Source of the DNA: Burkholderia sp. USMB20
Lineage (GTDB): Bacteria > Pseudomonadota > Gammaproteobacteria > Burkholderiales > Burkholderiaceae
NCBI RefSeq assembly: GCF_000949135.2
Contig: NZ_JTAN02000012.1
Location: 1 to 64,000, forward strand
DNA length: 64,000 nucleotides
Direction of reading: 5' to 3'
Shown one piece after another: positions 1-64,000 of the stretch; within the stretch, counting starts at the first letter, position 1, and each line of letters opens with the position of its first letter. A model generated the notes under the pieces. That model saw only the letters and a program-made list of their open reading frames with translations, did not search any database and had not been told where the DNA came from. Position numbers and translations under genes: made by a program.

Positions 1-783
1 CGTCGACGGCGGGAAGATCACGCCGCCCGCGCCCTGGAACGGCTCGCCGATGAACGCCGCGACGTTCTCCGCGCCGAGCTCTAGGATCTTCGCCTCGAGC
101 TGCTGCGCGCGTGCGAGGCCGAACGCTTCGGGCGTCTCGCCGGCTTGCGCTTCGCCGAAGAAATACGGCTGGTCGATGTGCACGATGTTCTCGACCTTCG
201 ACGGCATCTGCTCGTGCATGTAGCCCATCCCGCCGAGCGTGCCGCCCGCGATCGTCGAGCCGTGATAGCCGTTCTTGCGCGAGATCACGTATTTCTTCTG
301 CGGCTTGCCCTGCACGCGCCAGTACTGGTGCACGAGGCGCAGCACGGTGTCGTTGCCTTCCGAGCCGCTGTTGCAATAGAAGAAGTGGTTGAAACCCGCG
401 GGCGTCACTTCGGCGAGCATCGCCGACAGTTCGATCACCGGCGGGTGCGTCGTCTTGAAGAACGTGTTGTAGAACGGCAGTTCCTGCAGTTGGCGATATG
501 CGGCATCGGCAAGTTCCTTGCGGCCGTAGCCGACATTCACGCACCAGAGGCCGGCCATCCCGTCGATGACCTTGTTGCCGTCCGAGTCCCACAGATAGAC
601 GCCGTCGGCCTTTACGATCACGCGGCTGCCCGCGCGATTGAGCGCACCCATGTCCGAGAAGGGATGGATGTGGTGCGCGGCGTCGAGCGCGCGGTATTCG
701 GCGGTCGAGCGTGCCTGCGTCGTGCGCGGTGCGGTGGCCGGCGCGGCCGGCTGGATCCAGGCAGATTCGTTGCGGTACGTCAT
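1..783 (-). CDS. spuC: Putrescine/polyamine aminotransferase, class III (C-terminus beyond window)
   Basis: The start codon is at 783 and the gene runs off the left edge, so only the first 261 codons are visible. The translation starts MTYRNESAWIQP and shows the N-terminal half of a class-III, PLP-dependent omega-aminotransferase: a DGMAGLWCVNVGYGR stretch, the YCNSGSEGNDT phosphate-binding segment, the NGYHGST motif and IGEPFQGAGG. The PLP lysine lies outside the window. The family moves the amino group of putrescine or related diamines to pyruvate. Its position directly downstream of puuA, same strand, 37 bp apart, supports a polyamine role. Other omega-amino acid:pyruvate aminotransferases look alike, so the exact substrate is inferred from context. 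Confidence 0.88.
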   Translation of the reverse strand, partial: MTYRNESAWIQPAAPATAPRTTQARSTAEYRALDAAHHIHPFSDMGALNRAGSRVIVKADGVYLWDSDGNKVIDGMAGLWCVNVGYGRKELADAAYRQLQELPFYNTFFKTTHPPVIELSAMLAEVTPAGFNHFFYCNSGSEGNDTVLRLVHQYWRVQGKPQKKYVISRKNGYHGSTIAGGTLGGMGYMHEQMPSKVENIVHIDQPYFFGEAQAGETPEAFGLARAQQLEAKILELGAENVAAFIGEPFQGAGGVIFPPST

Positions 784-820
784 GTTTCCTCCGTGATTCC
801 GTATTCGGTCGTGTGCACGC

Positions 821-2158
821 TCAGACGTGCAGCAGCAGATGGCGGCGTTCCCACGAACTGATCACGCGGAAGAACGCTTCGTATTCGGTTTCCTTCAGCG
901 CGAAATACGCCTTCAGGAACTTGTGGCCGAGAATCTCGCCGAGCGGCTCGCACGCGGCCATCAGCGTGAGCCCTTCCTCGAGGTTGCGCGGCAGCTGGTA
1001 CGGCAGCTCGTAGCCGTCGCTGACGAGCGGTTCGGTCGGCTCGAGACGCTGCGTCATGCCGAGATAGCCGGCCGCGAGCGTCGCCGCGAGCGCGAGGTAC
1101 GGGTTGCAGTCGACGCCCGGAATCCGGTTCTCGATGCGGCGCGCGGCCGGGCCCGAGTGCGGGATGCGGAAGCCGACCGTGCGGTTGTCGTAGCCCCACT
1201 GCACGTTGATCGGCGCGGCCATGAAGCGCGACAGCCGGCGATACGAGTTGATGTACGGCGCGAAGATCGGCATCAGGGCGGGCGTGTACTTCTGCAGCCC
1301 CGCGAGGTAGTTGTAGAACAGCGAGGTCGCGCCGCCCGTTTCCGGCGACGTGAACAGGTTGCGGCCCGTTTCCTCGTCGACGATGCTCTGGTGCACGTGC
1401 ATCGCCGAGCCCGGCTCGTTTTCCATCGGCTTGGCCATGAAGGTCGAGTACATGTTGTGGCGCAACGCGGCCTCGCGCACCGTGCGCTTGAACAGGAACA
1501 CTTGGTCGGCCAGCGACAGCGCGTCGCCGTGCATGAAGTTGATCTCCATCTGCGCGGCGCCGACTTCGTGGATCAGCGTGTCGATGTCGAGGTTCTGCGC
1601 TTCGCAGTACTCGTAGATGTCCTCGAACAGCGGGTCGAACTCGTTGACCGCCTCGATCGAATACGACTGGCGTCCCGTCTCGGGGCGGCCCGTGCGGCCG
1701 ACCGGCGGACGCAGCGGCAGGTCCGGGTCCTTGTTCATGTCGACCAGGTAGAACTCGAGCTCCGGCGCGACGACCGGCTTCCAGCCCTTCGCCTTGTAGA
1801 GGTCGAGCACGCGGCGCAGCACGTAGCGCGGCGAGATCTCGACCGGCGAGCCGTCGAAGTGCACGCAGTCGTGGATCACCTGCGCGGTCGGATCGACGGC
1901 CCACGGGATCAGGCGAATGGTCGACGTGTCGGGCACGCACACCATGTCGGGATCGGTCACGCCGGTCAGCGAGCCGTCTTCCGGATAGTCGCCGGTGACG
2001 GTCTGCACCATCACGGCCTGCGGCAGCCGCATCGATTCGCCGGACGTGAACTTGTTGCGCGGCGTGATCTTGCCGCGCGCGATGCCGGCCATGTCGGGAA
2101 TGATCGCTTCGATCTCGGTGATCCGGTGCTGCTTCAGAAAGTCTTCGATGTCTTGCAT
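821..2158 (-). CDS. puuA: Gamma-glutamylputrescine synthetase-type glutamine synthetase
   Basis: A 445-aa glutamine-synthetase-fold protein, expected to ligate glutamate to putrescine (ATP-dependent) as the first step of the Puu pathway. It starts MQDIEDFLKQHRITEIEAII, followed by the beta-grasp domain and the catalytic domain: ELEFYLVDMN, HEVGAAQMEINF, an MHVHQS motif near the middle and a PHSGPAARRIENRIPG arginine-rich glutamate-binding segment. Length fits PuuA (about 470 aa) and GS-III-like relatives. It lies between puuD and the aminotransferase in one leftward operon. GS-like enzymes acting on other amines (ethanolamine, spermine) cannot be excluded, but PuuD, PuuC and PuuR nearby favour putrescine. 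Confidence 0.88.
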   Translation of the reverse strand: MQDIEDFLKQHRITEIEAIIPDMAGIARGKITPRNKFTSGESMRLPQAVMVQTVTGDYPEDGSLTGVTDPDMVCVPDTSTIRLIPWAVDPTAQVIHDCVHFDGSPVEISPRYVLRRVLDLYKAKGWKPVVAPELEFYLVDMNKDPDLPLRPPVGRTGRPETGRQSYSIEAVNEFDPLFEDIYEYCEAQNLDIDTLIHEVGAAQMEINFMHGDALSLADQVFLFKRTVREAALRHNMYSTFMAKPMENEPGSAMHVHQSIVDEETGRNLFTSPETGGATSLFYNYLAGLQKYTPALMPIFAPYINSYRRLSRFMAAPINVQWGYDNRTVGFRIPHSGPAARRIENRIPGVDCNPYLALAATLAAGYLGMTQRLEPTEPLVSDGYELPYQLPRNLEEGLTLMAACEPLGEILGHKFLKAYFALKETEYEAFFRVISSWERRHLLLHV

Positions 2159-2187
2159 GTCTGTTCTCGTTATGTGGGGCGGCGCGC

Positions 2188-2973
2188 TCAGGCGAGCGCG
2201 GCGGCGGCCGTGGCACGTGTGCGGGCGTCGCGGCGCGCGCGGCAGGCGTCGCCGAAGGCGCGGAAGATCGCGCTCGACAGCGGGTCATGCGCATGCCGCC
2301 ATTCCGGGTGCCACTGCACGGCGAGGGCGAAGGCCGGGGCATCGACGACGCTGACGGCCTCGATCAGGCCGTCCGGCGCGACGGCTTCGACGGCGAGGCC
2401 GGAACCGAGCTGCGCGATGCCCTGCTTGTGCAGCGAGTTCACGTGCACGTCGTCGCGGCCGCCGGCGAGCGTGTGCAGCACGCCGCCGGGCGTCAGGTGC
2501 ACGACGTGCGCGGGGCCGTATTGCATGTCCATCGGCGCGTCGTCGTCCTCGCGGTGATCGGCGAGGCCCGGCACGTCGTGCACGCGCTGATGCAGCGTGC
2601 CGCCGCAAACGACGTTCAGCTCCTGGAAGCCGCGGCACACGGCCAGCACGGGCACGCCCGCGACGATCGCCGCGCGCAGCAGCGGCAGCGTCGTCGCGTC
2701 GCGTGCGGGATCGTGCTTCGTGCCGGGCGCGCTCGGCTCGCCGCCATACAGGTGCGGCTCGACGTTCGAATAGCTGCCGGTAAACAACAGGCCGTCGACC
2801 GTGGCGAGCACGTCGTCGACCGACTGGCGATCGCCGAGCGCGGGCAGCACCATCGCGAGCGCGTGTGCGCCGTCGACGATCGCCGCGACGTACTTGTCGC
2901 CGACCGTGTGCGACGCATGTGCGCCGATCTGCGTGAAGTCGGCGGTGATGCCGACGAGGGGTTTCCTTTCCAT
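2188..2973 (-). CDS. puuD: Gamma-glutamyl-GABA hydrolase (class I glutamine amidotransferase-like)
   Basis: A 261-aa peptidase C26 protein that should hydrolyse gamma-glutamyl-GABA to glutamate and GABA in the cytoplasm. The nucleophile elbow is LAVCRGFQELNV, with Cys in the G/C-C-R-G context typical of PuuD, and a C-terminal VQWHPEW supplies the His/Glu of the triad. The reading frame stays open to 3093, but the start at 2973 (MERKPLVGITADFTQIG) matches where family members begin; the longer version would add 40 residues of low-complexity translation. The ribosome site before 2973 is weak. It is the promoter-proximal gene of the leftward puuD-puuA-spuC operon, 29 bp from puuA. Confidence 0.9.
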   Translation of the reverse strand: MERKPLVGITADFTQIGAHASHTVGDKYVAAIVDGAHALAMVLPALGDRQSVDDVLATVDGLLFTGSYSNVEPHLYGGEPSAPGTKHDPARDATTLPLLRAAIVAGVPVLAVCRGFQELNVVCGGTLHQRVHDVPGLADHREDDDAPMDMQYGPAHVVHLTPGGVLHTLAGGRDDVHVNSLHKQGIAQLGSGLAVEAVAPDGLIEAVSVVDAPAFALAVQWHPEWRHAHDPLSSAIFRAFGDACRARRDARTRATAAAALA

Positions 2974-3581
2974 GACGTCAATCAGTTGTCCGTAGGGCCG
3001 TTGCGTGCATGACGCGAGAAAACCGCAAAATGCAGGCGCGACACGACCCCGCAGCCTCGCGAAACGCGCAAGGCCGCTGGTGAATGGGCGCAACGGGTTC
3101 GCATGGCGATCCGCGCTGCGCGCGACGGTCAGGCCATCGTTCGTTTCGTTGTGCCGTGCGACGCGGCAATGAATGCGCGAACGCGTTCCGTCACCGCGCA
3201 GACGACGCGGCTGACGAACAGGCAGTTGAAACGAACGACGAGAAAAGGAGGAGAGGCGCTATGGCAGCAGCGACGCGACTTCGTCGGTATCGACGGCCAC
3301 GAACGCGCGTGCGGAAACGGCGTTGTGACGGCGAACGGAACGACGGGACAGGATGGTGTAGATCGACAGATGCAGCAGGCGAGGACTATGCCAGCCGCAA
3401 CTGCCATCGGAAGCGGGAGCAGCGCTGCGCAAACTTCGCACATCGCCTCGATCCCACCTCACCAGAGGGCCACGGACTCTCACGATTACACTCGACTGGT
3501 TTGTTGAAAGTATTGAACACCTGATCGTTTCGGCGCGCGAGGCGTTTAAAATAATCAAGGTGCCCGGCCTGCGTCATTTAC

Positions 3582-3597
3582 ATTGATGGGCATCAAT
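3582..3597. promoter_or_regulatory. 16-bp perfect palindrome, candidate operator in puu control region
   Basis: ATTGATG-GG-CATCAAT is a perfect 7-2-7 inverted repeat, a shape suited to a dimeric HTH protein. It lies about 610 bp from puuD and 295 bp from puuR. PuuR binding is an inference; I do not see the published E. coli PuuR box written out here. Confidence 0.4.
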
Positions 3598-3681
3598 TTT
3601 TACGTTGCAATAACGTTTTTCGGTGCCGATGAATGGCCAATGACGCTGACCTGAGAGCCAGCATATACGAGCCAAAAACGG

Positions 3682-3700
3682 CGTCAAATGTTTTTTGACG
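3682..3700. promoter_or_regulatory. CGTCAAA/TTTGACG inverted repeat in puu control region
   Basis: CGTCAAA, five bases TGTTT, then TTTGACG: a perfect 7-bp inverted repeat 85 bp to the right of the ATTGATG palindrome. It could be a second operator or a weak hairpin. The stem is too AT-rich and lacks a following T-run for a terminator. Confidence 0.3.
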
Positions 3701-3891
3701 GTCTCGTGTCAGGGCTTTCCCGAGGCACTGCGAACAAAATATTCGTAAATGGAATGACGCACGAGGTGTTCATTATTTCGAACGCCTTTCAGGGTTTTCC
3801 CCGCTGATGTGCGGCATAAAGTGATTAGAATATTCAACGGCTGCTCAATGCTGTCCAACGCGTCGTTTCACTTTTTCACCGCACTTCTATC

Positions 3892-4461
3892 GTGTCCGAA
3901 ACCGAATCGATGTCCACCGAAGTCGCCGAGCGCCTGCGTTTCGTGCGCAACAAGCATGGCCTGTCGCAGCGCGAACTCGCGAAGCGGGCCGGCGTGACCA
4001 ACGGCACGATCTCGCTGATCGAACAGGGGCGCGTGAGCCCGTCGGTCGGCTCGCTGAAGAAACTGCTCGAATGCATCCCGATGAGTCTCGCGGAGTTCTT
4101 CACGTTCGAGCTGGTCGAATCGCGCTCGGTCGTGTCGCGACGTGACGAGATGCCGAACCTCGGCAACGACGCGCTCGCGTTTCACCTCGTCGGCGCGGGC
4201 GTGAAGGACCGCAACATGTGCATCATGCGCGAGGTCTACCAGCCGCTCGCCGATACGGGGCCCGAGATGCTCGTGCACGCGGGGCACGAGGGTGGCGTGG
4301 TCGTGTCGGGCCGGCTCGAGCTCACCGTCGACGGCGCGACCTGGCTGCTCGACCCCGGAGACGGCTACTACTTCGAAAGCCGTTTGCCGCACCGTTTTCG
4401 CAATCCCAGCGCGGAACAGCTCTGCGAGGTCGTGTCGGCCAATTCGCCGGCCACCTTCTGA
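3892..4461 (+). CDS. puuR: XRE-cupin transcriptional regulator PuuR
   Basis: A 189-aa regulator with an N-terminal XRE helix-turn-helix (residues about 10-65; LSQRELAKRAGVTNGTISLI) and a C-terminal cupin (about 110-185; HAGHEGGVVVSGRLELTVDG, then PHRF). It closely resembles E. coli PuuR, including the ending SANSPATF versus SAHTPTTF. PuuR represses putrescine-catabolic genes and is released by putrescine. The frame can start at GTG 3892 or ATG 3910; neither has a strong ribosome site, and I report the longer. It is divergent from puuD-puuA and 89 bp upstream of puuC. Confidence 0.93.
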   Translation: MSETESMSTEVAERLRFVRNKHGLSQRELAKRAGVTNGTISLIEQGRVSPSVGSLKKLLECIPMSLAEFFTFELVESRSVVSRRDEMPNLGNDALAFHLVGAGVKDRNMCIMREVYQPLADTGPEMLVHAGHEGGVVVSGRLELTVDGATWLLDPGDGYYFESRLPHRFRNPSAEQLCEVVSANSPATF

Positions 4462-4550
4462 CCGCGCATCACCGCATTCGCCACCGCCGGCAGCGTTGCC
4501 GTTGCACGGCGTGCCGCAGCGCGAATGCTACAACCGTTGAGGCATCCTGA

Positions 4551-6041
4551 ATGAACAAGTTGACTTTGGCTGACTGGCAGGACAAGGCGGCGTCGCTCGA
4601 GATCGAGGGGCGCGCATTCATCGATGGCGCGTCGCGCGACGCGCACGGCGGCAAGACGTTCGACTGCGTGAGCCCGATCGACGGCCGCGTGCTCGCGAAG
4701 GTGGCCGATTGCGGCGAGGCCGACGTGAACGCCGCCGTCGCGGCCGCCCGCCGCGCGTTCGACGCCGGCGTGTGGGCCGGACTGAACCCGCGCGCGCGCA
4801 AGGCCGTGCTGCTGCGCTGGGCCGCACTGATGCGCGAGCATCTCGACGAACTGTCGCTGCTCGAGACGCTCGACGCCGGCAAGCCGATCGGCGACACGAC
4901 GACGGTCGACGTGCCGGGCGCCGCGTATTGCGTCGAGTGGTTCGCCGAAGCGATCGACAAGGTCGGCGGCGAAGTCGCGCCGGCCGACCATCATCTCGTC
5001 GGTCTCGTCACGCGCGAGCCGGTCGGCGTGGTCGCGGCCGTCGTGCCGTGGAACTTCCCGATCCTGATGGCCGCATGGAAGTTCGGCCCGGCGCTCGCGG
5101 CCGGCAACAGCGTCGTGCTGAAACCGTCGGAGAAATCGCCGCTCACTGCGATCCGCGTCGCGCAGCTCGCGTACGAGGCCGGCATCCCGGCCGGCGTGTT
5201 CAACGTCGTGCCGGGCGCGGGCGAACCGGGCAAGCTGCTCGCGCTGCATCGCGACGTCGACTGCATCGCGTTCACCGGCTCCACGGCAGTCGGCAAGCTG
5301 ATCATGCAGTACGCCGCGCAGTCGAACCTGAAGCGCGCATGGCTCGAACTCGGCGGCAAGTCGCCGAACATCGTGCTGCCCGATTGCCCGGACCTCGACC
5401 GCGCCGCGCAGGCCGCGGCCGGCGCGATCTTCTACAACATGGGCGAGATGTGCACGGCCGGCTCGCGCCTGCTCGTGCATCGCGACATCAAGGACGCGTT
5501 CATCGAGAAGCTGGTCGCGGCCGCGCGTGCGTACGTGCCGGGCAACCCGCTCGATCCGTCGGTATCGATGGGCGCGATCGTCGACGGCATCCAGCTCGAG
5601 CGCGTGCTCGGCTACATCGACGCCGGGCGCAAGGAAGGCACGCTCGTCACGGGCGGTGCGCGCGTGAAGGCGGAGACGGGCGGCTTCTACGTCGAGCCGA
5701 CGGTGTTCGAGGTGAAGCCCGATGCGAAGATCGCGCGCGAGGAGATCTTCGGTCCCGTGCTGTCGGTGATCGTGTTCGACGATGTCGACGAGGCGGTGCG
5801 GATCGCGAACGATACCGAGTACGGGCTCGCGGCGGCGGTGTGGACGTCGGACCTGACGACCGCGCACGACGTGTCGCGCCGGCTGCGCGCGGGCACCGTG
5901 TGGGTGAACTGCTACGACGAAGGCGGCGACATGAACTTCCCGTTCGGCGGCTACAAGCAGTCGGGCAACGGCCGCGACAAGTCGCTGCATGCGCTCGAGA
6001 AGTACACCGAACTGAAGTCGACGCTGATCCGGCTGCGCTGA
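4551..6041 (+). CDS. puuC: Gamma-glutamyl-gamma-aminobutyraldehyde dehydrogenase
   Basis: A 496-aa NAD(P)-dependent aldehyde dehydrogenase of normal family length. Visible landmarks are the PWNFPILMAAWK cofactor segment, FTGSTAVGK, the catalytic glutamate in LELGGKSPNIV, the catalytic cysteine in GEMCTAGSR and EEIFGPVLSV near the C-terminus. It resembles PuuC/AldH, which oxidise gamma-glutamyl-gamma-aminobutyraldehyde to gamma-glutamyl-GABA, the substrate of PuuD. It follows puuR on the same strand. No PuuB oxidase is present in the window; the aminotransferase at the left edge may supply the aldehyde instead. Confidence 0.92.
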   Translation: MNKLTLADWQDKAASLEIEGRAFIDGASRDAHGGKTFDCVSPIDGRVLAKVADCGEADVNAAVAAARRAFDAGVWAGLNPRARKAVLLRWAALMREHLDELSLLETLDAGKPIGDTTTVDVPGAAYCVEWFAEAIDKVGGEVAPADHHLVGLVTREPVGVVAAVVPWNFPILMAAWKFGPALAAGNSVVLKPSEKSPLTAIRVAQLAYEAGIPAGVFNVVPGAGEPGKLLALHRDVDCIAFTGSTAVGKLIMQYAAQSNLKRAWLELGGKSPNIVLPDCPDLDRAAQAAAGAIFYNMGEMCTAGSRLLVHRDIKDAFIEKLVAAARAYVPGNPLDPSVSMGAIVDGIQLERVLGYIDAGRKEGTLVTGGARVKAETGGFYVEPTVFEVKPDAKIAREEIFGPVLSVIVFDDVDEAVRIANDTEYGLAAAVWTSDLTTAHDVSRRLRAGTVWVNCYDEGGDMNFPFGGYKQSGNGRDKSLHALEKYTELKSTLIRLR

Positions 6042-6101
6042 CGCGGCCGGTGTGCGGGCGCGGTGCCGACGGGCGCCGCGCCCGTGCTGCGCATGCGCGC
6101 G

Positions 6102-6302
6102 TCAAGCCGTGCGCAGCGCCGGGTGAAAGCCCGCGGCTTCGATGATCGACTGCACGCGTTCGGCGCCTTGCGCCGATTCGACCTTGACCGTCTTCGCGGC
6201 CACGTCGATGTCGAGCTTCGCAGCGGGGTCGGCTGCCGTCACGGCACGCGTGATGGCGTTGGCGCAGCCGCCGCAGGTCATGTCCTGGACTTCGAATTCC
6301 AT
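6102..6302 (-). CDS. CopZ-like heavy-metal-associated (HMA) copper chaperone
   Basis: A 66-aa single HMA domain: MEFEVQDMTCGGCANAIT carries the CxxC metal-binding pair, followed by the usual beta-alpha-beta fold ending in IIEAAGFHPAL. Such proteins bind Cu(I) in the cytoplasm and pass it to P-type ATPases. The start at 6302 has an AGGAG ribosome site eight bases upstream; the open frame continues to 6401 without support. It is a single gene transcribed leftward, and a MerR/CueR-type promoter precedes it (separate entry). No copper ATPase or CueR gene is in the window, so its partner must lie elsewhere. Confidence 0.92.
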   Translation of the reverse strand: MEFEVQDMTCGGCANAITRAVTAADPAAKLDIDVAAKTVKVESAQGAERVQSIIEAAGFHPALRTA

Positions 6303-6635
6303 CGTGTTCTCCTGGGTTGGGTGGCGATTCACAAACGTCGCCAGCATGAAGCTTGCCATGGTGGGAAGGTCAAGCCATTCGTCGCGTTCGGTATCGCACA
6401 AGCTGTTTGTAAAGCTGATGTCAGACGAATCGTAATCCGCGGATGTACGTCAGTCCGAATTTTTCCCGATTGACGGTCGCGCATTGTCGGCGAAATCTGG
6501 CGGAGCCTTGCACGACAAGGTGCGTGTCGCGTCGACGACGCCCGATGCCCATGCCGACAGTAAGGGTACTTCGGGAGGGAAATGCGAATCGATCTTACTA
6601 TCGGTTCCCCCTCGATATTTCATTTCGTTACCCAT
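6303..6635. other. Divergent control region between HMA chaperone and cupredoxin-FTR1 genes (333 bp)
   Basis: The left part holds the CueR-type promoter for the HMA gene. The right part, before the cupredoxin gene, is more AT-rich (ATCGATCTTACTATCGG around 6588-6604) and may hold the promoter of the iron operon; I cannot point to a clean Fur box there. Confidence 0.5.
6343..6373 (-). promoter_or_regulatory. CueR/MerR-type copper promoter of the HMA gene
   Basis: On the minus strand a -35 TTGACC (6373-6368) is separated by exactly 19 bp from a -10-like CATGCT (6348-6343). The long spacer contains the dyad CTTCCCA-CCA-TGGCAAG (7-3-7, one mismatch). A 19-bp spacer with a CTTCC-type dyad after TTGACC is the hallmark of CueR-activated copper promoters. 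Predicted start is near 6336, giving a leader of about 34 nt. Confidence 0.75.
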
Positions 6636-6968
6636 ATGAATCGCTTCGCTTTCGGTTTCGCACTGGCCCTGCTGGGCGCATCGGCAACGTCCGCCTTCGC
6701 TGCCGACGACGTCGTCAACCTGACCCTGAAGGACCACAAGTTCTCGCCCGACGGCGTGACGATTCCGGCCGGCAAGAAGGTGAAGTTCGTCGTGAAGAAC
6801 CTCGACGCGACGCCCGCGGAATTCGAAAGCGACGATTTCAAGGCAGAGAAGGTCGTGCCGGCCGGCAAGTCGGTCGAGATCCTCGTCGGGCCGCTGAAGG
6901 CCGGCACCTACGAGTTCCACGACGAGTATCACGAAGCGCAGTCGAAGACGCACCTGACCGTCAAGTAA
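6636..6968 (+). CDS. Periplasmic cupredoxin-like protein of an FTR1 iron-uptake system
   Basis: A 110-aa protein with a signal peptide (first ~22 residues, cleaved after TSAFA) and a cupredoxin_1-type domain. Residues DHKFSPDGVTIPAGKKVKF and GPLKAGTYEFHDEYHEAQ are typical of the EfeO/FtrB cupredoxin family; histidines in HDEYHE may bind metal. It is 12 bp upstream of the FTR1 permease and surely co-transcribed. By analogy to FtrB/EfeO it should help oxidise or deliver Fe(II) to the permease. The start at 6636 fits the signal peptide; an upstream in-frame start at 6582 would disrupt it. Confidence 0.85.
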   Translation: MNRFAFGFALALLGASATSAFAADDVVNLTLKDHKFSPDGVTIPAGKKVKFVVKNLDATPAEFESDDFKAEKVVPAGKSVEILVGPLKAGTYEFHDEYHEAQSKTHLTVK

Positions 6969-6980
6969 GCGGATATCGCC

Positions 6981-7817
6981 ATGCTGTCTACTGCCCTGAT
7001 CGTCTTTCGTGAAGTGCTCGAGGCCGCGCTGGTGGTCTCGATCGTGATGGCCGCCACGAAGGGCGTGCCGCGGCGCGGCTGGTGGGTCGGCGGCGGGCTC
7101 GTCGGCGGCGTGATCGGCGCCGGCCTGATCGCCGCGTTCGCCGACGTGATCTCGCAGTGGGCATCCGGCATGGGGCAGGAAGTCTTCAACGCGGGCGTGA
7201 TGTTCGTCGCGACGCTGATGCTCGCGTGGCATTGCATCTGGATGAGCCGCCACGGCCGCGAGATGGCGCTGCACATGGGCGAGGTCGGGCGGGCCGTCGC
7301 GGCCGGCAGCCGGCCGCTGACGGGGCTCGCGATCGTGGTCGGCGTCGCGGTATTGCGCGAAGGCTCCGAGGCCGTGCTGTTCCTGTACGGCATCGCGGCG
7401 GGCGATCCGGGACAGACGCCGCAGATGATCGTCGGCGGGCTGCTCGGCGTGCTGGGCGGCGCCGGGCTCGGTTATGCGATGTATGCGGGCCTGCTGCAGA
7501 TTCCGCTCAAGCGCCTGTTTTCCGTCACCAATGCGCTGATCGTGCTGCTCGCGGCAGGGATGGCGAGCCAGTGCGTCGGCTTCCTGCTTGCCGCGGGCCT
7601 CGTGCCGTCGTGGGGCGACGCGGTCTGGGATACCTCGTGGCTGCTCAAGGAAACGAGCATCGTCGGCAAGGCGCTGCATACGTTGATCGGCTATACCGCG
7701 CGTCCGGCGGGGATCCAGATCGCCGCGTACCTGGTCACACTGGTTGCGATCGTCGTGCTCGCGCGGCTCGTCGGCCGGCCCCGGACGGTCGTGCCGCCGC
7801 CGCGGCCCGTCGCCTGA
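6981..7817 (+). CDS. FTR1-family high-affinity iron permease
   Basis: A 278-aa membrane protein with about seven predicted transmembrane helices. Two REXXE iron-binding motifs, the signature of the family, are visible: REVLEAALVVS at the N-terminus and REGSEAVLFLYG in the fourth helix region. It imports iron across the inner membrane together with the preceding cupredoxin. Full FtrABCD systems also contain P19 and a ferredoxin-like protein and EfeUOB a peroxidase; none is encoded here. A strong hairpin terminator follows. Confidence 0.93.
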   Translation: MLSTALIVFREVLEAALVVSIVMAATKGVPRRGWWVGGGLVGGVIGAGLIAAFADVISQWASGMGQEVFNAGVMFVATLMLAWHCIWMSRHGREMALHMGEVGRAVAAGSRPLTGLAIVVGVAVLREGSEAVLFLYGIAAGDPGQTPQMIVGGLLGVLGGAGLGYAMYAGLLQIPLKRLFSVTNALIVLLAAGMASQCVGFLLAAGLVPSWGDAVWDTSWLLKETSIVGKALHTLIGYTARPAGIQIAAYLVTLVAIVVLARLVGRPRTVVPPPRPVA

Positions 7818-7838
7818 GCGGGCGGGGCCGAATGCAAA

Positions 7839-7861
7839 AAGGGGCGTCGTGGACGCCCCTT
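7839..7861. terminator. Terminator between convergent FTR1 and 72-aa genes
   Basis: AAGGGGCGT / ACGCCCCTT form a perfect 9-bp stem around CGTGG. It lies 21 bp after the FTR1 stop and 30 bp from the end of the opposing small gene, so it may serve both strands. Confidence 0.75.
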
Positions 7862-7890
7862 GTTACTTGCGTTGACGGTTCGCGGGCCGT

Positions 7891-8109
7891 TCAGCGATGG
7901 CTGTCGATCCACGCGCGGGCCCATTCGAGCCCCGCTTCGCGCGCTTCGTCCTCGGTATCGAACACGCCGAGCACGCCCGACGCTTCGACGAGCCGGTTGT
8001 TCTGCGTGATCGTGCCGCTCGCCGCGAAGCGCTCGGGCTGCAGGATTTCGTCCTGCTGCAGGATCGAATGGCCCCAGATCTGGTAGCCGTGATAGGTCTG
8101 CGCTTCCAT
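7891..8109 (-). CDS. Small conserved-looking protein of unknown function (72 aa)
   Basis: Starts MEAQTYHGYQIWGH and ends EWARAWIDSHR. It is acidic, without a signal peptide or membrane helix, and its composition (aromatic residues, ordered helix-like C-terminus DTEDEAREAGLEWARAW) looks like a real folded protein. A GGAGGTGA ribosome site precedes the start at 8109. Its start overlaps the stop of the upstream secreted protein (TAATG), so the two are translationally coupled. I do not recognise the family. Confidence 0.75.
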   Translation of the reverse strand: MEAQTYHGYQIWGHSILQQDEILQPERFAASGTITQNNRLVEASGVLGVFDTEDEAREAGLEWARAWIDSHR

Positions 8110-8564
8110 TATCGCGTCACCTCCGCGGAACGGCGGCTCGCGCCGACGCGCAGCACGTTGCCGTCCGGCGTGTATTGCCGCGGGATATCGGAGTAGCCGA
8201 GTGCGTGCGGCGTGTCGGGCACGGTCGGCTGCATCACGGTGAGCCGGCCCGGCGCGGGCTGCGCGACCGGGCGCGGCGCGGCGGGCGCATCGACCGTCGC
8301 GGCGGTCGGTCGATGCGGCGCGGTTTTCACGGCTTGTGCGACGCGGCGCTTGTGCGGCTTGACGGCGACCTTCGGCTGCACGCTCGCGTGCTTTTCCGCG
8401 GTCTTGTTGCCGGCGTGCGCGTCGGCGGCCGCGCGCGGGGTCGGCGTACGTGCCGCCGGCACGCGCGCCTCGGGCGGGTTCCAGACTTCGACGTAGTGCT
8501 CGGTCGCCCAGCCCGTCGACGCGAAGCTCAGCGCCAGCAATCCGCATCCAAACAGTCTTACCAT
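8109..8564 (-). CDS. Secreted Pro/Ala/Lys-rich protein of unknown function (151 aa)
   Basis: An N-terminal signal peptide (MVRLFGCGLLALSFASTGWA) is followed by a low-complexity segment rich in Ala, Pro, Lys and His (residues ~30-110), then a short C-terminal part with YSDIPRQYTPDGNVLRVG. The disordered middle suggests a periplasmic or envelope-spanning linker. It is coupled by a TAATG overlap to the 72-aa gene downstream. No family is recognised. Confidence 0.7.
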   Translation of the reverse strand: MVRLFGCGLLALSFASTGWATEHYVEVWNPPEARVPAARTPTPRAAADAHAGNKTAEKHASVQPKVAVKPHKRRVAQAVKTAPHRPTAATVDAPAAPRPVAQPAPGRLTVMQPTVPDTPHALGYSDIPRQYTPDGNVLRVGASRRSAEVTR

Positions 8565-8649
8565 GGTCTCTCCGTCATCTTGCTTGCGGCTTGCGTCGTG
8601 TTGCGGTGCCCGGGGCGGCGGCCGCTCATCGGCGTTCGGGGAACGCGGT

Positions 8650-8970
8650 TCAGGAAAATACCTCGAGCCCGTGCTTCTCGACGATCTGCAGCATGCGCGC
8701 GGCGATGCCGCTCGGCCGCTTGTCGCCCTGTTCCCATTGGCGGATCGTCGACGTCGTCGTGTTCAGGTAGAGCGCGAACACGCTCTGGCTGACGTTGACC
8801 GACTTGCGGATGCGGGCAATTTCTTCCGGATCGAACTTCGGCGCCGCTTCGATGCATAGTGCGTCGTATTCGCGCATCGTCTTCTTGTCGATCAGCCGTG
8901 CGCGATAGAGGCCCGACGCGGCGCTGTGGACCGCCTCCGTCGCGTCGGTCTTGAATCGGCTCTTAGCCAT
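8650..8970 (-). CDS. higA: HigA-type antitoxin, HTH regulator
   Basis: A 106-aa protein with a C-terminal XRE-like helix-turn-helix: RIRKSVNVSQSVFALYLNTTTSTIRQWEQGDKRP. In HigA-2-type antitoxins the DNA-binding domain is at this end and the N-terminal part contacts the toxin. Its start overlaps the end of the toxin gene by 8 bp, with the toxin first, the order typical of higBA. It should neutralise the toxin and repress the operon through the palindrome at 9360-9374. Confidence 0.85.
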   Translation of the reverse strand: MAKSRFKTDATEAVHSAASGLYRARLIDKKTMREYDALCIEAAPKFDPEEIARIRKSVNVSQSVFALYLNTTTSTIRQWEQGDKRPSGIAARMLQIVEKHGLEVFS

Positions 8971-9328
8971 TGCAAATCTCCACCCACTCGTTCAGTGCGA
9001 CCAGTGTCTCGATGTCGACGTCGGTGCGCCGACCGACGTCCGCAGCGAGCTTTTTGAAGGCGCGCAGTTCGCGAGCGTCGATGTCGTCACGGTCGCGCTT
9101 CGCGAACAGGAACACGAACACCCACGTATGCCCGAGCTTGCCCAGCACGATGCCGCGCTGCCGATTTCCGTCCAGGCGCTTTTTCCAGACGTTGCCGCCG
9201 AGATCGACGCCCTGGCCCCGCGCCAGCTCGCGCACCGCGCGGCACAGTTCGCCATCGGCGATTCCCGCTTTTCCTGCTGCCTTGTGAAACCACTTCGTCT
9301 TGAATACGCGTCGTACGGAAGCAGACAT
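8963..9328 (-). CDS. higB: RelE/HigB-type toxin, probable ribosome-dependent mRNA interferase
   Basis: A 121-aa protein of the HigB-2/RelE-ParE fold (family PF06296-like). Landmarks are FKTKWFHKAAGKAGI, WKKRLDGNRQRGIVLGK and WVFVFLFAKRDRDDI, the last strongly conserved in this family. Basic residues KRL..NRQR probably contact RNA. The start at 9328 lies about 19 nt behind the predicted transcript start. RelE activity is inferred from the family. Confidence 0.85.
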   Translation of the reverse strand: MSASVRRVFKTKWFHKAAGKAGIADGELCRAVRELARGQGVDLGGNVWKKRLDGNRQRGIVLGKLGHTWVFVFLFAKRDRDDIDARELRAFKKLAADVGRRTDVDIETLVALNEWVEICNG

Positions 9329-9353
9329 GTCGAGCCAGTCGAGTCAGCACAGG

Positions 9354-9374
9354 ATTATATACCACTATGTGGTA
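9354..9374 (-). promoter_or_regulatory. higBA promoter with autoregulatory palindrome
   Basis: On the minus strand a consensus -10, TATAAT, lies at 9359-9354. Immediately upstream, in the -10/-35 spacer, TACCAC-TAT-GTGGTA (9360-9374) is a perfect 6-3-6 inverted repeat. Binding there would block RNA polymerase, as expected for HigA autoregulation. No good -35 hexamer is visible. Confidence 0.7.
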
Positions 9375-9434
9375 CATATTTCGACCTGGCCGAATGGCCT
9401 GCTTCCCGCCGCTACGCAGCCCGGCAAGCCGGCG

Positions 9435-11252
9435 TTACTCCACCGTCACCGACTTCGCGAGGTTGCGCGGCTTGTCGACGTCGGTGCCGCGCGCGCACGC
9501 GGTGTGATACGCGAGCAGCTGCAGCGGCACGACGTGCAGGATCGGCGACAGCTGGCCGTAGTGTTCCGGCATCCGGATCACGTGCAGGCCGTCGTCGTTG
9601 ACGATCTGCGTGTCGGCATCCGCGAACACGTACAGCTCGCCGCCGCGCGCGCGCACTTCCTGCATGTTCGACTTCAGCTTCTCGAGCAGCGTGTCGTTCG
9701 GCGCGACCGTGACGACCGGCATCGCTTCCGTGACGAGCGCGAGCGGGCCGTGCTTCAGTTCGCCGGCCGGATAGGCCTCCGCGTGGATGTACGAGATTTC
9801 CTTCAGCTTCAGCGCGCCTTCGAGCGCGATCGGGTAGTGCAGCCCGCGGCCGAGGAACAGCGCGTTTTCCTTGCGCGCGAATTCCTCCGACCACGCGATG
9901 ATCTGCGGCTCGAGCGCGAGCACGCTGTTCAGCGCGGCCGGCAGGTGGCGCAGCTCCTTCAGGAATTGCGCTTCCTGCGCGGCGTCGACGTGCCCGCGCA
10001 GCTTGCCGAGCGTCGCGGCCAGCACGAACAGCGCGACGAGCTGGGTCGTGAACGCCTTGGTCGACGCGACGCCGATCTCGGTGCCCGCGTGCGTCAGGAA
10101 CTGCATCTCGGTGAGGCGCACCATCGCGCTCGTCGCGACGTTGCACACCGCGAGCGTGTGCGTGTGGCCGAGCGACTGCGCGTGCTTGAGCGCGGCGAGC
10201 GTGTCGGCCGTCTCGCCCGACTGCGAGATCACCAGCACCAGCTGGCGCGGGTTCGGCACCGACTCGCGGTAGCGGTATTCGCTCGCGATCTCGACCTGGG
10301 TCGGAATCTTCGCGATCGATTCGAGCCAGTACTTCGCGGTGAGGCCCGAGTAGTAGCTCGTGCCGCACGCGAGGATCAGCAGGCTGTCGATGTCCGCGAA
10401 CGCGGCGGGGGCCGCGTCGCCGAACAGCGTCGCGTCGAACGCTTCGGTTTGCGGCACCGTATCGCTGATCGCGCGCGGCTGCTCGAAGATTTCCTTCTGC
10501 ATGAAGTGGCGATACGGGCCCAGCTCGACCGCGCCGCCGTATGCGCTGACCACGCGGATCTCGCGCTGCGCGAGCGCGCCGTGGCGGTCGACGATCTTCA
10601 CGCCGTCGAGCGACAGCTCGCACACGTCGCCTTCCTCGAGGAACGTGAAATGGTCGGTGCTGCCGGCCAGCGCCAGTGCGTCGGAGGCGAGGAAGTTCTC
10701 GCCGTCGCCGTGGCCGACGACGAGCGGCGAACCCTGGCGCGCGCCGACGACGATGTGCGGCTGGTCCTTGTGGGTCACCGCGATCGCATACGCGCCGTGC
10801 AGCTGCTGCACGGCTTCGCGCACGGCCTCGAACAGGTCGCCGCGATACAGGCTGTGCACGAGGTGCGCGATCACTTCGGTGTCGGTCTGCGACACGAATT
10901 CGTAGCCCTTCGCGCGCAGCGCGTCGCGCAGCGTCTCGAAGTTCTCGATGATGCCGTTGTGCACCAGCGCGAGCGCGTTCGACGAGAAGATCGGGTGTGC
11001 GTTGTGCGTGACGGGCGCGCCGTGCGTCGCCCAGCGCGTGTGCGCGACGCCGGTCGTGCCTTCGAGGTGCGATTCCTGCACCTGCGCGTCGAGATCGGCG
11101 ACGCGCGCGACGCTGCGTGCGCGCTTCGGCGCGTCCGGCTCGAGCACGGCGACGCCGCACGAGTCATAGCCACGGTATTCGAGGCGCCGCAATCCTTCGA
11201 TCAGCACCGGAACGATATTACGCTGCGCAACTGCGCCGACAATGCCGCACAT
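9435..11252 (-). CDS. glmS: Glutamine--fructose-6-phosphate aminotransferase (isomerizing)
   Basis: A 605-aa enzyme making glucosamine-6-phosphate for peptidoglycan and LPS. The N-terminal glutaminase domain begins [12 protein letters not shown], with the catalytic Cys as residue 2, and has the [10 protein letters not shown] motif. Two SIS domains follow: [19 protein letters not shown] and the C-terminal part with [14 protein letters not shown]. Length matches the family (about 609). It lies 53 bp downstream of glmU on the same strand, so substrate supply and UDP-GlcNAc formation are coupled. No glmS ribozyme-like leader is evident. Confidence 0.97.
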
Positions 11253-11305
11253 GAAAATCTACCCTCTCAATGTGGATACGGACGCCGCGCGGCGCCCGCA
11301 TGATG

Positions 11306-12667
11306 TTAATTTTTCTTCTTGACCGGTCGGACGTAGCCGCTCTTCGCGGTCTGCGTCTTCTCGTTCAATGCGAGGACGCCCTCGGCGACGTCCTTCCAGA
11401 TCGTCGTGCCGGCCGCGATCGTCACGCCACGGCCGACGCGCACCGGCGCGACGAGCTGCGTGTCCGAGCCGACGAACACGTCGTCCTCGATCACGGTGCG
11501 GAACTTGTTCGCGCCGTCGTAGTTGCAGGTGATCGTGCCGGCGCCGATGTTCACGCGCGCACCGATGTCGGCATCGCCGATGTAGGTCAGGTGGTTCGCC
11601 TTCGAACCGTGGCCGATCACCGCGTTCTTCACCTCGACGAAGTTGCCGACGTGCGCTTCGTCCGCGAGCTGCGCGCCCGGGCGCAGCCGCGCGTACGGGC
11701 CGATCACGGTGTGCGCGCCGAGTTCGGCGCCGTCGATGTGCGTGAACGCGTCGATGCGCGTGCCCGCGCCGATCGACGCGTTGCGGATCACGCAGTTCGC
11801 GCCGATCGTCACGTTGTCGGCGAGCGTCACGTTGCCTTCGAACACGCAGTTCACGTCGATCGACACGTCGCGGCCGCACCGGAGCGTGCCGCGCACGTCG
11901 AGGCGCGCCGGATCGGCGAGCGTGACGCCGTCGACGAGCAGCGCATCGGCGACGTTGCGCTGATGGATGCGCTCGAGTTCCGCGAGCTGCGCCTTGCTGT
12001 TCACGCCGAGCGTTTCCCAGTCCTCGTCGGGCTGCGCCGTGACGATCTCGAAGCCGGCCTCGATCGCGAGTTCGACGACGTCGGTCAGGTAGTACTCGCC
12101 CTGCGCGTTCTCGTTCTTCAGCGCGCCGAGCCACATCGACAGCTGGGCCGTCGGCGTGACGATGATGCCGGTGTTGATCTCGGCGATCTTCAGTTGCTCG
12201 GGCGACGCATCCTTCTGCTCGACGATGCGCGTGACGAAGCCGGACGCGTCGCGCACGATGCGGCCGTAGCCGGTCGGATCGTCGAGCGTGACCGTCAGAA
12301 TCCCGTAGCGGCCCTCGCGCGCGGCGTCGACCAGACGCCGCAGCGTCGACGCGCGGGTGAGCGGCACGTCGCCGTACAGCACCAGCGTCGGTTGCGCGGG
12401 ATCGAGCAGCGGCAGCGCCTGGCGCACCGCGTGGCCGGTGCCGAGCTGCTCGGCCTGTACCGCGAACTGGACGTCGGGCGCGGCGACGGCGGCCTGGACC
12501 TGCTCGGCGCCATGACCGACGACGACGACGAGCCGCGACGGCTGCAGCGTGCGCGCGGTGGCGATGACGTGGGAGAGGAGCGGCCTGCCGGCCAGGGGGT
12601 GGAGCACTTTCGGCAGCGCGGAACGCATGCGCTTGCCGGTGCCTGCCGCCAAAATCACGATATTCAT
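11306..12667 (-). CDS. glmU: Bifunctional UDP-GlcNAc pyrophosphorylase / GlcN-1-P N-acetyltransferase
   Basis: A 453-aa two-domain enzyme. The N-terminal nucleotidyltransferase domain shows [19 protein letters not shown] and LYGDVPLTR; the C-terminal half is a left-handed beta-helix of hexapeptide repeats (e.g. [19 protein letters not shown]) with [10 protein letters not shown] and the acetyl-CoA-binding region ending KKKN. It acetylates GlcN-1-P and joins it to UTP, giving UDP-GlcNAc. The gene is the first of a leftward glmU-glmS pair. Confidence 0.97.
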
Positions 12668-12761
12668 GGCGCCAGCTTGTCAGAGGAGTTCGAAGCCGTC
12701 CATTTTAGCATGCGGCCCCTGGCGTTCCGGGCCTGTCGCGACGGGGCGACAGTGCCGGAAA

Positions 12762-12777
12762 GGGGGCTTGCGCCCCC
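12762..12777 (-). terminator. Possible terminator after ttcA
   Basis: On the minus strand GGGGGC-GCAA-GCCCCC forms a 6-bp stem with a GNRA-type loop, followed by TTTCC. It is 25 bp past the ttcA stop. The short T-run makes it a weak intrinsic terminator. Confidence 0.45.
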
Positions 12778-12802
12778 GCGCCGGCGCATGTTCCCGCCCT
12801 GC

Positions 12803-13798
12803 TCACAGGTCGTCGAACTGGACGATCGAGATCGGTTTCGCGGCCCCCGGCACGGCGGTATCTTCGCCGGACGCGCACGGCTCCTCGTCGAACGCGATGT
12901 CGCCCTGCGGATCGGCTTCTCCGGTCGCGCGCAGCGACGCGAACGGGAACTGGGTCGTATCCATCAGGTGCGACGGCACGACGTTCGCGAGCGCGCTGAA
13001 CATGTTGTCGACGCGGCCCGGGAAGCGCTTGTCCCATTCGCGGATCAGCGCCTTCATTTCCGCGCGCTTCAGGTTCGGCTGGCTGCCGCACAGGTTGCAC
13101 GGGATGATCGGGAATTCGCGCAGCTCCGCGTATTTCTCGAGATCGGTTTCCTTCACGTACGCGAGCGGGCGGATCACGACGTTCCGGCCGTCGTCCGACT
13201 GCAGCTTCGGCGGCATCCCCTTCAGCTTGCCGCCGTAGAACATGTTGAGCAGCAAGGTTTGCAGGATGTCGTCGCGGTGATGGCCGAGCGCGATCTTGGT
13301 CGCGCCGAGCTCGCCCGCCACGCGGTACAGGATCCCGCGGCGCAGCCGCGAGCACAGCGAGCAGGTCGTCTTGCCTTCGGGCACGAGCCGCTTGACGATG
13401 CTGTAGGTGTCCTGGTTCTCGATGTGGAACGGCACGCCGATCTGCGTCAGGTACTCGGGCAGCACGTGCTCGGGGAAGCCCGGCTGCTTCTGGTCGAGGT
13501 TGACCGCGACGATGTCGAAGTCGATCGGCGCGCGCTCGCGCAGGCGCAGCAGCACGTCGAGCATCGCGTAGCTGTCCTTGCCGCCCGACAGGCACACCAT
13601 CACCTTGTCGCCCTGCTCGATCATGTTGTAGTCGCCGATCGCCTGGCCGACCTGGCGCACGATCCGCTTGAACAGCTTGTTGTTCTCGTACGCTTCCTTC
13701 TGCTCGCGGCGCGTCAGCGCGCGGCGGCCGGTGTCGGCGGCGGTGGCTTCGATGGCGGCGCCATCGGCCGCCGTGTCGTTCATGTGGGGGGCGTTCAT
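12803..13798 (-). CDS. ttcA: tRNA 2-thiocytidine(32) synthetase
   Basis: A 331-aa protein of the TtcA family, which thiolates C32 of certain tRNAs using an Fe-S cluster. It has the PP-loop ATP-binding motif SGGKDS and the two cysteine pairs CSLC and CNLC, plus [19 protein letters not shown]. The open frame extends to 13975, but the start at 13798 (MNAPHMND) overlaps the folB stop as ATGA and excludes arginine-rich spurious translation. It is coupled to folB. Confidence 0.95.
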
Positions 13799-14199
13799 GC
13801 GCGCTCCTCGTCCTTGATGCGAAAGACTTCGACGCCGACGGCGTCGCAGTCCGGATAGGCGTCCGGTTTCTCGGTACAGACGCGTACCGCGCGCACGGTG
13901 TCGTGCGCCAGCAGGTTCGCGGCGATCGCGTCGCACAGCGTTTCCTGCAGGTGGATGTGGCCGCGCGCCAGGCACTGCGCGACGCTCTGCTTCATCAGGT
14001 CGTAGTCGACGACTTCATGCAGCCGGTCGTCGACGGGGGTGGACAGCGCGAGCGGCACGAACAGGTCGATGTTGATGACGACGCGCTGCTCGCCGCGCTT
14101 CTCGTGTTCGAAGGCCCCGATGTTGATGTGCACCTCGTAGTCGCGCAGGTAGAGCCTGCGGCAGTCCGCGAGGCGGGGGTGCAGGAGAGCGGAAAACAT
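13795..14199 (-). CDS. folB: Dihydroneopterin aldolase
   Basis: A 134-aa protein of the DHNA/FolB family: [20 protein letters not shown] near the start and [13 protein letters not shown] near the end, with Glu and Lys catalytic positions in place. It makes 6-hydroxymethyl-dihydropterin for folate. ATG 14199 is preferred; a GTG at 14226 in the same frame is possible. It ends in an ATGA overlap with ttcA and follows the SDR gene by 78 bp. Confidence 0.9.
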
Positions 14200-14277
14200 G
14201 GTCGTCCCAGTCAAATTGGCGTGCACGCACGCAAAGCGGCGCGGGCGGCGGCGGTCGGGCCGCGCGCTCCGCGCAGT

Positions 14278-15021
14278 TCAGTCATTCGGGCCGGCGGCGG
14301 GCGGCACCAGGTGCTCGCCGCCGTCGACGGTCAGCGTCGCGCCCGTGACGCCGGGCGCGCTCGCGAGATAGCAGGCCGCCGCCGCGATGTCGTTCGCGTG
14401 CGGCGCGTGGCCGCGCACGAGCGCCGCGACGCGCACCTTCGGCGCCAGCGCCAGCGCGAGCGCCGAGGTCGCGCGGTTCAGCGCGGCCTGCATCAGCGCG
14501 TGCGACAGCTGCGCCGGCGCCGGGTGAAACAGGGCCTGATCCAGCACGTGAATCGCGCAGGCGCGCAGCGATTCGTCGTCGCGCGCGGCATCGGGCGTCG
14601 CGTCGGCGAGCGCGCGGGCCAGCGCGAGCGGCGCCGTCACGTTGCGCGCGAGCGCGCCGGCGAGCGACGCGCCGTCCACGGTATGCGCGTCGTCGGTGCC
14701 GGCGCAAGCGCTCACGAACACCGCACAGGCGGGCCGGCCGAGCGCCGCGCCGCATGCGGCGACGAGCGCGGCCGCATCGGCTTCCAGGGCCAGATCGGCG
14801 TCGAGCACGGCCGCGCGGCGGCCCAGTGCGGCGACTTCGGCGACCAGCGCGTCGCCAGCCGCGCGCGGCGCGCCGGGACTGCGCTGCAGCGCGACGTCCC
14901 AGCCGCGCTGCGCGAATCCGGTCGCGAGCGCGCGGCCGAGCGACGCGGCGTCGGCCGCGCTGCCCAGCGCGCCCGCGACGAGCGCGATGCGCGGGGGCGA
15001 CGTATCGGCTGAAACGGTCAT
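14278..15021 (-). CDS. Degenerate short-chain dehydrogenase/reductase (FolM-like position)
   Basis: A 247-aa Rossmann-fold protein of SDR length. The beginning reads IALVAGALGSAADAASLGRA, where the TGxxxGIG cofactor motif is altered, and the end reads ACYLASAPGVTGATLTVDGG, a clear SDR C-terminal signature. The expected YxxxK catalytic pair is absent: the segment aligned to it reads AQLSHALMQAALNRA, with no Tyr or Lys. In other bacteria FolM/pteridine reductase genes sit near folB, so it may descend from such an enzyme. Activity is doubtful. Its start is only 13 bp from the divergent midA-like gene. Confidence 0.8.
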   Translation of the reverse strand: MTVSADTSPPRIALVAGALGSAADAASLGRALATGFAQRGWDVALQRSPGAPRAAGDALVAEVAALGRRAAVLDADLALEADAAALVAACGAALGRPACAVFVSACAGTDDAHTVDGASLAGALARNVTAPLALARALADATPDAARDDESLRACAIHVLDQALFHPAPAQLSHALMQAALNRATSALALALAPKVRVAALVRGHAPHANDIAAAACYLASAPGVTGATLTVDGGEHLVPPAAGPND

Positions 15022-15034
15022 TTACAATGCCGGG

Positions 15035-16225
15035 ATGAACCCGAAAGCTCACGAACCCGCTAGTTTACCTGCTCCCGGCCCTGACGCGCTCGCGCAGTCC
15101 GAAACCCTCGCCGCGCAACTGCGCGACGAGATCGCGGCGGCCGGCGGCTGGCTGCCGTTCGACCGCTTCATGGAGCGCGCGCTGTACGCGCCCGGCCTCG
15201 GCTATTACAGCGGCGGCGCGCGCAAGTTCGGGCGCCGCGCCGACGACGGCAGCGACTTCGTCACGGCCCCCGAGCTGTCGCCGCTGTTCGCGCAGACGCT
15301 CGCGAATCCCGTCGCCGACGCGCTCGAGGCGAGCGGCACGCGCCGCGTGATGGAATTCGGCGCGGGCACCGGCAAGCTCGCGGCCGGGCTGCTCGCGGCG
15401 CTCGATGCGCTCGGCGTCGAGCTCGACGAATACCTGATCGTCGACCTGTCCGGCGAACTGCGCGAACGGCAGCGCGACACGATCGCGGCGGCTGCGTCGG
15501 CGCTCGCCGGGAAAGTACGCTGGCTCGACGCGCTGCCCGAGCGCTTCGACGGTGTCGTGATCGGCAACGAGGTGCTCGACGCGATGCCGGTGCGCCTCTT
15601 CGCGAAGGCGGGCGGCGCGTGGCGCGAGCGCGGCGTCGCGCTCGACGCGCGGCACGCGTTCGTGTTCGACGACCGGCCCGTGGGCGCGGCCGGCCTGCCG
15701 CCGGTGCTCGCGACGCTCGACGTCGACGACGGCTACGTGACCGAAACACATGAAGCCGCGCTGGCGTTCACGCGCACCGTGTGCACGATGCTCGGGCGCG
15801 GCGCGGTGCTGCTGGTCGACTACGGCTTCCCCGCGCACGAGTACTACCACCCGCAGCGCGACCGCGGCACGCTGATGTGCCACTACCGCCACCACGCGCA
15901 CGACGACGCCTTCCTGTACCCGGGCCTGCAGGACATCACCGCGCACGTCGAATTCACCGGCATCTACGACGCGGGCGTCGCGACCGGCGCGGACCTGCTC
16001 GGCTACACGTCGCAGGCGCGTTTCCTGTTGAACGCGGGCATCACCGACGCGCTCGCCGCGATCGATCCGTCCGACATCCACCAGTTCCTGCCGGCCGCGA
16101 ACGCGGTGCAGAAGCTGATCTCGGAAGCCGAGATGGGCGAGCTGTTCAAGGTGATCGCGTTCTCGCGCGGCATCGACGGCACGCTCGACGCGTTCGCGCG
16201 CGGCGACCGCTCGCACGCGCTCTGA
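15035..16225 (+). CDS. MidA-like class I SAM-dependent methyltransferase (DUF185)
   Basis: A 396-aa protein of the NDUFAF7/MidA family (PF02636), protein arginine methyltransferases linked in eukaryotes to complex I assembly; the bacterial role is not established. The SAM motif is VMEFGAGTGKLAAGLL, preceded by YYSGGARKFG and FVTAPELSPLF and followed by VIGNEVLDAMPV and YGFPAHEYYHPQR, all conserved. The frame is open much further upstream, but ATG 15035 fits the family start. A TACAAT -10-like hexamer at 15023-15028 would start transcription near the ATG itself. Confidence 0.9.
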   Translation: MNPKAHEPASLPAPGPDALAQSETLAAQLRDEIAAAGGWLPFDRFMERALYAPGLGYYSGGARKFGRRADDGSDFVTAPELSPLFAQTLANPVADALEASGTRRVMEFGAGTGKLAAGLLAALDALGVELDEYLIVDLSGELRERQRDTIAAAASALAGKVRWLDALPERFDGVVIGNEVLDAMPVRLFAKAGGAWRERGVALDARHAFVFDDRPVGAAGLPPVLATLDVDDGYVTETHEAALAFTRTVCTMLGRGAVLLVDYGFPAHEYYHPQRDRGTLMCHYRHHAHDDAFLYPGLQDITAHVEFTGIYDAGVATGADLLGYTSQARFLLNAGITDALAAIDPSDIHQFLPAANAVQKLISEAEMGELFKVIAFSRGIDGTLDAFARGDRSHAL

Positions 16226-16237
16226 CGGGAGCACGGG

Positions 16238-16432
16238 ATGCTGCGCTGGCTGATGGCGTCGTTCGTCGCGGTGATGATCCTGACGCGCTGCTGGCCGTGG
16301 CTCGGCAAGTTCGGCATCGGGCGGATGCCGGGCGACGTCACGCTGACGCTCGGCGGGCGGCGTTATCCGTTCCCGTTCATGTCGACACTGGTGCTGACGA
16401 TGCTGGTGTCGGTGGTGGCGCGGCTGCTCTGA
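16238..16432 (+). CDS. DUF2905 small membrane protein
   Basis: 64 aa, with two hydrophobic helices separated by the conserved loop KFGIGRMPGDVTLTLGGRRYPFPF, which defines DUF2905. It starts 12 bp after the methyltransferase stop and is probably co-transcribed. Function unknown; expected in the inner membrane. Confidence 0.9.
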   Translation: MLRWLMASFVAVMILTRCWPWLGKFGIGRMPGDVTLTLGGRRYPFPFMSTLVLTMLVSVVARLL

Positions 16433-16523
16433 GCCGTGCCGGATGCGGCGGCGCGTCGCGGTCCGGCCGCGGCGCGCGCGTGAAGGTTCGGCGCGCGACG
16501 GATCGCGCATGACGATTCGCGCG

Positions 16524-16745
16524 TCAAAGCTCGATTTCGCCGAGGATCCGGTGCGCGAGCGCCTTCGCCTCGTCGAACGCCTCTTCCTCGCTCGGACTCG
16601 TCGTGTGGACGTCGTAGCGCACGTTCTCCGTCTCGTCGCCGTCGTCCCGGGCGAGGATCACGTAGCCCTGGAACTGTCCGTTGGCGGCGTGCTGCGTATG
16701 CGCCTTGGCCGTGTAGATGCCCTTCGTGAACGTGTTCGTGTCCAT
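16524..16745 (-). CDS. Small acidic protein of unknown function (73 aa)
   Basis: Begins MDTNTFTKGIYTAKAHTQH and contains GYVILARDDGDETENVRYDVHT, then EEEAFDEAKALAHRILGEIEL. A GGGAGAGG ribosome site stands before the start at 16745; an earlier ATG at 16769 is less likely. It is soluble, with no signal peptide. It stands alone on the minus strand between the methyltransferase cluster and the sugar operon. I do not recognise the family. Confidence 0.75.
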   Translation of the reverse strand: MDTNTFTKGIYTAKAHTQHAANGQFQGYVILARDDGDETENVRYDVHTTSPSEEEAFDEAKALAHRILGEIEL

Positions 16746-16843
16746 CGTGCCTCTCCCGCAATAGGACACTTCATCGTAGCACTGCGGCGCAGCATGTACA
16801 GCGCCGCATATCGGCGACCGATCAGCGCGCCGTCATCATCCCG

Positions 16844-17751
16844 TCACCCTTCGAGCAGCGCGACGACCTCGTCGAGCGTCGGCGCGTGCGCGCCCGTGTG
16901 CCGGCATGCGGCGGCGCCCGCCGCGAGCGCGAACGCGAGATGCTCGCGCCACGACCGCTGCGGCGCGGCCATCAGGCTGAACAGCATGCCGCCGATCGAC
17001 GCGTCGCGGCGCCGACGGTGTCGACCACCTCGACGCGCGGCGGGCTGGCCTCGAGCACGTCGCCGTCCGCGTACAGCGTCGCCGCCTGCGCGCCGCGCGT
17101 GACGAGCACGGCCGCGCGCGGATTCAGCGCGCGCACCGCCGCGACCGCGTCGGGGCCGTCGCCGCCGAACAGGTGGCGCAGGTCCTCGTCGGAGACCTTG
17201 ATCAGGTCGGCGAGCGCGGCCATCTTCTCCAGCGTCGGCCGGTACGCGGCCGTCATCAGGTTCCGGTAGTTCGGATCGAAGCTGATCTTCACGCCGCGCG
17301 CGTGCAGGTCGGCCGCCAGCGCGACGAGCGTGCCCGCGAGCGGCTCGCGCACCAGGCTGATGCAGCCGAAGTGCGCCCATTTCACGTGCCCGGCCCAGCC
17401 GGCCGGCAGCCGCGCCGGGTCGAACGCGAGGTCCGCGCTCGCTTCGCCGATGAAGAAGTACGCGGGCGGCCGCGTCTCGTGGACGATCGCCAGCAGCGGC
17501 GCACGCGGGACCCGCTGCAGGAAGCGCAGGTCGAGCCCGGCGGCCTCGCTGGTGCGCCACAGCACGTCGGAGAAGCAGTCCTCGCCGATCGCGCCCGCGA
17601 GCGCGCTCGGCAGGCCGAGCCGCGCGACCGCGCGCGCGACGTTCCAGCCGGCGCCGCCCGGCACCGAGGTCCACTGCGCGTCGCCTGCGCGCACCATGTC
17701 GGTCAGGATGTCGCCCGCCGACACGAAGGCCGGAAAGGTGCCGCCGCTCAT
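16844..17751 (-). pseudogene. PfkB-family sugar kinase (fructokinase-like), frameshifted
   Basis: From ATG 17751 the translation is a good ribokinase-fold kinase: SAGDILTDMVRAGD, VPGGAGWNVARAVARLG, FDPNYRNLM, KVSDEDLRHLFGG and LVTRGAQAATLY. At the catalytic GAGD motif near residue 247 one base is missing: the coding strand reads GGCGCCGCGACGCG where GGCGCCGGCGACGCG is expected. The frame then changes, and the rest (IGGMLFSLMA to VALLEG, ending 16844) lies in the neighbouring frame. The span of 908 nt is one short of a multiple of three. The product would lose the catalytic Asp. It is coupled by ATGA to the epimerase gene, so it probably phosphorylated fructose made by that enzyme. A sequencing error is possible. 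Confidence 0.85.
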
Positions 17752-19028
17752 TGCGTCGGCTCGCTGCGCGCCGCGCGCGCGAGGGTCGCGAGCACGTCGT
17801 AGCACGCACCCATCGTGTGATAGTCGGTCTTGCCGGCCGGGCTTTTCTCGTCGCTGTACTTGCGGTTGTCGCAGGTGAGGATCCGGTACCACGCGCCGTA
17901 GCGGTGATCGACGAAATGCGCCCAGCTGTAGCGCCAGATCTCGTCGTACCAATCCCAGAAACGCTCGCTGCCGGTGCGCGCGCCGAGCATCGCGGCCGCC
18001 GCGAAGGTCTCCGCCTGCACCCAGAAATACTTGTTGTGGTCGCAGATCGTGAAGTCGGGGCCGAAGCCGTAGCAGAGGCCGCCGTGATCGGCGTCCCACG
18101 CGTGCGTGAGCGCCGCGTCGAACAGCTCGGCCGCGCGCGGCACGAGCCAGTCGAGCGGGCGGTGCCGCTCCAGGATCAGCAGCAGCTTCGCCCATTCGGT
18201 CTGGTGCCCGGGCTGGAAGCCCCACGGACGGAAGATGTTCGAGCTGTCTTCCTTGTTGTAGTCCCAGTCGATCGACCAGTCCGCGTGGTAGTGCTCCCAC
18301 ACGAGGCCGCCCGACAGCGCGGCCTGGCGCTGCGTGATGTGGGTCGCGAGCTTTTCCGCGCGGTCGAGGTAGGTGAGGTGGCCGGTCGCCTCGTACGCCG
18401 CGAGCAACGCTTCCGTCATGTGCATGTTCGCGTTCTGGCCGCGGTACGACGACACGATCCAGTTCGGCGTCGCGTCGTCCGCGTAGAGGCCGGCGGCCGC
18501 ATCCCAGAAGCGGTGTTCGGCGAGCTCGTAGGTCGACGCGATCAGCGCGCGCGCTTCGTCGATGCCGGCCATCGTCGCGTGCGCGGCGGCCAGCAGCACG
18601 AACGCGAGCCCGTAGCAATGGCGCGTGCCGTCGAGCGTCGCGTGCTTCGTGCCGTCGCGCCAGTCGAGCTCCCAGTCGTAGCCTTGCAGCGCCTCGTCCC
18701 AGTGCGCGTCGCGCAGGAAGCGCAGCCCGTGGCGCGCGTAGTCGAGATGGCGCGGATCGCCGAAATGCCGGTACGCCATCGCGTAGTTGAAGACGAACCG
18801 GCAACTGCTGACCAGATGTCGCGACGTGCGGTTGTAGACGCTGCCGTCGTCGCGGAAATAGTGGTGGAAGCCGCCCGTCGGGTCGAACGCGTTCGTCGCG
18901 TAGAACCGCAGCGTGTCCTCGACGTGCGACAGCAGGAACGACGGATCGCGGAAGCTCGCGACGAACGGTGCCGCTTGCGCGTGGTTGGCCGGCGTGGCCG
19001 TGCGGGATTGGGCCGGGGGCATGTTCAT
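17748..19028 (-). CDS. AGE-family epimerase/isomerase (mannose isomerase-like)
   Basis: A 426-aa (alpha/alpha)6-barrel protein of the N-acylglucosamine 2-epimerase / mannose isomerase / YihS family. Characteristic segments are GGFHHYFRDDGSVY, TRHLVSSCRFVFNYAMAY, HCYGLAFVLLA, NANMHMTEALLAAYE, WEHYHADWSIDWDYNK and PGHQTEWAKLLL, including conserved histidines and Trp/Arg positions. A LacI regulator upstream and a PfkB kinase downstream, joined by two ATGA overlaps, suggest mannose to fructose conversion followed by phosphorylation. Cellobiose epimerase or sulfoquinovose-type activities are alternatives. Confidence 0.88.
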   Translation of the reverse strand: MNMPPAQSRTATPANHAQAAPFVASFRDPSFLLSHVEDTLRFYATNAFDPTGGFHHYFRDDGSVYNRTSRHLVSSCRFVFNYAMAYRHFGDPRHLDYARHGLRFLRDAHWDEALQGYDWELDWRDGTKHATLDGTRHCYGLAFVLLAAAHATMAGIDEARALIASTYELAEHRFWDAAAGLYADDATPNWIVSSYRGQNANMHMTEALLAAYEATGHLTYLDRAEKLATHITQRQAALSGGLVWEHYHADWSIDWDYNKEDSSNIFRPWGFQPGHQTEWAKLLLILERHRPLDWLVPRAAELFDAALTHAWDADHGGLCYGFGPDFTICDHNKYFWVQAETFAAAAMLGARTGSERFWDWYDEIWRYSWAHFVDHRYGAWYRILTCDNRKYSDEKSPAGKTDYHTMGACYDVLATLARAARSEPTQ

Positions 19029-20044
19029 GATTCGGTGACCGTGGCGGTATCGAGCGCCGGTGAGCCGGCGGGCTGGCTGCTGGCCCGTACGATCAGCTCG
19101 ACGGGCAGGGAGATCTCGGTGCGCTCGGGGGCTTCCGCGAGCAGCAGTTCGACGCCGCGGCGGCCGAGCGCTTCCTTGTCGACGGCGAGCGTCGTGAGCG
19201 GCGGGTTCGCGTGCGCGGCGGCCGGGATGTCGTCGAAGCCGACGATCGCGATGTCTTCCGGAATCCGCACGCCGCGCGCGAGGCACACGCGCTGCGCGGC
19301 CAGCGCGGCGGCGTCGTTGTACGCGAACACGGCGTCCGGGCGCGGGCCCGGCGCGTCGAGCAGCTGCTGCATCGCCCGCGCGGCGCCGGTGTCGGGGTCG
19401 AGCCCGGCGTCGATCGTCACTTCGTACGCGGGATCGAACAGCCGCCCGGCCTCGAAGAACGCGCGCCGGTAGCCGATCGCGCGCTGCGCGATGCTGTAGT
19501 GCGCGGCCGAGCCGCCGATGAACGCGATCCGCGAGCGGCCGATCGCGAGCAGGTGACGCATCGCGAGCGCCGCGCCCGTCGCGTTGTCGATGTTCACCGA
19601 GCGCAGGCCGGGCGCCCACAGGTCGATCAGCACGAGCGGCCGGCCGGTCGCGGCGAGCGCCTCGATCGTCTCGGGCTCGATGAAGCCGGCCACCGCGATC
19701 GCGTCGGGCGCGTGCGGGCGCATCTGGCGCAGCACGTCGTCGTTCGGGCCGACCGTGAGCAGCGTCGGCACGATGCCGCGCTCGCGGCACGCGTCCTCGA
19801 CGCCGTGCAGCACGTGCGAGAAGAACGGGCTGGCGGGAAAGCGGTTGTGCTGGCGGTGCAGCAGGAAGGTGAGCCGGCGGATGCGCGGCCGCAACTGGGC
19901 CGGGTCATAGCCGAGCCGCTGCGCGATCTCGACGATGCGCGCTCGCGTGGCTTCGGACAGGCCCGGCTGGTTTTTCAGCGCGCGGGAGACGGTGCCGATC
20001 GAGACCTCTGCCGCCCGCGCTACGTCGCGAATGGTGGTGCCCAT
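19025..20044 (-). CDS. LacI-family transcriptional regulator of the sugar operon
   Basis: A 339-aa repressor. The HTH and hinge are at the N-terminus (TIRDVARAAEVSIGTVSRALKNQPGLSE), followed by a periplasmic-binding-protein-like sensor domain (AFIGGSAAHYSIAQRAIGYR; VFAYNDAAALAAQRV; IAIVGFDDIPAAAHANPPLTT). It is the first gene of a leftward operon with epimerase and kinase, coupled by an ATGA overlap. It should bind a site in its own promoter and respond to the sugar or a sugar phosphate. An RR pair and a LHRQHNRFPASPFF stretch replace the more usual linker. Confidence 0.93.
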   Translation of the reverse strand: MGTTIRDVARAAEVSIGTVSRALKNQPGLSEATRARIVEIAQRLGYDPAQLRPRIRRLTFLLHRQHNRFPASPFFSHVLHGVEDACRERGIVPTLLTVGPNDDVLRQMRPHAPDAIAVAGFIEPETIEALAATGRPLVLIDLWAPGLRSVNIDNATGAALAMRHLLAIGRSRIAFIGGSAAHYSIAQRAIGYRRAFFEAGRLFDPAYEVTIDAGLDPDTGAARAMQQLLDAPGPRPDAVFAYNDAAALAAQRVCLARGVRIPEDIAIVGFDDIPAAAHANPPLTTLAVDKEALGRRGVELLLAEAPERTEISLPVELIVRASSQPAGSPALDTATVTES

Positions 20045-20392
20045 CGTTCGGGATCCGGTTTGTTTAGGGTGACGGCGATTGTATAGTAAACGCGGCGCCT
20101 AATTCGGGCCGGATAACCGGGGAATACCCGGAAATAGCGGGTTTTTGCGAGCTAATCTGCGAAAACGCCGTTACTAAAAATACTAAACAAAACGCGGAAA
20201 AGGCAAGGTGATCACGCGGAATGTGGCGGTGCCGGCAGGTGGAGCGTCGGGCACGTTCCGCTGCCCGGCGTGAACGGGGGCGGCGGGCGATCGCCGGCGC
20301 TTGCCGGGGCGCGGCCCGGCCCGGCCGGCGCGGCACCGCAACGTCGCTCGGGCGGGCTGGCGACCTGCCTGCGACCGGCAACCGCCCGCCAC
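20045..20392. other. Control region of LacI operon and 3' region of EAL-GGDEF gene (348 bp)
   Basis: Near the lacI-type gene are GTTTAG (20062-20067) and AGTAAAC (20086-20092), and at 20172-20187 two direct TACTAAA copies 9 bp apart, all resembling halves of LacI-family operators. ACCCG/CGGGT (about 20128-20144) forms a small hairpin. From 20220 the sequence is extremely GC-rich with no gene visible. Confidence 0.45.
20172..20187. promoter_or_regulatory. TACTAAA direct repeats, candidate LacI-family operator
   Basis: TACTAAA-AA-TACTAAA stands about 130 bp upstream of the LacI-type gene in an AT-rich island. LacI-family sites often contain TTTAGTA or GTAAAC half-sites, and related halves occur closer to the gene. 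Assignment is tentative. Confidence 0.3.
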
Positions 20393-22231
20393 TCAGCCTG
20401 CCGCCGCGTGCGGCGGCTCGCCGCGATCGCGCAGCGCCGCGCGGCCCGCGTCCAGATCGACGACCGCGAGCCCGCCCGGCTGCTGTTTCGCGCGCCGCTT
20501 CGCGAGCGCCGCGACCGATGCGATCTCGTCGCTGCCGTAGCGTATCGCGCCGTTCGCGCCGGCCGGCACGCCGACCACACCGATCGCCATCGTCACGAAG
20601 CCGAAGAACGCGGGGTTGCCGTAGCGGTCCTCGCCGCGCAGCCCGCCCGCCAGCCGGTCGGCCTGCGTATAGAAGCGCTGCGCGCCGTCGTTGAAGCGCG
20701 CGATCGCGTCGGCCGCGCGCGCGTGCCAGTCGTCGCGCTGGAACAGCACGAGGAAATCGTCGCCGCCGACGTGTCCGAGAAAGTCGCGTTGCGGATCGCA
20801 CACGCCGGCCAGCACCGTCGCCGCGAACTTCAGCACTTCGTCGCCTTGCCAGTAGCCGTACTGGTCGTTGAACGGCTTGAACTGGTTCAGGTCGACGTAG
20901 CACGCGTGGAAGCCGGCGTCGCGCGCCAGCAGGCGCTCGATATGCGCGCTGATCGGGATGTTGCCGGGCAGGAACGTCAGCGGATTCGCGTAGCGCGCGG
21001 CCTCGATGCGCATTTCGGTCACCGCGCGCACGAGGCTTTCGCCGGTGCCGAGCCCGACGTAGCGGCCGTGTTCGGTGATCACGAAGCCGTCCGCGAGGTA
21101 GCGCTGGTCGTGGCTCGCGAGCAGCATCGCGAGCTGCTCGACCGTCGTCGCGTTGTCGATCATCAGCGGCGCGTCGTTCGCGAACTGCAGGCACGGCTTC
21201 TTCCCGAACACCTCGCGGTGGTACGGCAGCGCGAAGCGGTCGATGAAGCCGCGCCGGTTCACGAGCGCGACCGGCCGGCCGCGTTCGACGAGTGCGACCG
21301 CGTGCAGCGCGGGCATCCGGTTGAACAGGTCGAGCACGTCGTTGCTGGTCGCGTCGCGCGGCAGCGCCGGCGCGGCGACGAGCATCTTCGCCGCGATCGT
21401 GCCGGCCGGCCGCACGGCGCGGGTCGCACCGGGAAACACCGCGATGTGAGGGGCGCGGATCGCGTCGCGCGCGGCCGGCGCGACGACCGGCGAGGGTTGC
21501 GCGTCCGGCCGGCCGAGCAGGAAGCCCTGCACGCAGCCGATGCCCATGTCGCGCACGACGAGCAGGTCGCACTCGTTCTCGATCCCTTCCGCGATCAGTT
21601 GCGCGCCGCTTGCCTGCGCGAAGTGCTGCATCGCCCTGACCGCCTCGAACTTGAGCGGATCGCGCGCGATGTCGTGGATGAAGAAGCGGTCGATCTTCAC
21701 GACATCCGGGTGCAGGCGCAGCCACAGGTTCATGCTCGCGTTCGCGGTGCCGTAGTCGTCGAGCGCGAACTGGATGCCGGCGTCGCGCAGCGAGGCGACC
21801 GCCGGCCCGATGCGCGCGACGTCCGGCAGCGCGGTCTGCTCCGTCAGCTCGATCACGATGCGCTCGGCGCCGATCCGCGCGCGCACGAGCAGTTGCCGCG
21901 CGCGCTCGCGTTCGCGCGCGAGTTGCAGGATCGTGCCCGCGCTGAAGTTGAGGAACAGCTTGCCGTCGCAGCCGAGCGCCGCGAATGCGTCGAGGCAGGT
22001 GCGCGCGGCCGCCTGTTCGAGCGCGACGGTCGTGCCGTCGCGGGCGGCCTGCGCGAACAGTGCGGCCGGCGGCTCGAGGTCGGTGCCGCGCGGGCCGCGG
22101 ATCAGGCCTTCGTAGCCGACGACCGTGCCCGACCCGAGATCGACGATCGGCTGGAACACGGCCGCGAGCGCGCGTTCCGCGATCAGGCGGGTGGTGGGGG
22201 CGGCGGGCGAGTCGGGATGGGGCGCGGGCAT
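20393..22231 (-). CDS. EAL-CBS-GGDEF protein, probable c-di-GMP phosphodiesterase
   Basis: A 612-aa cytoplasmic signalling protein. The N-terminal EAL domain (about residues 10-250) keeps the catalytic set: GYEGLIRG, LFLNFSA, IELTEQ, ALDDYGTANAS, VVKIDRFF and AEGIEN. A middle segment (about 290-420; PLMIDNATTVEQLAMLLAS, GFVITEHGRYVGLGTG) looks like a CBS pair. The C-terminal GGDEF domain has HVGGDDFLVLF, so the signature is GGDDF, often a weakened cyclase. The start at 22231 begins MPAPHPDS; the frame stays open upstream through a heptanucleotide array to 22552. Diguanylate cyclase activity is uncertain. Confidence 0.9.
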   Translation of the reverse strand: MPAPHPDSPAAPTTRLIAERALAAVFQPIVDLGSGTVVGYEGLIRGPRGTDLEPPAALFAQAARDGTTVALEQAAARTCLDAFAALGCDGKLFLNFSAGTILQLARERERARQLLVRARIGAERIVIELTEQTALPDVARIGPAVASLRDAGIQFALDDYGTANASMNLWLRLHPDVVKIDRFFIHDIARDPLKFEAVRAMQHFAQASGAQLIAEGIENECDLLVVRDMGIGCVQGFLLGRPDAQPSPVVAPAARDAIRAPHIAVFPGATRAVRPAGTIAAKMLVAAPALPRDATSNDVLDLFNRMPALHAVALVERGRPVALVNRRGFIDRFALPYHREVFGKKPCLQFANDAPLMIDNATTVEQLAMLLASHDQRYLADGFVITEHGRYVGLGTGESLVRAVTEMRIEAARYANPLTFLPGNIPISAHIERLLARDAGFHACYVDLNQFKPFNDQYGYWQGDEVLKFAATVLAGVCDPQRDFLGHVGGDDFLVLFQRDDWHARAADAIARFNDGAQRFYTQADRLAGGLRGEDRYGNPAFFGFVTMAIGVVGVPAGANGAIRYGSDEIASVAALAKRRAKQQPGGLAVVDLDAGRAALRDRGEPPHAAAG

Positions 22232-22574
22232 GGACGAAGGCGGCCGAGACGACGGGACGCCCGACTTTAACGGCAGTGCGCGCGGAGAATTGAATGAAGA
22301 TTTCGTGACGCGATGCGCGTCGATGGTGCATGCGTCGCGGCGGGCTGCGCGGCGGGGAGGCGGGAAGTGGGAAGCGGGAAGCGGGAAGCGGGAAGCGGGA
22401 AGCGGGAAGCGGGAAGCGGGAAGCGAGAAGCGAGAAGCGAGAAGCGAGAAGCGAGAAGCGAGAGGCGAGAGGCGAGAGGCGAGAGGCGAGAGGCGAGAGG
22501 CGAGAGGCAGGGACGAAAGGAACAAGACGAACACCCCAGCGCGGCCAGCCATGCCGGCCGCGCAGCCTCCCGCG
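22232..22574. other. Gap between EAL-GGDEF gene and BASS symporter gene, mostly repeat
   Basis: These 343 bp contain the heptanucleotide array at 22361-22507. About 130 bp of ordinary sequence separates it from the EAL-GGDEF start codon. No terminator hairpin for the symporter gene is evident. Confidence 0.6.
22361..22507. repeat. 147-bp heptanucleotide tandem array in three tiers
   Basis: 21 consecutive 7-bp units: 9 of CGGGAAG (the second TGGGAAG), then 5 of CGAGAAG, then 7 of CGAGAGG. Each tier differs from the next by one base, so the array grew by expansion after point changes. The plus strand is almost all purine. The unit has no stop codon in any frame of the minus strand. It lies 130-276 bp upstream of the EAL-GGDEF start and 68 bp after the symporter stop. 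Confidence 0.97.
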
Positions 22575-23618
22575 TCAGCGCTTGCCCGCGCTCAGCGCAC
22601 CGCGCCCGCGTGCGGCACCGGCCGCACCCGCGTCGCCGTCGCGCTCGCCGCTCGTGTCGCGCGCGCCCCAGCGTTGCGCGAGCGCCGCGCAGGCCATCAG
22701 CTGGATCTGGTGGAACAGCATCAGCGGCAGCACGATCGCGCCGACCGCCTGCGCGGAGAAGATCACCTTCGCCATCGGCACGCCGGCCGCGAGGCTCTTC
22801 TTCGACCCGCAGAAGATGATCGTGATCTGGTCGGCCCGGTTGAAGCCGAGCCGCTTGCTGACGAACGCGGTCAGCCCCAGCGCGATCACGAGCAGCACGA
22901 CGTTGACGACCAGCAGGCCGCCGAGCGCGCGCGCCGGAATCTGGTGCCACAGCCCCTGGTTCACGGCCTCGCTGAACGCGACGTAGACGACGAGCAGGAT
23001 CGAGCCCTGGTCGACGAAGCGCAGCACGCCGCGGTTGCGTTCGATCCAGCCGCCGATCACGGGCCGCAGCAGCTGGCCGGCGATGAACGGCACGAGCAGC
23101 TGCATCACGATGCTGCCGATGGTGCTCCACGGCGACGCGGCCGCGGCCGACTGCGACGTGATCATCAGCCCGACGAGCGCCGGCGTCACGAAGATCCCGA
23201 GCAGGCTCGACGCCGATGCCGCGCACACGGCGGCCGGCACGTTGCCCTTCGCGATCGACGTGAACGCGATCGACGACTGGACGGTCGACGGCAGCGTGCA
23301 CAGGAACAGCACGCCGGCATACAGCGTCGGCGTGACGAGCGGCTGCAGCACGGGCTTCAGCGCGAGGCCGAGCAGCGGGAACAGCGCGAACGTGCTGAGC
23401 AGCACGACCGCATGCAGCCGCCAGTGGGTCGCGCCCGCGACGACGGCTTCGCGCGACAGCTTCGCGCCGTGCAGGAAGAACAGCAGGCCGACCGCGATGT
23501 TGGTCGCCCAGTTGAACGCATGGGCGGCCGGGCCGCGGCACGGCAGCAGGCTCGCGAGCACGACGGTGCCGACGAGCGCGAGCGTGAAGTTGTCGGGAAG
23601 GAAACGGGGACGGGCCAT
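22575..23618 (-). CDS. Bile acid:sodium symporter (BASS) family transporter
   Basis: A 347-aa protein with about ten hydrophobic helices, of the SBF-like/YfeH type. It begins MARPRFLPDNFTLALVGTVV and shows FFLHGAKLSREAV, LPSTVQSSIAFTSIAKGN (a conserved Na+-site-like segment) and FCGSKKSLAAGVPMAKV, characteristic of this branch. The substrate is unknown; despite the name most bacterial members probably carry other organic anions. The frame opens at 23696, but the family start is 23618. The last ~25 residues (Gly/Ala/Arg-rich) are low complexity. Confidence 0.9.
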   Translation of the reverse strand: MARPRFLPDNFTLALVGTVVLASLLPCRGPAAHAFNWATNIAVGLLFFLHGAKLSREAVVAGATHWRLHAVVLLSTFALFPLLGLALKPVLQPLVTPTLYAGVLFLCTLPSTVQSSIAFTSIAKGNVPAAVCAASASSLLGIFVTPALVGLMITSQSAAAASPWSTIGSIVMQLLVPFIAGQLLRPVIGGWIERNRGVLRFVDQGSILLVVYVAFSEAVNQGLWHQIPARALGGLLVVNVVLLVIALGLTAFVSKRLGFNRADQITIIFCGSKKSLAAGVPMAKVIFSAQAVGAIVLPLMLFHQIQLMACAALAQRWGARDTSGERDGDAGAAGAARGRGALSAGKR

Positions 23619-23842
23619 CGGGGAACTCGCTTCGGAAACGGCGGGCGCGCATGTCGCGCGCGCGCGAAGCCGGTATTGTCCCGGTTGGTCATTCAATAAA
23701 CAAATTCATTGTACGAATCCATTGATGAATCGATTGCATGATGCGGCTGCGCAACACGGCACGCCCACGGCGGCCCGGCGCCGCGCGAAGCGGCAGAAGA
23801 ATGTTCTGTCGCGATCCCACCCTGAAGTGAAAAAACCTAGCA

Positions 23843-23857
23843 GTAACATGGTGTTAC
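23843..23857. promoter_or_regulatory. GTAACA-TGG-TGTTAC palindrome
   Basis: A perfect 6-3-6 inverted repeat, 31 bp upstream of the -35 of the promoter at 23888. Its position suits an activator or repressor of the Gly/His-rich secreted protein gene. Confidence 0.45.
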
Positions 23858-23887
23858 ACCGATGCCCGCGACATAACACTTTTTGGC

Positions 23888-23916
23888 TCGACACCGTTTG
23901 GGACCGCTCATAAATT
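23888..23916 (+). promoter_or_regulatory. Sigma-70-like promoter of the Gly/His-rich secreted protein
   Basis: TCGACA (23888-23893), a 17-bp spacer, then TAAATT (23911-23916). This matches the TTGACA/TATAAT pattern in 5 and 4 positions. Predicted start near 23923 gives a leader of about 53 nt. Confidence 0.45.
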
Positions 23917-23975
23917 ACTGCTGAAAGGCTTGCGTCGGCCGGAAACAGCCGGCGGCGAGCGGCAACAGGCACTGA

Positions 23976-24476
23976 ATGATGACGGAACGGGTGAAACTGA
24001 AGGTCGGACGATGGGTGGCAGGCGTGCTCGGCGCGCTGCTGATGCCGCTCGCGCTCGCGCAACCGCCGCATGGCGGTCAGGCGTTCGGCGGCGGTCATGG
24101 CTTCGGTCACGGTTTCGGTGGCGGCGACATGCGCATGTACGGCCAGCCGGCCGGCAACGCGCAGGTATGGCGCCGGGCGCTGCCGCCGGGCGGCGCGCGT
24201 GCCGGCGGCGTGAGCGGCTATGGTTCTCGCTGGGGCCTGCGTCCGACGCCGTCTTACGGGCATTACGCCGCGCAGAGCCCGTATCGTCCGATCAGCGCCG
24301 AGTCCCGCCAGATGCCGCGCCCGCCGGGCGGCGGCAACGTTCCGTTGCGGGCCGGCTCGATCCGCGCCGACGTCGCGCGCTACAACGAAGAGCGTGGCGG
24401 CCGTCCGATGCCGCCGCCCCGCGCGCAGGAAGAGCCTTCCCACTCGCCGTTTTTCTCCCCGTTCTACCGAAACTGA
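23976..24476 (+). CDS. Secreted Gly/His/Pro-rich protein of unknown function
   Basis: 166 aa. A signal peptide (to about LALA, residue 28) is followed by a GGHGFGHGFGGGD stretch and a Gly/Pro/Arg-rich tail with RADVARYNEERGGRPM and ending FFSPFYRN. The composition suggests a disordered envelope or secreted protein, perhaps metal-binding through histidines. A reasonable promoter and a palindrome precede it. No family is recognised. Confidence 0.75.
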   Translation: MMTERVKLKVGRWVAGVLGALLMPLALAQPPHGGQAFGGGHGFGHGFGGGDMRMYGQPAGNAQVWRRALPPGGARAGGVSGYGSRWGLRPTPSYGHYAAQSPYRPISAESRQMPRPPGGGNVPLRAGSIRADVARYNEERGGRPMPPPRAQEEPSHSPFFSPFYRN

Positions 24477-24845
24477 GCGCCCCGCGCGTTCGCCGAGCGC
24501 GCCCCGCGCGTTCGTTCCCCCGCCGGCTGTGATGCGAATTCGCCACAGTCGCGCATAGATTTCCGCTGATTTTCCCGTCGCATTGCGCTATCTTTCGCGC
24601 CCGGCACGCGCGCCCCCCGCGGCCGTCCCGTCGCGTGCCCGCACCGCGCGGGGCCGCTGCGGCGCGCCTGGCCATGTGCCGATTCCGCGAAGTTAATGCT
24701 GCCGCTATACCCGCAATAAGTGTGCGCAATTTTGACGGGACGCAGGTTCCGTAAAGATGGCTGCGCCCCATACGACGCAAGCAATCGGCTCCAAACAACA
24801 ACGCTCGCGCCACTTATCGACATTCGACAAAACCCTGGAGATCCC
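24477..24845. other. Upstream region of the porin gene (369 bp)
   Basis: Right after the secreted-protein stop a GC-rich motif, CCCCGCGCGTTCG, occurs twice (24480-24492 and 24500-24512). Further right the sequence becomes mixed, with no clear promoter hexamers and no gene. Confidence 0.4.
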
Positions 24846-25922
24846 ATGAAAGCATTCGCTCGCCGTGCGTCGCGCACGTCCGTCAAGCTGATCGCCGCGG
24901 CCGCCTGCGTGGCCGCAACCGCACCCGTTCACGCGCAGTCGAGCGTCTCGCTCTACGGTCAGGTCGACGAATGGGTCGGCGCCACCAAGTTTCCGGGCGG
25001 CGATCGCGCATGGAACGTGTCGGGCGGCGGGATGTCGACGTCCTACTGGGGCCTGCACGGCGCCGAGGATCTCGGCGACGGCTACAAGGCGATCTTCACG
25101 CTGGAGAGCTTCTTCCGTGCGCAGAACGGCCAGTTCGGCCGCTTCCAGGGCGACACGTTCTTCGCGCGCAACGCATACGTCGGCGTCAGCTCGCCGTACG
25201 GCACGGTGACGGCGGGCCGCCTGACGACGCACCTGTTCCTGTCGACGATCCTGTTCAACCCGTTCTACGATTCGTACACCTTCTCGCCGATGGTGTACCA
25301 CGTGTTCCTGGGCCTCGGCACGTTCCCGACCTATCCGAGCGACCAGGGCGCGGTCGGCGATTCGGGCTGGAACAACGCGCTGTCCTACACGTCGCCTTCG
25401 TTCGGGGGCCTGAATTTCGCGGCGATGTACGCGCTCGGCAACACGGCCGGCGACAACCGCTCGAAGAAGTGGAGCGCGCAGTTCAACTACGCGAACGGCC
25501 CGTTCGCGGCGACCGCCGTCTACCAGTACGTGAACTTCAACAACGGCCCGCAGGACCTGAGCTCGCTCGTGACCGGCATGAAAAGCCAGGGCATCGGGCT
25601 GGTCGGCGCGACCTACGATCTGAAGTACGTGAAGCTGTTCGGCCAGTACATGTATACGAAGAACGACCAGGTCGCCGGCAGCTGGCACGTGAACACCGCG
25701 CAGGGCGGCGTGTCGGTGCCGCTCGGCGTCGGCAACGCGATGGCGTCGTACGCGTACTCGCGCGACGGCGGCGGCCTCGACCAGACGCGCCAGACCTGGG
25801 CCGTCGGCTACGACTATCCGTTGTCCAAGCGCACCGATGTCTACGCTGCGTACATGAACGACCACATCAGCGGCCTGTCGAGCGGCAATACGTTCGGCGC
25901 AGGCATCCGCGCGAAGTTCTGA
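24846..25922 (+). CDS. Gram-negative porin (OmpC-like, 16-stranded)
   Basis: 358 aa with a signal peptide (cleaved after PVHAQ) and start of the mature barrel SSVSLYGQVDEW, the hallmark of Burkholderia/Neisseria-type porins (Porin_4). Glycine- and aromatic-rich strands follow throughout, with LGDGYKAIFTLESFF, YVGVSSPYGTVTAGR (loop region) and a C-terminal FGAGIRAKF ending in the phenylalanine needed for barrel assembly. GGAG precedes the start. It forms outer-membrane pores; selectivity cannot be told. A strong terminator follows. Confidence 0.95.
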   Translation: MKAFARRASRTSVKLIAAAACVAATAPVHAQSSVSLYGQVDEWVGATKFPGGDRAWNVSGGGMSTSYWGLHGAEDLGDGYKAIFTLESFFRAQNGQFGRFQGDTFFARNAYVGVSSPYGTVTAGRLTTHLFLSTILFNPFYDSYTFSPMVYHVFLGLGTFPTYPSDQGAVGDSGWNNALSYTSPSFGGLNFAAMYALGNTAGDNRSKKWSAQFNYANGPFAATAVYQYVNFNNGPQDLSSLVTGMKSQGIGLVGATYDLKYVKLFGQYMYTKNDQVAGSWHVNTAQGGVSVPLGVGNAMASYAYSRDGGGLDQTRQTWAVGYDYPLSKRTDVYAAYMNDHISGLSSGNTFGAGIRAKF

Positions 25923-25982
25923 CGATTCGTCGGTTCGGACGCGCACGCAACGCGCGTCGCGTCTGCCGGCATTCCGCCCCGA

Positions 25983-26013
25983 AAAACGGCGCCGCTTTTC
26001 GCGGCGCCGTTTT
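25983..26013 (+). terminator. Porin gene terminator
   Basis: AAAACGGCGCCGC / GCGGCGCCGTTTT is a 13-bp perfect stem around TTTTC, 60 bp past the porin stop. A U-rich end (TTTTGCCTTTG) follows. Confidence 0.85.
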
Positions 26014-26095
26014 GCCTTTGTTGACCTTTTTGTTTCCTCGCCTTTGTTACCCTATCTCGTAATTGCATAATTCCCAGGAATTGCGAGCTAGTTCG

Positions 26096-27058
26096 ATGGA
26101 TACCCTCGTCAGCATGAATGTGTTTCGCTACGTCGTCGAAGTGGGCAGCTTCGTCGGCGCGGCCGAGCGCATGCAGATGTCGGCCGCGATGGCGAGCAAG
26201 CACGTGATGCATCTCGAGCAGCAGCTCGGCGCGCGGCTGCTGCATCGCACGACACGACGTGTCGCGCCGACCGAGGCGGGACGCGAATACTATGAGCGCC
26301 TCGTGCAGGCGCTGTCGGAACTCGACGAAGCCGGACAGGCGGTCGGCGCCGCGAGCGTGGTGCCGCAGGGCCGCCTGCGCGTGACGTCGCTGTCCGCGTT
26401 CGGATTGCGGCACGTGATGCAGGCCGTCACCGATTATGCGGGTCGGTTCCCGGACGTGACCGTCGACGTGACGCTGTCCGATCGCGTGGTCGACCTGATC
26501 GAGGAAGGCTACGACGTCGCGGTGCGCGCGGCGCCGAACGGGCTGAAATCGTCGTCGCTGGTCGCGCGGCAGATCGCGACCGCGCACATCCTGCTGGTCG
26601 CGTCGCCCGAGTATCTCGACAAGCACGGCACGCCCCAGACGATCGCCGATCTCGCGCATCACAACTACCTGCGTCGCGATTCGAATTCGACGATGCTCGA
26701 TTCGCTGGTGATCGACGCGGCCGCCGCGTCGCGCGTGAACCTGAACGGCAACCTGATCGTGAACCATCTCGAGGGGCTGCGCGCGGCCGTGCTCGCGGGC
26801 GCGGGCATCGCGCTGCTCGGCACCGAGGTGGTCGGCGACGACATCGAATCCGGCCGGCTCGTGCCGGTGCTGCTCGACGCCGTGCCGCCGCACGAGGCGC
26901 CGATCTATGCGGTGTACGCGAGCCGTCGCCACGTGTCCGCGAAGGTGCGCTCGTTCGTCGACTTCCTCGCGGCACGATTCGAAGGGCAGTCGCTGTGCCC
27001 GTCGATCGAGTCGCGCCTGCGCGTGCTGCCGATCACGCGGATCAAGCGCGCGGGCTGA
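26096..27058 (+). CDS. LysR-family transcriptional regulator
   Basis: 320 aa: an N-terminal winged HTH (MNVFRYVVEVGSFVGAAERMQMSAAMASKHVMHLE in pieces, with LLHRTTRRVAPTEAG) and a LysR substrate-binding domain (RLRVTSLSAFGLRHV; GAGIALLGTEVVGDDI). The subtype is the common CrgA/AaeR-like group. It could start at TTG 26063, but ATG 26096 matches relatives. It is 173 bp from the porin gene and convergent with nitronate monooxygenase. The target is unknown. Confidence 0.93.
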   Translation: MDTLVSMNVFRYVVEVGSFVGAAERMQMSAAMASKHVMHLEQQLGARLLHRTTRRVAPTEAGREYYERLVQALSELDEAGQAVGAASVVPQGRLRVTSLSAFGLRHVMQAVTDYAGRFPDVTVDVTLSDRVVDLIEEGYDVAVRAAPNGLKSSSLVARQIATAHILLVASPEYLDKHGTPQTIADLAHHNYLRRDSNSTMLDSLVIDAAAASRVNLNGNLIVNHLEGLRAAVLAGAGIALLGTEVVGDDIESGRLVPVLLDAVPPHEAPIYAVYASRRHVSAKVRSFVDFLAARFEGQSLCPSIESRLRVLPITRIKRAG

Positions 27059-27088
27059 CCGGCGCCGGCCGCCCGCGTGGCGGACATG

Positions 27089-27123
27089 AAAAAAGCGCGA
27101 GCCGTTGCGGTTCGCGCTTTTTT
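27089..27123. terminator. Bidirectional terminator between LysR and nitronate monooxygenase genes
   Basis: AAAAAAGCGCGA pairs with TCGCGCTTTTTT around an 11-nt loop containing a further GCC/GGT. The T-run on both strands suits the two convergent genes. Confidence 0.85.
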
Positions 27124-27170
27124 GTTTGGTCCGACGTCGTGCGCGCCGGTGGCGCAACCCGCCGCCCGCG

Positions 27171-28130
27171 TCAGCGCGCGATGCCGAGTCGTGCCTTCGC
27201 GTCGTCGTACTCGCGCTTCAGGCGCTCGACGAGCGCGCCGACGCTCGGCAGGTCGTCCATCAGGCCGACGCCCTGGCCGGCACCCCAGATGTCCTTCCAC
27301 GCCTTCGCCTTGTCGCCGCCGAAATTCATCTTCGACTTGTCCGATTCCGGCAGTGCGTCCGGATCGAGGCCGGCCTTCTCGATGCTCTCGCGGATGTAGT
27401 TGCCGTGCACGCCGGTGAAGAGGTTCGTGTAGACGATGTCGGACGATTTCGCGTTGAGGATCGCGTGCTTGTAGTCCTCGACCGCGTGCGCCTCCTGCGT
27501 CGCGATGAAGCGCGTGCCCATGTACGCGAAGTCGGCGCCCATCGCCTGCGCGGCGAGGATCGAGCCGCCGTTGGCGATCGCGCCGGACAGCACGATCGGG
27601 CCGTCGAACATCTTGCGCACTTCGCCCACGAGCGCGAACGGCGACGTCGTGCCCGCGTGGCCGCCGGCGCCGGCCGCGACGAGGATCAGCCCGTCGACGC
27701 CGGCTTCGAGCGCCTTCTGCGCGTGGCGCAGGTTGATCACGTCGTGCAGCACGATGCCGCCGTAGCTGTGCACCGCGTCGACGATCTCGCGCGCCGGCGC
27801 GCGCAGGCTCGTGATGAAGATCGGCACCTTGTGCTCGACGCACACGCGCACGTCGTGCTCGAGCCGGACGTTCGACTGGTGGACGATCTGGTTGACCGCG
27901 ATCGGGCCGATCACCGCGTCCGGGTGCTTCGCCTTGTGGTCGGCGAGTTCGGACTGGATCTGCGTCAGCCATTCGTCGAGCAGTTCGGCCGGACGGGCGT
28001 TGAGCGCGGGAAATGATCCGACGATACCCGCCTTGCATTGCGCGAGCACGAGTTCGGGGTAGCTGACGATGAACATCGGCGACGCGATGACGGGCAGCGT
28101 CAGGTTCTGCAGGACGGCGGGCAATGCCAT
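27171..28130 (-). CDS. Nitronate monooxygenase (2-nitropropane dioxygenase family)
   Basis: 319-aa FMN-dependent TIM-barrel enzyme. Landmarks are LPVIASPMFIVS at the start, LVAAGAGGHAGTTSPFALV containing the catalytic histidine, GAIANGGSILAAQAMGADFAYMGTRFIAT, and GQGVGLMDDLPSV. It oxidises alkyl nitronates such as propionate 3-nitronate. The start at 28130 has GGAG 8 bp upstream; the frame opens at 28190 without support. It is divergent from the dehalogenase gene, with a 20-bp palindrome between. Confidence 0.92.
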   Translation of the reverse strand: MALPAVLQNLTLPVIASPMFIVSYPELVLAQCKAGIVGSFPALNARPAELLDEWLTQIQSELADHKAKHPDAVIGPIAVNQIVHQSNVRLEHDVRVCVEHKVPIFITSLRAPAREIVDAVHSYGGIVLHDVINLRHAQKALEAGVDGLILVAAGAGGHAGTTSPFALVGEVRKMFDGPIVLSGAIANGGSILAAQAMGADFAYMGTRFIATQEAHAVEDYKHAILNAKSSDIVYTNLFTGVHGNYIRESIEKAGLDPDALPESDKSKMNFGGDKAKAWKDIWGAGQGVGLMDDLPSVGALVERLKREYDDAKARLGIAR

Positions 28131-28238
28131 GTTGATGTCTCCAGTCTCGAGGGGCGGCCGGGCCCGGCGCGGGCGCGCCGACGCCGGCATGCATGCTTGG
28201 CGGTCGAACGGTGCTTCGAGTGTAGCGGTACAGCCGCG

Positions 28239-28258
28239 CGTTCATATTAATACGAACG
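28239..28258. promoter_or_regulatory. 20-bp near-perfect palindrome, candidate TetR-type operator
   Basis: CGTTCATATTAATACGAACG is symmetric in 9 of 10 pairs, with an AT core that could include -10 elements on either strand. It is 108 bp from the nitronate monooxygenase start and 152 bp from the dehalogenase start. The shape is typical of a TetR- or MarR-type site; no such regulator is adjacent. Confidence 0.6.
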
Positions 28259-28410
28259 GTCGTGCGATTCTACGCGAGCTTAACAAACTGCGCGGCGTGG
28301 CGACAATCGAGTGAGTGTTCTCTTTCTACGTATTCGGGCATCTGGCGCGCGCAGCAGCCGGCCGGGCGCTCCTACAATATCCGCCATAACAAACCAACGA
28401 GAAACAAACC

Positions 28411-29307
28411 ATGTCGTTTGAGGCGTTTGCTCCGTTTCGCGTGACGGTGCAGGACACCGACATCTTCGGTGTCAAAGGAGGCGCGGGGCCGCCGCTTCTG
28501 CTGCTGCACGGCCACCCGCAGACCCACATGATCTGGCATCGCGTCGCCGCGACGCTGGCGAATCACTTCACGGTGATCGCGACCGACCTGCGCGGCTACG
28601 GCACGTCGGGCAAGCCGCCGAGCGACGCGCGGCATGCGCCGTATTCGAAACGCGCGATGGCGGCCGACCAGGTCGCCGTGATGCGCCATTTCGGTTTCGA
28701 GCAATTCCATGTGTGCGCGCATGATCGCGGCGCGCGCGTCGCGCACCGGCTCGCGCTCGATCATCCGGCGGCCGTCGAGCGGATGATGCTGCTCGACATC
28801 GCGCCGACGCTCGCGATGTACGAGCAGACCGACCGCGCGTTCGCGACCGCGTATTTCCACTGGTTCTTCCTGATCCAGCCGGCGCCGCTGCCCGAAACGC
28901 TGATCGAAGGCCGCACCGATGCGTACATCGAGCGCGTGATGGGCAACCGTTCGGCCGGGCTCGCGCCGTTCGCGCCGGAGGCGCTCGCCGCGTATCGCGC
29001 CGCGCTCGCGCAGCCGGGCGCCGTGCACGCGATGTGCGAGGACTACCGCGCATCGGCGACGATCGATCTCGAACACGACCGCGCGGATCTCGAGCGCGGC
29101 AACAAGGTCGCGTGCCCGCTGCGCGTGCTGTGGGGCGAGCACGGGATCGTCGGCCGCTGCTTCGATCCGCTCGACGAATGGCGGCGCGTCGCGCGCGACG
29201 TCAGCGGCCGCGCGCTCGATTGCGGGCACTACATTCCGGAAGAGGCGCCCGTCGCGCTGATCGACGAGCTGCTCGCGTTCTTCGAAGCGCGCGACGCGGC
29301 CGCGTGA
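28411..29307 (+). CDS. Fluoroacetate/haloacetate dehalogenase-like alpha/beta hydrolase
   Basis: 298 aa. The oxyanion loop is HGHPQTHMIWH, the nucleophile Asp lies in AHDRGARVAHRLALDHP, and the halide-site His-Trp pair appears in YFHWFFLIQPAPLPE. CEDYRASATIDLEHD provides the tyrosine and the C-terminal GHYIPEEAP the catalytic histidine. This set matches fluoroacetate dehalogenases such as RPA1163, including Arg residues after the Asp. The substrate remains inferred; epoxide hydrolases share the fold but not the HW pair. Confidence 0.88.
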   Translation: MSFEAFAPFRVTVQDTDIFGVKGGAGPPLLLLHGHPQTHMIWHRVAATLANHFTVIATDLRGYGTSGKPPSDARHAPYSKRAMAADQVAVMRHFGFEQFHVCAHDRGARVAHRLALDHPAAVERMMLLDIAPTLAMYEQTDRAFATAYFHWFFLIQPAPLPETLIEGRTDAYIERVMGNRSAGLAPFAPEALAAYRAALAQPGAVHAMCEDYRASATIDLEHDRADLERGNKVACPLRVLWGEHGIVGRCFDPLDEWRRVARDVSGRALDCGHYIPEEAPVALIDELLAFFEARDAAA

Positions 29308-29369
29308 GCGGGGCCGGCCGCGGCGGGTCGCGCGGCGCTTACCGCGCGTCGACGATCGGCGCTCGCGGT

Positions 29370-29861
29370 TCAGCGGCGCGCGGCGTCGTCTTCGACCAGC
29401 GGCGGCAGGCGGCGCGGCACGGGCGTCGATTTCACGATCGCCGTGCTCGTTTCCGCGCGCTCCGTCACCTTCGACAGGATGTCGTCGAGGTGCTCGATCG
29501 TGCGCAGGTAGAGCCGGCAGATGAAGCAGTCCTCGCCGGTCACCTTGTCGCATTCGACGAATTCCGGAATCCGCCGCAGCACCTCTTCGACCAGATGCAG
29601 CTGCCCTGGCAGCGGCTTCACGCGGACGATCGCCTGCAGCGTGTAGCCGAGCGCGCGCGGGTCGAGCTCGACGGTGAAGCCCGCGATCACGCCCTGCGCT
29701 TCGAGCCGCCGCACGCGGTCGGCTGTCGCGGGCGCCGACAGCCCGATCTGCCGCGCCAGCTCGCTGGTGGCGATGCGCGCATCCTCGGCGAGCGCCGCGA
29801 GGATCGCGCGGTCGGTCGCGTCCAGCGACGCGACGGCGGGCGGGGAAAGGCGTTTCGACAT
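29370..29861 (-). CDS. Lrp/AsnC-family transcriptional regulator
   Basis: 163 aa: HTH (LDATDRAILAALAEDARIATSELARQIGLSAPATADRVRRLE in pieces) and an AsnC-type ligand domain (VIAGFTVELDPRALGYTLQAIV). It is divergent from the EamA exporter (109 bp) and probably controls it, a frequent arrangement in which an amino acid induces its own efflux. The C-terminal VPRRLPPLVEDDAARR is a non-conserved tail. Confidence 0.93.
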   Translation of the reverse strand: MSKRLSPPAVASLDATDRAILAALAEDARIATSELARQIGLSAPATADRVRRLEAQGVIAGFTVELDPRALGYTLQAIVRVKPLPGQLHLVEEVLRRIPEFVECDKVTGEDCFICRLYLRTIEHLDDILSKVTERAETSTAIVKSTPVPRRLPPLVEDDAARR

Positions 29862-29970
29862 GATCGCTTTGCTTTCGAAGGTGAATCGGTCGTTTCGCTT
29901 CAGTTTAGCCGTGGATGCACGGAAAGCAAGTTTCTAGAATGAAGTCATCTTCTCTCGCCAAACGGAGTCC

Positions 29971-30876
29971 ATGATGGCCTCGAACGAAATCCGCCGCGGT
30001 GCCGCCGAGATGGTCGTCGCGATGCTGATGTCCGGCACGATCGGCTGGCTCGTGATGTCGTCGCAGCAACCGCTCACCAATGTCGTGTTCTTCCGCTGCC
30101 TGTTCGGCGCCGCAACGCTCGCGATCGTCTGCGCGGCGCTCGGCTTGCTGCGCCGCGCGCTGTTCTCGCCGCGCATGCTCGCGCTCGCGACGCTCGGCAG
30201 CGTCGCGATCGTCGCGAACTGGCTGCTGCTGTTCGCCGCGTATTCGCGCGCGTCGATCTCGATGGCGACCGCCGTCTACAACACGCAGCCGTTCATGCTC
30301 GTCGCGCTCGGCGCGCTCGTGTTCCGCGAACGGATCAGCGCGTCGACGATCGCGTGGCTCGCGCTCGCCTTCATCGGGCTCGTCTGCGTGGTGCGGGTCG
30401 AGCCGGCCGTGCTCGCGGTGCCCGGCGAATATCTCGAAGGCGTCGCGCTGTCGCTCGGCGCGGCGTTCCTGTACGCGGTGTCGTCGATCGTCACGAAGCA
30501 CCTGAAGGGCACGCCGCCGCATCTGCTGGCACTGCTGCAGGCCGGCCTCGGCATCGTGCTGCTCGCACCGTTCGCGCACTTCGACACGCTGCCGGCGACG
30601 GCCGCGCAGTGGCTCGATCTCGTCGTGCTCGGCGTCGTCAACACCGGCCTGATGTACGTGCTGCTGTACGGCGCGATCCAGAAGCTGCCGGTCGCGATGA
30701 CGGGCGCGCTGTCGTTCGTCTATCCGGTCGTCGCGATCATCGTCGATCGCATCGCGTTCGGGCAGACGCTCGCGTGGACGCAGGTGCTCGGCGCGTTGCT
30801 GATCCTGCTCGCGGCGGCCGGCGTGAACCTCGGCTGGCGCATCGTGCCGGCGCGTCGCGCGGCGGTCGGCAACTGA
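29971..30876 (+). CDS. EamA/DMT-family exporter
   Basis: 301 aa with ten hydrophobic helices in two EamA repeats (first: WLVMSSQQPLTNVVFFRCL; second: GTPPHLLALLQAGLGIVLLAPF). The family exports amino acids and metabolites. Its divergent Lrp-type regulator suggests an amino-acid substrate. ATG 29971 is followed directly by a second ATG, and GGAG lies before it. Confidence 0.9.
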   Translation: MMASNEIRRGAAEMVVAMLMSGTIGWLVMSSQQPLTNVVFFRCLFGAATLAIVCAALGLLRRALFSPRMLALATLGSVAIVANWLLLFAAYSRASISMATAVYNTQPFMLVALGALVFRERISASTIAWLALAFIGLVCVVRVEPAVLAVPGEYLEGVALSLGAAFLYAVSSIVTKHLKGTPPHLLALLQAGLGIVLLAPFAHFDTLPATAAQWLDLVVLGVVNTGLMYVLLYGAIQKLPVAMTGALSFVYPVVAIIVDRIAFGQTLAWTQVLGALLILLAAAGVNLGWRIVPARRAAVGN

Positions 30877-30993
30877 AACGGTTGTGCGATTCGGCTTGCC
30901 GCTACGGCTTGCCGCCAGGCCCGTCGGCGTCGCCTCCGGGCACGCGGATTGCGCGCCAGACAGGCCGTAAGGAGTTGTAGGGAAACACCCGAT

Positions 30994-31011
30994 GCGACGC
31001 TGCAGCGTCGC
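30994..31011. promoter_or_regulatory. 18-bp perfect palindrome upstream of an sRNA-like unit
   Basis: GCGACGCTGCAGCGTCGC is fully self-complementary without a loop, so it reads as a protein-binding site more than an RNA hairpin. TATGAT (-10-like) begins 3 bp further at 31015. Confidence 0.55.
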
Positions 31012-31026
31012 TCGTATGATGCGGCT

Positions 31027-31097
31027 GTGACGTTGATCACGTTCACAGGATTCCGATCTCATGCCGTTCGCCAAGCAGGCCGAACGGCATTTTTTTA
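31027..31097 (+). ncRNA. Candidate small RNA ending in a Rho-independent terminator
   Basis: TATGAT at 31015-31020 could start a transcript near 31027, which would end about 70 nt later at the hairpin ATGCCGTTCG-10 nt-CGAACGGCAT followed by seven T. The interval has no open frame of interest. It could equally be the 3' end of the EamA transcript. Confidence 0.35.
31061..31097 (+). terminator. Strong Rho-independent terminator
   Basis: ATGCCGTTCG (31061-31070) pairs perfectly with CGAACGGCAT (31081-31090), then TTTTTTT. It is 184 bp past the EamA stop and touches the end of the convergent DUF1289 gene. Confidence 0.9.
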
Positions 31098-31301
31098 TGC
31101 GCCGCTCCGCGCGAGCAGGCGCCGCCGCGCGTCGAGCCGCGCGAGTAACTCGCGTCTCGCGTCGTCGTCCGACGCGCGCCATCCCTTGATCTCGTCACGC
31201 GTGCGCAGGCAGCCCGCGCACCAGTCGGTGCGCGGATCGATCCTGCAGACGTCGGTGCACGGCGAGGCGACCGTGCCGACCGGTACCGGCACGTCGCTCA
31301 T
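31095..31301 (-). CDS. DUF1289 small zinc-ribbon-like protein
   Basis: 68 aa with the DUF1289 pattern SPCTDVCRIDPRTDWCAGCLRTRDEI, where four cysteines may bind metal. Function unknown. It is coupled by an ATGA overlap to the YbaK-like gene and ends next to the strong terminator on the opposite strand. Confidence 0.93.
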   Translation of the reverse strand: MSDVPVPVGTVASPCTDVCRIDPRTDWCAGCLRTRDEIKGWRASDDDARRELLARLDARRRLLARSGA

Positions 31302-31804
31302 GCGTCGTTACGCAATGCGACGTCGGCGACCGGCGCACCCGTCAGCGCGACGAGTTCCTGCGGCGACAGGTTGAACACCGCGTGCGGATGGCCGGCGGCG
31401 GCCCACAGGCTGTCGAGCTCGAGCAGGTCGGCGTCGATCAGCGTGACCGGTTCGACGAGATGGCCGATCGGGCACACGCCGCCGATCGCGTAGCCGGTAT
31501 GGTCGCGCACGAACTTCGCATCGGCGCGGCCGACCGCGCCGACCTGGGCGGCGACCTTCTTCTCGTCGACGCGATTCACGCCGCTCGCGACGACGAGCAC
31601 CGGCAGGCCGTCGGATTCGCGGCGAAACAGGATCGACTTCGCGATCTGCGCGACCGAGCAGCCGAGCCCGGCCGCGGCTTCGGCGGAGGTCTTGCCGGTT
31701 TCGGCGAGCATCACGATCCCTTTCGCATGCCCGCGTTCGCGCAGCAGCAGCGCGACGCGTCGCGCGGAATCGGGGAGAGAGTCGAATGAAGCGGGTGTCG
31801 TCAT
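31298..31804 (-). CDS. YbaK/EbsC-family aminoacyl-tRNA deacylase
   Basis: 168 aa. The family hydrolyses mischarged tRNAs (YbaK: Cys-tRNAPro). Characteristic are KSILFRRESDGLPVLVVASGVNRVDEKKVA, RADAKFVRDHTGYAIGGVCPIGH, where the conserved lysine and GxxP loop lie, and FNLSPQELVALTG. The start at 31804 (MTTPASFDSLP) fits. It is within a leftward run from ghrA, and its stop overlaps the DUF1289 start. Confidence 0.92.
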   Translation of the reverse strand: MTTPASFDSLPDSARRVALLLRERGHAKGIVMLAETGKTSAEAAAGLGCSVAQIAKSILFRRESDGLPVLVVASGVNRVDEKKVAAQVGAVGRADAKFVRDHTGYAIGGVCPIGHLVEPVTLIDADLLELDSLWAAAGHPHAVFNLSPQELVALTGAPVADVALRNDA

Positions 31805-31827
31805 GGGGAGTCCGGTGAGTGTCGGGG

Positions 31828-32760
31828 TCACGCGCAGCTCGGCGCGTCGGCCGCGCTCTGCGCCTTGGCGAGCAGCGCGCGACCGGCGCGCGACACGTTC
31901 GCGCGGCCGATCGCGTTCGAGATGAAGTCGCCGGCGGCGACCACCTGCGCGAGATCGATGCCGGTGTCGATGCCGAGGCCCTGCATCAGGTACAGCACGT
32001 CCTCGGTCGCGACGTTGCCGGTCGCGCCCTTCGCGTACGGGCAGCCGCCGAGGCCGGCGACCGACGCGTGGAAGATCTCGATCCCTTCGAACAGCGCCGC
32101 GTAGATGTTCGCGAGCGCCTGGCCGTAGGTGTCGTGGAAGTGGCCCGACAGCCGTTCGCGCGGGAACACGCGCGTGACGGCCGACAGCACTTCGCGCGTG
32201 CGCTTCGGCGTGCCGACGCCGATGGTGTCGGCGATGTCGATCTCGTCGCAGCCGAGCGCGGCGAAGCGTTCGACGACGTCGACGACCGACGCGACCGGCA
32301 CCTCGCCCTGGTACGGGCAGCCGAGCGTGCACGACACGCTGCCGCGCAGCCGCAGGCCGGCATCCTTCGCGGCCTTCGCGACCGGCTCGAAGCGCGCGAT
32401 GCTCTCCGCGATGCTGCAGTTGATGTTGCGCTGCGAGAACGCCTCGCTCGCCGCGCCGAAGATCACCACTTCGTCGGCGCGTGCGGCGAGCGCGTTCTCG
32501 AAGCCTTTCAGGTTCGGCGTGAGCACCGAATACACGGTGCCCGGGCGACGCTCGATGCCGGCCATCACGTCGGCGCCGTCGGCCATCTGCGGCACCCATT
32601 TCGGCGACACGAACGATGCGGCCTCGATATTGCGGAAGCCGGCGCGCGACAGCCGGTCGACGAGCGCGATCTTCACGTCGGTCGGTACGAAGGTCTTTTC
32701 GTTCTGCAGCCCGTCGCGCGGGCCGACTTCGACGATCTTGACGGCGGTGGGGAACGTCAT
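31828..32760 (-). CDS. mvaB: Hydroxymethylglutaryl-CoA lyase
   Basis: 310-aa TIM-barrel lyase splitting HMG-CoA into acetoacetate and acetyl-CoA, the last step of leucine catabolism. It has VGPRDGLQNEK (metal and substrate binding), SVSCTLGCPYQGEVP, HFHDTYGQALANI and GLGGCPYAKGATGN with the catalytic cysteine. Length is right for the family (about 300). The preceding open frame on the same strand is spurious. No other leucine-degradation genes are near. Confidence 0.95.
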   Translation of the reverse strand: MTFPTAVKIVEVGPRDGLQNEKTFVPTDVKIALVDRLSRAGFRNIEAASFVSPKWVPQMADGADVMAGIERRPGTVYSVLTPNLKGFENALAARADEVVIFGAASEAFSQRNINCSIAESIARFEPVAKAAKDAGLRLRGSVSCTLGCPYQGEVPVASVVDVVERFAALGCDEIDIADTIGVGTPKRTREVLSAVTRVFPRERLSGHFHDTYGQALANIYAALFEGIEIFHASVAGLGGCPYAKGATGNVATEDVLYLMQGLGIDTGIDLAQVVAAGDFISNAIGRANVSRAGRALLAKAQSAADAPSCA

Positions 32761-32789
32761 GGTTGTCTCCGGTCTCGTGTAGGTGGAAT

Positions 32790-33731
32790 TCAGTAGCCGC
32801 GCGCGTAGTCGACGATGCCGCCGACGCGCTCGCCGCGCTCGAGCGCGCGGATCTTGCCGGCGATCTGCTCGACGGCTTCGTCGCGCAGCGTCTCGGCCGA
32901 GCTGTGCGGCGTGATCGTGATGCGCGGCGCGTGCCAGAACCGGTGGTCGACCGGCAGCGGCTCGTGCTGGAACACGTCGAGCGTCGCGGCGGCGACCTGG
33001 CCGCTCGCGAGCGCGTCGAGCAGGTCGGCTTCGACGAGATGCGCGCCGCGTGCGACGTTCACCAGGTATGCGCCCGGCGCCAGCTTCGCGAAGGTCCGCG
33101 CCGACAGGATCCCGTCGGTATCGTGCGTGCTCGGCAGCAGGTTGACGAGCACCTTCGCGCCGTCGACGCACGCGTCGAACGCGTCGTCGCCCGCGAAGGT
33201 CGCGACGCCGTCGAGCCGTTTCGGGCTGCGGCTGTAGCCGCGCACCGGCAGGCCGAGCGCCGCGAGCGCCTGCGCGACCTGCGCGCCGAGCACGCCGAGG
33301 CCGAGCACCGCGACGGTGAAGCTCGCGCGCGGATGCGGCTCCAGCACCTGCCAGCGGCGCTCGCGCTGCAACGCGTCGTATTCGTCGAAGCGGCGCAGGT
33401 AGCGCAGCACCGCGTGCGTCACGTATTCGATCATCTGCCGCGCCATGCCCGAATCCTCGAGGCGCACCAGCGGCACGTCGCGCGGCAGCGTGCCGGGATG
33501 CGCGCGATCGAGCGCGAGCAGCGCATCGACGCCCGCGCCGAGGTTGAAGATCGCGCGCAGGCCGTCGCGCGGCGCGAACAGCTCGCGCGGCGCGCGCCAC
33601 ACGAGCGCGTAGTCGGCGGCAGCCGTGTCGCCCGGCTGCCACGCGCGCAGCTCGGCCTCGGGCAGCGCCTGCGCGATCGCGTCGCGCCAGGCGCCGGCTT
33701 CCTGGTGCGGCGAGTAGAACAGGATCTTCAT
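32790..33731 (-). CDS. ghrA: Glyoxylate/hydroxypyruvate reductase A
   Basis: 313-aa D-2-hydroxyacid dehydrogenase. The NAD(P)-binding motif is LGLGVLGAQVAQALA; the catalytic Arg, Glu and His lie in VNVARGAHLVE, DVFQHEPLP and ITPHSSAET. The N-terminus MKILFYSPHQEAGAWRDA and RLEDSGMARQMIEYV are typical of GhrA. It reduces glyoxylate or hydroxypyruvate. Four bases separate it from the VOC gene upstream. Confidence 0.93.
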   Translation of the reverse strand: MKILFYSPHQEAGAWRDAIAQALPEAELRAWQPGDTAAADYALVWRAPRELFAPRDGLRAIFNLGAGVDALLALDRAHPGTLPRDVPLVRLEDSGMARQMIEYVTHAVLRYLRRFDEYDALQRERRWQVLEPHPRASFTVAVLGLGVLGAQVAQALAALGLPVRGYSRSPKRLDGVATFAGDDAFDACVDGAKVLVNLLPSTHDTDGILSARTFAKLAPGAYLVNVARGAHLVEADLLDALASGQVAAATLDVFQHEPLPVDHRFWHAPRITITPHSSAETLRDEAVEQIAGKIRALERGERVGGIVDYARGY

Positions 33732-33735
33732 GCGC

Positions 33736-34173
33736 TTACTTCGCGAACAGCTGGCCGATGTCGGCGAACGCCTTGAACTCGAGCGCGTTGCCGCACGGAT
33801 CGAGGAAGAACATCGTCGCCTGCTCGCCGACCTCGCCCTTGAAGCGGATATGCGGCTCGATCACGAAGCGCGTATGCGCGGCCTTCAGTTTGTCGGCGAG
33901 CGCATGCCATTCGTCCATCGACAGCACGACGCCGAAATGGCGCACGGGCACGTCGTCGCCGTCGACCGGGTTCACCGCGCTTTTGCCGGTTTCGTCCGGC
34001 GCGAGGTGCGCGACGAGCTGATGGCCGAAGAAGTCGAAGTCGACCCAGTGCTCGGAGCTGCGGCCCTCGGGGCAGCCGAGCAGGCCGCCGTAGAACGCGC
34101 GCGCGCCGGCGAGGCTCGACACGGGGAAGGCGAGATGGAACGGGCGCAGCGCGCCGGCGGGCGTAGCGGACAT
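33736..34173 (-). CDS. VOC-family (glyoxalase/dioxygenase superfamily) protein
   Basis: 145 aa with two beta-alpha-beta-beta-beta modules: [23 protein letters not shown], then [16 protein letters not shown] and [16 protein letters not shown]. His, His and Glu positions for a metal are present. Related proteins are annotated as glyoxalase or dioxygenase-like; the reaction is unknown. GGAGA precedes 34173. It starts the VOC-ghrA pair. Confidence 0.9.
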
Positions 34174-34430
34174 CGGGCGTCTCCTGTCGATCGGAACCGG
34201 CGCGGGGCGCCCCGGTTCGATCCGATGTAAGGCAAGCGGGAAGCCCACATTCTACGGTTTCGCGGCGCATTGCGCCGCCGCGAGGCTGCCGGCCCGCACC
34301 GCGGGGCCCGCGCCGGCGGTCGCCCGGCTACCGTCGCGCGCAAAAGCAAAGCACAAAATATTGGTTCGGCCGCCGCGCACACCACGCCACAATCGAACCT
34401 CGTCTCCAAGCAAAGCAAGCGAGGGCAATC

Positions 34431-35054
34431 ATGCGCGCATGCAGCAAATCGGCGTGGCCGCCGCGGCTCGTGACCGTTCCGGGCCTGCACGGCAGCGAAG
34501 GCGCCCACTGGCAGACCTGGCTGGAGCGGCAGTTCCCGCGTTCGCTGCGGGTCGAGCAGGCCGACTGGGACGCCCCCGATCTCGCGCGCTGGGCGCAGTC
34601 CGTGCGCGTGCTGCTCGAACGCGAGCGCGGCCCGTTCGTGCTGGCCGCGCACAGCTTCGGCTGCCTCGCGGCCGCGCATGCGCTCGCGCAATGGCCGCAG
34701 GCGGCCGACGTCGCGGGCGTGCTGCTCGTCGCGCCCGCCAGTCCGAAGAAATTCACGTTCGCCGGGCCGTTCGACGCGCGCCGGCTCGCGGTGCCGTCGA
34801 TCGTGATCGGCAGCGAAACCGACCCGTGGATGCCGCTCGCCGATGCGCGCACGCTCGCGCAGCGGCTCGGCAGCGCATTCGTGAACCTCGGCGACGCGGG
34901 CCACATCAACACCGCGGCCGGCTTCGGGCCGTGGCCGCGCGCGAAGTATTTCATCGACACGCTGGTGCATTGCGCGGCGCCGCTGCGCTTTCGCGACGCG
35001 GACGACGGCTTCGACGTCGCACCCGTCGAGCGCGCGCTCGCGCACGCGATCTGA
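34431..35054 (+). CDS. RBBP9/YdeN-family alpha/beta serine hydrolase
   Basis: 207 aa. It begins VTVPGLHGSEGAHWQTWLE, the classic YdeN start, has the nucleophile elbow LAAHSFGCLAA, Asp in SETDPWMPLADA and His in LGDAGHINTAAGFGPWP. The family is small serine hydrolases of unknown substrate. It lies alone between the VOC gene and the phospholipase gene, convergent with the latter. Confidence 0.92.
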   Translation: MRACSKSAWPPRLVTVPGLHGSEGAHWQTWLERQFPRSLRVEQADWDAPDLARWAQSVRVLLERERGPFVLAAHSFGCLAAAHALAQWPQAADVAGVLLVAPASPKKFTFAGPFDARRLAVPSIVIGSETDPWMPLADARTLAQRLGSAFVNLGDAGHINTAAGFGPWPRAKYFIDTLVHCAAPLRFRDADDGFDVAPVERALAHAI

Positions 35055-35108
35055 GATTCGACGGCACGCGCCGCGCGGCCGACGCCGCGCACCGTCGTGC
35101 CGCCGCGC

Positions 35109-37229
35109 TTACGACGCGGAGACCGGGCGCACCGCGGCCGGATCCGAGTAGCTCGACCGGCCGTTCTCGACGTGGCCCGCGAAGCGGCGCGAGAACGTGC
35201 CGTTCACGCCGTCGCTCACCGTCACGTCATACCAGTGGTGGCTCGACGCGAGCGCCCATTGCTCGACGCGTTCGTCGCCGCCGTGCAGGGTCACCTGGCG
35301 CGCGGGCGTGCCGTACGCGTTGTCGGTCAGCGTCAGCGTCACGTGACCGCTGCCGTGGTTGCGCAGCTTCAGGTACAGGTTGCCGTTCGCGATGTCGTAG
35401 CCGGCTTTCACCTCCGGCTGCGCCTGGTTGCGCCGGCGCGCCGTCGCGGCCGACACGTTGCCCGCGAACATCCGCACGAAGCCGTTCGGCCCGTACACCG
35501 AGAACGCATACGCGCCGTTCGTCTCCGTCAGGTCGAAGTCCGCGTGCAGCACGCGGCGCGCGCCGACCGTGTAGCGCCACGGGCCGTCGGTGCGGTTGGT
35601 CGCGTACACCTGGAAGTGCGCGCCCTGGTTGCCGCGGTTCGCGAACTCGATGCGCAGCGTGTTGCCGCCGTAGAGGCTCGCGTTCACGTGCAGTTCGTAC
35701 GGCAGCGCACGCGCCGGGCGCACGCCCGGTTCCTGCGGGTCGATCGGCGACGGCGTCGCGGGCACGCTCGGCGCGGGTTGCGACGTGCATTGCTGGTCGG
35801 CGATCGAGCGGTACTGGCTCGTATCGGGCAGCGTCGGGAACGTCGCGTCGGACGAGCGGAAGTCGAACGCGGCGGTGAGGTCGCCGCAGACGGTCCGGCG
35901 CCACGGCGTGATGTTCGGCTCGTCGATGCCGAAGCGCTCGCCGATGAAGCGGATCACCGACGTGTGGTCGAATACCTGCGAGCACACGAAGCCGCCCTTC
36001 GACCACGGCGACACGACCGTCATCGGCACGCGCGGCCCGAGGCCGTACGGCAGCCCGTCGGCCGTGTAGCTGCCGCCGCGGCCGGGATTCACGACCGTAT
36101 GCAGCTCGCCGTCGGTGGTCACGGTCGATGCGCCCTGCGCGGCCGAGGTCGGCGGCTGCGGCGGCACGACGTGATCGAAGAAGCCGTCGTTTTCGTCGTA
36201 CATGATGAACAGCACCGTCTTCGCCCAGACGTCCGGGTTCGACGTCAGCGCGTCGAGGATCTGCGACGTGTAGTTCGCGCCGTACGCGGGCGTGTATTTC
36301 GGATGCTCGGAGAACACGGCGGGCGGCAGCAGCCACGACACCTGCGGCAGCCGGTCGTTGATCACGTCGTCCTTCAGGTTGTCGAGCGTGCGCACCGTCT
36401 GCGCGCGCTGGTACAGCGACGAGCCCGGCTTCGCGTTGATGAAGTTCGTGAAGTTCTGCAGGATGTTCGTGCCGTAGTTGCCGTTGTACGGGTCGGCCCA
36501 CGTGAGCCCCTGCTGGTAGATCTGCCACGACACGCCGTGCGCCTCGAGCCGTTCGGGGAAGGTCGTCCACGACAGCAGCTGGTACGCGGGCGGCAGGTCG
36601 CCGTCGACGTAGTCGGCGTTGTCGAGCAGCGGGCCGCCGAACTTGCCGGTCGGGTCGACCGTGCCCGTCATCAGGTACGAACGGTTCGGGTGCGTCGGCC
36701 CCGGCAGCGAGCAGAAGTAGTTGTCGCACACGGTGAACGCATCGGCGAGCGCGTAATGGAACGGGATGTCCTCGCGCACGTGATAGCCCATCGTCATGTC
36801 GGTCTTGTTCGCGGGCCACTGGTCGTAGCGGCCGCCGTCGATCGCCGCATGGGTCTTCGCCCACGAGTGGTCGAGTGCGCCCAGGCACTGCGCGCTGGTC
36901 GTCTTCGTGTCGAGCCGGAACGGCAGCACGGGCTTCGCCGGGTCTTCCTTCGACGGCTGGTACCACACCGGCTTGCCGTTCGGCAGCGGAATCGGGAAGC
37001 GGTCGTTGTAGCCGCGCACGCCGCGCAGGTGTCCGAAGTAATGGTCGAACGAGCGGTTCTCCTGCATGAACACGACGATGTGCTGGACATCGCGGATCGT
37101 GCCGGTGCCGCGCGCGGCCGGAATCGCGAGCGCGCGGCGGATCGATTCGGGGAACGCGTTGAGCGCGACGGCCGCGCCCGCCGACTGTGCGACGGTATGC
37201 AGGAAACGGCGGCGGCTGGATGACGTCAT
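35109..37229 (-). CDS. plcN: Phosphocholine-specific phospholipase C (Tat-exported)
   Basis: 706 aa. A twin-arginine signal (SSSRRRFLHTVAQSAG) is followed by the phosphoesterase domain with FMQENRSFDHYFGHLRG and LPGPTHPNRSYLMTGT containing catalytic residues, MYDENDGFFDHV, and then two DUF756 C-terminal domains (ELHVNASLYGGNTLRIEFAN; GYDIANGNLYLKLRNHGSG). This is the PlcH/PlcN architecture. Burkholderia have several such enzymes; hemolytic and non-hemolytic types are not separated by what I can see. A small lipoprotein gene precedes it by 57 bp. Confidence 0.95.
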   Translation of the reverse strand: MTSSSRRRFLHTVAQSAGAAVALNAFPESIRRALAIPAARGTGTIRDVQHIVVFMQENRSFDHYFGHLRGVRGYNDRFPIPLPNGKPVWYQPSKEDPAKPVLPFRLDTKTTSAQCLGALDHSWAKTHAAIDGGRYDQWPANKTDMTMGYHVREDIPFHYALADAFTVCDNYFCSLPGPTHPNRSYLMTGTVDPTGKFGGPLLDNADYVDGDLPPAYQLLSWTTFPERLEAHGVSWQIYQQGLTWADPYNGNYGTNILQNFTNFINAKPGSSLYQRAQTVRTLDNLKDDVINDRLPQVSWLLPPAVFSEHPKYTPAYGANYTSQILDALTSNPDVWAKTVLFIMYDENDGFFDHVVPPQPPTSAAQGASTVTTDGELHTVVNPGRGGSYTADGLPYGLGPRVPMTVVSPWSKGGFVCSQVFDHTSVIRFIGERFGIDEPNITPWRRTVCGDLTAAFDFRSSDATFPTLPDTSQYRSIADQQCTSQPAPSVPATPSPIDPQEPGVRPARALPYELHVNASLYGGNTLRIEFANRGNQGAHFQVYATNRTDGPWRYTVGARRVLHADFDLTETNGAYAFSVYGPNGFVRMFAGNVSAATARRRNQAQPEVKAGYDIANGNLYLKLRNHGSGHVTLTLTDNAYGTPARQVTLHGGDERVEQWALASSHHWYDVTVSDGVNGTFSRRFAGHVENGRSSYSDPAAVRPVSAS

Positions 37230-37286
37230 GTTATTTCACCTCGGTTCTGCGATCGGGGACTGGGGACACCAACAGGAACGGCGGGA

Positions 37287-37571
37287 TCAGTGCGGCGACG
37301 ATGCGGCGACGCTTGACGCGCCCGCGTTCGTCGCGGGCTTTGCGTCGTCGTCATCGTCGGGCGGGTAGTGGACGACGGGCGGCGCGAGCGGCGCGGCATC
37401 GGACGCGGCGGCTTTCGCGCCCGCGCCGCTGTTGAACGCGCTCGCGGCGCCGGACGATGCGCCGGCCTGTTGCGAGGCGTCGGTTGCGTGCGCGTCGTGC
37501 GGCGCGTCGTCGCTGCAGGCGGCGGCGAAGGCGGCGGCACATAGAACGACGACGAGGGCAACACGACGCAT
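37287..37571 (-). CDS. Small lipoprotein upstream of phospholipase C
   Basis: 94 aa. A lipobox (MRRVALVVVLCAAAFAAAC) predicts a lipid anchor at Cys-19, followed by an Ala/Ser/Asp-rich unstructured chain with HYPPDDDDDAKP. AGGAGAG precedes the start at 37571; the frame extends further without support. Close position to the phospholipase gene suggests co-transcription. PlcR-like chaperones are larger, so the role is open. Confidence 0.75.
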   Translation of the reverse strand: MRRVALVVVLCAAAFAAACSDDAPHDAHATDASQQAGASSGAASAFNSGAGAKAAASDAAPLAPPVVHYPPDDDDDAKPATNAGASSVAASSPH

Positions 37572-38130
37572 CACTTCTCTCCTGGCAGGCGGATCGGGAA
37601 ACGTTTTCGAGTATGCCCGTGCGATGCGACGATTCGGTGAATCGTTTGCGACCGGCGCGTGATCGCGAACGGCTTTCGTGATGCTGACCATATGCTTTCA
37701 CGGCGGCGGAGCCGGGTCGACCCGCCGAATTTTCATGGCGGATGTAGTGGCCGCGCGCATTTACACGCGCGTGCAACGCAACGAACCATGTACGCGATGC
37801 GACGTGTCGTGCACGGCGGTGCGGACGCTTTTGGCCAGCGTCGGTCGATGTGTCGCCCGCGCCACTGCCGAATGCGTGTTTTTTACCGCATCGACAGCCG
37901 GCGGTCAGCCACGCGCCAGCGTAGCGGCACGCACGTGACAGGAGCGGCAACCGATACCTGCGTGCGGTCCGTTCGCAACGCATGAACGCAATCTGCCCGG
38001 CGCAGGCGAAGACCCGTGTCGGCTTGCGGCACCGGAATTGCTCGCAGCGCCGATGCACGCGCTGTCCCGCGCGGCCAACCGGGCACGGGCGGCGTATCCG
38101 CATCCATCAACCAGGGAGCGAGCAGAAGCC
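37572..38130. other. Intergenic region between lipoprotein and pao genes (559 bp)
   Basis: Divergent promoters are expected. I see a short GCGCG/CGCGC inverted repeat near 37756-37772 and a T-run at 37880-37886, but no clear operator, terminator or gene. Open frames here have no recognisable protein character. Confidence 0.4.
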
Positions 38131-38883
<753 letters not shown>

Positions 38884-38900
38884 CGCGGGAGGACCCGGCC

Positions 38901-39902
38901 ATGGAAGCGATCTCCTACGAACGGGCAACCGACGTCGCGGGCGCCGTGCGGGCGGCGCAGCGGCCGGGCGCGGCCTTCATCGGCGGCGGCACGAACCTGC
39001 TGGACCTGATGAAGGGCGGCGTCGCGCGGCCCGTCACGCTCATCGACATCACGCGCATCGCGGGCCTCGATACGGTCGACGCGTTGCCGGATGGCGGACT
39101 GCGTATCGGTGCGCTCGTGCGCAACAGCGATGCGGCCGCTCATCCGCGTATTCGCGCGGACTATCCGCTGCTGTCGCTGGCGCTGCTCGCCGGCGCGTCC
39201 GCGCAATTGCGCAACATGGCGACCGTCGGCGGCAACCTGATGCAGCGCACGCGCTGCCCGTATTTCTACGATCCCGCGTTCGCGCAATGCAACAAGCGCG
39301 AGCCGGGCAGCGGCTGCGCGGCGATCGGCGGGCACAACCGGATGCACGCGATTCTCGGCGCCAGCCAGCAGTGCGTCGCGGTGAACCCGTCGGACATGAG
39401 CGTCGCGCTCGCGGCGCTCGACGCGGTCGTACAGGTGAGCGGCCCACGCGGCGCGCGGCAGATTCCGTTCGCGTCGTTTCACCGGTTGCCCGGCGATCGG
39501 CCCGATCTCGACACGACGCTCGAACCGGGCGAACTGATTACGTCGGTGGATCTGCCGCCGCCGCGCTTTGCGGACCATGCGCACTACCTGAAGGTGCGCG
39601 ACCGCGCGAGTTACGCGTTCGCGCTGGTCGCGGTGGCCGCCGCGTTGCGGCTGGACGGTGCGCAGGTGACGGAGGCGCGCATCGCGCTCGGCGGCGTGGC
39701 GCACAAGCCGCTGCGCGCGACGGCCGCGGAACGGCATCTCGTCGGCCGCGCGCCGACGGATGCGGCGCTGCGCGAGGCGGCTGCGCTCGCGTTGCGCGAC
39801 GCGCGGCCGCTCGACGGCAATCGATTCAAGGTCGCGCTCGCGCAGCGCGCGATCGTCCGTGCGGTGCATGCGGCCGCTGGCACGACGGGAGATGCGGCAT
39901 GA
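38901..39902 (+). CDS. paoB: Aldehyde oxidoreductase FAD-binding subunit
   Basis: 333 aa of the CO-dehydrogenase flavoprotein family: GAAFIGGGTNLLDLMKGG binds FAD, and TRCPYFYDPAFAQCNKREPGSGCAA gives the extra cysteines of the [4Fe-4S] cluster typical of PaoB (shown here in parts: TRCPYFYD, AQCNKREPGSGCAA). The C-terminal CODH_FAD domain starts near YLKVRDRASYAFALV. It follows paoA by 17 bp, with GGAGG before the start, and overlaps paoC as ATGA. Confidence 0.93.
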   Translation: MEAISYERATDVAGAVRAAQRPGAAFIGGGTNLLDLMKGGVARPVTLIDITRIAGLDTVDALPDGGLRIGALVRNSDAAAHPRIRADYPLLSLALLAGASAQLRNMATVGGNLMQRTRCPYFYDPAFAQCNKREPGSGCAAIGGHNRMHAILGASQQCVAVNPSDMSVALAALDAVVQVSGPRGARQIPFASFHRLPGDRPDLDTTLEPGELITSVDLPPPRFADHAHYLKVRDRASYAFALVAVAAALRLDGAQVTEARIALGGVAHKPLRATAAERHLVGRAPTDAALREAAALALRDARPLDGNRFKVALAQRAIVRAVHAAAGTTGDAA

Positions 39903-42122
39903 ACACGGTGACCGGACAGCCGCTCGACCGTGTCGACGGCGTACTCAAAGTGACGGGCGGCGCGCGCTATGCGGCCGAATTCGCCGATACGCGCCTCGCG
40001 CACGCGGTGCTCGTGACGAGCACGATCGCAGCGGGGCGCATCGAATCGATTGACGCGGCACGCGCACGCGCGATGCCGGCGTGCTGCTCGTGATGACGCA
40101 CGAGAACGCGATGCGGTTGCCCAACGGCGGCCGCACGCCGCTGTCGCCCCGGCCGGCGCCGGCTCACGCTGTTGCAGGACGACACGGTGCGCTACAGCCA
40201 ACGAACCTGTCGCGGTCGTCGTCGCCGAAAACGCTCGAGCAGGCGACCGACGCCGCGAATGCCGTGCAGGTGCGCTATCGCGCGAGCGATGCCACGCTCG
40301 ATTTCGCGCGCGCGAAGCGCGGCGCGCGCGTGCCGCCGAAGCAGCAGGGGCGCGCGATGGACACGCAGCGCGGCGACGTCGATGCAGGCCTGCGCGAGGG
40401 CGCGGTGCGCATCGACGCCACCTACACGACGCCGATGCAGCATCACAACCCGCTCGAGCCGCACGCGACGATGGCGCACTGGGACGGCCCGACGCTCACG
40501 CTGCACGACGCGACGCAGGGCGTGTCGGGCGCCAGCACGGCGGTGGCCGCGGTGTTCGGCATCGCGCCGGAGCAGGTGCGCGTGATCTCGCCGTTCCTCG
40601 GCGGCGGCTTCGGCTGCAAGGGATCGTCGTGGTCGCACGTGTCGTTGTGCGCGATGGCCGCGCGCCAGGTGGGGCGCCCGGTGCGCCTTGCGCTGACGCG
40701 GCCGCAGATGTTCGGCCCGGTCGGCGGCCGCCCGTTCACCGAGCAGCGCGTCGTGCTGGCCGCGCGCGCCGACGGCACGCTGACCGCGCTGCGCCACGAC
40801 TCGATCGTCACCACGTCGACGTTCGAGGACTGGACGGAGATGTGCGGGATGCCGTCGCGGATCATGTATGCAGTGCCGAACCAGGCGACCACGCACCGGA
40901 TCGTGTCGCTGAACGTCGGCACGCCGACGTTCATGCGCGCGCCCGGCGAGGCGTCCGGTTCGTTCGCGCTGGAATCGGCGATGGACGAGCTCGCGTGGCG
41001 GCTCGGCATGGATCCGGTCGCGCTGCGGCTCGCGAATTACGCGGAGGTCGACCCGGAGGATGGCAAGCCGTGGTCGAGCAACAAGCTGCGCGAGTGCTAC
41101 CAGGCCGGCGCGCAACGCTTCGGCTGGTCGCGGCGCACCGGCGGGCCGCGCACGATGCGCGACGGCGACACGCTGGTCGGTCTCGGGATGGCCGCCGCGA
41201 CGTATCCGGCGAATCGCAGCGAGGCGTCTGCGCGTGCGCGCATCCTGCCGGACGGCACGGCCGAAGTCGCGTCGGGCACGCAGGACATCGGCACCGGCAC
41301 CTACACGGTCATGACCCAAGTCGCCGCCGACGCGCTCGGCTTCGCGCCGCAGAACGTGCGCTTCGTGCTCGGCGATTCGAGCCTGCCGCGCGCGCCGGTG
41401 TCGGGCGGTTCGCAATCGGCGGCGAGCGTCGCGCCGGCCGTGCGTGACGCCGCGCTGCGGGCGCGCGCGATGCTGATCGCGCTGGCGATCGCCGATTCGG
41501 GCTCGCCGCTGCACGGCGTCGCGGCGGACGACGTGACGGTCGACGACGGCTGGCTCGTGCATCGCGGCGAGCCGTCGCGGCGCGATCCGGCCGCCGCGGT
41601 GATCGCGCGGCGGGCGGACGGCCGCTCGAAGCGCAGGCGACCGCGAAGCCGGGCGACGAGAAGTCGCGCTATGCATCTCATTCGTTCGGCGCGGTGTTCG
41701 CCGAAGTACACGTCGATGCCGAACTCGGCACGATCCGGGTGCCGCGCATCGTCGGCGTGTACAGCGTCGGCAGCCTGCTGAATGCGAAGACCGCACGCAG
41801 CCAGCTGATCGGCGGGATGGTGTGGGGGCTCGGCACCGCGCTCGAGGAAGGCTCGTTCCTCGACGTGCGGCATGGCCGCTTCACGAATGCGAACCTCGCC
41901 GAATATCACGTACCCGTGAACGCGGATATCGGCGATCTCGACGTGAGCTTCGTCGACGAGCGCGACACGCATTTCAACCCGCTCGGCATCCGCGGCATCG
42001 GCGAAATAGGCATCACGGGCGTGCCGGCGGCGATCGCGAATGCGATCTATCACGCAACGGGCGTGCGCGTGCGCGATCTGCCGATCACGCTCGACAAGGT
42101 GGCGATGCCGACGCGCGCGTGA
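39899..42122 (+). pseudogene. paoC: Aldehyde oxidoreductase molybdopterin subunit, multiply frameshifted
   Basis: Compared with PaoC/YagR the protein is recognisable from end to end: DRVDGVLKVTGGARYAAEF, RIDATYTTPMQHHNPLEPHA, RVISPFLGGGFGCKG, FMRAPGEASGSFALESA, TQDIGTGTYTVMTQ and the catalytic glutamate in GIRGIGEIGITGVPAAIANA. The reading frame changes about five times: a base lost near 40078, single-base gains near 40160, 40199 and 40230 (GAAAACG for GAAACG), and a base lost near 41610. The ATG at 39899 overlaps the paoB stop. The main central frame is 40081-41640. The enzyme cannot be made as written. Real decay or indel errors are both possible. Confidence 0.88.
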
Positions 42123-42137
42123 GCGTCAGCCGCAGCG

Positions 42138-42850
42138 TCAGCGGCGCGGCGTTCTGCGCCGCGCTTCGCTGCGCAGCCAGTCGAGCCACGTGCGGATCGC
42201 CGCTTCCTGCGGATGGCCGGGGCGCCATACGACGTAGTGCGCATACACGTCGGTCACGCGCACCGTCGATACGCGCACGAGCGTGCCGTCCGCGAGCTCG
42301 GGCTCGATCAGCGAGCGGCGCGCGAGTGCGACGCCACGCCCTTTCAGCGTCGCGTCGATCAGCGCATTCGCATCGGTGAAACGCGGCGCGCGAGCGGATT
42401 CGGTGAGGTCGAGCCGCGCAGCCTGGAGCCACGGTTCCCATGGCTGCGCGGGATGGCGCAGCAACGTCGCGCGCACGAGATCGGCCGGCACGCGCGGCGC
42501 AATGCCGTCGCGATTGCGGTACGCGGGGCTCGCGACCGGGAAGATCGTCTCGTTCATCAGCTTTTCGGCGACGACGCCCGGCCAGCTGCCGGGCCCGTAG
42601 CGCAGCGCGACGTCGATGCGGTCGCGCTTGCGCAGCGGCGCGAGCGCCACGTCCGGGTGCAGCGCGATCGCGATGTGCGGATGCGCGGCGGTGAAGCGCG
42701 GCAGGCGTGGTGCGAGCCAGCGCTCGGCGACACTCGGCAGCACGCTGACGTTCAGCGTCACGTCGCAGGTACGCGGCCGGCCGCGCGGCGCGCGCTGGCG
42801 CGCGAGGCGGCCTGACGGATGCGCGGGCGCCGTGGGGCGTGCTGCGCCCG
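42138..42850 (-). pseudogene. LysR-family regulator lacking its DNA-binding domain
   Basis: The frame 42138-42761 encodes the effector-binding domain of a GcvA-like LysR protein (VSVLPSVAERWLAPRLPRFTAAHP; LRYGPGSWPGVVAEKLM; GRGVALARRSLIEPELADG). The linker (IRQAASRASARRAAG) continues to about 42850 in the neighbouring frame, so a frameshift separates it. The HTH that should precede it is missing; the DNA beyond 42850 instead holds a fragment related to paoC. It likely regulated the pao operon. Confidence 0.75.
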
Positions 42851-42877
42851 CGTGTGACGAACGGCTGCCATTTCACG

Positions 42878-42944
42878 GTGCCGCGCATCGGTGGCGTGTA
42901 CAGTCGGCGGCCTCCGGAACGCGAAGACCGCACGCAGCCAGCTG
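42878..42944 (+). repeat. Stray 67-bp copy of a paoC segment
   Basis: GTGCCGCGCATCG...CAGCCAGCTG matches paoC 41739-41807 in 61 of 69 aligned positions by eye, same orientation, with a 2-nt gap. Corrected for the gap it would encode VPRIGGVYSVGGLRNAKTAR, like VPRIVGVYSVGSLLNAKTAR of paoC. The flanks do not match. It replaces the 5' end of the LysR gene. Confidence 0.8.
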
Positions 42945-43079
42945 TCGCACGCTCCGTGCGAATGATCGAGACGCCACACTGCGTCATGCTGGCCTGCGCC
43001 ATGCCCGCGTCGTTCGACGATTCATTCGGATCCCGAAGTTCGTACGTGTCCAATTGCCACGTCGACTCCATTTCTATTG

Positions 43080-43098
43080 AATGAGAACCATTCTCGTT
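43080..43098 (+). promoter_or_regulatory. Fur box upstream of TonB-dependent receptor
   Basis: AATGAGAA-CCA-TTCTCGTT is an 8-3-8 inverted repeat with one mismatch and matches the GATAATGATAATCATTATC-type Fur pattern in its GAGAA/TTCTC form. It is 17 bp from the receptor start codon, so Fur would block initiation when iron is plentiful. Confidence 0.7.
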
Positions 43099-43115
43099 AA
43101 TGGGGTGGAGTGAAC

Positions 43116-45317
43116 ATGAGTCGTTGCATTCTGTCGAGCGCGACGCCGCCGCGTCGCGCGACCGCGTCCGTTGCGTTCGCAATGGTGACCTGTGCCGCCG
43201 CGCCTGCGTGCGCGGAAGAGGACGAGCCGCGCCACGCGCCGCACCTGAGCCCGATCTTCGTCCACGGCAATCGCGACGCCGGTACGCGCGTCGACCGGTC
43301 GGGTTCCGCCAAATACGCGACGCCGCTGCTCGACGTGCCGCAGACGATCACCGTCGTGCCGCGCGCGGTGCTCGACGAACAGCAGGCGCTGAGCCTGCGC
43401 GACGCGCTGTCGAACGTCGCGGGCATCACGTTCAACGCGGGAGAGGGCGGCGGCGGGTCGGGCGACATGTTCAATATCCGCGGCTTCGGCGCGAACGCGA
43501 ATATGCAGCTCGACGGGTTGCGCGACAGTGCGCAGAACAATCGCAGCGACCTGTTCAACATCGAGGCGGTCGAGGTGATCAAGGGGCCGAACTCGGTATT
43601 CGGCGGCGCGGGCACGACGGGCGGCTCGGTGAACCTGATCAGCAAGACGCCGAAAGCCGGCGCGCTCACGGAGGCCGGCACGATGCTCGGAACGTCCGGC
43701 TACCGCCGCGTGACGCTCGATGCGAACCGGCCGGTGCCCGGCACCGAAGGCCGGGCCGCGTTCCGCCTGAACGCGATGGCGCATGTGAACGACGTGCCGG
43801 GCCGCAACGACATCCGCAAGCGCCGCTGGGGCGTCGCGCCGTCGCTCGCATTTGGCCTCGGCACGCCGACGCGCGTCACGCTCGGCTATTTTCACCAGTA
43901 CGACAACAACCTGCCCGACTACGGGCTGCCTGCGCACAACGGCCAGGTGCTGGCCGGCATGTCGCGCGACCGCTATTTCGGCTGGCGCAATCTGGATCGC
44001 GAACGGATCGCTGCGGATGCCGTCACCGTGAAGGCCGAGCACGACGTGTCGTCCAGCCTGAAGGTGCAGAACCTGAGCCGCTACGCGCACCTGAATCGCG
44101 ATACGGTGATTTCGGGAGCGCGCGTGAGCCTGGAAGGGCTGCCGCCCGGGCGTTACAAGCCGGCCGGGCCGCAAGGCTACGGCCGCGACGCGTCGACCGC
44201 GATGTGGGCGAACCAGACGAACGTGACGAGCACGTTCACGACGTTCGGCGTCGGGCATACGCTCGTCACGGGCTTCGAGATCTCGCGCGAAACGTACGGC
44301 CGCACGACCTATTCGTACGGGCTCAACCGGTTCTACCCAGCCGACGGCTTTGCGCTCGCGGCGCCGCCCGGCGTGTGGCGCGGCCCGGCGCAGCGCGAGG
44401 ACAGTGCCCGCCAGGACACCGCGCTGGTCGTGAAGGCGCTGTACGCGTTCGACACGATCTCGGTCGGCCGCCACTGGGACATCGACGTCGGGCTGCGGCA
44501 TGACTGGATCGACGGCTGGGCGAAAGGGGCCGCGGCCGGCAAGCCCGCCGAGCGCGCGGACAGTTCCGACCGTCACCTGAGCACGCGCGCGGGGCTCGTG
44601 TTCAAGCCGACCGACAACGGTCGCGCGTATTTCGCGTATGGCACGTCGTTCAACCCGTCCGCCGAATTTCTCGTGACCTCCGGCTCCGGCGTGAGCGCGG
44701 CGACCGGTGCGCTCGCGCCCGAGAAGAACGAGAGTTTGGAGCTCGGCGCGAAATGGGAGGGGCTCGCGGGCGTCGCGCTGAACGGCGCGCTGTTCCAGAC
44801 CGAAAAGAACAACGCGCGCGAACGCATGGCCGACGGCAGCTACGCGCTCGTGGGCCGGCAGCGCGTTCGCGGCATCGAGCTCGGGGCCGCGGGCAAGGTG
44901 ACGCCGCAGTGGGACGTGTTCGCCAACTACACGTATCTCGCGAGCGTCACGCTCAGTTCACCGGCCACGCCGCGCCGCGACGGACAGGCGCTCGGCAACA
45001 CGCCGCGGCACGCGTTCAACCTGTGGACGACCTATCGGTTGCCGGCCGGCTGGACGGTCGGCTACGGTTCGCACTTCGTCGGCCGGCGCAACGTGACGTC
45101 GCAAGGCGACGGCAAGCTCGGCGCGTACTGGGTGCACAACCTGATGGCGTCGTACGACGTGAGCCGCAGGCTGCGCTTCCAGCTGAACGTCGACAACCTG
45201 TTCGATCGCGCCTATGTCGAACGCGTGCGGCAGGTGGTGGGAAACGCATCGCAATCGTCGGCCGTCGAGTTCGGCGACGGCCGCTCGGCGATGCTGTCGG
45301 CCGTGTACAAGTTCTGA
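43116..45317 (+). CDS. TonB-dependent siderophore receptor
   Basis: A 733-aa outer-membrane receptor with a signal peptide (AFAMVTCAAAPACA), the plug domain (LLDVPQTITVVPRAVLDEQQ; RDALSNVAGITFN; FNIRGFGANANMQLDGLRD; VIKGPNSVFGGAGTTGGSVNLISKTP) and a 22-strand barrel ending FGDGRSAMLSAVYKF. It belongs to the catecholate receptor group near Fiu/BfrA. GGAG before ATG 43116 favours that start over GTG 43110. A Fur box precedes it. The ligand is not predictable. Confidence 0.94.
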   Translation: MSRCILSSATPPRRATASVAFAMVTCAAAPACAEEDEPRHAPHLSPIFVHGNRDAGTRVDRSGSAKYATPLLDVPQTITVVPRAVLDEQQALSLRDALSNVAGITFNAGEGGGGSGDMFNIRGFGANANMQLDGLRDSAQNNRSDLFNIEAVEVIKGPNSVFGGAGTTGGSVNLISKTPKAGALTEAGTMLGTSGYRRVTLDANRPVPGTEGRAAFRLNAMAHVNDVPGRNDIRKRRWGVAPSLAFGLGTPTRVTLGYFHQYDNNLPDYGLPAHNGQVLAGMSRDRYFGWRNLDRERIAADAVTVKAEHDVSSSLKVQNLSRYAHLNRDTVISGARVSLEGLPPGRYKPAGPQGYGRDASTAMWANQTNVTSTFTTFGVGHTLVTGFEISRETYGRTTYSYGLNRFYPADGFALAAPPGVWRGPAQREDSARQDTALVVKALYAFDTISVGRHWDIDVGLRHDWIDGWAKGAAAGKPAERADSSDRHLSTRAGLVFKPTDNGRAYFAYGTSFNPSAEFLVTSGSGVSAATGALAPEKNESLELGAKWEGLAGVALNGALFQTEKNNARERMADGSYALVGRQRVRGIELGAAGKVTPQWDVFANYTYLASVTLSSPATPRRDGQALGNTPRHAFNLWTTYRLPAGWTVGYGSHFVGRRNVTSQGDGKLGAYWVHNLMASYDVSRRLRFQLNVDNLFDRAYVERVRQVVGNASQSSAVEFGDGRSAMLSAVYKF

Positions 45318-45372
45318 ATGCCGCGCCATGCGGTCGGCAGGACGGGCGTCGCCGCTGGCGCCCGCTTGCTGG

Positions 45373-46647
45373 CTAGCGGGCAAACAACGGGTACGTTGCC
45401 GCCGCGATCAGCGCGGTCGCGAGCCACACCACGCTCCACGAGCTGACGGCGAGCAGCGGCGGAATCGCGAGCGGCGTCGCGAACAGCCCGAGATAGACGA
45501 CCGTGTTCGCCATCCCGAGGGCGGTGCCTGCGTGGTTCGCGCCCGCGAGCGTCGCGAGTTCGGTGTACGCGACGCCGTGCCAGGCCGACACGCAGATGCC
45601 GGCGAACACGAGGATCGCGACGATCGCGGCGAGCGGCACGTGCGGGCTGCCGGCGGTCGCGGCCGCGAGCAGCGCGAACGATCCGGACGCGACGCAGACC
45701 GACCCGCGCAGGTACGCACGCCGGTTGCCGTGCCGGTCGGTATGGCGGCCGCTCCACACGCGCATCACCATCGCGCCCAACTGCAGCGCGACCATCGCCG
45801 CGCTGATGCCGGCGAGGCCGAGCCGGCCGAAATCGTGCAGGAACACGGTCGCGAACGTGAGTACCGCGAACTGCGGCGCACACAGCGCGCCGATGCCGAG
45901 CACGATGCGCCAGACGCGGCCGCTCGCGAGCGGACTGCGCGCGGGCGCGGCCGGCGGTTGCTGCCCGACGGCGCGGTTCGCGGCGGCGGGCGCGGTGGCC
46001 GCCGTGTCGGGCGGTTCGTGCAGCCAGCGCCACGTGAGCGCGGCCGATCCGGCACACAGCAGCATCAGCGCGCCGTACACCGCGGCAAAGCCCGCATGCG
46101 ACGCGAGCGACGGCAGCAGCGCCGCGCCGACGCCGCCACCGAGCGGCACGGCCGTCTGGCGGATGCTCATCGCGAGCCCGCGTTCGCGCTCGCCGAACCA
46201 GCGCATCACCGCGCGTCCGCTCGAGCCGTTCACGCTGCCGCCGAGCAGGCCGACGCAGCCCATCGCCGCGACGACGCGCATGAGCGGCGGCACCGCGTGC
46301 GCGGCCGGGACGATCGTGGCCACCATCAGCGCCAGCATCGCGGCGGTCGCGACGAGGCCGGTGAGCAGTACGCGGCGATCGCCGAAGCGGTCGGCGGCGA
46401 TCCCCCACGGCAGTTCGGACAGTGCGACGCCGAAGCCGAGCGCGCCGAGCACGAGGCCCAGCGCGCCGTTGTCGAGGTGATAGGCCGAGCGCATCCACAC
46501 GGCGGTGGTCGGAATGCCCGCCGCGGCGGCGGAAAAGCTCATGTTCGCGGCGACGCCGGCCGCGAGCACGCGCCAGCGATGGGCCGGGCCGCGCGCGTCG
46601 CGCGCGGGCAAGGACAGGGACAGGGATGCTAGGCAGGAGGTATCCAT
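45373..46647 (-). CDS. MFS transporter
   Basis: 424 aa with 12 predicted helices. The MFS loop motif GIAADRFGDRRVLL follows helix 2, and the second half repeats it as SGRHTDRHGNRRAYL. The start at 46647 (MDTSCLASLSLS) fits. Divergent from a LysR gene 98 bp away, which probably controls it. The substrate is unknown. Confidence 0.9.
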   Translation of the reverse strand: MDTSCLASLSLSLPARDARGPAHRWRVLAAGVAANMSFSAAAAGIPTTAVWMRSAYHLDNGALGLVLGALGFGVALSELPWGIAADRFGDRRVLLTGLVATAAMLALMVATIVPAAHAVPPLMRVVAAMGCVGLLGGSVNGSSGRAVMRWFGERERGLAMSIRQTAVPLGGGVGAALLPSLASHAGFAAVYGALMLLCAGSAALTWRWLHEPPDTAATAPAAANRAVGQQPPAAPARSPLASGRVWRIVLGIGALCAPQFAVLTFATVFLHDFGRLGLAGISAAMVALQLGAMVMRVWSGRHTDRHGNRRAYLRGSVCVASGSFALLAAATAGSPHVPLAAIVAILVFAGICVSAWHGVAYTELATLAGANHAGTALGMANTVVYLGLFATPLAIPPLLAVSSWSVVWLATALIAAATYPLFAR

Positions 46648-46745
46648 GGCGACAGGGCCCGTGTGGAAATTGACATCGCCAGTGTGGCGACCTACATTCA
46701 TCCTGAAAATCGGAAAGTTTTTGATGAATCGTTCGATAAAACGGG

Positions 46746-47801
46746 ATGATTGAGATGTCCGGACAAGACCCTGCCCCCGGCGAGGCGTCGCTCGTGGCAC
46801 CCGACGCCACGCTGGCCCGGCCGAACTTCGACGTCGCGGCGTTGCGCAGCCTGGTCGCGGGTGTGGATCTCGGCAGCTTCGCGAAGGCCGCCGATCGCGT
46901 CGCGCGTTCGTCGTCGGCGGTGAGCGCGCAGATCCGCAAGCTCGAGGAGCAGGCCGGCACGCCGCTGTTCGTGAAGGCCGGCCGCGGGCTCGCGCTGACC
47001 GACGCCGGCGACGCGATGCTGCGCTATGCGCGGCGGATGATCGAGCTGAACGACGAAGCGGCCGCGGCCGTGCGCGGCGTGAATCTCGACGGCTGGGTGC
47101 GGGTCGGCCTTCAGGAGGACTTCGGCGAAGCGATCCTGCCCGACGTGCTCGGGCGTTTCGCGCGTGCGCATCCGAAGGTGAGGATCGAGGCGCGCGTCGC
47201 GCGCAATGCCGAGTTGCTCGAGCGGCTCGACGCGAACCAGCTCGATCTCGCGCTCGTGTGGGGCGACCCGGCGTCGGCGGCGCTGGTGTCGCGCGCGGGC
47301 ATCGACAGCGACGCGATCGCGCAGGTGCCGATGCAGTGGATCGCGGCGGGCGGCGCGAGCGGTTTCGGCGTGCCGGACGCGGACGGACCGGCGGATGCGG
47401 TCGACGACGGCGCCGCGCGTCTGCGTGCGATGCGCGCATCGGGCGAGCCGTTGCCGCTCGTCGTGTTCGACCGGCCGTGCCGCTTCTTCGGCGCGGCGAC
47501 CGATGCGCTCGACCGCGCGGGCGTGCCGTGGCGCGTCGCGTTCACGACGCCGAGCCTGGCCGGGCTGTGGGCGGCGGCGGCGGCCGGCCTCGGGCTGACC
47601 GTGCGCTCGCACTACGGGCTGCCCGCGTCGGTGCGTGTGCTCGACGCGGTGTCGTCCGGGCTGCCGGCACTGCCGGGCCTGCCGCTGATGCTGCTGCGGC
47701 GGACGTCGTCGGCGACGCCGACCGTCGAGCGGCTCGCGCGGATCGTCACGCAGGCGGTGCGGGACGCGACGCGAGGGGAGGCTGGAGCGCTGGCGGCGTG
47801 A
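46746..47801 (+). CDS. LysR-family transcriptional regulator
   Basis: 351 aa. HTH: DLGSFAKAADRVARSSSAVSAQIRKLEEQ with LFVKAGRGLALTDAGDAML; effector domain from WVRVGLQEDFGEAILPDVL. The N-terminal 25 residues before the HTH are unusual. Start could be ATG 46746 or ATG 46755. It is divergent from the MFS gene, the usual layout for regulation of an exporter. Confidence 0.92.
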   Translation: MIEMSGQDPAPGEASLVAPDATLARPNFDVAALRSLVAGVDLGSFAKAADRVARSSSAVSAQIRKLEEQAGTPLFVKAGRGLALTDAGDAMLRYARRMIELNDEAAAAVRGVNLDGWVRVGLQEDFGEAILPDVLGRFARAHPKVRIEARVARNAELLERLDANQLDLALVWGDPASAALVSRAGIDSDAIAQVPMQWIAAGGASGFGVPDADGPADAVDDGAARLRAMRASGEPLPLVVFDRPCRFFGAATDALDRAGVPWRVAFTTPSLAGLWAAAAAGLGLTVRSHYGLPASVRVLDAVSSGLPALPGLPLMLLRRTSSATPTVERLARIVTQAVRDATRGEAGALAA

Positions 47802-47897
47802 TGGCGATCGACACGCCTGCGCCCGGCTGGGCGTTCGGCCTATTGGAGGGACGCGGCGAATGTCGTGACAATGGTGGATCACTCAACGGAGGCCATC

Positions 47898-48125
47898 ATG
47901 CAAGTTGCCACTGTCCCGGAAGCCGCGCTCGATCTTCAGCGGCTTCTCGATGCCGCGATCGCCGGCGAACGCGTCGTGATCATGCAGGACGGCAAGCAGT
48001 CGGTCCGGCTCGTGCCGCTCAAGCCGATTCATCCATTCGGCGCCCTCGAGGGCGAGATCTGGATTGCGGACGATTTCGATGCACCGCTTTCCGCCGAGGA
48101 GCTCGCGGCGTTCGAAGGTGAGTAA
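47898..48125 (+). CDS. vapB: Phd/YefM-type antitoxin of a VapBC pair
   Basis: 75 aa: MQVATVPEAALDLQRLLDAAIAGERVVIM forms the Phd-type DNA-binding part, and ADDFDAPLSAEELAAFEGE the toxin-wrapping tail. GGAGG lies 6 bp before ATG 47898, which decides the start over an earlier one at 47865. It overlaps the toxin start as TAATG. Confidence 0.88.
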   Translation: MQVATVPEAALDLQRLLDAAIAGERVVIMQDGKQSVRLVPLKPIHPFGALEGEIWIADDFDAPLSAEELAAFEGE

Positions 48126-48505
48126 TGCGGCTGCTGTTCGACACGCACATCTTTCTCTGGGCGGTGGCGAATGATCCGAAGTTGAGCGCTCGGGCGCGCA
48201 AGCTGATCGTCGCAGCCGACGAAGTGTTCATCAGCAGCGCGAGCATCTGGGAAGTCGCGATCAAGGCCGGGAAAGGGAAGCTGGACGTCGATGTGGATCG
48301 GTTGGTCGACAAACTGAACGCGAGCCAATATCGCGAACTGCCGGTTCGGGCCGCACATGGTGCGGCCGTACGTCATCTTCCCCATTACCATGGCGACCCA
48401 TTCGACCGCTTGCTGGTCGCACAGGCCTGGTCCGAACCGATGCTGCTCATCACCGCCGACGGCCATCTTGCGCAGTATGGCGCGTCGCGGATTCTGACGG
48501 TCTGA
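48125..48505 (+). CDS. vapC: VapC-type PIN-domain toxin
   Basis: 126-aa PIN-domain RNase. The acidic residues are Asp in LLFDTHIFLWA, Glu in SIWEVAIKAGKGKL and Asp in GDPFDRLLVAQA, followed by LITADGHLAQYG. This is the common PIN subgroup paired with Phd antitoxins. It probably cleaves a tRNA or rRNA; the target is unknown. Confidence 0.92.
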   Translation: MRLLFDTHIFLWAVANDPKLSARARKLIVAADEVFISSASIWEVAIKAGKGKLDVDVDRLVDKLNASQYRELPVRAAHGAAVRHLPHYHGDPFDRLLVAQAWSEPMLLITADGHLAQYGASRILTV

Positions 48506-48526
48506 AACAGTTTCGGGAGCGAAATC

Positions 48527-49420
48527 CTACGCTGCCGCGACCGTCTGCGTCGACGCCTCCAGCGCCGCGCACAGCTTGCCGAGCCTCTCCCGCAACCCCG
48601 CGCTCGCCGGCACGAACGGCAACCGCAGCCCGTCCTCGCACCACCCCTGCGCAGCCAGCACCGCCTTCACCGGCGCCGGATTCGGCTCGGCGAACAGCGC
48701 CGCGACGAGCGGCTGCAGCGCGACCGACAGCCGTCGCGCGTCGGCGAGCCGGCCGTCGCGCAGCAGCGCGTGGATGCGCACGTGCCATTCGGGCAGCACG
48801 TGCGCGCTGCTGGCGATCGCGCCATGCGCGCCGGCACACAGCGCGGCGAAGTTCTGGTTGTCGTCGCCGGAGAGGATCGCGAGCGGCGTCTCGTGCACGA
48901 GCCGGCTCAACCGGTCGAGCGTCCCGCCGCATTCCTTGATGCCCGCGACGCGCGGATCGCGCGCGAGCGCCTGCAGCGTCTCCAGTTCGACGTTCACGCC
49001 GGTGCGATACGGGATGTTGTAGACGAGGACCGGCAGGTCGGCCGCCTCGACGATCGCCTCGACGTGGCGGCGGATCCCGTCCTGCGTCGGCCGAACGTAG
49101 ACGGGCGGCGTGACGAGCAGCCCGTCGGGCCGCAGCGCGGCGAGTTCGCGTGCGCGGGCGGCCGCGAAGTGCGTCGCGCTCGCGGTGAGCCCGACGACGA
49201 TCGGCAGGTCGGGCACCGCATCGCGCAGCGTCGCGAACACGGCGTCCTGTTCGCGCGCGTCGAGCAGCACGCCTTCACCGGTCGTCGCGCCCGCGACGAA
49301 CCCGGCGACGCCCGCCGCCGCATAGTGACGCGCGAGCCGCGCGAGCGCGCCGTGGTCGACCTCGCCGTCGTGGAACGGCGTGACGAGCGGCAGCCAGATA
49401 CCTTCGAAACGTGTGTGCAT
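48527..49420 (-). CDS. Dihydrodipicolinate synthase (DapA) family lyase/aldolase
   Basis: 297-aa TIM-barrel enzyme. It keeps GATTGEG, the Tyr of YNIPYRTGVN and the Schiff-base lysine in GIKECGGTLDR. The essential DapA of Burkholderia is usually elsewhere with housekeeping genes, so this may be a paralogue acting on another aldol substrate (for example KDG or hydroxyproline products). Start 49420 is favoured by AGG upstream; ATG 49432 is possible. Confidence 0.9.
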   Translation of the reverse strand: MHTRFEGIWLPLVTPFHDGEVDHGALARLARHYAAAGVAGFVAGATTGEGVLLDAREQDAVFATLRDAVPDLPIVVGLTASATHFAAARARELAALRPDGLLVTPPVYVRPTQDGIRRHVEAIVEAADLPVLVYNIPYRTGVNVELETLQALARDPRVAGIKECGGTLDRLSRLVHETPLAILSGDDNQNFAALCAGAHGAIASSAHVLPEWHVRIHALLRDGRLADARRLSVALQPLVAALFAEPNPAPVKAVLAAQGWCEDGLRLPFVPASAGLRERLGKLCAALEASTQTVAAA

Positions 49421-49872
49421 GCAAAGCCTCATGGTGGAAACGGAGTGGGAAGGAACCGTTCCGCCGGCGGGGTGCCGGAGCGAGGCGTGCGAGCAAGGAG
49501 AAAGAAACGACCTGCGGGCATCCCGTCCGGCATTCGCCTGACGGGACGCGACGCCCCCGTCAGTCGAGGTGTCGTTTTTTCAGTTTCAGCCCGGCCGCGC
49601 GCGCGCCTGCCGCGATGGCGGCAAGGATCGACGGCGAACGCGGGGCAACGGACATGGATGAACCGTGAAAGGGGCTGAACGGCGATCTTAACACCGGATC
49701 CGGCGCGTACGCGAGCGACGCGCGCCGCTTAGCAGAATTAGAGATTTGCTTTCCACGACAGATTGGAAAGTGCGTCGCGCCCGGCCGTTAAAATGCCCGC
49801 TTACGTTTCGATGACAGCGCGTACGCGTGCCGTCACGCATATCCACCACCACTGGAAACGGGGCATATCACG
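49421..49872. other. Region between dapA-like and sulfate-binding genes (452 bp)
   Basis: It holds divergent promoters. TTAAAAT at 49788-49794 is -10-like for the sulfate-binding gene. CTTTCC (49749-49754) and GGAAAG (49765-49770) make a small inverted repeat. A CysB role is plausible but I see no defined site. No gene. Confidence 0.4.
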
Positions 49873-50892
49873 ATGGCAAGCATCAAGGGGATCGGCCGCT
49901 GGCTGCACACGGGCGCCGCGGCGGCGCTGGTCGTGGCGGCCACGGCCGCGCATGCGGACACGTCGATCCTGAACGTGTCGTACGACGTGACGCGCGAGCT
50001 GTACAAGGACATCAACACGAGCTTCGCCGCCGCCTACAAGCAGCAGACGGGTGAAACGGTGACGATCAAGCAGTCGCACGGCGCGTCGAGCGCGCAGGCG
50101 CTGTCGGTGTTGCAGGGGCTGCAGGCCGACGTCGTGACGATGAACCAGCCGAACGACATCGACCTGCTCGCCGAGCGCGGCCAGCTGCTGCCGAAGGACT
50201 GGCGCGCGCGCTTCCCCGACGGCAGCTCGCCGTACTCGACGACGATGGTGTTCCTCGTGCGCAAGGGCAATCCGAAGGCGATCAAGGACTGGAGCGATCT
50301 CGCGAAGCCGGGCGTGCAGGTGATCATCGCGAACCCGAAGACGTCGGGCAACGGTCGTTACGCGTACCTCGCCGCGTGGGGCTACCAGAAGCAGAAGGGC
50401 GCGACCGACCAGCAGGCGCTCGACTTCGAGAAGGCGATCTTCCGCAACGTGCCGGTGCTGGACTCCGGCGGCCGCGGCGCGACGACGACCTTCACGCAGC
50501 GCGGCATCGGCGACGTGCTCGTCACGTTCGAGAACGAAGTCGCGCTGATGGACACCGGCGCGTCGGGCGCGGAATTCGACGCCGTGTACCCGTCGGCGAG
50601 CATCCTCGCGGAGCCGCCCGTCGCCGTCGTCGACAAAGTCGTCGACAAGAAGGGCACGCGCAAGGTCGCGCAGGCGTATCTCGACTACCTGTACACGCCG
50701 CAGGCGCAGGAGATCATCGCGCAGCACCATCTGCGCCCGCGCGACGCGACCGTGCTGAAGAAGCATGCGGCCGAGTTCAAGCCGCTGAAGACGTTCAGCG
50801 TCGAGCAGGTTTTCGGCAGCTGGGCGAATGCGCAGAAGACCCACTTCGCCGACGGCGGCACGTTCGACCGCGTGATCGTCGACCGCAAGTAA
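49873..50892 (+). CDS. sbp: Periplasmic sulfate-binding protein
   Basis: 339 aa with a signal peptide (cleaved after TAAHA). The mature chain begins DTSILNVSYDVTRELYKDIN, and contains SHGASSAQALSVLQGLQADVVTMNQ, NPKTSGNGRYAYLAAWGY and DSGGRGATTTFTQRGIGDVL, all hallmarks of Sbp. It delivers sulfate or thiosulfate to a CysTWA importer, whose genes are not adjacent: the next gene is a potassium channel after a terminator. The start follows GGGGCATATCACG. Confidence 0.95.
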   Translation: MASIKGIGRWLHTGAAAALVVAATAAHADTSILNVSYDVTRELYKDINTSFAAAYKQQTGETVTIKQSHGASSAQALSVLQGLQADVVTMNQPNDIDLLAERGQLLPKDWRARFPDGSSPYSTTMVFLVRKGNPKAIKDWSDLAKPGVQVIIANPKTSGNGRYAYLAAWGYQKQKGATDQQALDFEKAIFRNVPVLDSGGRGATTTFTQRGIGDVLVTFENEVALMDTGASGAEFDAVYPSASILAEPPVAVVDKVVDKKGTRKVAQAYLDYLYTPQAQEIIAQHHLRPRDATVLKKHAAEFKPLKTFSVEQVFGSWANAQKTHFADGGTFDRVIVDRK

Positions 50893-50900
50893 GTTCGGCG

Positions 50901-50956
50901 GCAGGCCGCAAGCCGCAAGCCGCAAGCCGCAAGCCGCAAGCCGCAAGCCCCAGGCC
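50901..50956. repeat. Heptanucleotide array GCAAGCC x6 with two variant end units
   Basis: Six perfect GCAAGCC units (50908-50949) are flanked by GCAGGCC (50901-50907) and CCAGGCC (50950-50956). It starts 8 bp after the sbp stop and ends before the terminator at 50984, so it is in the sbp 3' region. Confidence 0.95.
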
Positions 50957-50983
50957 GCGCCGCGAGCACGCCGAACGACCGCG

Positions 50984-51014
50984 AAGCCGGCCGCCCATGC
51001 GGCCGGCTTTTTTT
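50984..51014 (+). terminator. Terminator of sbp
   Basis: AAGCCGGCCGC-CCAT-GCGGCCGGCTT is an 11-bp perfect stem, followed by TTTTT. Confidence 0.9.
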
Positions 51015-51112
51015 CGCGCCGCACGCGCGAGCCCGCTCCGCATCGCTGCGCATTCCCGGCCGCCGCCCGCGCGTGCTACGCTCATCGCCTCCTTGCTCCA
51101 GGCCCTTGCGCG

Positions 51113-52081
51113 ATGAACGTCGATTCGTCCTCCCCAGCCACCCGCGGCCGCGGCCGCAAGATCTGGTCGGGCACCCGCCCCGTGATCGCGTACGGGATGC
51201 CGCCGCTCGGCTGGCGCGACCTCTATCACCGCGCGCTGACGGTGAGCTGGCCCGTATTCTTCCTGTCGCTCGCGGTGCTGTTCCTGCTGCTCAACGGCGG
51301 CTTCGCGACGCTCTACCTGCTCGGCCACGCGCCGATCGCGAACCAGTCGCCGGCCGGGTTCGCCGGCGCGTTCTTCTTCAGCGTCGAGACACTCGCGACG
51401 GTCGGTTATGGCGACATGCATCCGCAGACCGTCTACGCGCACGTCGTCTCGACCTTCGAGATCTTCATCGGGATGTCGGGCATCGCGCTCGCGACCGGCC
51501 TCGTGTTCGCGCGCTTCTCGCGGCCGCAGGCGAAGATCCTGTTCGCGCGTTACGCGATCGTGCGTCCGCTGAACGGGCGGATGACGCTGATGGTGCGCGC
51601 CGCGAATGCGCGCCAGAACGTGATCGCCGAAGCGCAGGCGAAACTGCGGCTGATGCGCGTCGAAGGCACGCACGAGGGTTATATGCTGCGCAAGATCCAC
51701 GACCTGCCGCTCGTGCGCAACGAGCATCCGATCTTCCTGCTCGGCTGGAACCTGATGCACGTGATCGACGAAACGAGCCCGCTGTTCGGCGAGACGGCCG
51801 AGTCGCTCGCCGCGCGCGACGCGTCGCTGCTGATCACGATCGAGGGCTCCGACGAGACGACCGCGCAAGTCATGCAGGCGCGCTACTCATGGACGCATGC
51901 GGAGATCCGCTGGCGTCACCGCTATGTCGACCTGATGCACGACGAAGGCGGCATCACGCACATCGACTACACGCATTTTCACGAAGTCGTGCCGGTCGAC
52001 ACCGATACGGACGAGCGCGGCTCGCCGGGCGTGGTGGTCGAGGCCGGCACGGCCGCGCATACGCCCGGGCCGGCTGCATGA
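51113..52081 (+). CDS. Inward-rectifier potassium channel KirBac-type
   Basis: 322 aa. A slide helix, two transmembrane helices flanking the pore helix and filter (SVETLATVGYGDMHPQTVY) and a large cytoplasmic immunoglobulin-like domain (ANARQNVIAEAQAKLRLMR; RNEHPIFLLGWNLMHVIDE; EGSDETTAQVMQARY). It resembles KirBac1.1 of B. pseudomallei very closely; WH/HYVDLM motifs are also kept. It is a single-gene unit, with the GST gene converging from the right. Confidence 0.96.
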   Translation: MNVDSSSPATRGRGRKIWSGTRPVIAYGMPPLGWRDLYHRALTVSWPVFFLSLAVLFLLLNGGFATLYLLGHAPIANQSPAGFAGAFFFSVETLATVGYGDMHPQTVYAHVVSTFEIFIGMSGIALATGLVFARFSRPQAKILFARYAIVRPLNGRMTLMVRAANARQNVIAEAQAKLRLMRVEGTHEGYMLRKIHDLPLVRNEHPIFLLGWNLMHVIDETSPLFGETAESLAARDASLLITIEGSDETTAQVMQARYSWTHAEIRWRHRYVDLMHDEGGITHIDYTHFHEVVPVDTDTDERGSPGVVVEAGTAAHTPGPAA

Positions 52082-52155
52082 CGGCCGTGAACGGCGCGAA
52101 CGGGCGCCGGCCTTCGGGCGCGGCTGCCGCGACGGAAGGCCGTGCCGTTCACGCG

Positions 52156-52770
52156 TCACGCATGCAGCAGGCGCGCCGCTTCGCGCTGTTCGACCGCGAC
52201 CGCGCGGCGATGGCCGTCGCGATCCTCGGCGCGCGCGACGTAGTCGCCGAGCACGCCTTCGTGCGGCAGCAGGTGCGCGTCGAACGCGATCTTCAGCGTG
52301 CTGGCGAGCAGCAGGTCGGCCGCGGTGAAGTGATCGCCGACGAGCCAGCGGCTGTGGGCGAGCGTTTGTGCGAGCGCACGCTGCACGCGCGTGATGTTGC
52401 CCCAGCCGAAGGCGACCGGATTGCCCGACGCGCCGGTGAATTTCTCGGCCATCGCCGGCTCGAGGCAGGTGGGCGTGAAGAACATCCACTGCAGGAAGCG
52501 GCCGCGCAGCGGATCGTCCGGTGCAATGCCGAGCCCGGCGCCCGGGCAGCGATCGGCGAGATAGAGCAGCACGGCGCCGGATTCGGCGAATGGTTCGCTG
52601 CCGTCGTCGAGCGCGGGCAGCTTGGCCATCGGATTGACCTGGACGAACGCGTCGCTGCCCTGTTCGTGCGATCGCAAGTCGATCGGCACGAGCTCGTAGA
52701 CGGCGCCGATTTCCTCCAGCATCCACAGCGCCCGGAATGCCCGGGTCTTCGGCCAGTAGTAGAGCTTCAT
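52156..52770 (-). CDS. Glutathione S-transferase
   Basis: 204 aa: thioredoxin-fold N-domain (MKLYYWPKTRAFRALWMLEE; NPMAKLPALDDG; ESGAVLLYLADR) and helical C-domain (WLVGDHFTAADLLLAS, the N-capping box). It conjugates glutathione to electrophiles; the substrate is unknown. It begins at 52770 with a purine-rich ribosome site (GGAGGCGCG). Confidence 0.93.
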   Translation of the reverse strand: MKLYYWPKTRAFRALWMLEEIGAVYELVPIDLRSHEQGSDAFVQVNPMAKLPALDDGSEPFAESGAVLLYLADRCPGAGLGIAPDDPLRGRFLQWMFFTPTCLEPAMAEKFTGASGNPVAFGWGNITRVQRALAQTLAHSRWLVGDHFTAADLLLASTLKIAFDAHLLPHEGVLGDYVARAEDRDGHRRAVAVEQREAARLLHA

Positions 52771-53233
52771 CGCGCCTCCGCGTATGGGTGTGCGTGTCGG
52801 GTCGGTGGATGCTCAAGCGTACCCGAGCGGGAGAGGTTCGGACAGGGGCGGACGGCGAGAATGGCGGAGCCTGGCGCGGGCGCGTGTCGTGCGTGTCCGG
52901 GCGGATGCGGGCGGGTAGGGAATTTCCCGCAAAGCCTTGTATGGCGGAAGTTCATGAATTAACTAGTCATTAAAGAACTAGTTTGAGATTGACGTATGCG
53001 TGCTCGGCTGAAGCGGTCACGACCGTGCTGTTCCACGGCTTTGCAGCAGCGTCGTCGGCTGCCCGCACGAGCCCGGACGATGGCCGTCGGCGGGGCGCGA
53101 AACGTGGAAACCGGGTGACCCTGCGCGGGTCGACCGAATGACTGAATTCAAGGCGATGCGATCGTATTCGGCGAGTCAGGCGCTGCGTGATGCGCGGCGT
53201 GCCGGTTCGAGCGCGCACGGAGAACGGCAACGA
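52771..53233. other. Intergenic region before the acetyltransferase (463 bp)
   Basis: AACTAGT (52961-52967) and ACTAGTT (52977-52983) form an inverted repeat around nine AT-rich bases, which may be an operator or promoter. The rest is mixed, and no gene is evident; an open frame from 53138 merely extends the acetyltransferase. Confidence 0.45.
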
Positions 53234-53791
53234 ATGGCGAACGACGATCGCACCACGATCATTCCCCGGCGCACGCCGGAATCGGCCGCGATGCGCGCCG
53301 AGCTCGAGCGGACGATGGCGATCACCGCGCGGCTCAACCGTCTGACGTTCGACGATGCGGACGACGTCCGGACATTGTTCGGAGAACTGATCGGAAGGGC
53401 GATGGACGACGGTTTTCTGCTGATCCCGCCGTTTTATGCGACGGGCGGCGCCGATACGCGGATCGGCCGCAACGTGTTCATCAACCAGAACTGCACGTTC
53501 TATGACCTCGGCGGCCTCGACATCGGCGACGACGTGATGATCGGGCCGAACGTCAGTCTCATCACGTCGGGCCATCCGGTCGAGCCGTCCCGCCGGCGCG
53601 ACGCCGTCGTCGCCCGGCCGATCGTGATCGGGAGCAACGTGTGGATCGGCGCGGGTGCGACGATCATCGGCGGCGTGACGGTCGGCGAGAACTCGGTTGT
53701 CGGCGCGGGTGCCGTCGTGAAGCGCGACGTCCCGCCGAATACGCTGGTTGGCGGAAACCCGGCGCGGATCATCCGTTCGATTGCCGAGTGA
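53234..53791 (+). CDS. Maltose/galactoside O-acetyltransferase-like hexapeptide enzyme
   Basis: About 185 aa. A helical N-terminus (TPESAAMRAELERTMAITARLN; FDDADDVRTLFGELIG) precedes the left-handed beta-helix with the conserved NQNCTFYDLGGLDIGDDVMIGPNV, the catalytic histidine in TSGHPVEP and VWIGAGATIIGGVTVGENSVVGAGAVVKRDVPPNTLVGGNPAR. The family transfers acetyl groups to sugars. I take ATG 53234; the frame is open from 53138. Confidence 0.9.
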   Translation: MANDDRTTIIPRRTPESAAMRAELERTMAITARLNRLTFDDADDVRTLFGELIGRAMDDGFLLIPPFYATGGADTRIGRNVFINQNCTFYDLGGLDIGDDVMIGPNVSLITSGHPVEPSRRRDAVVARPIVIGSNVWIGAGATIIGGVTVGENSVVGAGAVVKRDVPPNTLVGGNPARIIRSIAE

Positions 53792-53819
53792 CGGCGCTTG
53801 CGGGCGCCGTCCGCTTCGG

Positions 53820-54490
53820 CGCGGATGTGGACAACCGGGTTTCCGCCCACTCGAAACGCTGTGGATTCGAACGGTGAGCGTGCGTCCGGAGGCCGAATTT
53901 GCGGGGCTTTCCGGCATCCGGCGCCGATCGCGGGCAGGTGCGTGAACCGACGTTGCCGCAGCGCCCGCGATGAATTTTTTCGCCGCGTCGGTTGTGGATA
54001 TCCCGGCCTCGAAACCACTCGGCAGACTGTGCATTTCACCGGTGAGTGCGGCCGGATGCGCGATGCAGGGTGTGGACAACCGGGAATCGCGACGACGAAA
54101 AATGCTGTGCCTTTGACCGGTGAGCGCCGCCGACCGATCGCGCGTGAGACTTGCCTGGTGCGGACTTCCGGGCGTCGCACGAAATCCGGAGCGCCGCGCA
54201 TTCTAACGGCGAGTGCGGATCGGCGATAGAGCCGCGCACGCATCGCGGTGTGGATAACCTGCCGGGGAATTCACTCGAAGCGCTGTGTATTTCAATGGTG
54301 CGCGTCGGTACCCGGACGGGCCAGGTGTCGACTTGCGTGCCCGTTCCCGATCTTCGACGCGGCTTCGGGGTCGCGCATTCTAACCGCACACGCGATCGCG
54401 CGTGCCATTCGCGTGCTTGCCGCGATGTGGATATCCGGTCGCCTAAAGCAGTCGACGTGCTGTGTCTTTCGGTGGAGAGGGCGCGCGCGT
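53820..54490 (+). repeat. Block 1: diverged ~90-bp repeats in plus orientation
   Basis: At least five clear copies of TGTGGA(T/C)A(A/T)...CTCGAAACGCTGTG.ATT...GGTGAG, with the 9-mer at 53826, 53993, 54071, 54249 and 54426; gaps of about 78-180 hide decayed copies (for example GTGCGGACTTCCGG at 54157). The 9-mer at 54249-54257 is TGTGGATAA, whose complement TTATCCACA is the exact E. coli DnaA-box consensus. Confidence 0.85.
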
Positions 54491-54577
54491 GCTGCTCTGC
54501 CGCGTCGGTGCGACTGCGGATGCGTGGGCTTCGGCGTGGTTTGCATGTGCTGCCGGTCACGCCTGAATCGGCGCTTT

Positions 54578-55117
54578 CGTGCGACACCGTGCCTTCGCTC
54601 ACCATCGAATTTCACAGTGTTCCGAGTGGTCGCGGGTCGAGCTATCCACACCCGAATCGGCACCCTCGTTCGACTGCCGTGCCGTCGCTCACCGTCGAAT
54701 TTCATAGGGTTCCGAGTGGTCGCGGATCGAGCTATCCACACCCGAATCGGTACCCTCGTTCGACTGCCGTGCCGTCGCTCACCGTCGAATTTCACAGTGT
54801 TCCGAGTGGTCGCGGATCGAGCTATCCGCGCCCGAATCGGCGTCCTCGTTCGACTGCTGTGCTGTCGCTCACCGTTGAATTTCACAGCGTTCCGAGTGGT
54901 CGTGGATCGAGCTGTCCACACCCGAATCGGCACCCTCGTTCGACTGCCGTGCCGTCGCTCACCGTTGCAAGTCACAGCGTCTCGAGTGGTCGCGGATCGA
55001 ACTATCCACACCCGAATCGGCACCCTCATTCGATCGCCGTGCCGTCACTCACCGTTGCAAATCACGGCGTTTGGCGTTGTCGTGGGGCGGCCTGTTCGCA
55101 TCCGGATCAGCGCTCAC
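54578..55117 (-). repeat. Block 2: homogenised 90-bp tandem repeats in minus orientation
   Basis: Five full units start at 54601, 54691, 54781, 54871 and 54961, exactly 90 bp apart, with a part unit at 55051 and a decayed entrance at 54578. Units are nearly identical (ACCGTCGAATTTCACAG..., ...CGAGCTATCCACACCCG...). The CTATCCACA 9-mer is at 54642, 54732, 54912 (CTGTCCACA) and 55002; at 54822 it has decayed to CTATCCGCG. One more diverged copy is near 55157. Confidence 0.95.
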
Positions 55118-55389
55118 CGTCGAAATGCACAGCGTTTCGAGTCGTCGCGGGTTGGGCTGTCCACCCCCGGATCGGCATCCTTGTTCGATTGCGTGCCGAT
55201 GCTCATCATCGAAATTCACTGGATTTTCAGCGCCTGGTTGGGACGATATCCCACCCGTGCCGGCACCTCGTCCGGCGACGCGACTGCATGCGCCGATGAA
55301 CGCCAAGGCCGTGCGGGCGCTTGCGGAGGCGGGCCCATCCACACTGAAGTGCGCTGTCCCGCGTCGCCCGGACGCTCCGAAACGTCGCG

Positions 55390-55735
55390 AGGGCGGACGG
55401 CGGTGTGGATATCGCGCTGCCGAATCGAATCGCAAACCTGTGCATCCCACAGGTGAGGACGAACGCCGCGTCGTCGGGGCAGGAATCCGACGGTGTGGAT
55501 ATCTCCCGCCAACATCGACTCGCCGCGCTGTGAATTTCGACGGTGAGCGTCGGCATCCGCTCGAACCGCGGACCGATCGAGGTGTGGACATCCGGCCTCC
55601 GGCTCGACTCGAAACCCTGTGCAACCGAATGGTGAGCGCGCGGGCCAGCCCGAAACGCAGCCCCGGCATTGTGGACATCCCACACCCGCGACCAATCCGA
55701 ACGCTGTGCATTCGATGGGTGAGGGCTCGCCCGTT
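55390..55735 (+). repeat. Block 3: diverged ~90-bp repeats again in plus orientation
   Basis: The 9-mer occurs at 55404 and 55494 (TGTGGATAT), 55583 and 55670 (TGTGGACAT): spacings 90, 89 and 87 bp. Each is followed by the CTGTG...GGTGAG half of the unit. Confidence 0.9.
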
Positions 55736-56057
55736 CCGCCACCCGAGCCCTTGCCGCACGGCCTGCGAGCGCCCGCCGCCGCGCCCGCGGTCCGCCTCCC
55801 GCGCATTCCGGCCTTTTCGAGGCAACCCGCCTGCCCACCCCGACACGCCCCGAACAGCCGCCCGCCACCCCGCGCGAAAAATCTCTCGATTTCCGACCGA
55901 AACCTGCGCAGTTTTTCTCGCTCCGGCGTCATCCGAGCAAGATGAGAAAAAACTTTCTCGTCTCCCCGCGAAAAAATAGAGCCATCCAGCCGCAGCCCGG
56001 CCGGCGTCGCCCGACGCCCCGTGCGCGGCCCAGAACACACAATCAGGAGACATCCCC

Positions 56058-59000
56058 ATGACCGCCCGCCTGCCCGTCGACGGCACGCCCGCTCTATCCG
56101 ACTACCGCCTGACCGACAACCTGACCGCCACGCGCGGCCGGATCTTCCTGACCGGCACGCAGGCGCTGGTCCGCCTGCTGCTGATGCAGCGCGCAGCCGA
56201 TACCGCGCAGGGCCTGAACACGGCCGGCTTCGTCAGCGGCTACCGCGGCTCGCCGCTCGGGATGGTCGACCAGCAGCTGTGGAAGGCGAAGAAACTGCTC
56301 GACGGCAGCGGCGTGCGCTTCCTGCCCGCGATCAACGAGGAACTCGGCGGCACCGCCGTGCTCGGCACGCAGCGCGTCGAGGCGGACCCGGAGCGCACCG
56401 TCGATGGCGTGTACGCGATGTGGTACGGCAAGGGTCCCGGCGTCGACCGCGCCGGCGACGCGCTGAAGCACGGCAACGCATACGGTTCGTCGCCGCACGG
56501 CGGCGTGCTGGTGGTGGCCGGCGACGACCATGGCTGCGTGTCGTCGTCGATGCCGCACCAGAGCGACTTCGCGATGATCGCGTGGCACATGCCGGTCGTG
56601 AACCCGTCGAACATCGCCGACATGCTGGAGTTCGGCCTGTACGGCTGGGCGCTGTCGCGCTACTCGGGCGCATGGGTCGGCTTCAAGGCGATCTCGGAGA
56701 CCGTCGAATCGGGCTCGACCGTCGATCTCGACGCGCTGCAGACGCAATGGCCGGCGCCGGCGGGCTTCACGCCGCCGGCGGGCGGCCTGCACAACCGCTG
56801 GCCCGACCTGCCGAGCCTCACGATCGAAGCGCGCCTCGCCGCGAAGCTGGACGCGGTGCGCCACTTCGCGCGCACCAACAGCATCGACAAATGGATCGCG
56901 CCGAGCGCGCACGCGAACGTCGGCATCGTCACGTGCGGCAAGGCGCACCTCGACCTGATGGAGGCGCTGCGCCGGCTCGACCTCACCGTCGCCGACCTGG
57001 AAGCGGCCGGCGTGCGGATCTACAAGGTCGGCCTGTCGTATCCGCTCGAGATGACACGGATCGAAACCTTCGTCGACGGCCTGTCGGAAGTGCTCGTCAT
57101 CGAAGAGAAGGGTCCGGTGATCGAGCAGCAGATCAAGGACTACCTGTACAACCGCGCGGACGGTGCGCGCCCGCGCGTGCTCGGCAAGCACGACGCCGAA
57201 GGCGCGTGCCTGCTGTCCGAACTCGGCGAGCTGCGCCCGTCGCGGATCCTGCCGGTGTTCGCCACCTGGCTCGCGCGGCACAAGCCGGCGCTCGACCGGC
57301 GCGAGCGCGTCGTCGATCTCGTCGCGCCGCAGATCCTGTCGAACGAGGCGGACGCGGTGAAGCGCACGCCGTACTTCTGCTCAGGCTGCCCGCACAACAC
57401 GTCGACGAAGGTGCCGGAAGGCTCGATCGCGCAGGCCGGCATCGGCTGCCACTTCATGGCGTCGTGGATGGAGCGCGACACGACGGGCCTGATCCAGATG
57501 GGCGGCGAGGGCGTCGACTGGGCCGCGCACGCGATGTTCACCAACACGAAGCACGTGTTCCAGAACCTCGGCGACGGCACCTACTTCCATTCAGGCATTC
57601 TCGCGATCCGCCAGGCGGTCGCCGCGAAAGCGAACATCACGTACAAGATCCTCTACAACGACGCAGTCGCGATGACGGGCGGCCAGCCGGTCGACGGCAG
57701 CATCTCGGTGCCGCAGATCGCGCGGCAGGTCGAGGCGGAAGGCGTGTCGCGCTTCGTCGTGGTGTCCGACGAACCGGAGAAGTACGACGGTCATCACGGG
57801 CTGTTCCCGAAGGGCACGACGTTCCATCACCGCAGCGAACTCGACGCGGTGCAGCGCGAGCTGCGCGAGACGCCGGGCGTCACCGTGCTGATCTACGACC
57901 AGACCTGCGCGGCCGAGAAGCGCCGCCGCCGCAAGAAGGGCGAATTCCCCGACCCGGACAAGCGGCTGTTCATCAACGACGCCGTATGCGAAGGCTGCGG
58001 CGACTGCGGCGTGCAGTCGAACTGCCTGTCGGTCGAGCCGCTCGAGACGCCGCTCGGCCGCAAGCGCCGCATCGACCAGTCGTCGTGCAACAAGGACTAC
58101 TCGTGCGTGAACGGCTTCTGCCCGAGCTTCGTGACGGTCGAAGGCGCGGCGCTGAAGAAGGCCGCGGGCGCGGCGTTCGACGAAGCCGCGCTCGCCGTGC
58201 GCGTCGACGCGCTGCCGGTGCCCGCGACCCATCTCGACGCGGCGCCGTACGACATGCTGGTCACGGGCGTGGGCGGCACGGGCGTCGTGACGGTCGGCGC
58301 GCTGATCAGCATGGCCGCGCACCTCGAAGGCAAGAGCGCGTCGGTGCTCGACTTCATGGGCTTCGCGCAGAAGGGCGGCTCGGTGCTGTCGTTCGTGCGG
58401 ATCGCGTCGAGCGACCGGTGGCTGAACCAGGTGCGCATCGACACGCAGCAGGCCGACGTGCTGCTCGCGTGCGACATGGTCGTCGGCGCGAGCGCCGAGG
58501 CGCTGCAGACGGTGCGCCACGAGCGCACGCGGATCGTGGTCAACACGCACCGGATTCCGAACGCGTCGTTCGTGCAGAACCCCGACGCGAACCTGCACGC
58601 GGATGCGCTGCTCGAAAAAATGCATCACGCGGCCGGCGACGGCTACCTGTCGAGCTGCGACGCGCAGGCGCTCGCCGCGAAATTCCTCGGCGACTCGATC
58701 GGCGCGAACATCCTGATGCTCGGCTACGCGTGGCAGCTCGGCCTCGTGCCGGTGTCGCTCGCCGCGATGATGCGCGCGATCGAGCTGAACAACGTCGCGG
58801 TGCCGATGAACAAGCTCGCGTTCGCGATCGGCCGGATGGCGGCCGGCGACGCGGCGGGCCTCGACGCATTGTGGAACGCGCGTCACGCGGTGGCCGTGCA
58901 GGCCGCGCCGGAGACGCTCGCCGAGCTGATCGCCGATCGCGAAGCGCGCCTCGACGCCTACGGCGGCGTGCGTTACGTCGAGCGCTACCGCGCACTGGTG

Positions 59001-59630
59001 AACGCGGCGCGCGCGAAGGGCGACGATGCGCTGACGCGCGCGGTCGCGACGACGTTCTACCGGTTACTCGCGGTGAAGGACGAATACGAGGTTGCCCGGC
59101 TGTATGCGGACGGCGCGTTCCGCACGGCGCTCGAAGCGCAGTTCGAAGGCGTGCCGGGGCAGGACTATCGCGTGAAGTTCAACCTGGCGCCGCCGACGGT
59201 CGCGAAGGCCGGCCGCGACGGCAGCGTGCCGAAGAAGCGCGTGTTCGGCCAGTGGATGTGGCCGGTGCTCGGCACGCTCGCGCGCGTGCGCAGCCTGCGC
59301 GGCACGTGGCTCGATCCGTTCGACCGCACGGCCGAGCGCCGGATGGAGCGCGCGCTCGCCGACGACTACGAAACCACGCTCACGCGCGCGCTCGCCGCGG
59401 TGACCGCCGGCAATGCGGCGCAGGTCGCGCAACTGGCAGATCTTCACGCTCGCGTGCGCGGCTTCGGTCACGTGAAGGTGCGCAACCTCGCGGGCGTGAA
59501 GCGTGCGGAGCGCGAGCTCGCGCTGCAGCTCGGCATCGACGCGGCGACGAGTGCGGCAGTGCAGCACGCGCTCGACGAGATGAAGGGCGCGGGAATGCTG
59601 AAGGGGATTCCGGTCGTCGTCGCGAAGTAA
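56058..59630 (+). CDS. Indolepyruvate ferredoxin oxidoreductase family protein (fused subunits)
   Basis: 1190 aa combining the IorA and IorB parts. It begins DNLTATRGRIFLTGTQALVRLLL, with the 2-oxoacid:ferredoxin oxidoreductase alpha domain (GFVSGYRGSPLGMVD), the TPP-binding domain (CPHNTSTKVPEGSIAQAGIGCHF in part) and cysteine-rich Fe-S motifs (CEGCGDCGVQSNC; CNKDYSCVNGFCPS), then the gamma domain (VTGVGGTGVVTVGALIS). It oxidatively decarboxylates aryl-pyruvates to acyl-CoA, with ferredoxin as acceptor, in aromatic amino-acid breakdown. AGGAGA precedes the start. It has no operon partners in the window. Confidence 0.94.
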   Translation: MTARLPVDGTPALSDYRLTDNLTATRGRIFLTGTQALVRLLLMQRAADTAQGLNTAGFVSGYRGSPLGMVDQQLWKAKKLLDGSGVRFLPAINEELGGTAVLGTQRVEADPERTVDGVYAMWYGKGPGVDRAGDALKHGNAYGSSPHGGVLVVAGDDHGCVSSSMPHQSDFAMIAWHMPVVNPSNIADMLEFGLYGWALSRYSGAWVGFKAISETVESGSTVDLDALQTQWPAPAGFTPPAGGLHNRWPDLPSLTIEARLAAKLDAVRHFARTNSIDKWIAPSAHANVGIVTCGKAHLDLMEALRRLDLTVADLEAAGVRIYKVGLSYPLEMTRIETFVDGLSEVLVIEEKGPVIEQQIKDYLYNRADGARPRVLGKHDAEGACLLSELGELRPSRILPVFATWLARHKPALDRRERVVDLVAPQILSNEADAVKRTPYFCSGCPHNTSTKVPEGSIAQAGIGCHFMASWMERDTTGLIQMGGEGVDWAAHAMFTNTKHVFQNLGDGTYFHSGILAIRQAVAAKANITYKILYNDAVAMTGGQPVDGSISVPQIARQVEAEGVSRFVVVSDEPEKYDGHHGLFPKGTTFHHRSELDAVQRELRETPGVTVLIYDQTCAAEKRRRRKKGEFPDPDKRLFINDAVCEGCGDCGVQSNCLSVEPLETPLGRKRRIDQSSCNKDYSCVNGFCPSFVTVEGAALKKAAGAAFDEAALAVRVDALPVPATHLDAAPYDMLVTGVGGTGVVTVGALISMAAHLEGKSASVLDFMGFAQKGGSVLSFVRIASSDRWLNQVRIDTQQADVLLACDMVVGASAEALQTVRHERTRIVVNTHRIPNASFVQNPDANLHADALLEKMHHAAGDGYLSSCDAQALAAKFLGDSIGANILMLGYAWQLGLVPVSLAAMMRAIELNNVAVPMNKLAFAIGRMAAGDAAGLDALWNARHAVAVQAAPETLAELIADREARLDAYGGVRYVERYRALVNAARAKGDDALTRAVATTFYRLLAVKDEYEVARLYADGAFRTALEAQFEGVPGQDYRVKFNLAPPTVAKAGRDGSVPKKRVFGQWMWPVLGTLARVRSLRGTWLDPFDRTAERRMERALADDYETTLTRALAAVTAGNAAQVAQLADLHARVRGFGHVKVRNLAGVKRAERELALQLGIDAATSAAVQHALDEMKGAGMLKGIPVVVAK

Positions 59631-59651
59631 CGCCGCGGCGGGCGGATGTGA

Positions 59652-59683
59652 AAACGGCGACGCTCGTGCGTCGCCGTTTCTTT
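59652..59683 (+). terminator. Terminator after the oxidoreductase gene
   Basis: AAACGGCGACG-CTCGTG-CGTCGCCGTTT (11-bp perfect stem), then CTTTT. It lies between convergent genes. Confidence 0.85.
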
Positions 59684-59718
59684 TGAGCGGCCGTGCGATC
59701 GCACCGCGGCGCAGCCGC

Positions 59719-61386
59719 TCAGACGAGTCCTTTCTTGCGCGTCGACAGCGCCGTTTCCGACAGGTCGATCTCGCGGATCAGCTTCGTCAGCGTCTCGTCG
59801 GAAATCCTGCTTTCGCTGCGCAGCCGGTACAGCACCGAACGTTCCGCGCGCACCGCCGCGATCCGCATCTGCAGTTCCATCGTCTCCGCCTGCTTGGCTT
59901 GCGCGCGCGGGGTCGGGCCGTCGTCGGCGAGCGCGGCGAGGCGGCGGCGGTACTGGTCCATCACGCGCGCCGAGATGTCCGCGCAGCGCGCGGCGCCCGA
60001 TTCGTCGAGATCGGCCGAGATCGCGTCGTGCGACGAGTCGATCGCGCGGATCGCGGCCTGCGCGGCGGCCGCGCGCGCGGTGCGCTCCTCGTCGGCGAGC
60101 GGGTTGCGCGTCGAGCGCACGCCGCGCAGCAGCAGCGGCAGGCCGATCACCGCGACGATCAGCGAACCGAGAATCACCGCCGATGCGACGAAGATCGCGG
60201 TGTCGCGCCCGGGCAGCGGCGCGCCGTCGGACAGCGCGACGGGGATCGACAGCACGCCCGCGAGCGTGACCGCGCCGCGCACGCCGCCGACCGTCATCAC
60301 CGCGATCGTGCGCACGCCGGCCATCGTGCCCGCGAGGCCCTGGCGCGCGGCGCGGCGGCTCGCGATCCAGCGCAGCAGCCAGACCCACAGGAAGCGGATC
60401 GCATACAGCGCGATCATCATCGCGCACACGTTGAAGATCATCCGGCCGACGAGCGCGTCGCTCGTGTGGTGCGCGTCGACGAGCGCGCGGCCGATGATGT
60501 GCGGCAACTGCAGCCCGAGCATGATGAACACCATGCCGTTGAACACGAACTCGATCATCGCCCACGTGCTTTCGGCCCGCACGCGCGACGCGACGGTGCT
60601 TTTGCGGGAGAAGCTCGTGTAGTTCATCATCATCCCGGCCGACACGGCCGCGAGCACGCCCGACAGGTCGAGATGCTCGGCGAACAGATAGGCGGCGAAC
60701 GGCACGAGCAGCGTCATCACGATGCCTGGGGCCGGATCGCCTTCCTGCTCGGCGTTCAGGAAGCGCGTCGACAGCGCGCTGAATCCCCACGACACGAGCG
60801 CGCCCGTCGCGAGCCCGCCGGCGGCGACGATCACGAACGTGATCGACGCATCGCGCAGCGAGAACATGCCGGTGAGCGCGGCCGCGACCGCGAACTTCAG
60901 CGCGACGAGGCCCGACGCGTCGTTCATCAGCGCCTCGCCTTCCAGGATGTGCATCAGTTGCGGCGGGATCCGCCCCTTGCCGGCGATGCCGGACAGCGCG
61001 ACCGCGTCGGTGGGCGACAGCACGGCCGCGAGCGCGAACGCGATCGGCAGCGGCAACTCGGGTATCAGCCAGTGCGCGAAATAGCCGACTGCGAGTACCG
61101 TCATGAACACGAGCCCGAACGCGAGCATCAGGATCGCGCGGCGCTGCAGGTACAGCTCGCGTTTCGGAATCCGCCAGCCGTCCGCGAACAGCAGCGGCGG
61201 AATGAACAGCAGCATGAAGATTTCGGGATCGAACGTGACGTGCAGGTTCAGCTTCGGCCACGCGAGCATCGCGCCGAACGCGATCTGCATCAGCGGCAGC
61301 GGAAGCTGCAACGGCAGGATGCGTGTGACCGCGCCGGACAGCGCGACGGTCAGCAGCAGGATCAGGACTGTGAAGACGATTTCCAT
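59719..61386 (-). CDS. Na+/H+ antiporter (CPA1 family)
   Basis: 555 aa. About 12 helices: MEIVFTVLILLLTVALSGAV at the start, PPLLFADGWRIPKRELY, the ND motif in ALMNDASGLVALKFA, and FNGMVFIMLGLQLP. The ~100-residue C-terminal part (RAIDSSHDAISADL; DEERTARAAAAQAAIRAI) is cytoplasmic and helical. It exchanges Na+ (or K+) for protons. The frame opens at 61617, but the start at 61386 removes a basic, unlikely leader. Confidence 0.93.
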   Translation of the reverse strand: MEIVFTVLILLLTVALSGAVTRILPLQLPLPLMQIAFGAMLAWPKLNLHVTFDPEIFMLLFIPPLLFADGWRIPKRELYLQRRAILMLAFGLVFMTVLAVGYFAHWLIPELPLPIAFALAAVLSPTDAVALSGIAGKGRIPPQLMHILEGEALMNDASGLVALKFAVAAALTGMFSLRDASITFVIVAAGGLATGALVSWGFSALSTRFLNAEQEGDPAPGIVMTLLVPFAAYLFAEHLDLSGVLAAVSAGMMMNYTSFSRKSTVASRVRAESTWAMIEFVFNGMVFIMLGLQLPHIIGRALVDAHHTSDALVGRMIFNVCAMMIALYAIRFLWVWLLRWIASRRAARQGLAGTMAGVRTIAVMTVGGVRGAVTLAGVLSIPVALSDGAPLPGRDTAIFVASAVILGSLIVAVIGLPLLLRGVRSTRNPLADEERTARAAAAQAAIRAIDSSHDAISADLDESGAARCADISARVMDQYRRRLAALADDGPTPRAQAKQAETMELQMRIAAVRAERSVLYRLRSESRISDETLTKLIREIDLSETALSTRKKGLV

Positions 61387-61677
61387 CGAGACGGCGATTG
61401 CGGAGAATGAAACGACCGTACGGAGTTTAGCGTGACGATGCGGCGGGTGCGTTCGAGTGCGCCGGTGCGCATGCACGTGAACGGTGCATCCGGCCTGCGC
61501 CATGCTGGTGCGGCGGCGCCGCACGCAGGCGCGGCGCGCGCGTTCGGCCCTTGCACGGACCTTGCTTGATGCTTGCCTACCGTCCGGCACCGGCCGGACA
61601 ACCGAGGATTCCACCATGACATTGCGCGCGCCGTCTCAACCAACCGCCGCGTTCGGCTGCATCACCAGGAGGGCGCC

Positions 61678-62964
61678 ATGACGATCGCGCAACAGGAGCG
61701 TCCGGCCACCGCATCGCCGTATCGTTTCGAGCGGGAGATGAGCTCCGGCCTCGAGCGCCTGGCGACGCAGCATCACGACCTGTCGCTCACGACCGTGTTC
61801 CAGCCGATCTTCAGCCTGTCGCACCAGCGCGCGGTGGGCTACGAGGCGCTGCTGCGCGCGCATGACGCGCTCGACCGCGCGGTGTCGCCGCTCGACGTGT
61901 TCGGCGAGGCCGCGCGCCAGGGCGAGTTGCTGCAGCTCGACCGGCTCGCGCAGGCGCTGCATCTCGAGAACTTCGCGCTGCTCGGCGCCGAGCGCGAGTG
62001 GCTGTTCCTCAACGTGCATCCGGGCGTGCTGACCGACCCGTTCCAGGCCGCCGCGCTGTTCGCGAACCTGAAGCGGATCGGCATGCCGCCGCGCCGCGTC
62101 GTGCTCGAAGTGCTCGAACAGCGCGCGGAAGACGTCGAGCGGCTCGCCGAGGCCGTGCGCGAATTCCGCGCGCAGGGTTTCCTGATCGCGCTCGACGATT
62201 TCGGCGCCGGTCACTCGAACCTCGAGCGGATCTGGCAGCTGAACCCGGACATCGTGAAGCTCGACCGGATCATGCTGTCCCACGCGGCGCACCGCACGGG
62301 GCTCACCGCGATCCTGCACGGGCTCGTCACGCTGCTGCACGAGGCCGGCAAGCTGGTGCTCGTCGAGGGGATCGAGACCGAGCACGACGCGCAGATCGCG
62401 CTGTCGTGCGAGGCCGATTTCGTGCAGGGCTATTTCTTCGGCCGCCCGGCCCCCGGGCTACCTGACAGCGCGGCCGCGACCGGTTGCATCGGCGAGCTGA
62501 CCGAGCGCTTTCGCCAGCAGACCGAAGCGCGCGAGCGGCGCGACGCGCAGCGGCTCGCGCCGTACCTGCGCGCGTTCGAGCGCGCGGCCGAGCGGGTGGC
62601 GGCCGGCGAGCCGCTCGACGAGGTGTGCTGGAACTTCCTCGCGCTCGACGATGCCGCGCGCTGCTTCCTGCTCGACGCGCGCGGCCGGCAGGCCGGCCGC
62701 AACGTCGTGCTGCGCGCGGACCGCGCGCTCGCCGAGGCGCGCTTCTCGCCGCTGTCGGATGCGCAGGGTGCGAACTGGCTGCGCCGGCCGTATTTCCGCA
62801 CGGCGATCGCCGAGCCCGGACGCGTGCAGGTGACGCGCCCGTACCTGTCGATCAACGAGGCGCAGCCGTGCGTGACGCTGTCGGTGGCGGTGCGCATCGG
62901 CGATGCGCAGCACGTGCTGTGCGGCGATATCGACTGGATCGACGAGGAAGCGGGCGGCGCATAG
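61678..62964 (+). CDS. EAL-domain c-di-GMP phosphodiesterase with C-terminal PDC/cache-like domain
   Basis: 428 aa. The EAL domain (about 40-270) has all catalytic segments: FQPIFSLSHQRAVGYEALLRAH, LFLNVHPG, VLEVLEQ, ALDDFGAGHS, VKLDRIML and VEGIET, then FVQGYFFGRP. The C-terminal part (NWLRRPYFRTAIAEPGRVQ; PYLSINEAQPCVTLSVAVR) resembles a cache/PDC sensor domain, but no membrane helix is seen, so it would sense a cytoplasmic signal. AGGAGGG precedes the start. It is divergent from the antiporter. Confidence 0.93.
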   Translation: MTIAQQERPATASPYRFEREMSSGLERLATQHHDLSLTTVFQPIFSLSHQRAVGYEALLRAHDALDRAVSPLDVFGEAARQGELLQLDRLAQALHLENFALLGAEREWLFLNVHPGVLTDPFQAAALFANLKRIGMPPRRVVLEVLEQRAEDVERLAEAVREFRAQGFLIALDDFGAGHSNLERIWQLNPDIVKLDRIMLSHAAHRTGLTAILHGLVTLLHEAGKLVLVEGIETEHDAQIALSCEADFVQGYFFGRPAPGLPDSAAATGCIGELTERFRQQTEARERRDAQRLAPYLRAFERAAERVAAGEPLDEVCWNFLALDDAARCFLLDARGRQAGRNVVLRADRALAEARFSPLSDAQGANWLRRPYFRTAIAEPGRVQVTRPYLSINEAQPCVTLSVAVRIGDAQHVLCGDIDWIDEEAGGA

Positions 62965-63041
62965 CGACGGCCGGCATGCTGGCGCGGTTCATGCCGCTCG
63001 GCTAGGATGCGCGAATTGTCCTGACGATTCGCGAGCCGCCG

Positions 63042-63767
63042 ATGAACCGCACCGCCGCTTCCTCCGTTCTCCTCGAAGTGATCGCCACCACCGTCGGCGA
63101 CGCGAAGGCCGCTGCCCGCGCGGGCGCCGACCGGCTCGAGCTCGTGACCGCGATCAGCGAAGGCGGGCTCACGCCGAGCGTCGGCCTGATCGAGGCCGTC
63201 GTGGCCGCCGTGGCGATCCCGGTGAACGTGATCGTGCGCCCGCACAGCCGCGCGTTCGTCTACGACGCCGACGACCTGCGCGTGATCGAGCGCGACGTGC
63301 GCGCGGCCGTCGCGGCTGGTGCGAACGGCGTCGTGTTCGGCGCGCTCGATGCGCGCGGCGACGTCGATCTCGATGCGCTCCAGCGCATCGCGGCGGCCGC
63401 GGACGGGCGCGACCTGACGTTCCATCGCGCGTTCGACGTGTCGCGCGACCTCAATGCCGCGTTCGACGCGCTGCTGCGCGTGCCGGCTGTCACGTCGGTG
63501 CTGACCTCGGGCGGCCATCCGTCGGTGCTCGACGCGGTCGCGACGATCACGCGGCTGGTGCGCCAGGCGGCAGGCTCGACCTGCACGGTGCTGGCCGGCT
63601 CGGGCCTCACGATCGACGCGGTCGGCGATTTCGTTCGCGCGACCGGCGTGCGCGCGGTGCACTTCGGCTCGGGCGTACGGCCGCGCGGCGAGGTGCTGGC
63701 ACCCGTCGACGAACAGCGCGTCGCGCGCGTGCGCGCGGCGCTCGACGGCGCGGCCGCACACGTGTGA
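63042..63767 (+). CDS. cutC: Copper homeostasis protein CutC
   Basis: 241-aa TIM-barrel of the CutC family: VLLEVIATTVGDAKAAARAGADRLELV, SEGGLTPS, RPHSRAFVYDADDL and GVVFGALDARGDVD, and VRAVHFGSGVRPRGE at the end. The biochemical role of CutC is unsettled despite the name. It is 77 bp downstream of the EAL gene on the same strand and followed by a terminator at 63890. Confidence 0.93.
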   Translation: MNRTAASSVLLEVIATTVGDAKAAARAGADRLELVTAISEGGLTPSVGLIEAVVAAVAIPVNVIVRPHSRAFVYDADDLRVIERDVRAAVAAGANGVVFGALDARGDVDLDALQRIAAAADGRDLTFHRAFDVSRDLNAAFDALLRVPAVTSVLTSGGHPSVLDAVATITRLVRQAAGSTCTVLAGSGLTIDAVGDFVRATGVRAVHFGSGVRPRGEVLAPVDEQRVARVRAALDGAAAHV

Positions 63768-63889
63768 CGCGCGGGCGGAAGTTGCGCCGAAGCGCACGCC
63801 GACGGGCGGGCTCGACGCTTCGATCCGGCACGCGGGCAAGACCGCGATGCGCGACGCGCAGGCCGGCCCGGCGCAGACGATCGGACGAA

Positions 63890-63917
63890 AAAAAACCGGG
63901 GCATGCCCCGGTTTTTT
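63890..63917 (+). terminator. Terminator between cutC and the next convergent gene
   Basis: AAAAAACCGGGGC / GCCCCGGTTTTTT is a 13-bp perfect stem with an AT loop; flanking A- and T-runs allow action on both strands. Confidence 0.9.
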
Positions 63918-63954
63918 CGTCTGCAACCTTCGCTGAACGACGCGAGGCCGGCGC

Positions 63955-64000
63955 TTACGCGTTCTCCGCCAGCGCGTCGGCCTGGCTCGCGCGGATGCCG
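63955..64000 (-). CDS. C-terminal end of an unidentified gene (start beyond window)
   Basis: The minus strand reads ...GIRASQADALAENA and then TAA at 63955-63957. Only 14 residues are visible, ending just after the cutC terminator, which fits a convergent gene end. The family cannot be told. Confidence 0.5.
   Translation of the reverse strand, partial: GIRASQADALAENA

Follow-up and report, generated by a model that had tools for sequence, protein, structure and literature searches.

The DnaA box consensus is TT(A/T)TNCACA. In Bacillus subtilis and Streptomyces, intergenic groups of DnaA boxes lie outside oriC and are thought to titrate DnaA. How bacteria with several chromosomes avoid firing the main origin twice is, to our knowledge, understood in detail mainly from Escherichia coli and Vibrio. 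In E. coli, the datA locus is always close to oriC, has five boxes, requires an IHF site for activity, and depends for its function on boxes at set spacing (PMC4585315). DnaA-box clusters have been reported from the origins of Burkholderia cenocepacia, where oriC1 combines TTATCCACA boxes with clustered CTGTGCA 7-mers "of unknown significance" (PMC4948915), and the box-reading residues of B. cenocepacia DnaA are reportedly identical to those of E. coli (PMC4948915, S1 Fig legend). Vibrio cholerae carries crtS, a site on chromosome 1 that links the replication of its two chromosomes (PMC11711613).

The array described here (array 1) lies in a 64-kb window, the whole stretch of DNA that was analyzed, and is intergenic, between the end of a hexapeptide-repeat transferase gene (53791) and the start of a POR/DUF6537 gene (56058) that we take to be of the indolepyruvate ferredoxin oxidoreductase type. 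Like datA, it is a non-coding cluster of DnaA-box-like sites outside oriC, with 10 sites at no more than one mismatch in 1.9 kb. It also resembles datA in being near oriC on the main chromosome, a position known from relatives only, in which array 1 is 314–364 kb from the presumed oriC in six of seven genomes (G003, G009, G013, G036, G038, and G066). Unlike datA, with its five boxes and IHF site, the array consists of 18 units, each of them with two box-like elements and GGTGAGCG, and it has no IHF consensus. The IHF consensus is WATCAANNNNTTR, and no match at one mismatch or fewer was found in 53791–56057; membership in the datA class was rejected because the intergenic region has no IHF site. 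The analogy with datA drawn in the initial annotation therefore holds for layout and, roughly, for position, but not for membership, given the missing IHF site and two extra conserved elements. As in clusters of the B. subtilis type, several DnaA-box-like sites sit between genes outside oriC; unlike the B. subtilis and Streptomyces clusters, they form a regular bipartite module with 33–34 bp spacing, arranged in tandem in two origin-side arrays. Box 2 of the unit often includes the CTGTGCA 7-mer of B. cenocepacia oriC1, whereas the ~90-bp unit, GGTGAGCG, and an array ~250 kb from dnaA are not described in the text of that oriC1 account (PMC4948915). Titles and abstract openings retrieved for Burkholderia DnaA boxes, titration, ChIP-seq, and the letters of the unit describe neither this array nor in vivo binding of DnaA to such clusters in Burkholderia.

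A sequence model (R1) built from 70 units, two of them window units, was used to search the window and identified 18 units of one module within 53823–55726 (Table 1). Sixteen have E values of 2.3e-8 or lower, and the remaining pair, at 54157 and 55197, is degenerate. Each unit is composed of box 1 (GWTRTCCACA), followed at 33–34 bp by box 2 (CTGTGNATTTC) and then by GGTGAGCG. Box 2 reads AAATNCACAG on the opposite strand, which is DnaA-box-like as well, and faces the same way as box 1. The majority consensus of the unit is nCGnTGTGGATATCCnGnCCCCGAAnCCACTCGAAACGCTGTGCATTTCAACGGTGAGCG, in which TGTGGATAT reads ATATCCACA on the opposite strand, one letter off the DnaA box TTATCCACA. Units 1–6 and 15–18 face rightward and units 7–14 leftward.

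Table 1. Repeat units of array 1 and the genes on either side of it, in window coordinates.
Feature	Coordinates	Strand	Details
Hexapeptide-repeat transferase gene, upstream neighbor	53138..53791	+	Pfam Hexapep 4.8e-17
Unit 1	53823..53883	+	box 1 TTGTCCACA; R1 55.6 bits
Unit 2	53990..54051	+	box 1 ATATCCACA; R1 58.4 bits
Unit 3	54069..54129	+	box 1 TTGTCCACA; R1 45.7 bits
Unit 4, degenerate	54157..54217	+	R1 16.0 bits, E 6e-4
Unit 5	54246..54306	+	box 1 exact TTATCCACA at 54249-54257; R1 50.5 bits
Unit 6	54423..54484	+	box 1 ATATCCACA; R1 42.4 bits
Unit 7, inverted block	54595..54653	-	R1 50.1 bits
Unit 8, inverted block	54683..54743	-	R1 44.7 bits
Unit 9, inverted block	54773..54833	-	box 1 degenerate, CTATCCGCG; R1 45.7 bits
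Unit 10, inverted block	54864..54923	-	R1 53.4 bits
Unit 11, inverted block	54953..55013	-	R1 45.1 bits
Unit 12, inverted block	55043..55103	-	weak box 1; R1 30.2 bits
Unit 13, inverted	55110..55167	-	R1 54.6 bits
Unit 14, inverted, degenerate	55197..55251	-	R1 12.5 bits, E 0.008
Unit 15	55401..55460	+	box 1 ATATCCACA; R1 46.2 bits
Unit 16	55491..55552	+	box 1 ATATCCACA; R1 55.0 bits
Unit 17	55581..55641	+	box 1 ATGTCCACA; R1 55.3 bits
Unit 18	55669..55726	+	box 1 ATGTCCACA; R1 48.6 bits
POR-domain (pyruvate ferredoxin oxidoreductase) gene, downstream neighbor	56058..59630	+	Pfam POR 3.4e-17, DUF6537 2.7e-51

The initial annotation had reported at least 13 DnaA-box-like sites in a ~90-bp repeat. 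All 13 lie where it placed them, 10 at no more than one mismatch to TTATCCACA and three (54912, 55583, and 55670) at two, and its exact consensus at 54249 is the sole exact TTATCCACA among them; counted as units, the number rises to 18. The sites it called plus carry TTATCCACA on the minus strand. Its period of ~90 bp is exact only within the inverted block, for six units (54595–55103), while spacing elsewhere is 65–178 bp. The 9-mer that it described is conserved, but is one of three conserved elements, the other two of which it had not described. The window contains 12 sites at one mismatch or fewer to TTATCCACA, against 2.02 expected and a highest value of 7 in 100 shuffles, and 10 of the 12 are inside the array. 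The second element, CTGTGNATTTCANCGGTGAG, is at least as striking as the 9-mer, with 14 matches at up to three mismatches against 0.04 expected. When the 9-mer alone was used as seed across the array regions of the window and of 30 loci from relatives, 294 TGTGGAYA sites with enough flank were recovered, and the second element followed at +33 or +34 in 270 of them (no more than four mismatches of 18 letters). Outside the unit, the 9-mer is nearly absent from these regions. The commonest forms of box 1 in the array family are ATATCCACA, TTGTCCACA, and ATGTCCACA, and exact TTATCCACA is exceptional.

The window was aligned to seven orthologous arrays, and substitution rates per aligned base were obtained for each part of the unit. 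The lowest rate of all parts is that of box 1 (0.089), followed by GGTGAGCG (0.115), box 2 (0.134, with one free position counted in), and CACTCGAAACG (0.189); the spacers (0.205), the stretch between the boxes (0.240), and the linker (0.264) are less conserved. These rates are to be read with the labels in mind, which were taken from the window's own units, picked for motif likeness, and conversion between units may depress them. Gap rates are similar across the unit (0.105–0.126). Because box 1 has the lowest rate, the 9-mer is not a mere passenger of the repeat. Loss of the 9-mer from homologous arrays that keep the rest of the unit had been named as a finding that would count against a DnaA function, and the opposite was observed, with box 1 at less than the rate of the spacers. 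A fortuitous match copied along with a repeat family, the other explanation offered initially, is likewise disfavored, since box 1, box 2, and GGTGAGCG all change more slowly than the spacers.

Two long open reading frames cross the array (54151–55299 and 54248–55456) and have no Pfam match, and spacings of 167, 178, and 89 bp are not divisible by three; a coding repeat was rejected on both grounds. Among 29 relatives' loci (L008–L037 without L010), which are partial, the transferase gene adjoins the array in 26 and the POR gene in 25. Both neighbors are present in 22 loci, and seven partial loci have one. An inward-rectifier potassium channel-type gene (Pfam IRK_C 3.2e-29) also occurs near the array, at 51113–52081 of the window.

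Within the genus, sampled as one genome per species, 52 of 65 genomes have BLAST matches to the array and 13 have none. The downstream gene is present in all 13 array-less genomes. The 1.5 kb upstream of it contains no DnaA box at one mismatch or fewer and no unit in any of the 13, and loci L146 and L149 each have one weak three-mismatch match that is not unit-like. The array is thus dispensable for the genus as such. A one-mismatch unit pattern matched array-less genomes zero to six times each, scattered among the matches listed, a judgment made without the six matches of G053 and one of G051. The R1 search, with stricter filters than BLAST and no more than 17 candidates scored for any genome, identified the array in 36 of 299 family genomes, which all belong to one of the 25 genera sampled. 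Named genomes scanned for exact 20-mers returned 25 loci, of which 21 are from Burkholderia, including B. cenocepacia, B. dolosa, B. lata, B. stagnalis, and two loci on one B. anthina chromosome; the four single matches in unrelated bacteria look like chance. The count and orientation of units differ from genome to genome.

We located dnaA in all 29 assemblies in which we looked for it. A listed BLAST match, short in G031, marks 22 of them as array-bearing, and all 22 carry dnaA and the array on one contig. Array 1 and dnaA are 215–285 kb apart in the 14 genomes with a computable distance (G003, G009, G010, G012, G013, G025, G027, G033, G036, G038, G043, G059, G064, and G065); the length of the contig entered the calculation if its start fell within the interval. 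A trio of exact TTATCCACA was presumed to mark oriC; in both genomes tested, G013 and G066, the minimum of the cumulative GC skew (90 and 125 kb, respectively, at 5-kb steps) falls at this trio. Origin distance is not fixed, as array 1 is about 480 kb from the presumed oriC in G010 and 811 kb from parS in G059, while the distance to dnaA is nearly fixed. Plain synteny alone could explain this near-constant distance. The interval between parS and dnaA is 208 kb in G010:C1 and 557 kb in G059:C1, compared to 94–137 kb in the 12 other genomes for which both were placed, which suggests inversions in these two, one breakpoint of which would fall between the origin and dnaA.

A smaller array of the same unit (array 2) was found in a different gene context, closer to the origin than array 1. 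The scan for CTGTGNATnnnnnCGGTGAG at one mismatch covered 24 genomes, 11 of them array-bearing, and the listed matches come from eight of the 11 (without G060, G063, and G064). Among these, G036, G043, and G066 have one further cluster of CTGTGNATnnnnnCGGTGAG matches besides array 1, on the replicon that carries dnaA, and G003 and G009 have single matches at that place; the listed matches include none there for G010, G013, and G025, and those on other replicons are isolated. The search for the unit elsewhere that had been proposed at the outset thus returned a second cluster nearer the origin, and many genome-wide copies unlinked to replication, which would have spoken against a DnaA role, were not seen, units clustering at arrays 1 and 2 only in the eight genomes listed. 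Of 30 loci from the array-2 region, each from a different genome, 26 contain a unit that R1 scores at 30 bits or more. In G003, G009, G013, G036, and G038, array 2 falls in the interval between the presumed oriC and dnaA, ~19–49 kb downstream of the latter. All R1 matches above 15.1 bits in ~700 kb of chromosome 1 sampled from G013 and G066, with some overlap and with array 1 outside the sample, belong to array 2. Its box 1 (n = 14) is ATATCCACA in seven units, TTATCCACA, TTATTCACA, and ATGTCCACA in two each, and TTGTCCACA in one. In our reading, array 2 appears to adjoin a sigma-factor-like open reading frame. Four closely spaced DnaA-box-like sites in alternating orientations (TTATCCAAA, TTATCCACT, TTATCCATA or TTATCCAGA, and TTATCCACA) were also observed 1.2–1.9 kb past array 2, at G013:C1:26706–26956 and G066:C1:74949–75199, and several genomes have them.

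Box 1 keeps TRTCCACA, and box 2 keeps TNCACA with the fifth position free, as is the N of the consensus (A 112, C 143, T 84, and G 50 of 389, with this position left free in picking units). Judged from their letters, variation within the boxes tracks TT(A/T)TNCACA. Exact TTATCCACA occurs in 13 of 341 array 1 units and in 2 of 50 after thinning below 75% identity, and T1 and A3 avoid co-occurrence (Fisher p 5e-18 for all units and 5e-4 for the 50 thinned units). Given this avoidance and the rarity of TTATCCACA, the boxes seem adjusted away from the canonical form, or else a different protein reads them. We take the rare canonical 9-mer as a probable tuning to moderate affinity, which a reservoir would require, with another reader as the possible alternative. 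The genome-wide count of the 9-mer, also proposed initially, was obtained for the exact form: among the matches listed, 10 records contain 15–25 exact TTATCCACA per genome of 6.5–8.6 Mb, compared to 2–9 for the reversed control (G038 and G067 have identical coordinates and are probably one assembly). Array 1 accounts for one each in G009 and G036 and for none in G003, G010, G013, G038, and G066 among those matches. Weak partial R1 matches extending from box 1 to CTGTG (E 0.013–0.061) were found at canonical boxes in and around oriC. Around the origins of G013 and G066, CTGTG follows 6 of 19 boxes outside array 2 at 24–44 bp, five of the six at 32–34 bp. Support from these origin boxes is modest, because CTGTG is common at oriC anyway (11–12 per 600 bp) and the two genomes share orthologous sites.

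Given the anatomy of the unit, the constraint on its boxes, a second array closer to the origin in which some boxes are canonical, and the placement on the dnaA replicon in relatives, we regard it as fairly probable that DnaA binds the modules of this non-coding, origin-linked cluster and is titrated by them, as has been proposed for datA and for the DnaA-box clusters of B. subtilis. Each unit would offer one good DnaA box (box 1) and a weaker, same-facing box 2 at 33–34 bp, and the 18 units together could hold tens of DnaA molecules. Copied soon after oriC, the array would double early in the cell cycle and sequester DnaA, and uptake by the doubled array would delay re-initiation. We infer the binding of DnaA, the number of molecules bound, and the effect on initiation from this arrangement. 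GGTGAGCG has no role under a model with DnaA only; it may bind a partner protein or lengthen the contact with DnaA.

A further layer may be added by methylation. A type III methylase of B. cenocepacia marks the fourth base of CACAG on one strand; the enzyme is widespread in the genus, and CACAG ends nearly every DnaA box of the origins (PMC7364216). In our data, all 21 exact boxes at the presumed oriC trio, at a pair ~45 kb beyond, and at a site upstream of dnaA read TTATCCACAG (orthologues of six sites in G003, G010, G013, and G066, with dnaA itself not located in G066). The CACAG ending is present in 1 of 14 exact boxes of the array-2 region, and two further exact boxes in the sampled regions, at 7201 in G013 and 155991 in G066, have no CACAG end. 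In array 1, a G comes directly after box 1 in 10 of 364 units (7 of 341 in a stricter set and 3 of 50 once thinned). For box 2, 409 of 417 units have CACAG; these units were picked for likeness to a CTGTG-containing core at up to four mismatches. The array may accordingly be a methylation-sorted DnaA sponge, in which each unit pairs a methylation-blind and a methylation-marked candidate DnaA site, although we consider this unlikely. Sister arrays would then differ after replication where units face one way, DnaA would be split between origin and sponge by methylation state, and the outcome would be a clock like that of Dam and SeqA made from a different methylase. Methylase mutants have nucleoids that are larger relative to cell size, and dnaA expression was up in one of two strains (PMC7364216). 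In exponential phase the mutants show normal growth, and a limited impact on replication was inferred in that study (PMC7364216), which argues against a strong role of methylation.

A neutral or selfish tandem repeat that included the 9-mer by accident would fit the partly 90-bp tandem structure of the inverted block and the variation in unit number and orientation between genomes. It is very improbable given that constraint is focused on three short elements, that clusters occur at just two origin-proximal places among the matches listed, and that neighbors are the same across relatives; the array also had no match in a phage collection and a plasmid collection, and a mobile element was rejected on this basis. 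A repetitive non-coding RNA, or a leader of the downstream gene, is suggested by the end of the array ~330 bp upstream of the start codon at 56058. RNAalifold, however, gave 0 conserved pairs over 70 units and Rfam no match to the array up to E 1, on which a structured RNA repeat was rejected; array 2 has different neighbors, and units in the window face both ways, so that we consider an RNA or leader very improbable as well.

Two other explanations involve a protein bound at the unit. In one, the array would alter the nucleotide state of bound DnaA, by datA-like hydrolysis or DARS-like recharging, beyond holding it. The boxes arrayed near oriC and the within-unit spacing of 33–34 bp, which suggests a defined complex, are in its favor, as datA needs set box spacing; datA activity also requires an IHF site (PMC4585315), and with no WATCAANNNNTTR at one mismatch or fewer here this is quite unlikely. 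In the other, which we find somewhat unlikely, a different protein reads the unit (a nucleoid organizer, a segregation factor, or a chromosome-coupling initiator like RctB at Vibrio crtS), and the 9-mer would be a chance DnaA-box likeness or an auxiliary site. GGTGAGCG and CTGTGNATTTC are almost as constrained as box 1, canonical TTATCCACA is depleted, and GGTGAG is half of the chromosome-2 iteron CCCGAAAAnnCTCACC (PMC4948915), which was found in 8 of 8 array-bearing genomes. It was also found in nine of nine array-less genomes searched (of 13), so that array and iteron do not covary. The full iteron is missing from the unit, which has only the GGTGAG half, and in the alignment the second half is missing beside it; a link to chromosome-2 RepA through GGTGAG thus appears unsupported. 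A parS centromere was rejected, with GTTTCACGTGAAAC located elsewhere at two sites in each of 16 records. Like crtS of V. cholerae, the array is a chromosome 1 site that could couple the replication of two chromosomes; unlike crtS, it has many repeats and does not covary with chromosome-2 iterons. A second CTCACC-iteron cluster, mostly with 23-bp spacing, was observed on the same contig as the chromosome-2 origin iterons and ~133–186 kb from them (L154, G003:C3:~1847669; L155, G009:C2:~1499420; L159, G066:C2:~1875995), and could be an initiator-titrating cluster.

Whether titration sets the timing of initiation has long been debated. If the arrays hold DnaA, as in the titration reading that we favor, many Burkholderia would possess a DnaA reservoir that can be removed and counted, and the 52 genomes with the array and the 13 without it would provide a natural comparison for whether titration sets initiation timing. 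The CACAG pattern would in addition give a methylation handle on this reservoir, for which mutants are already in the literature.
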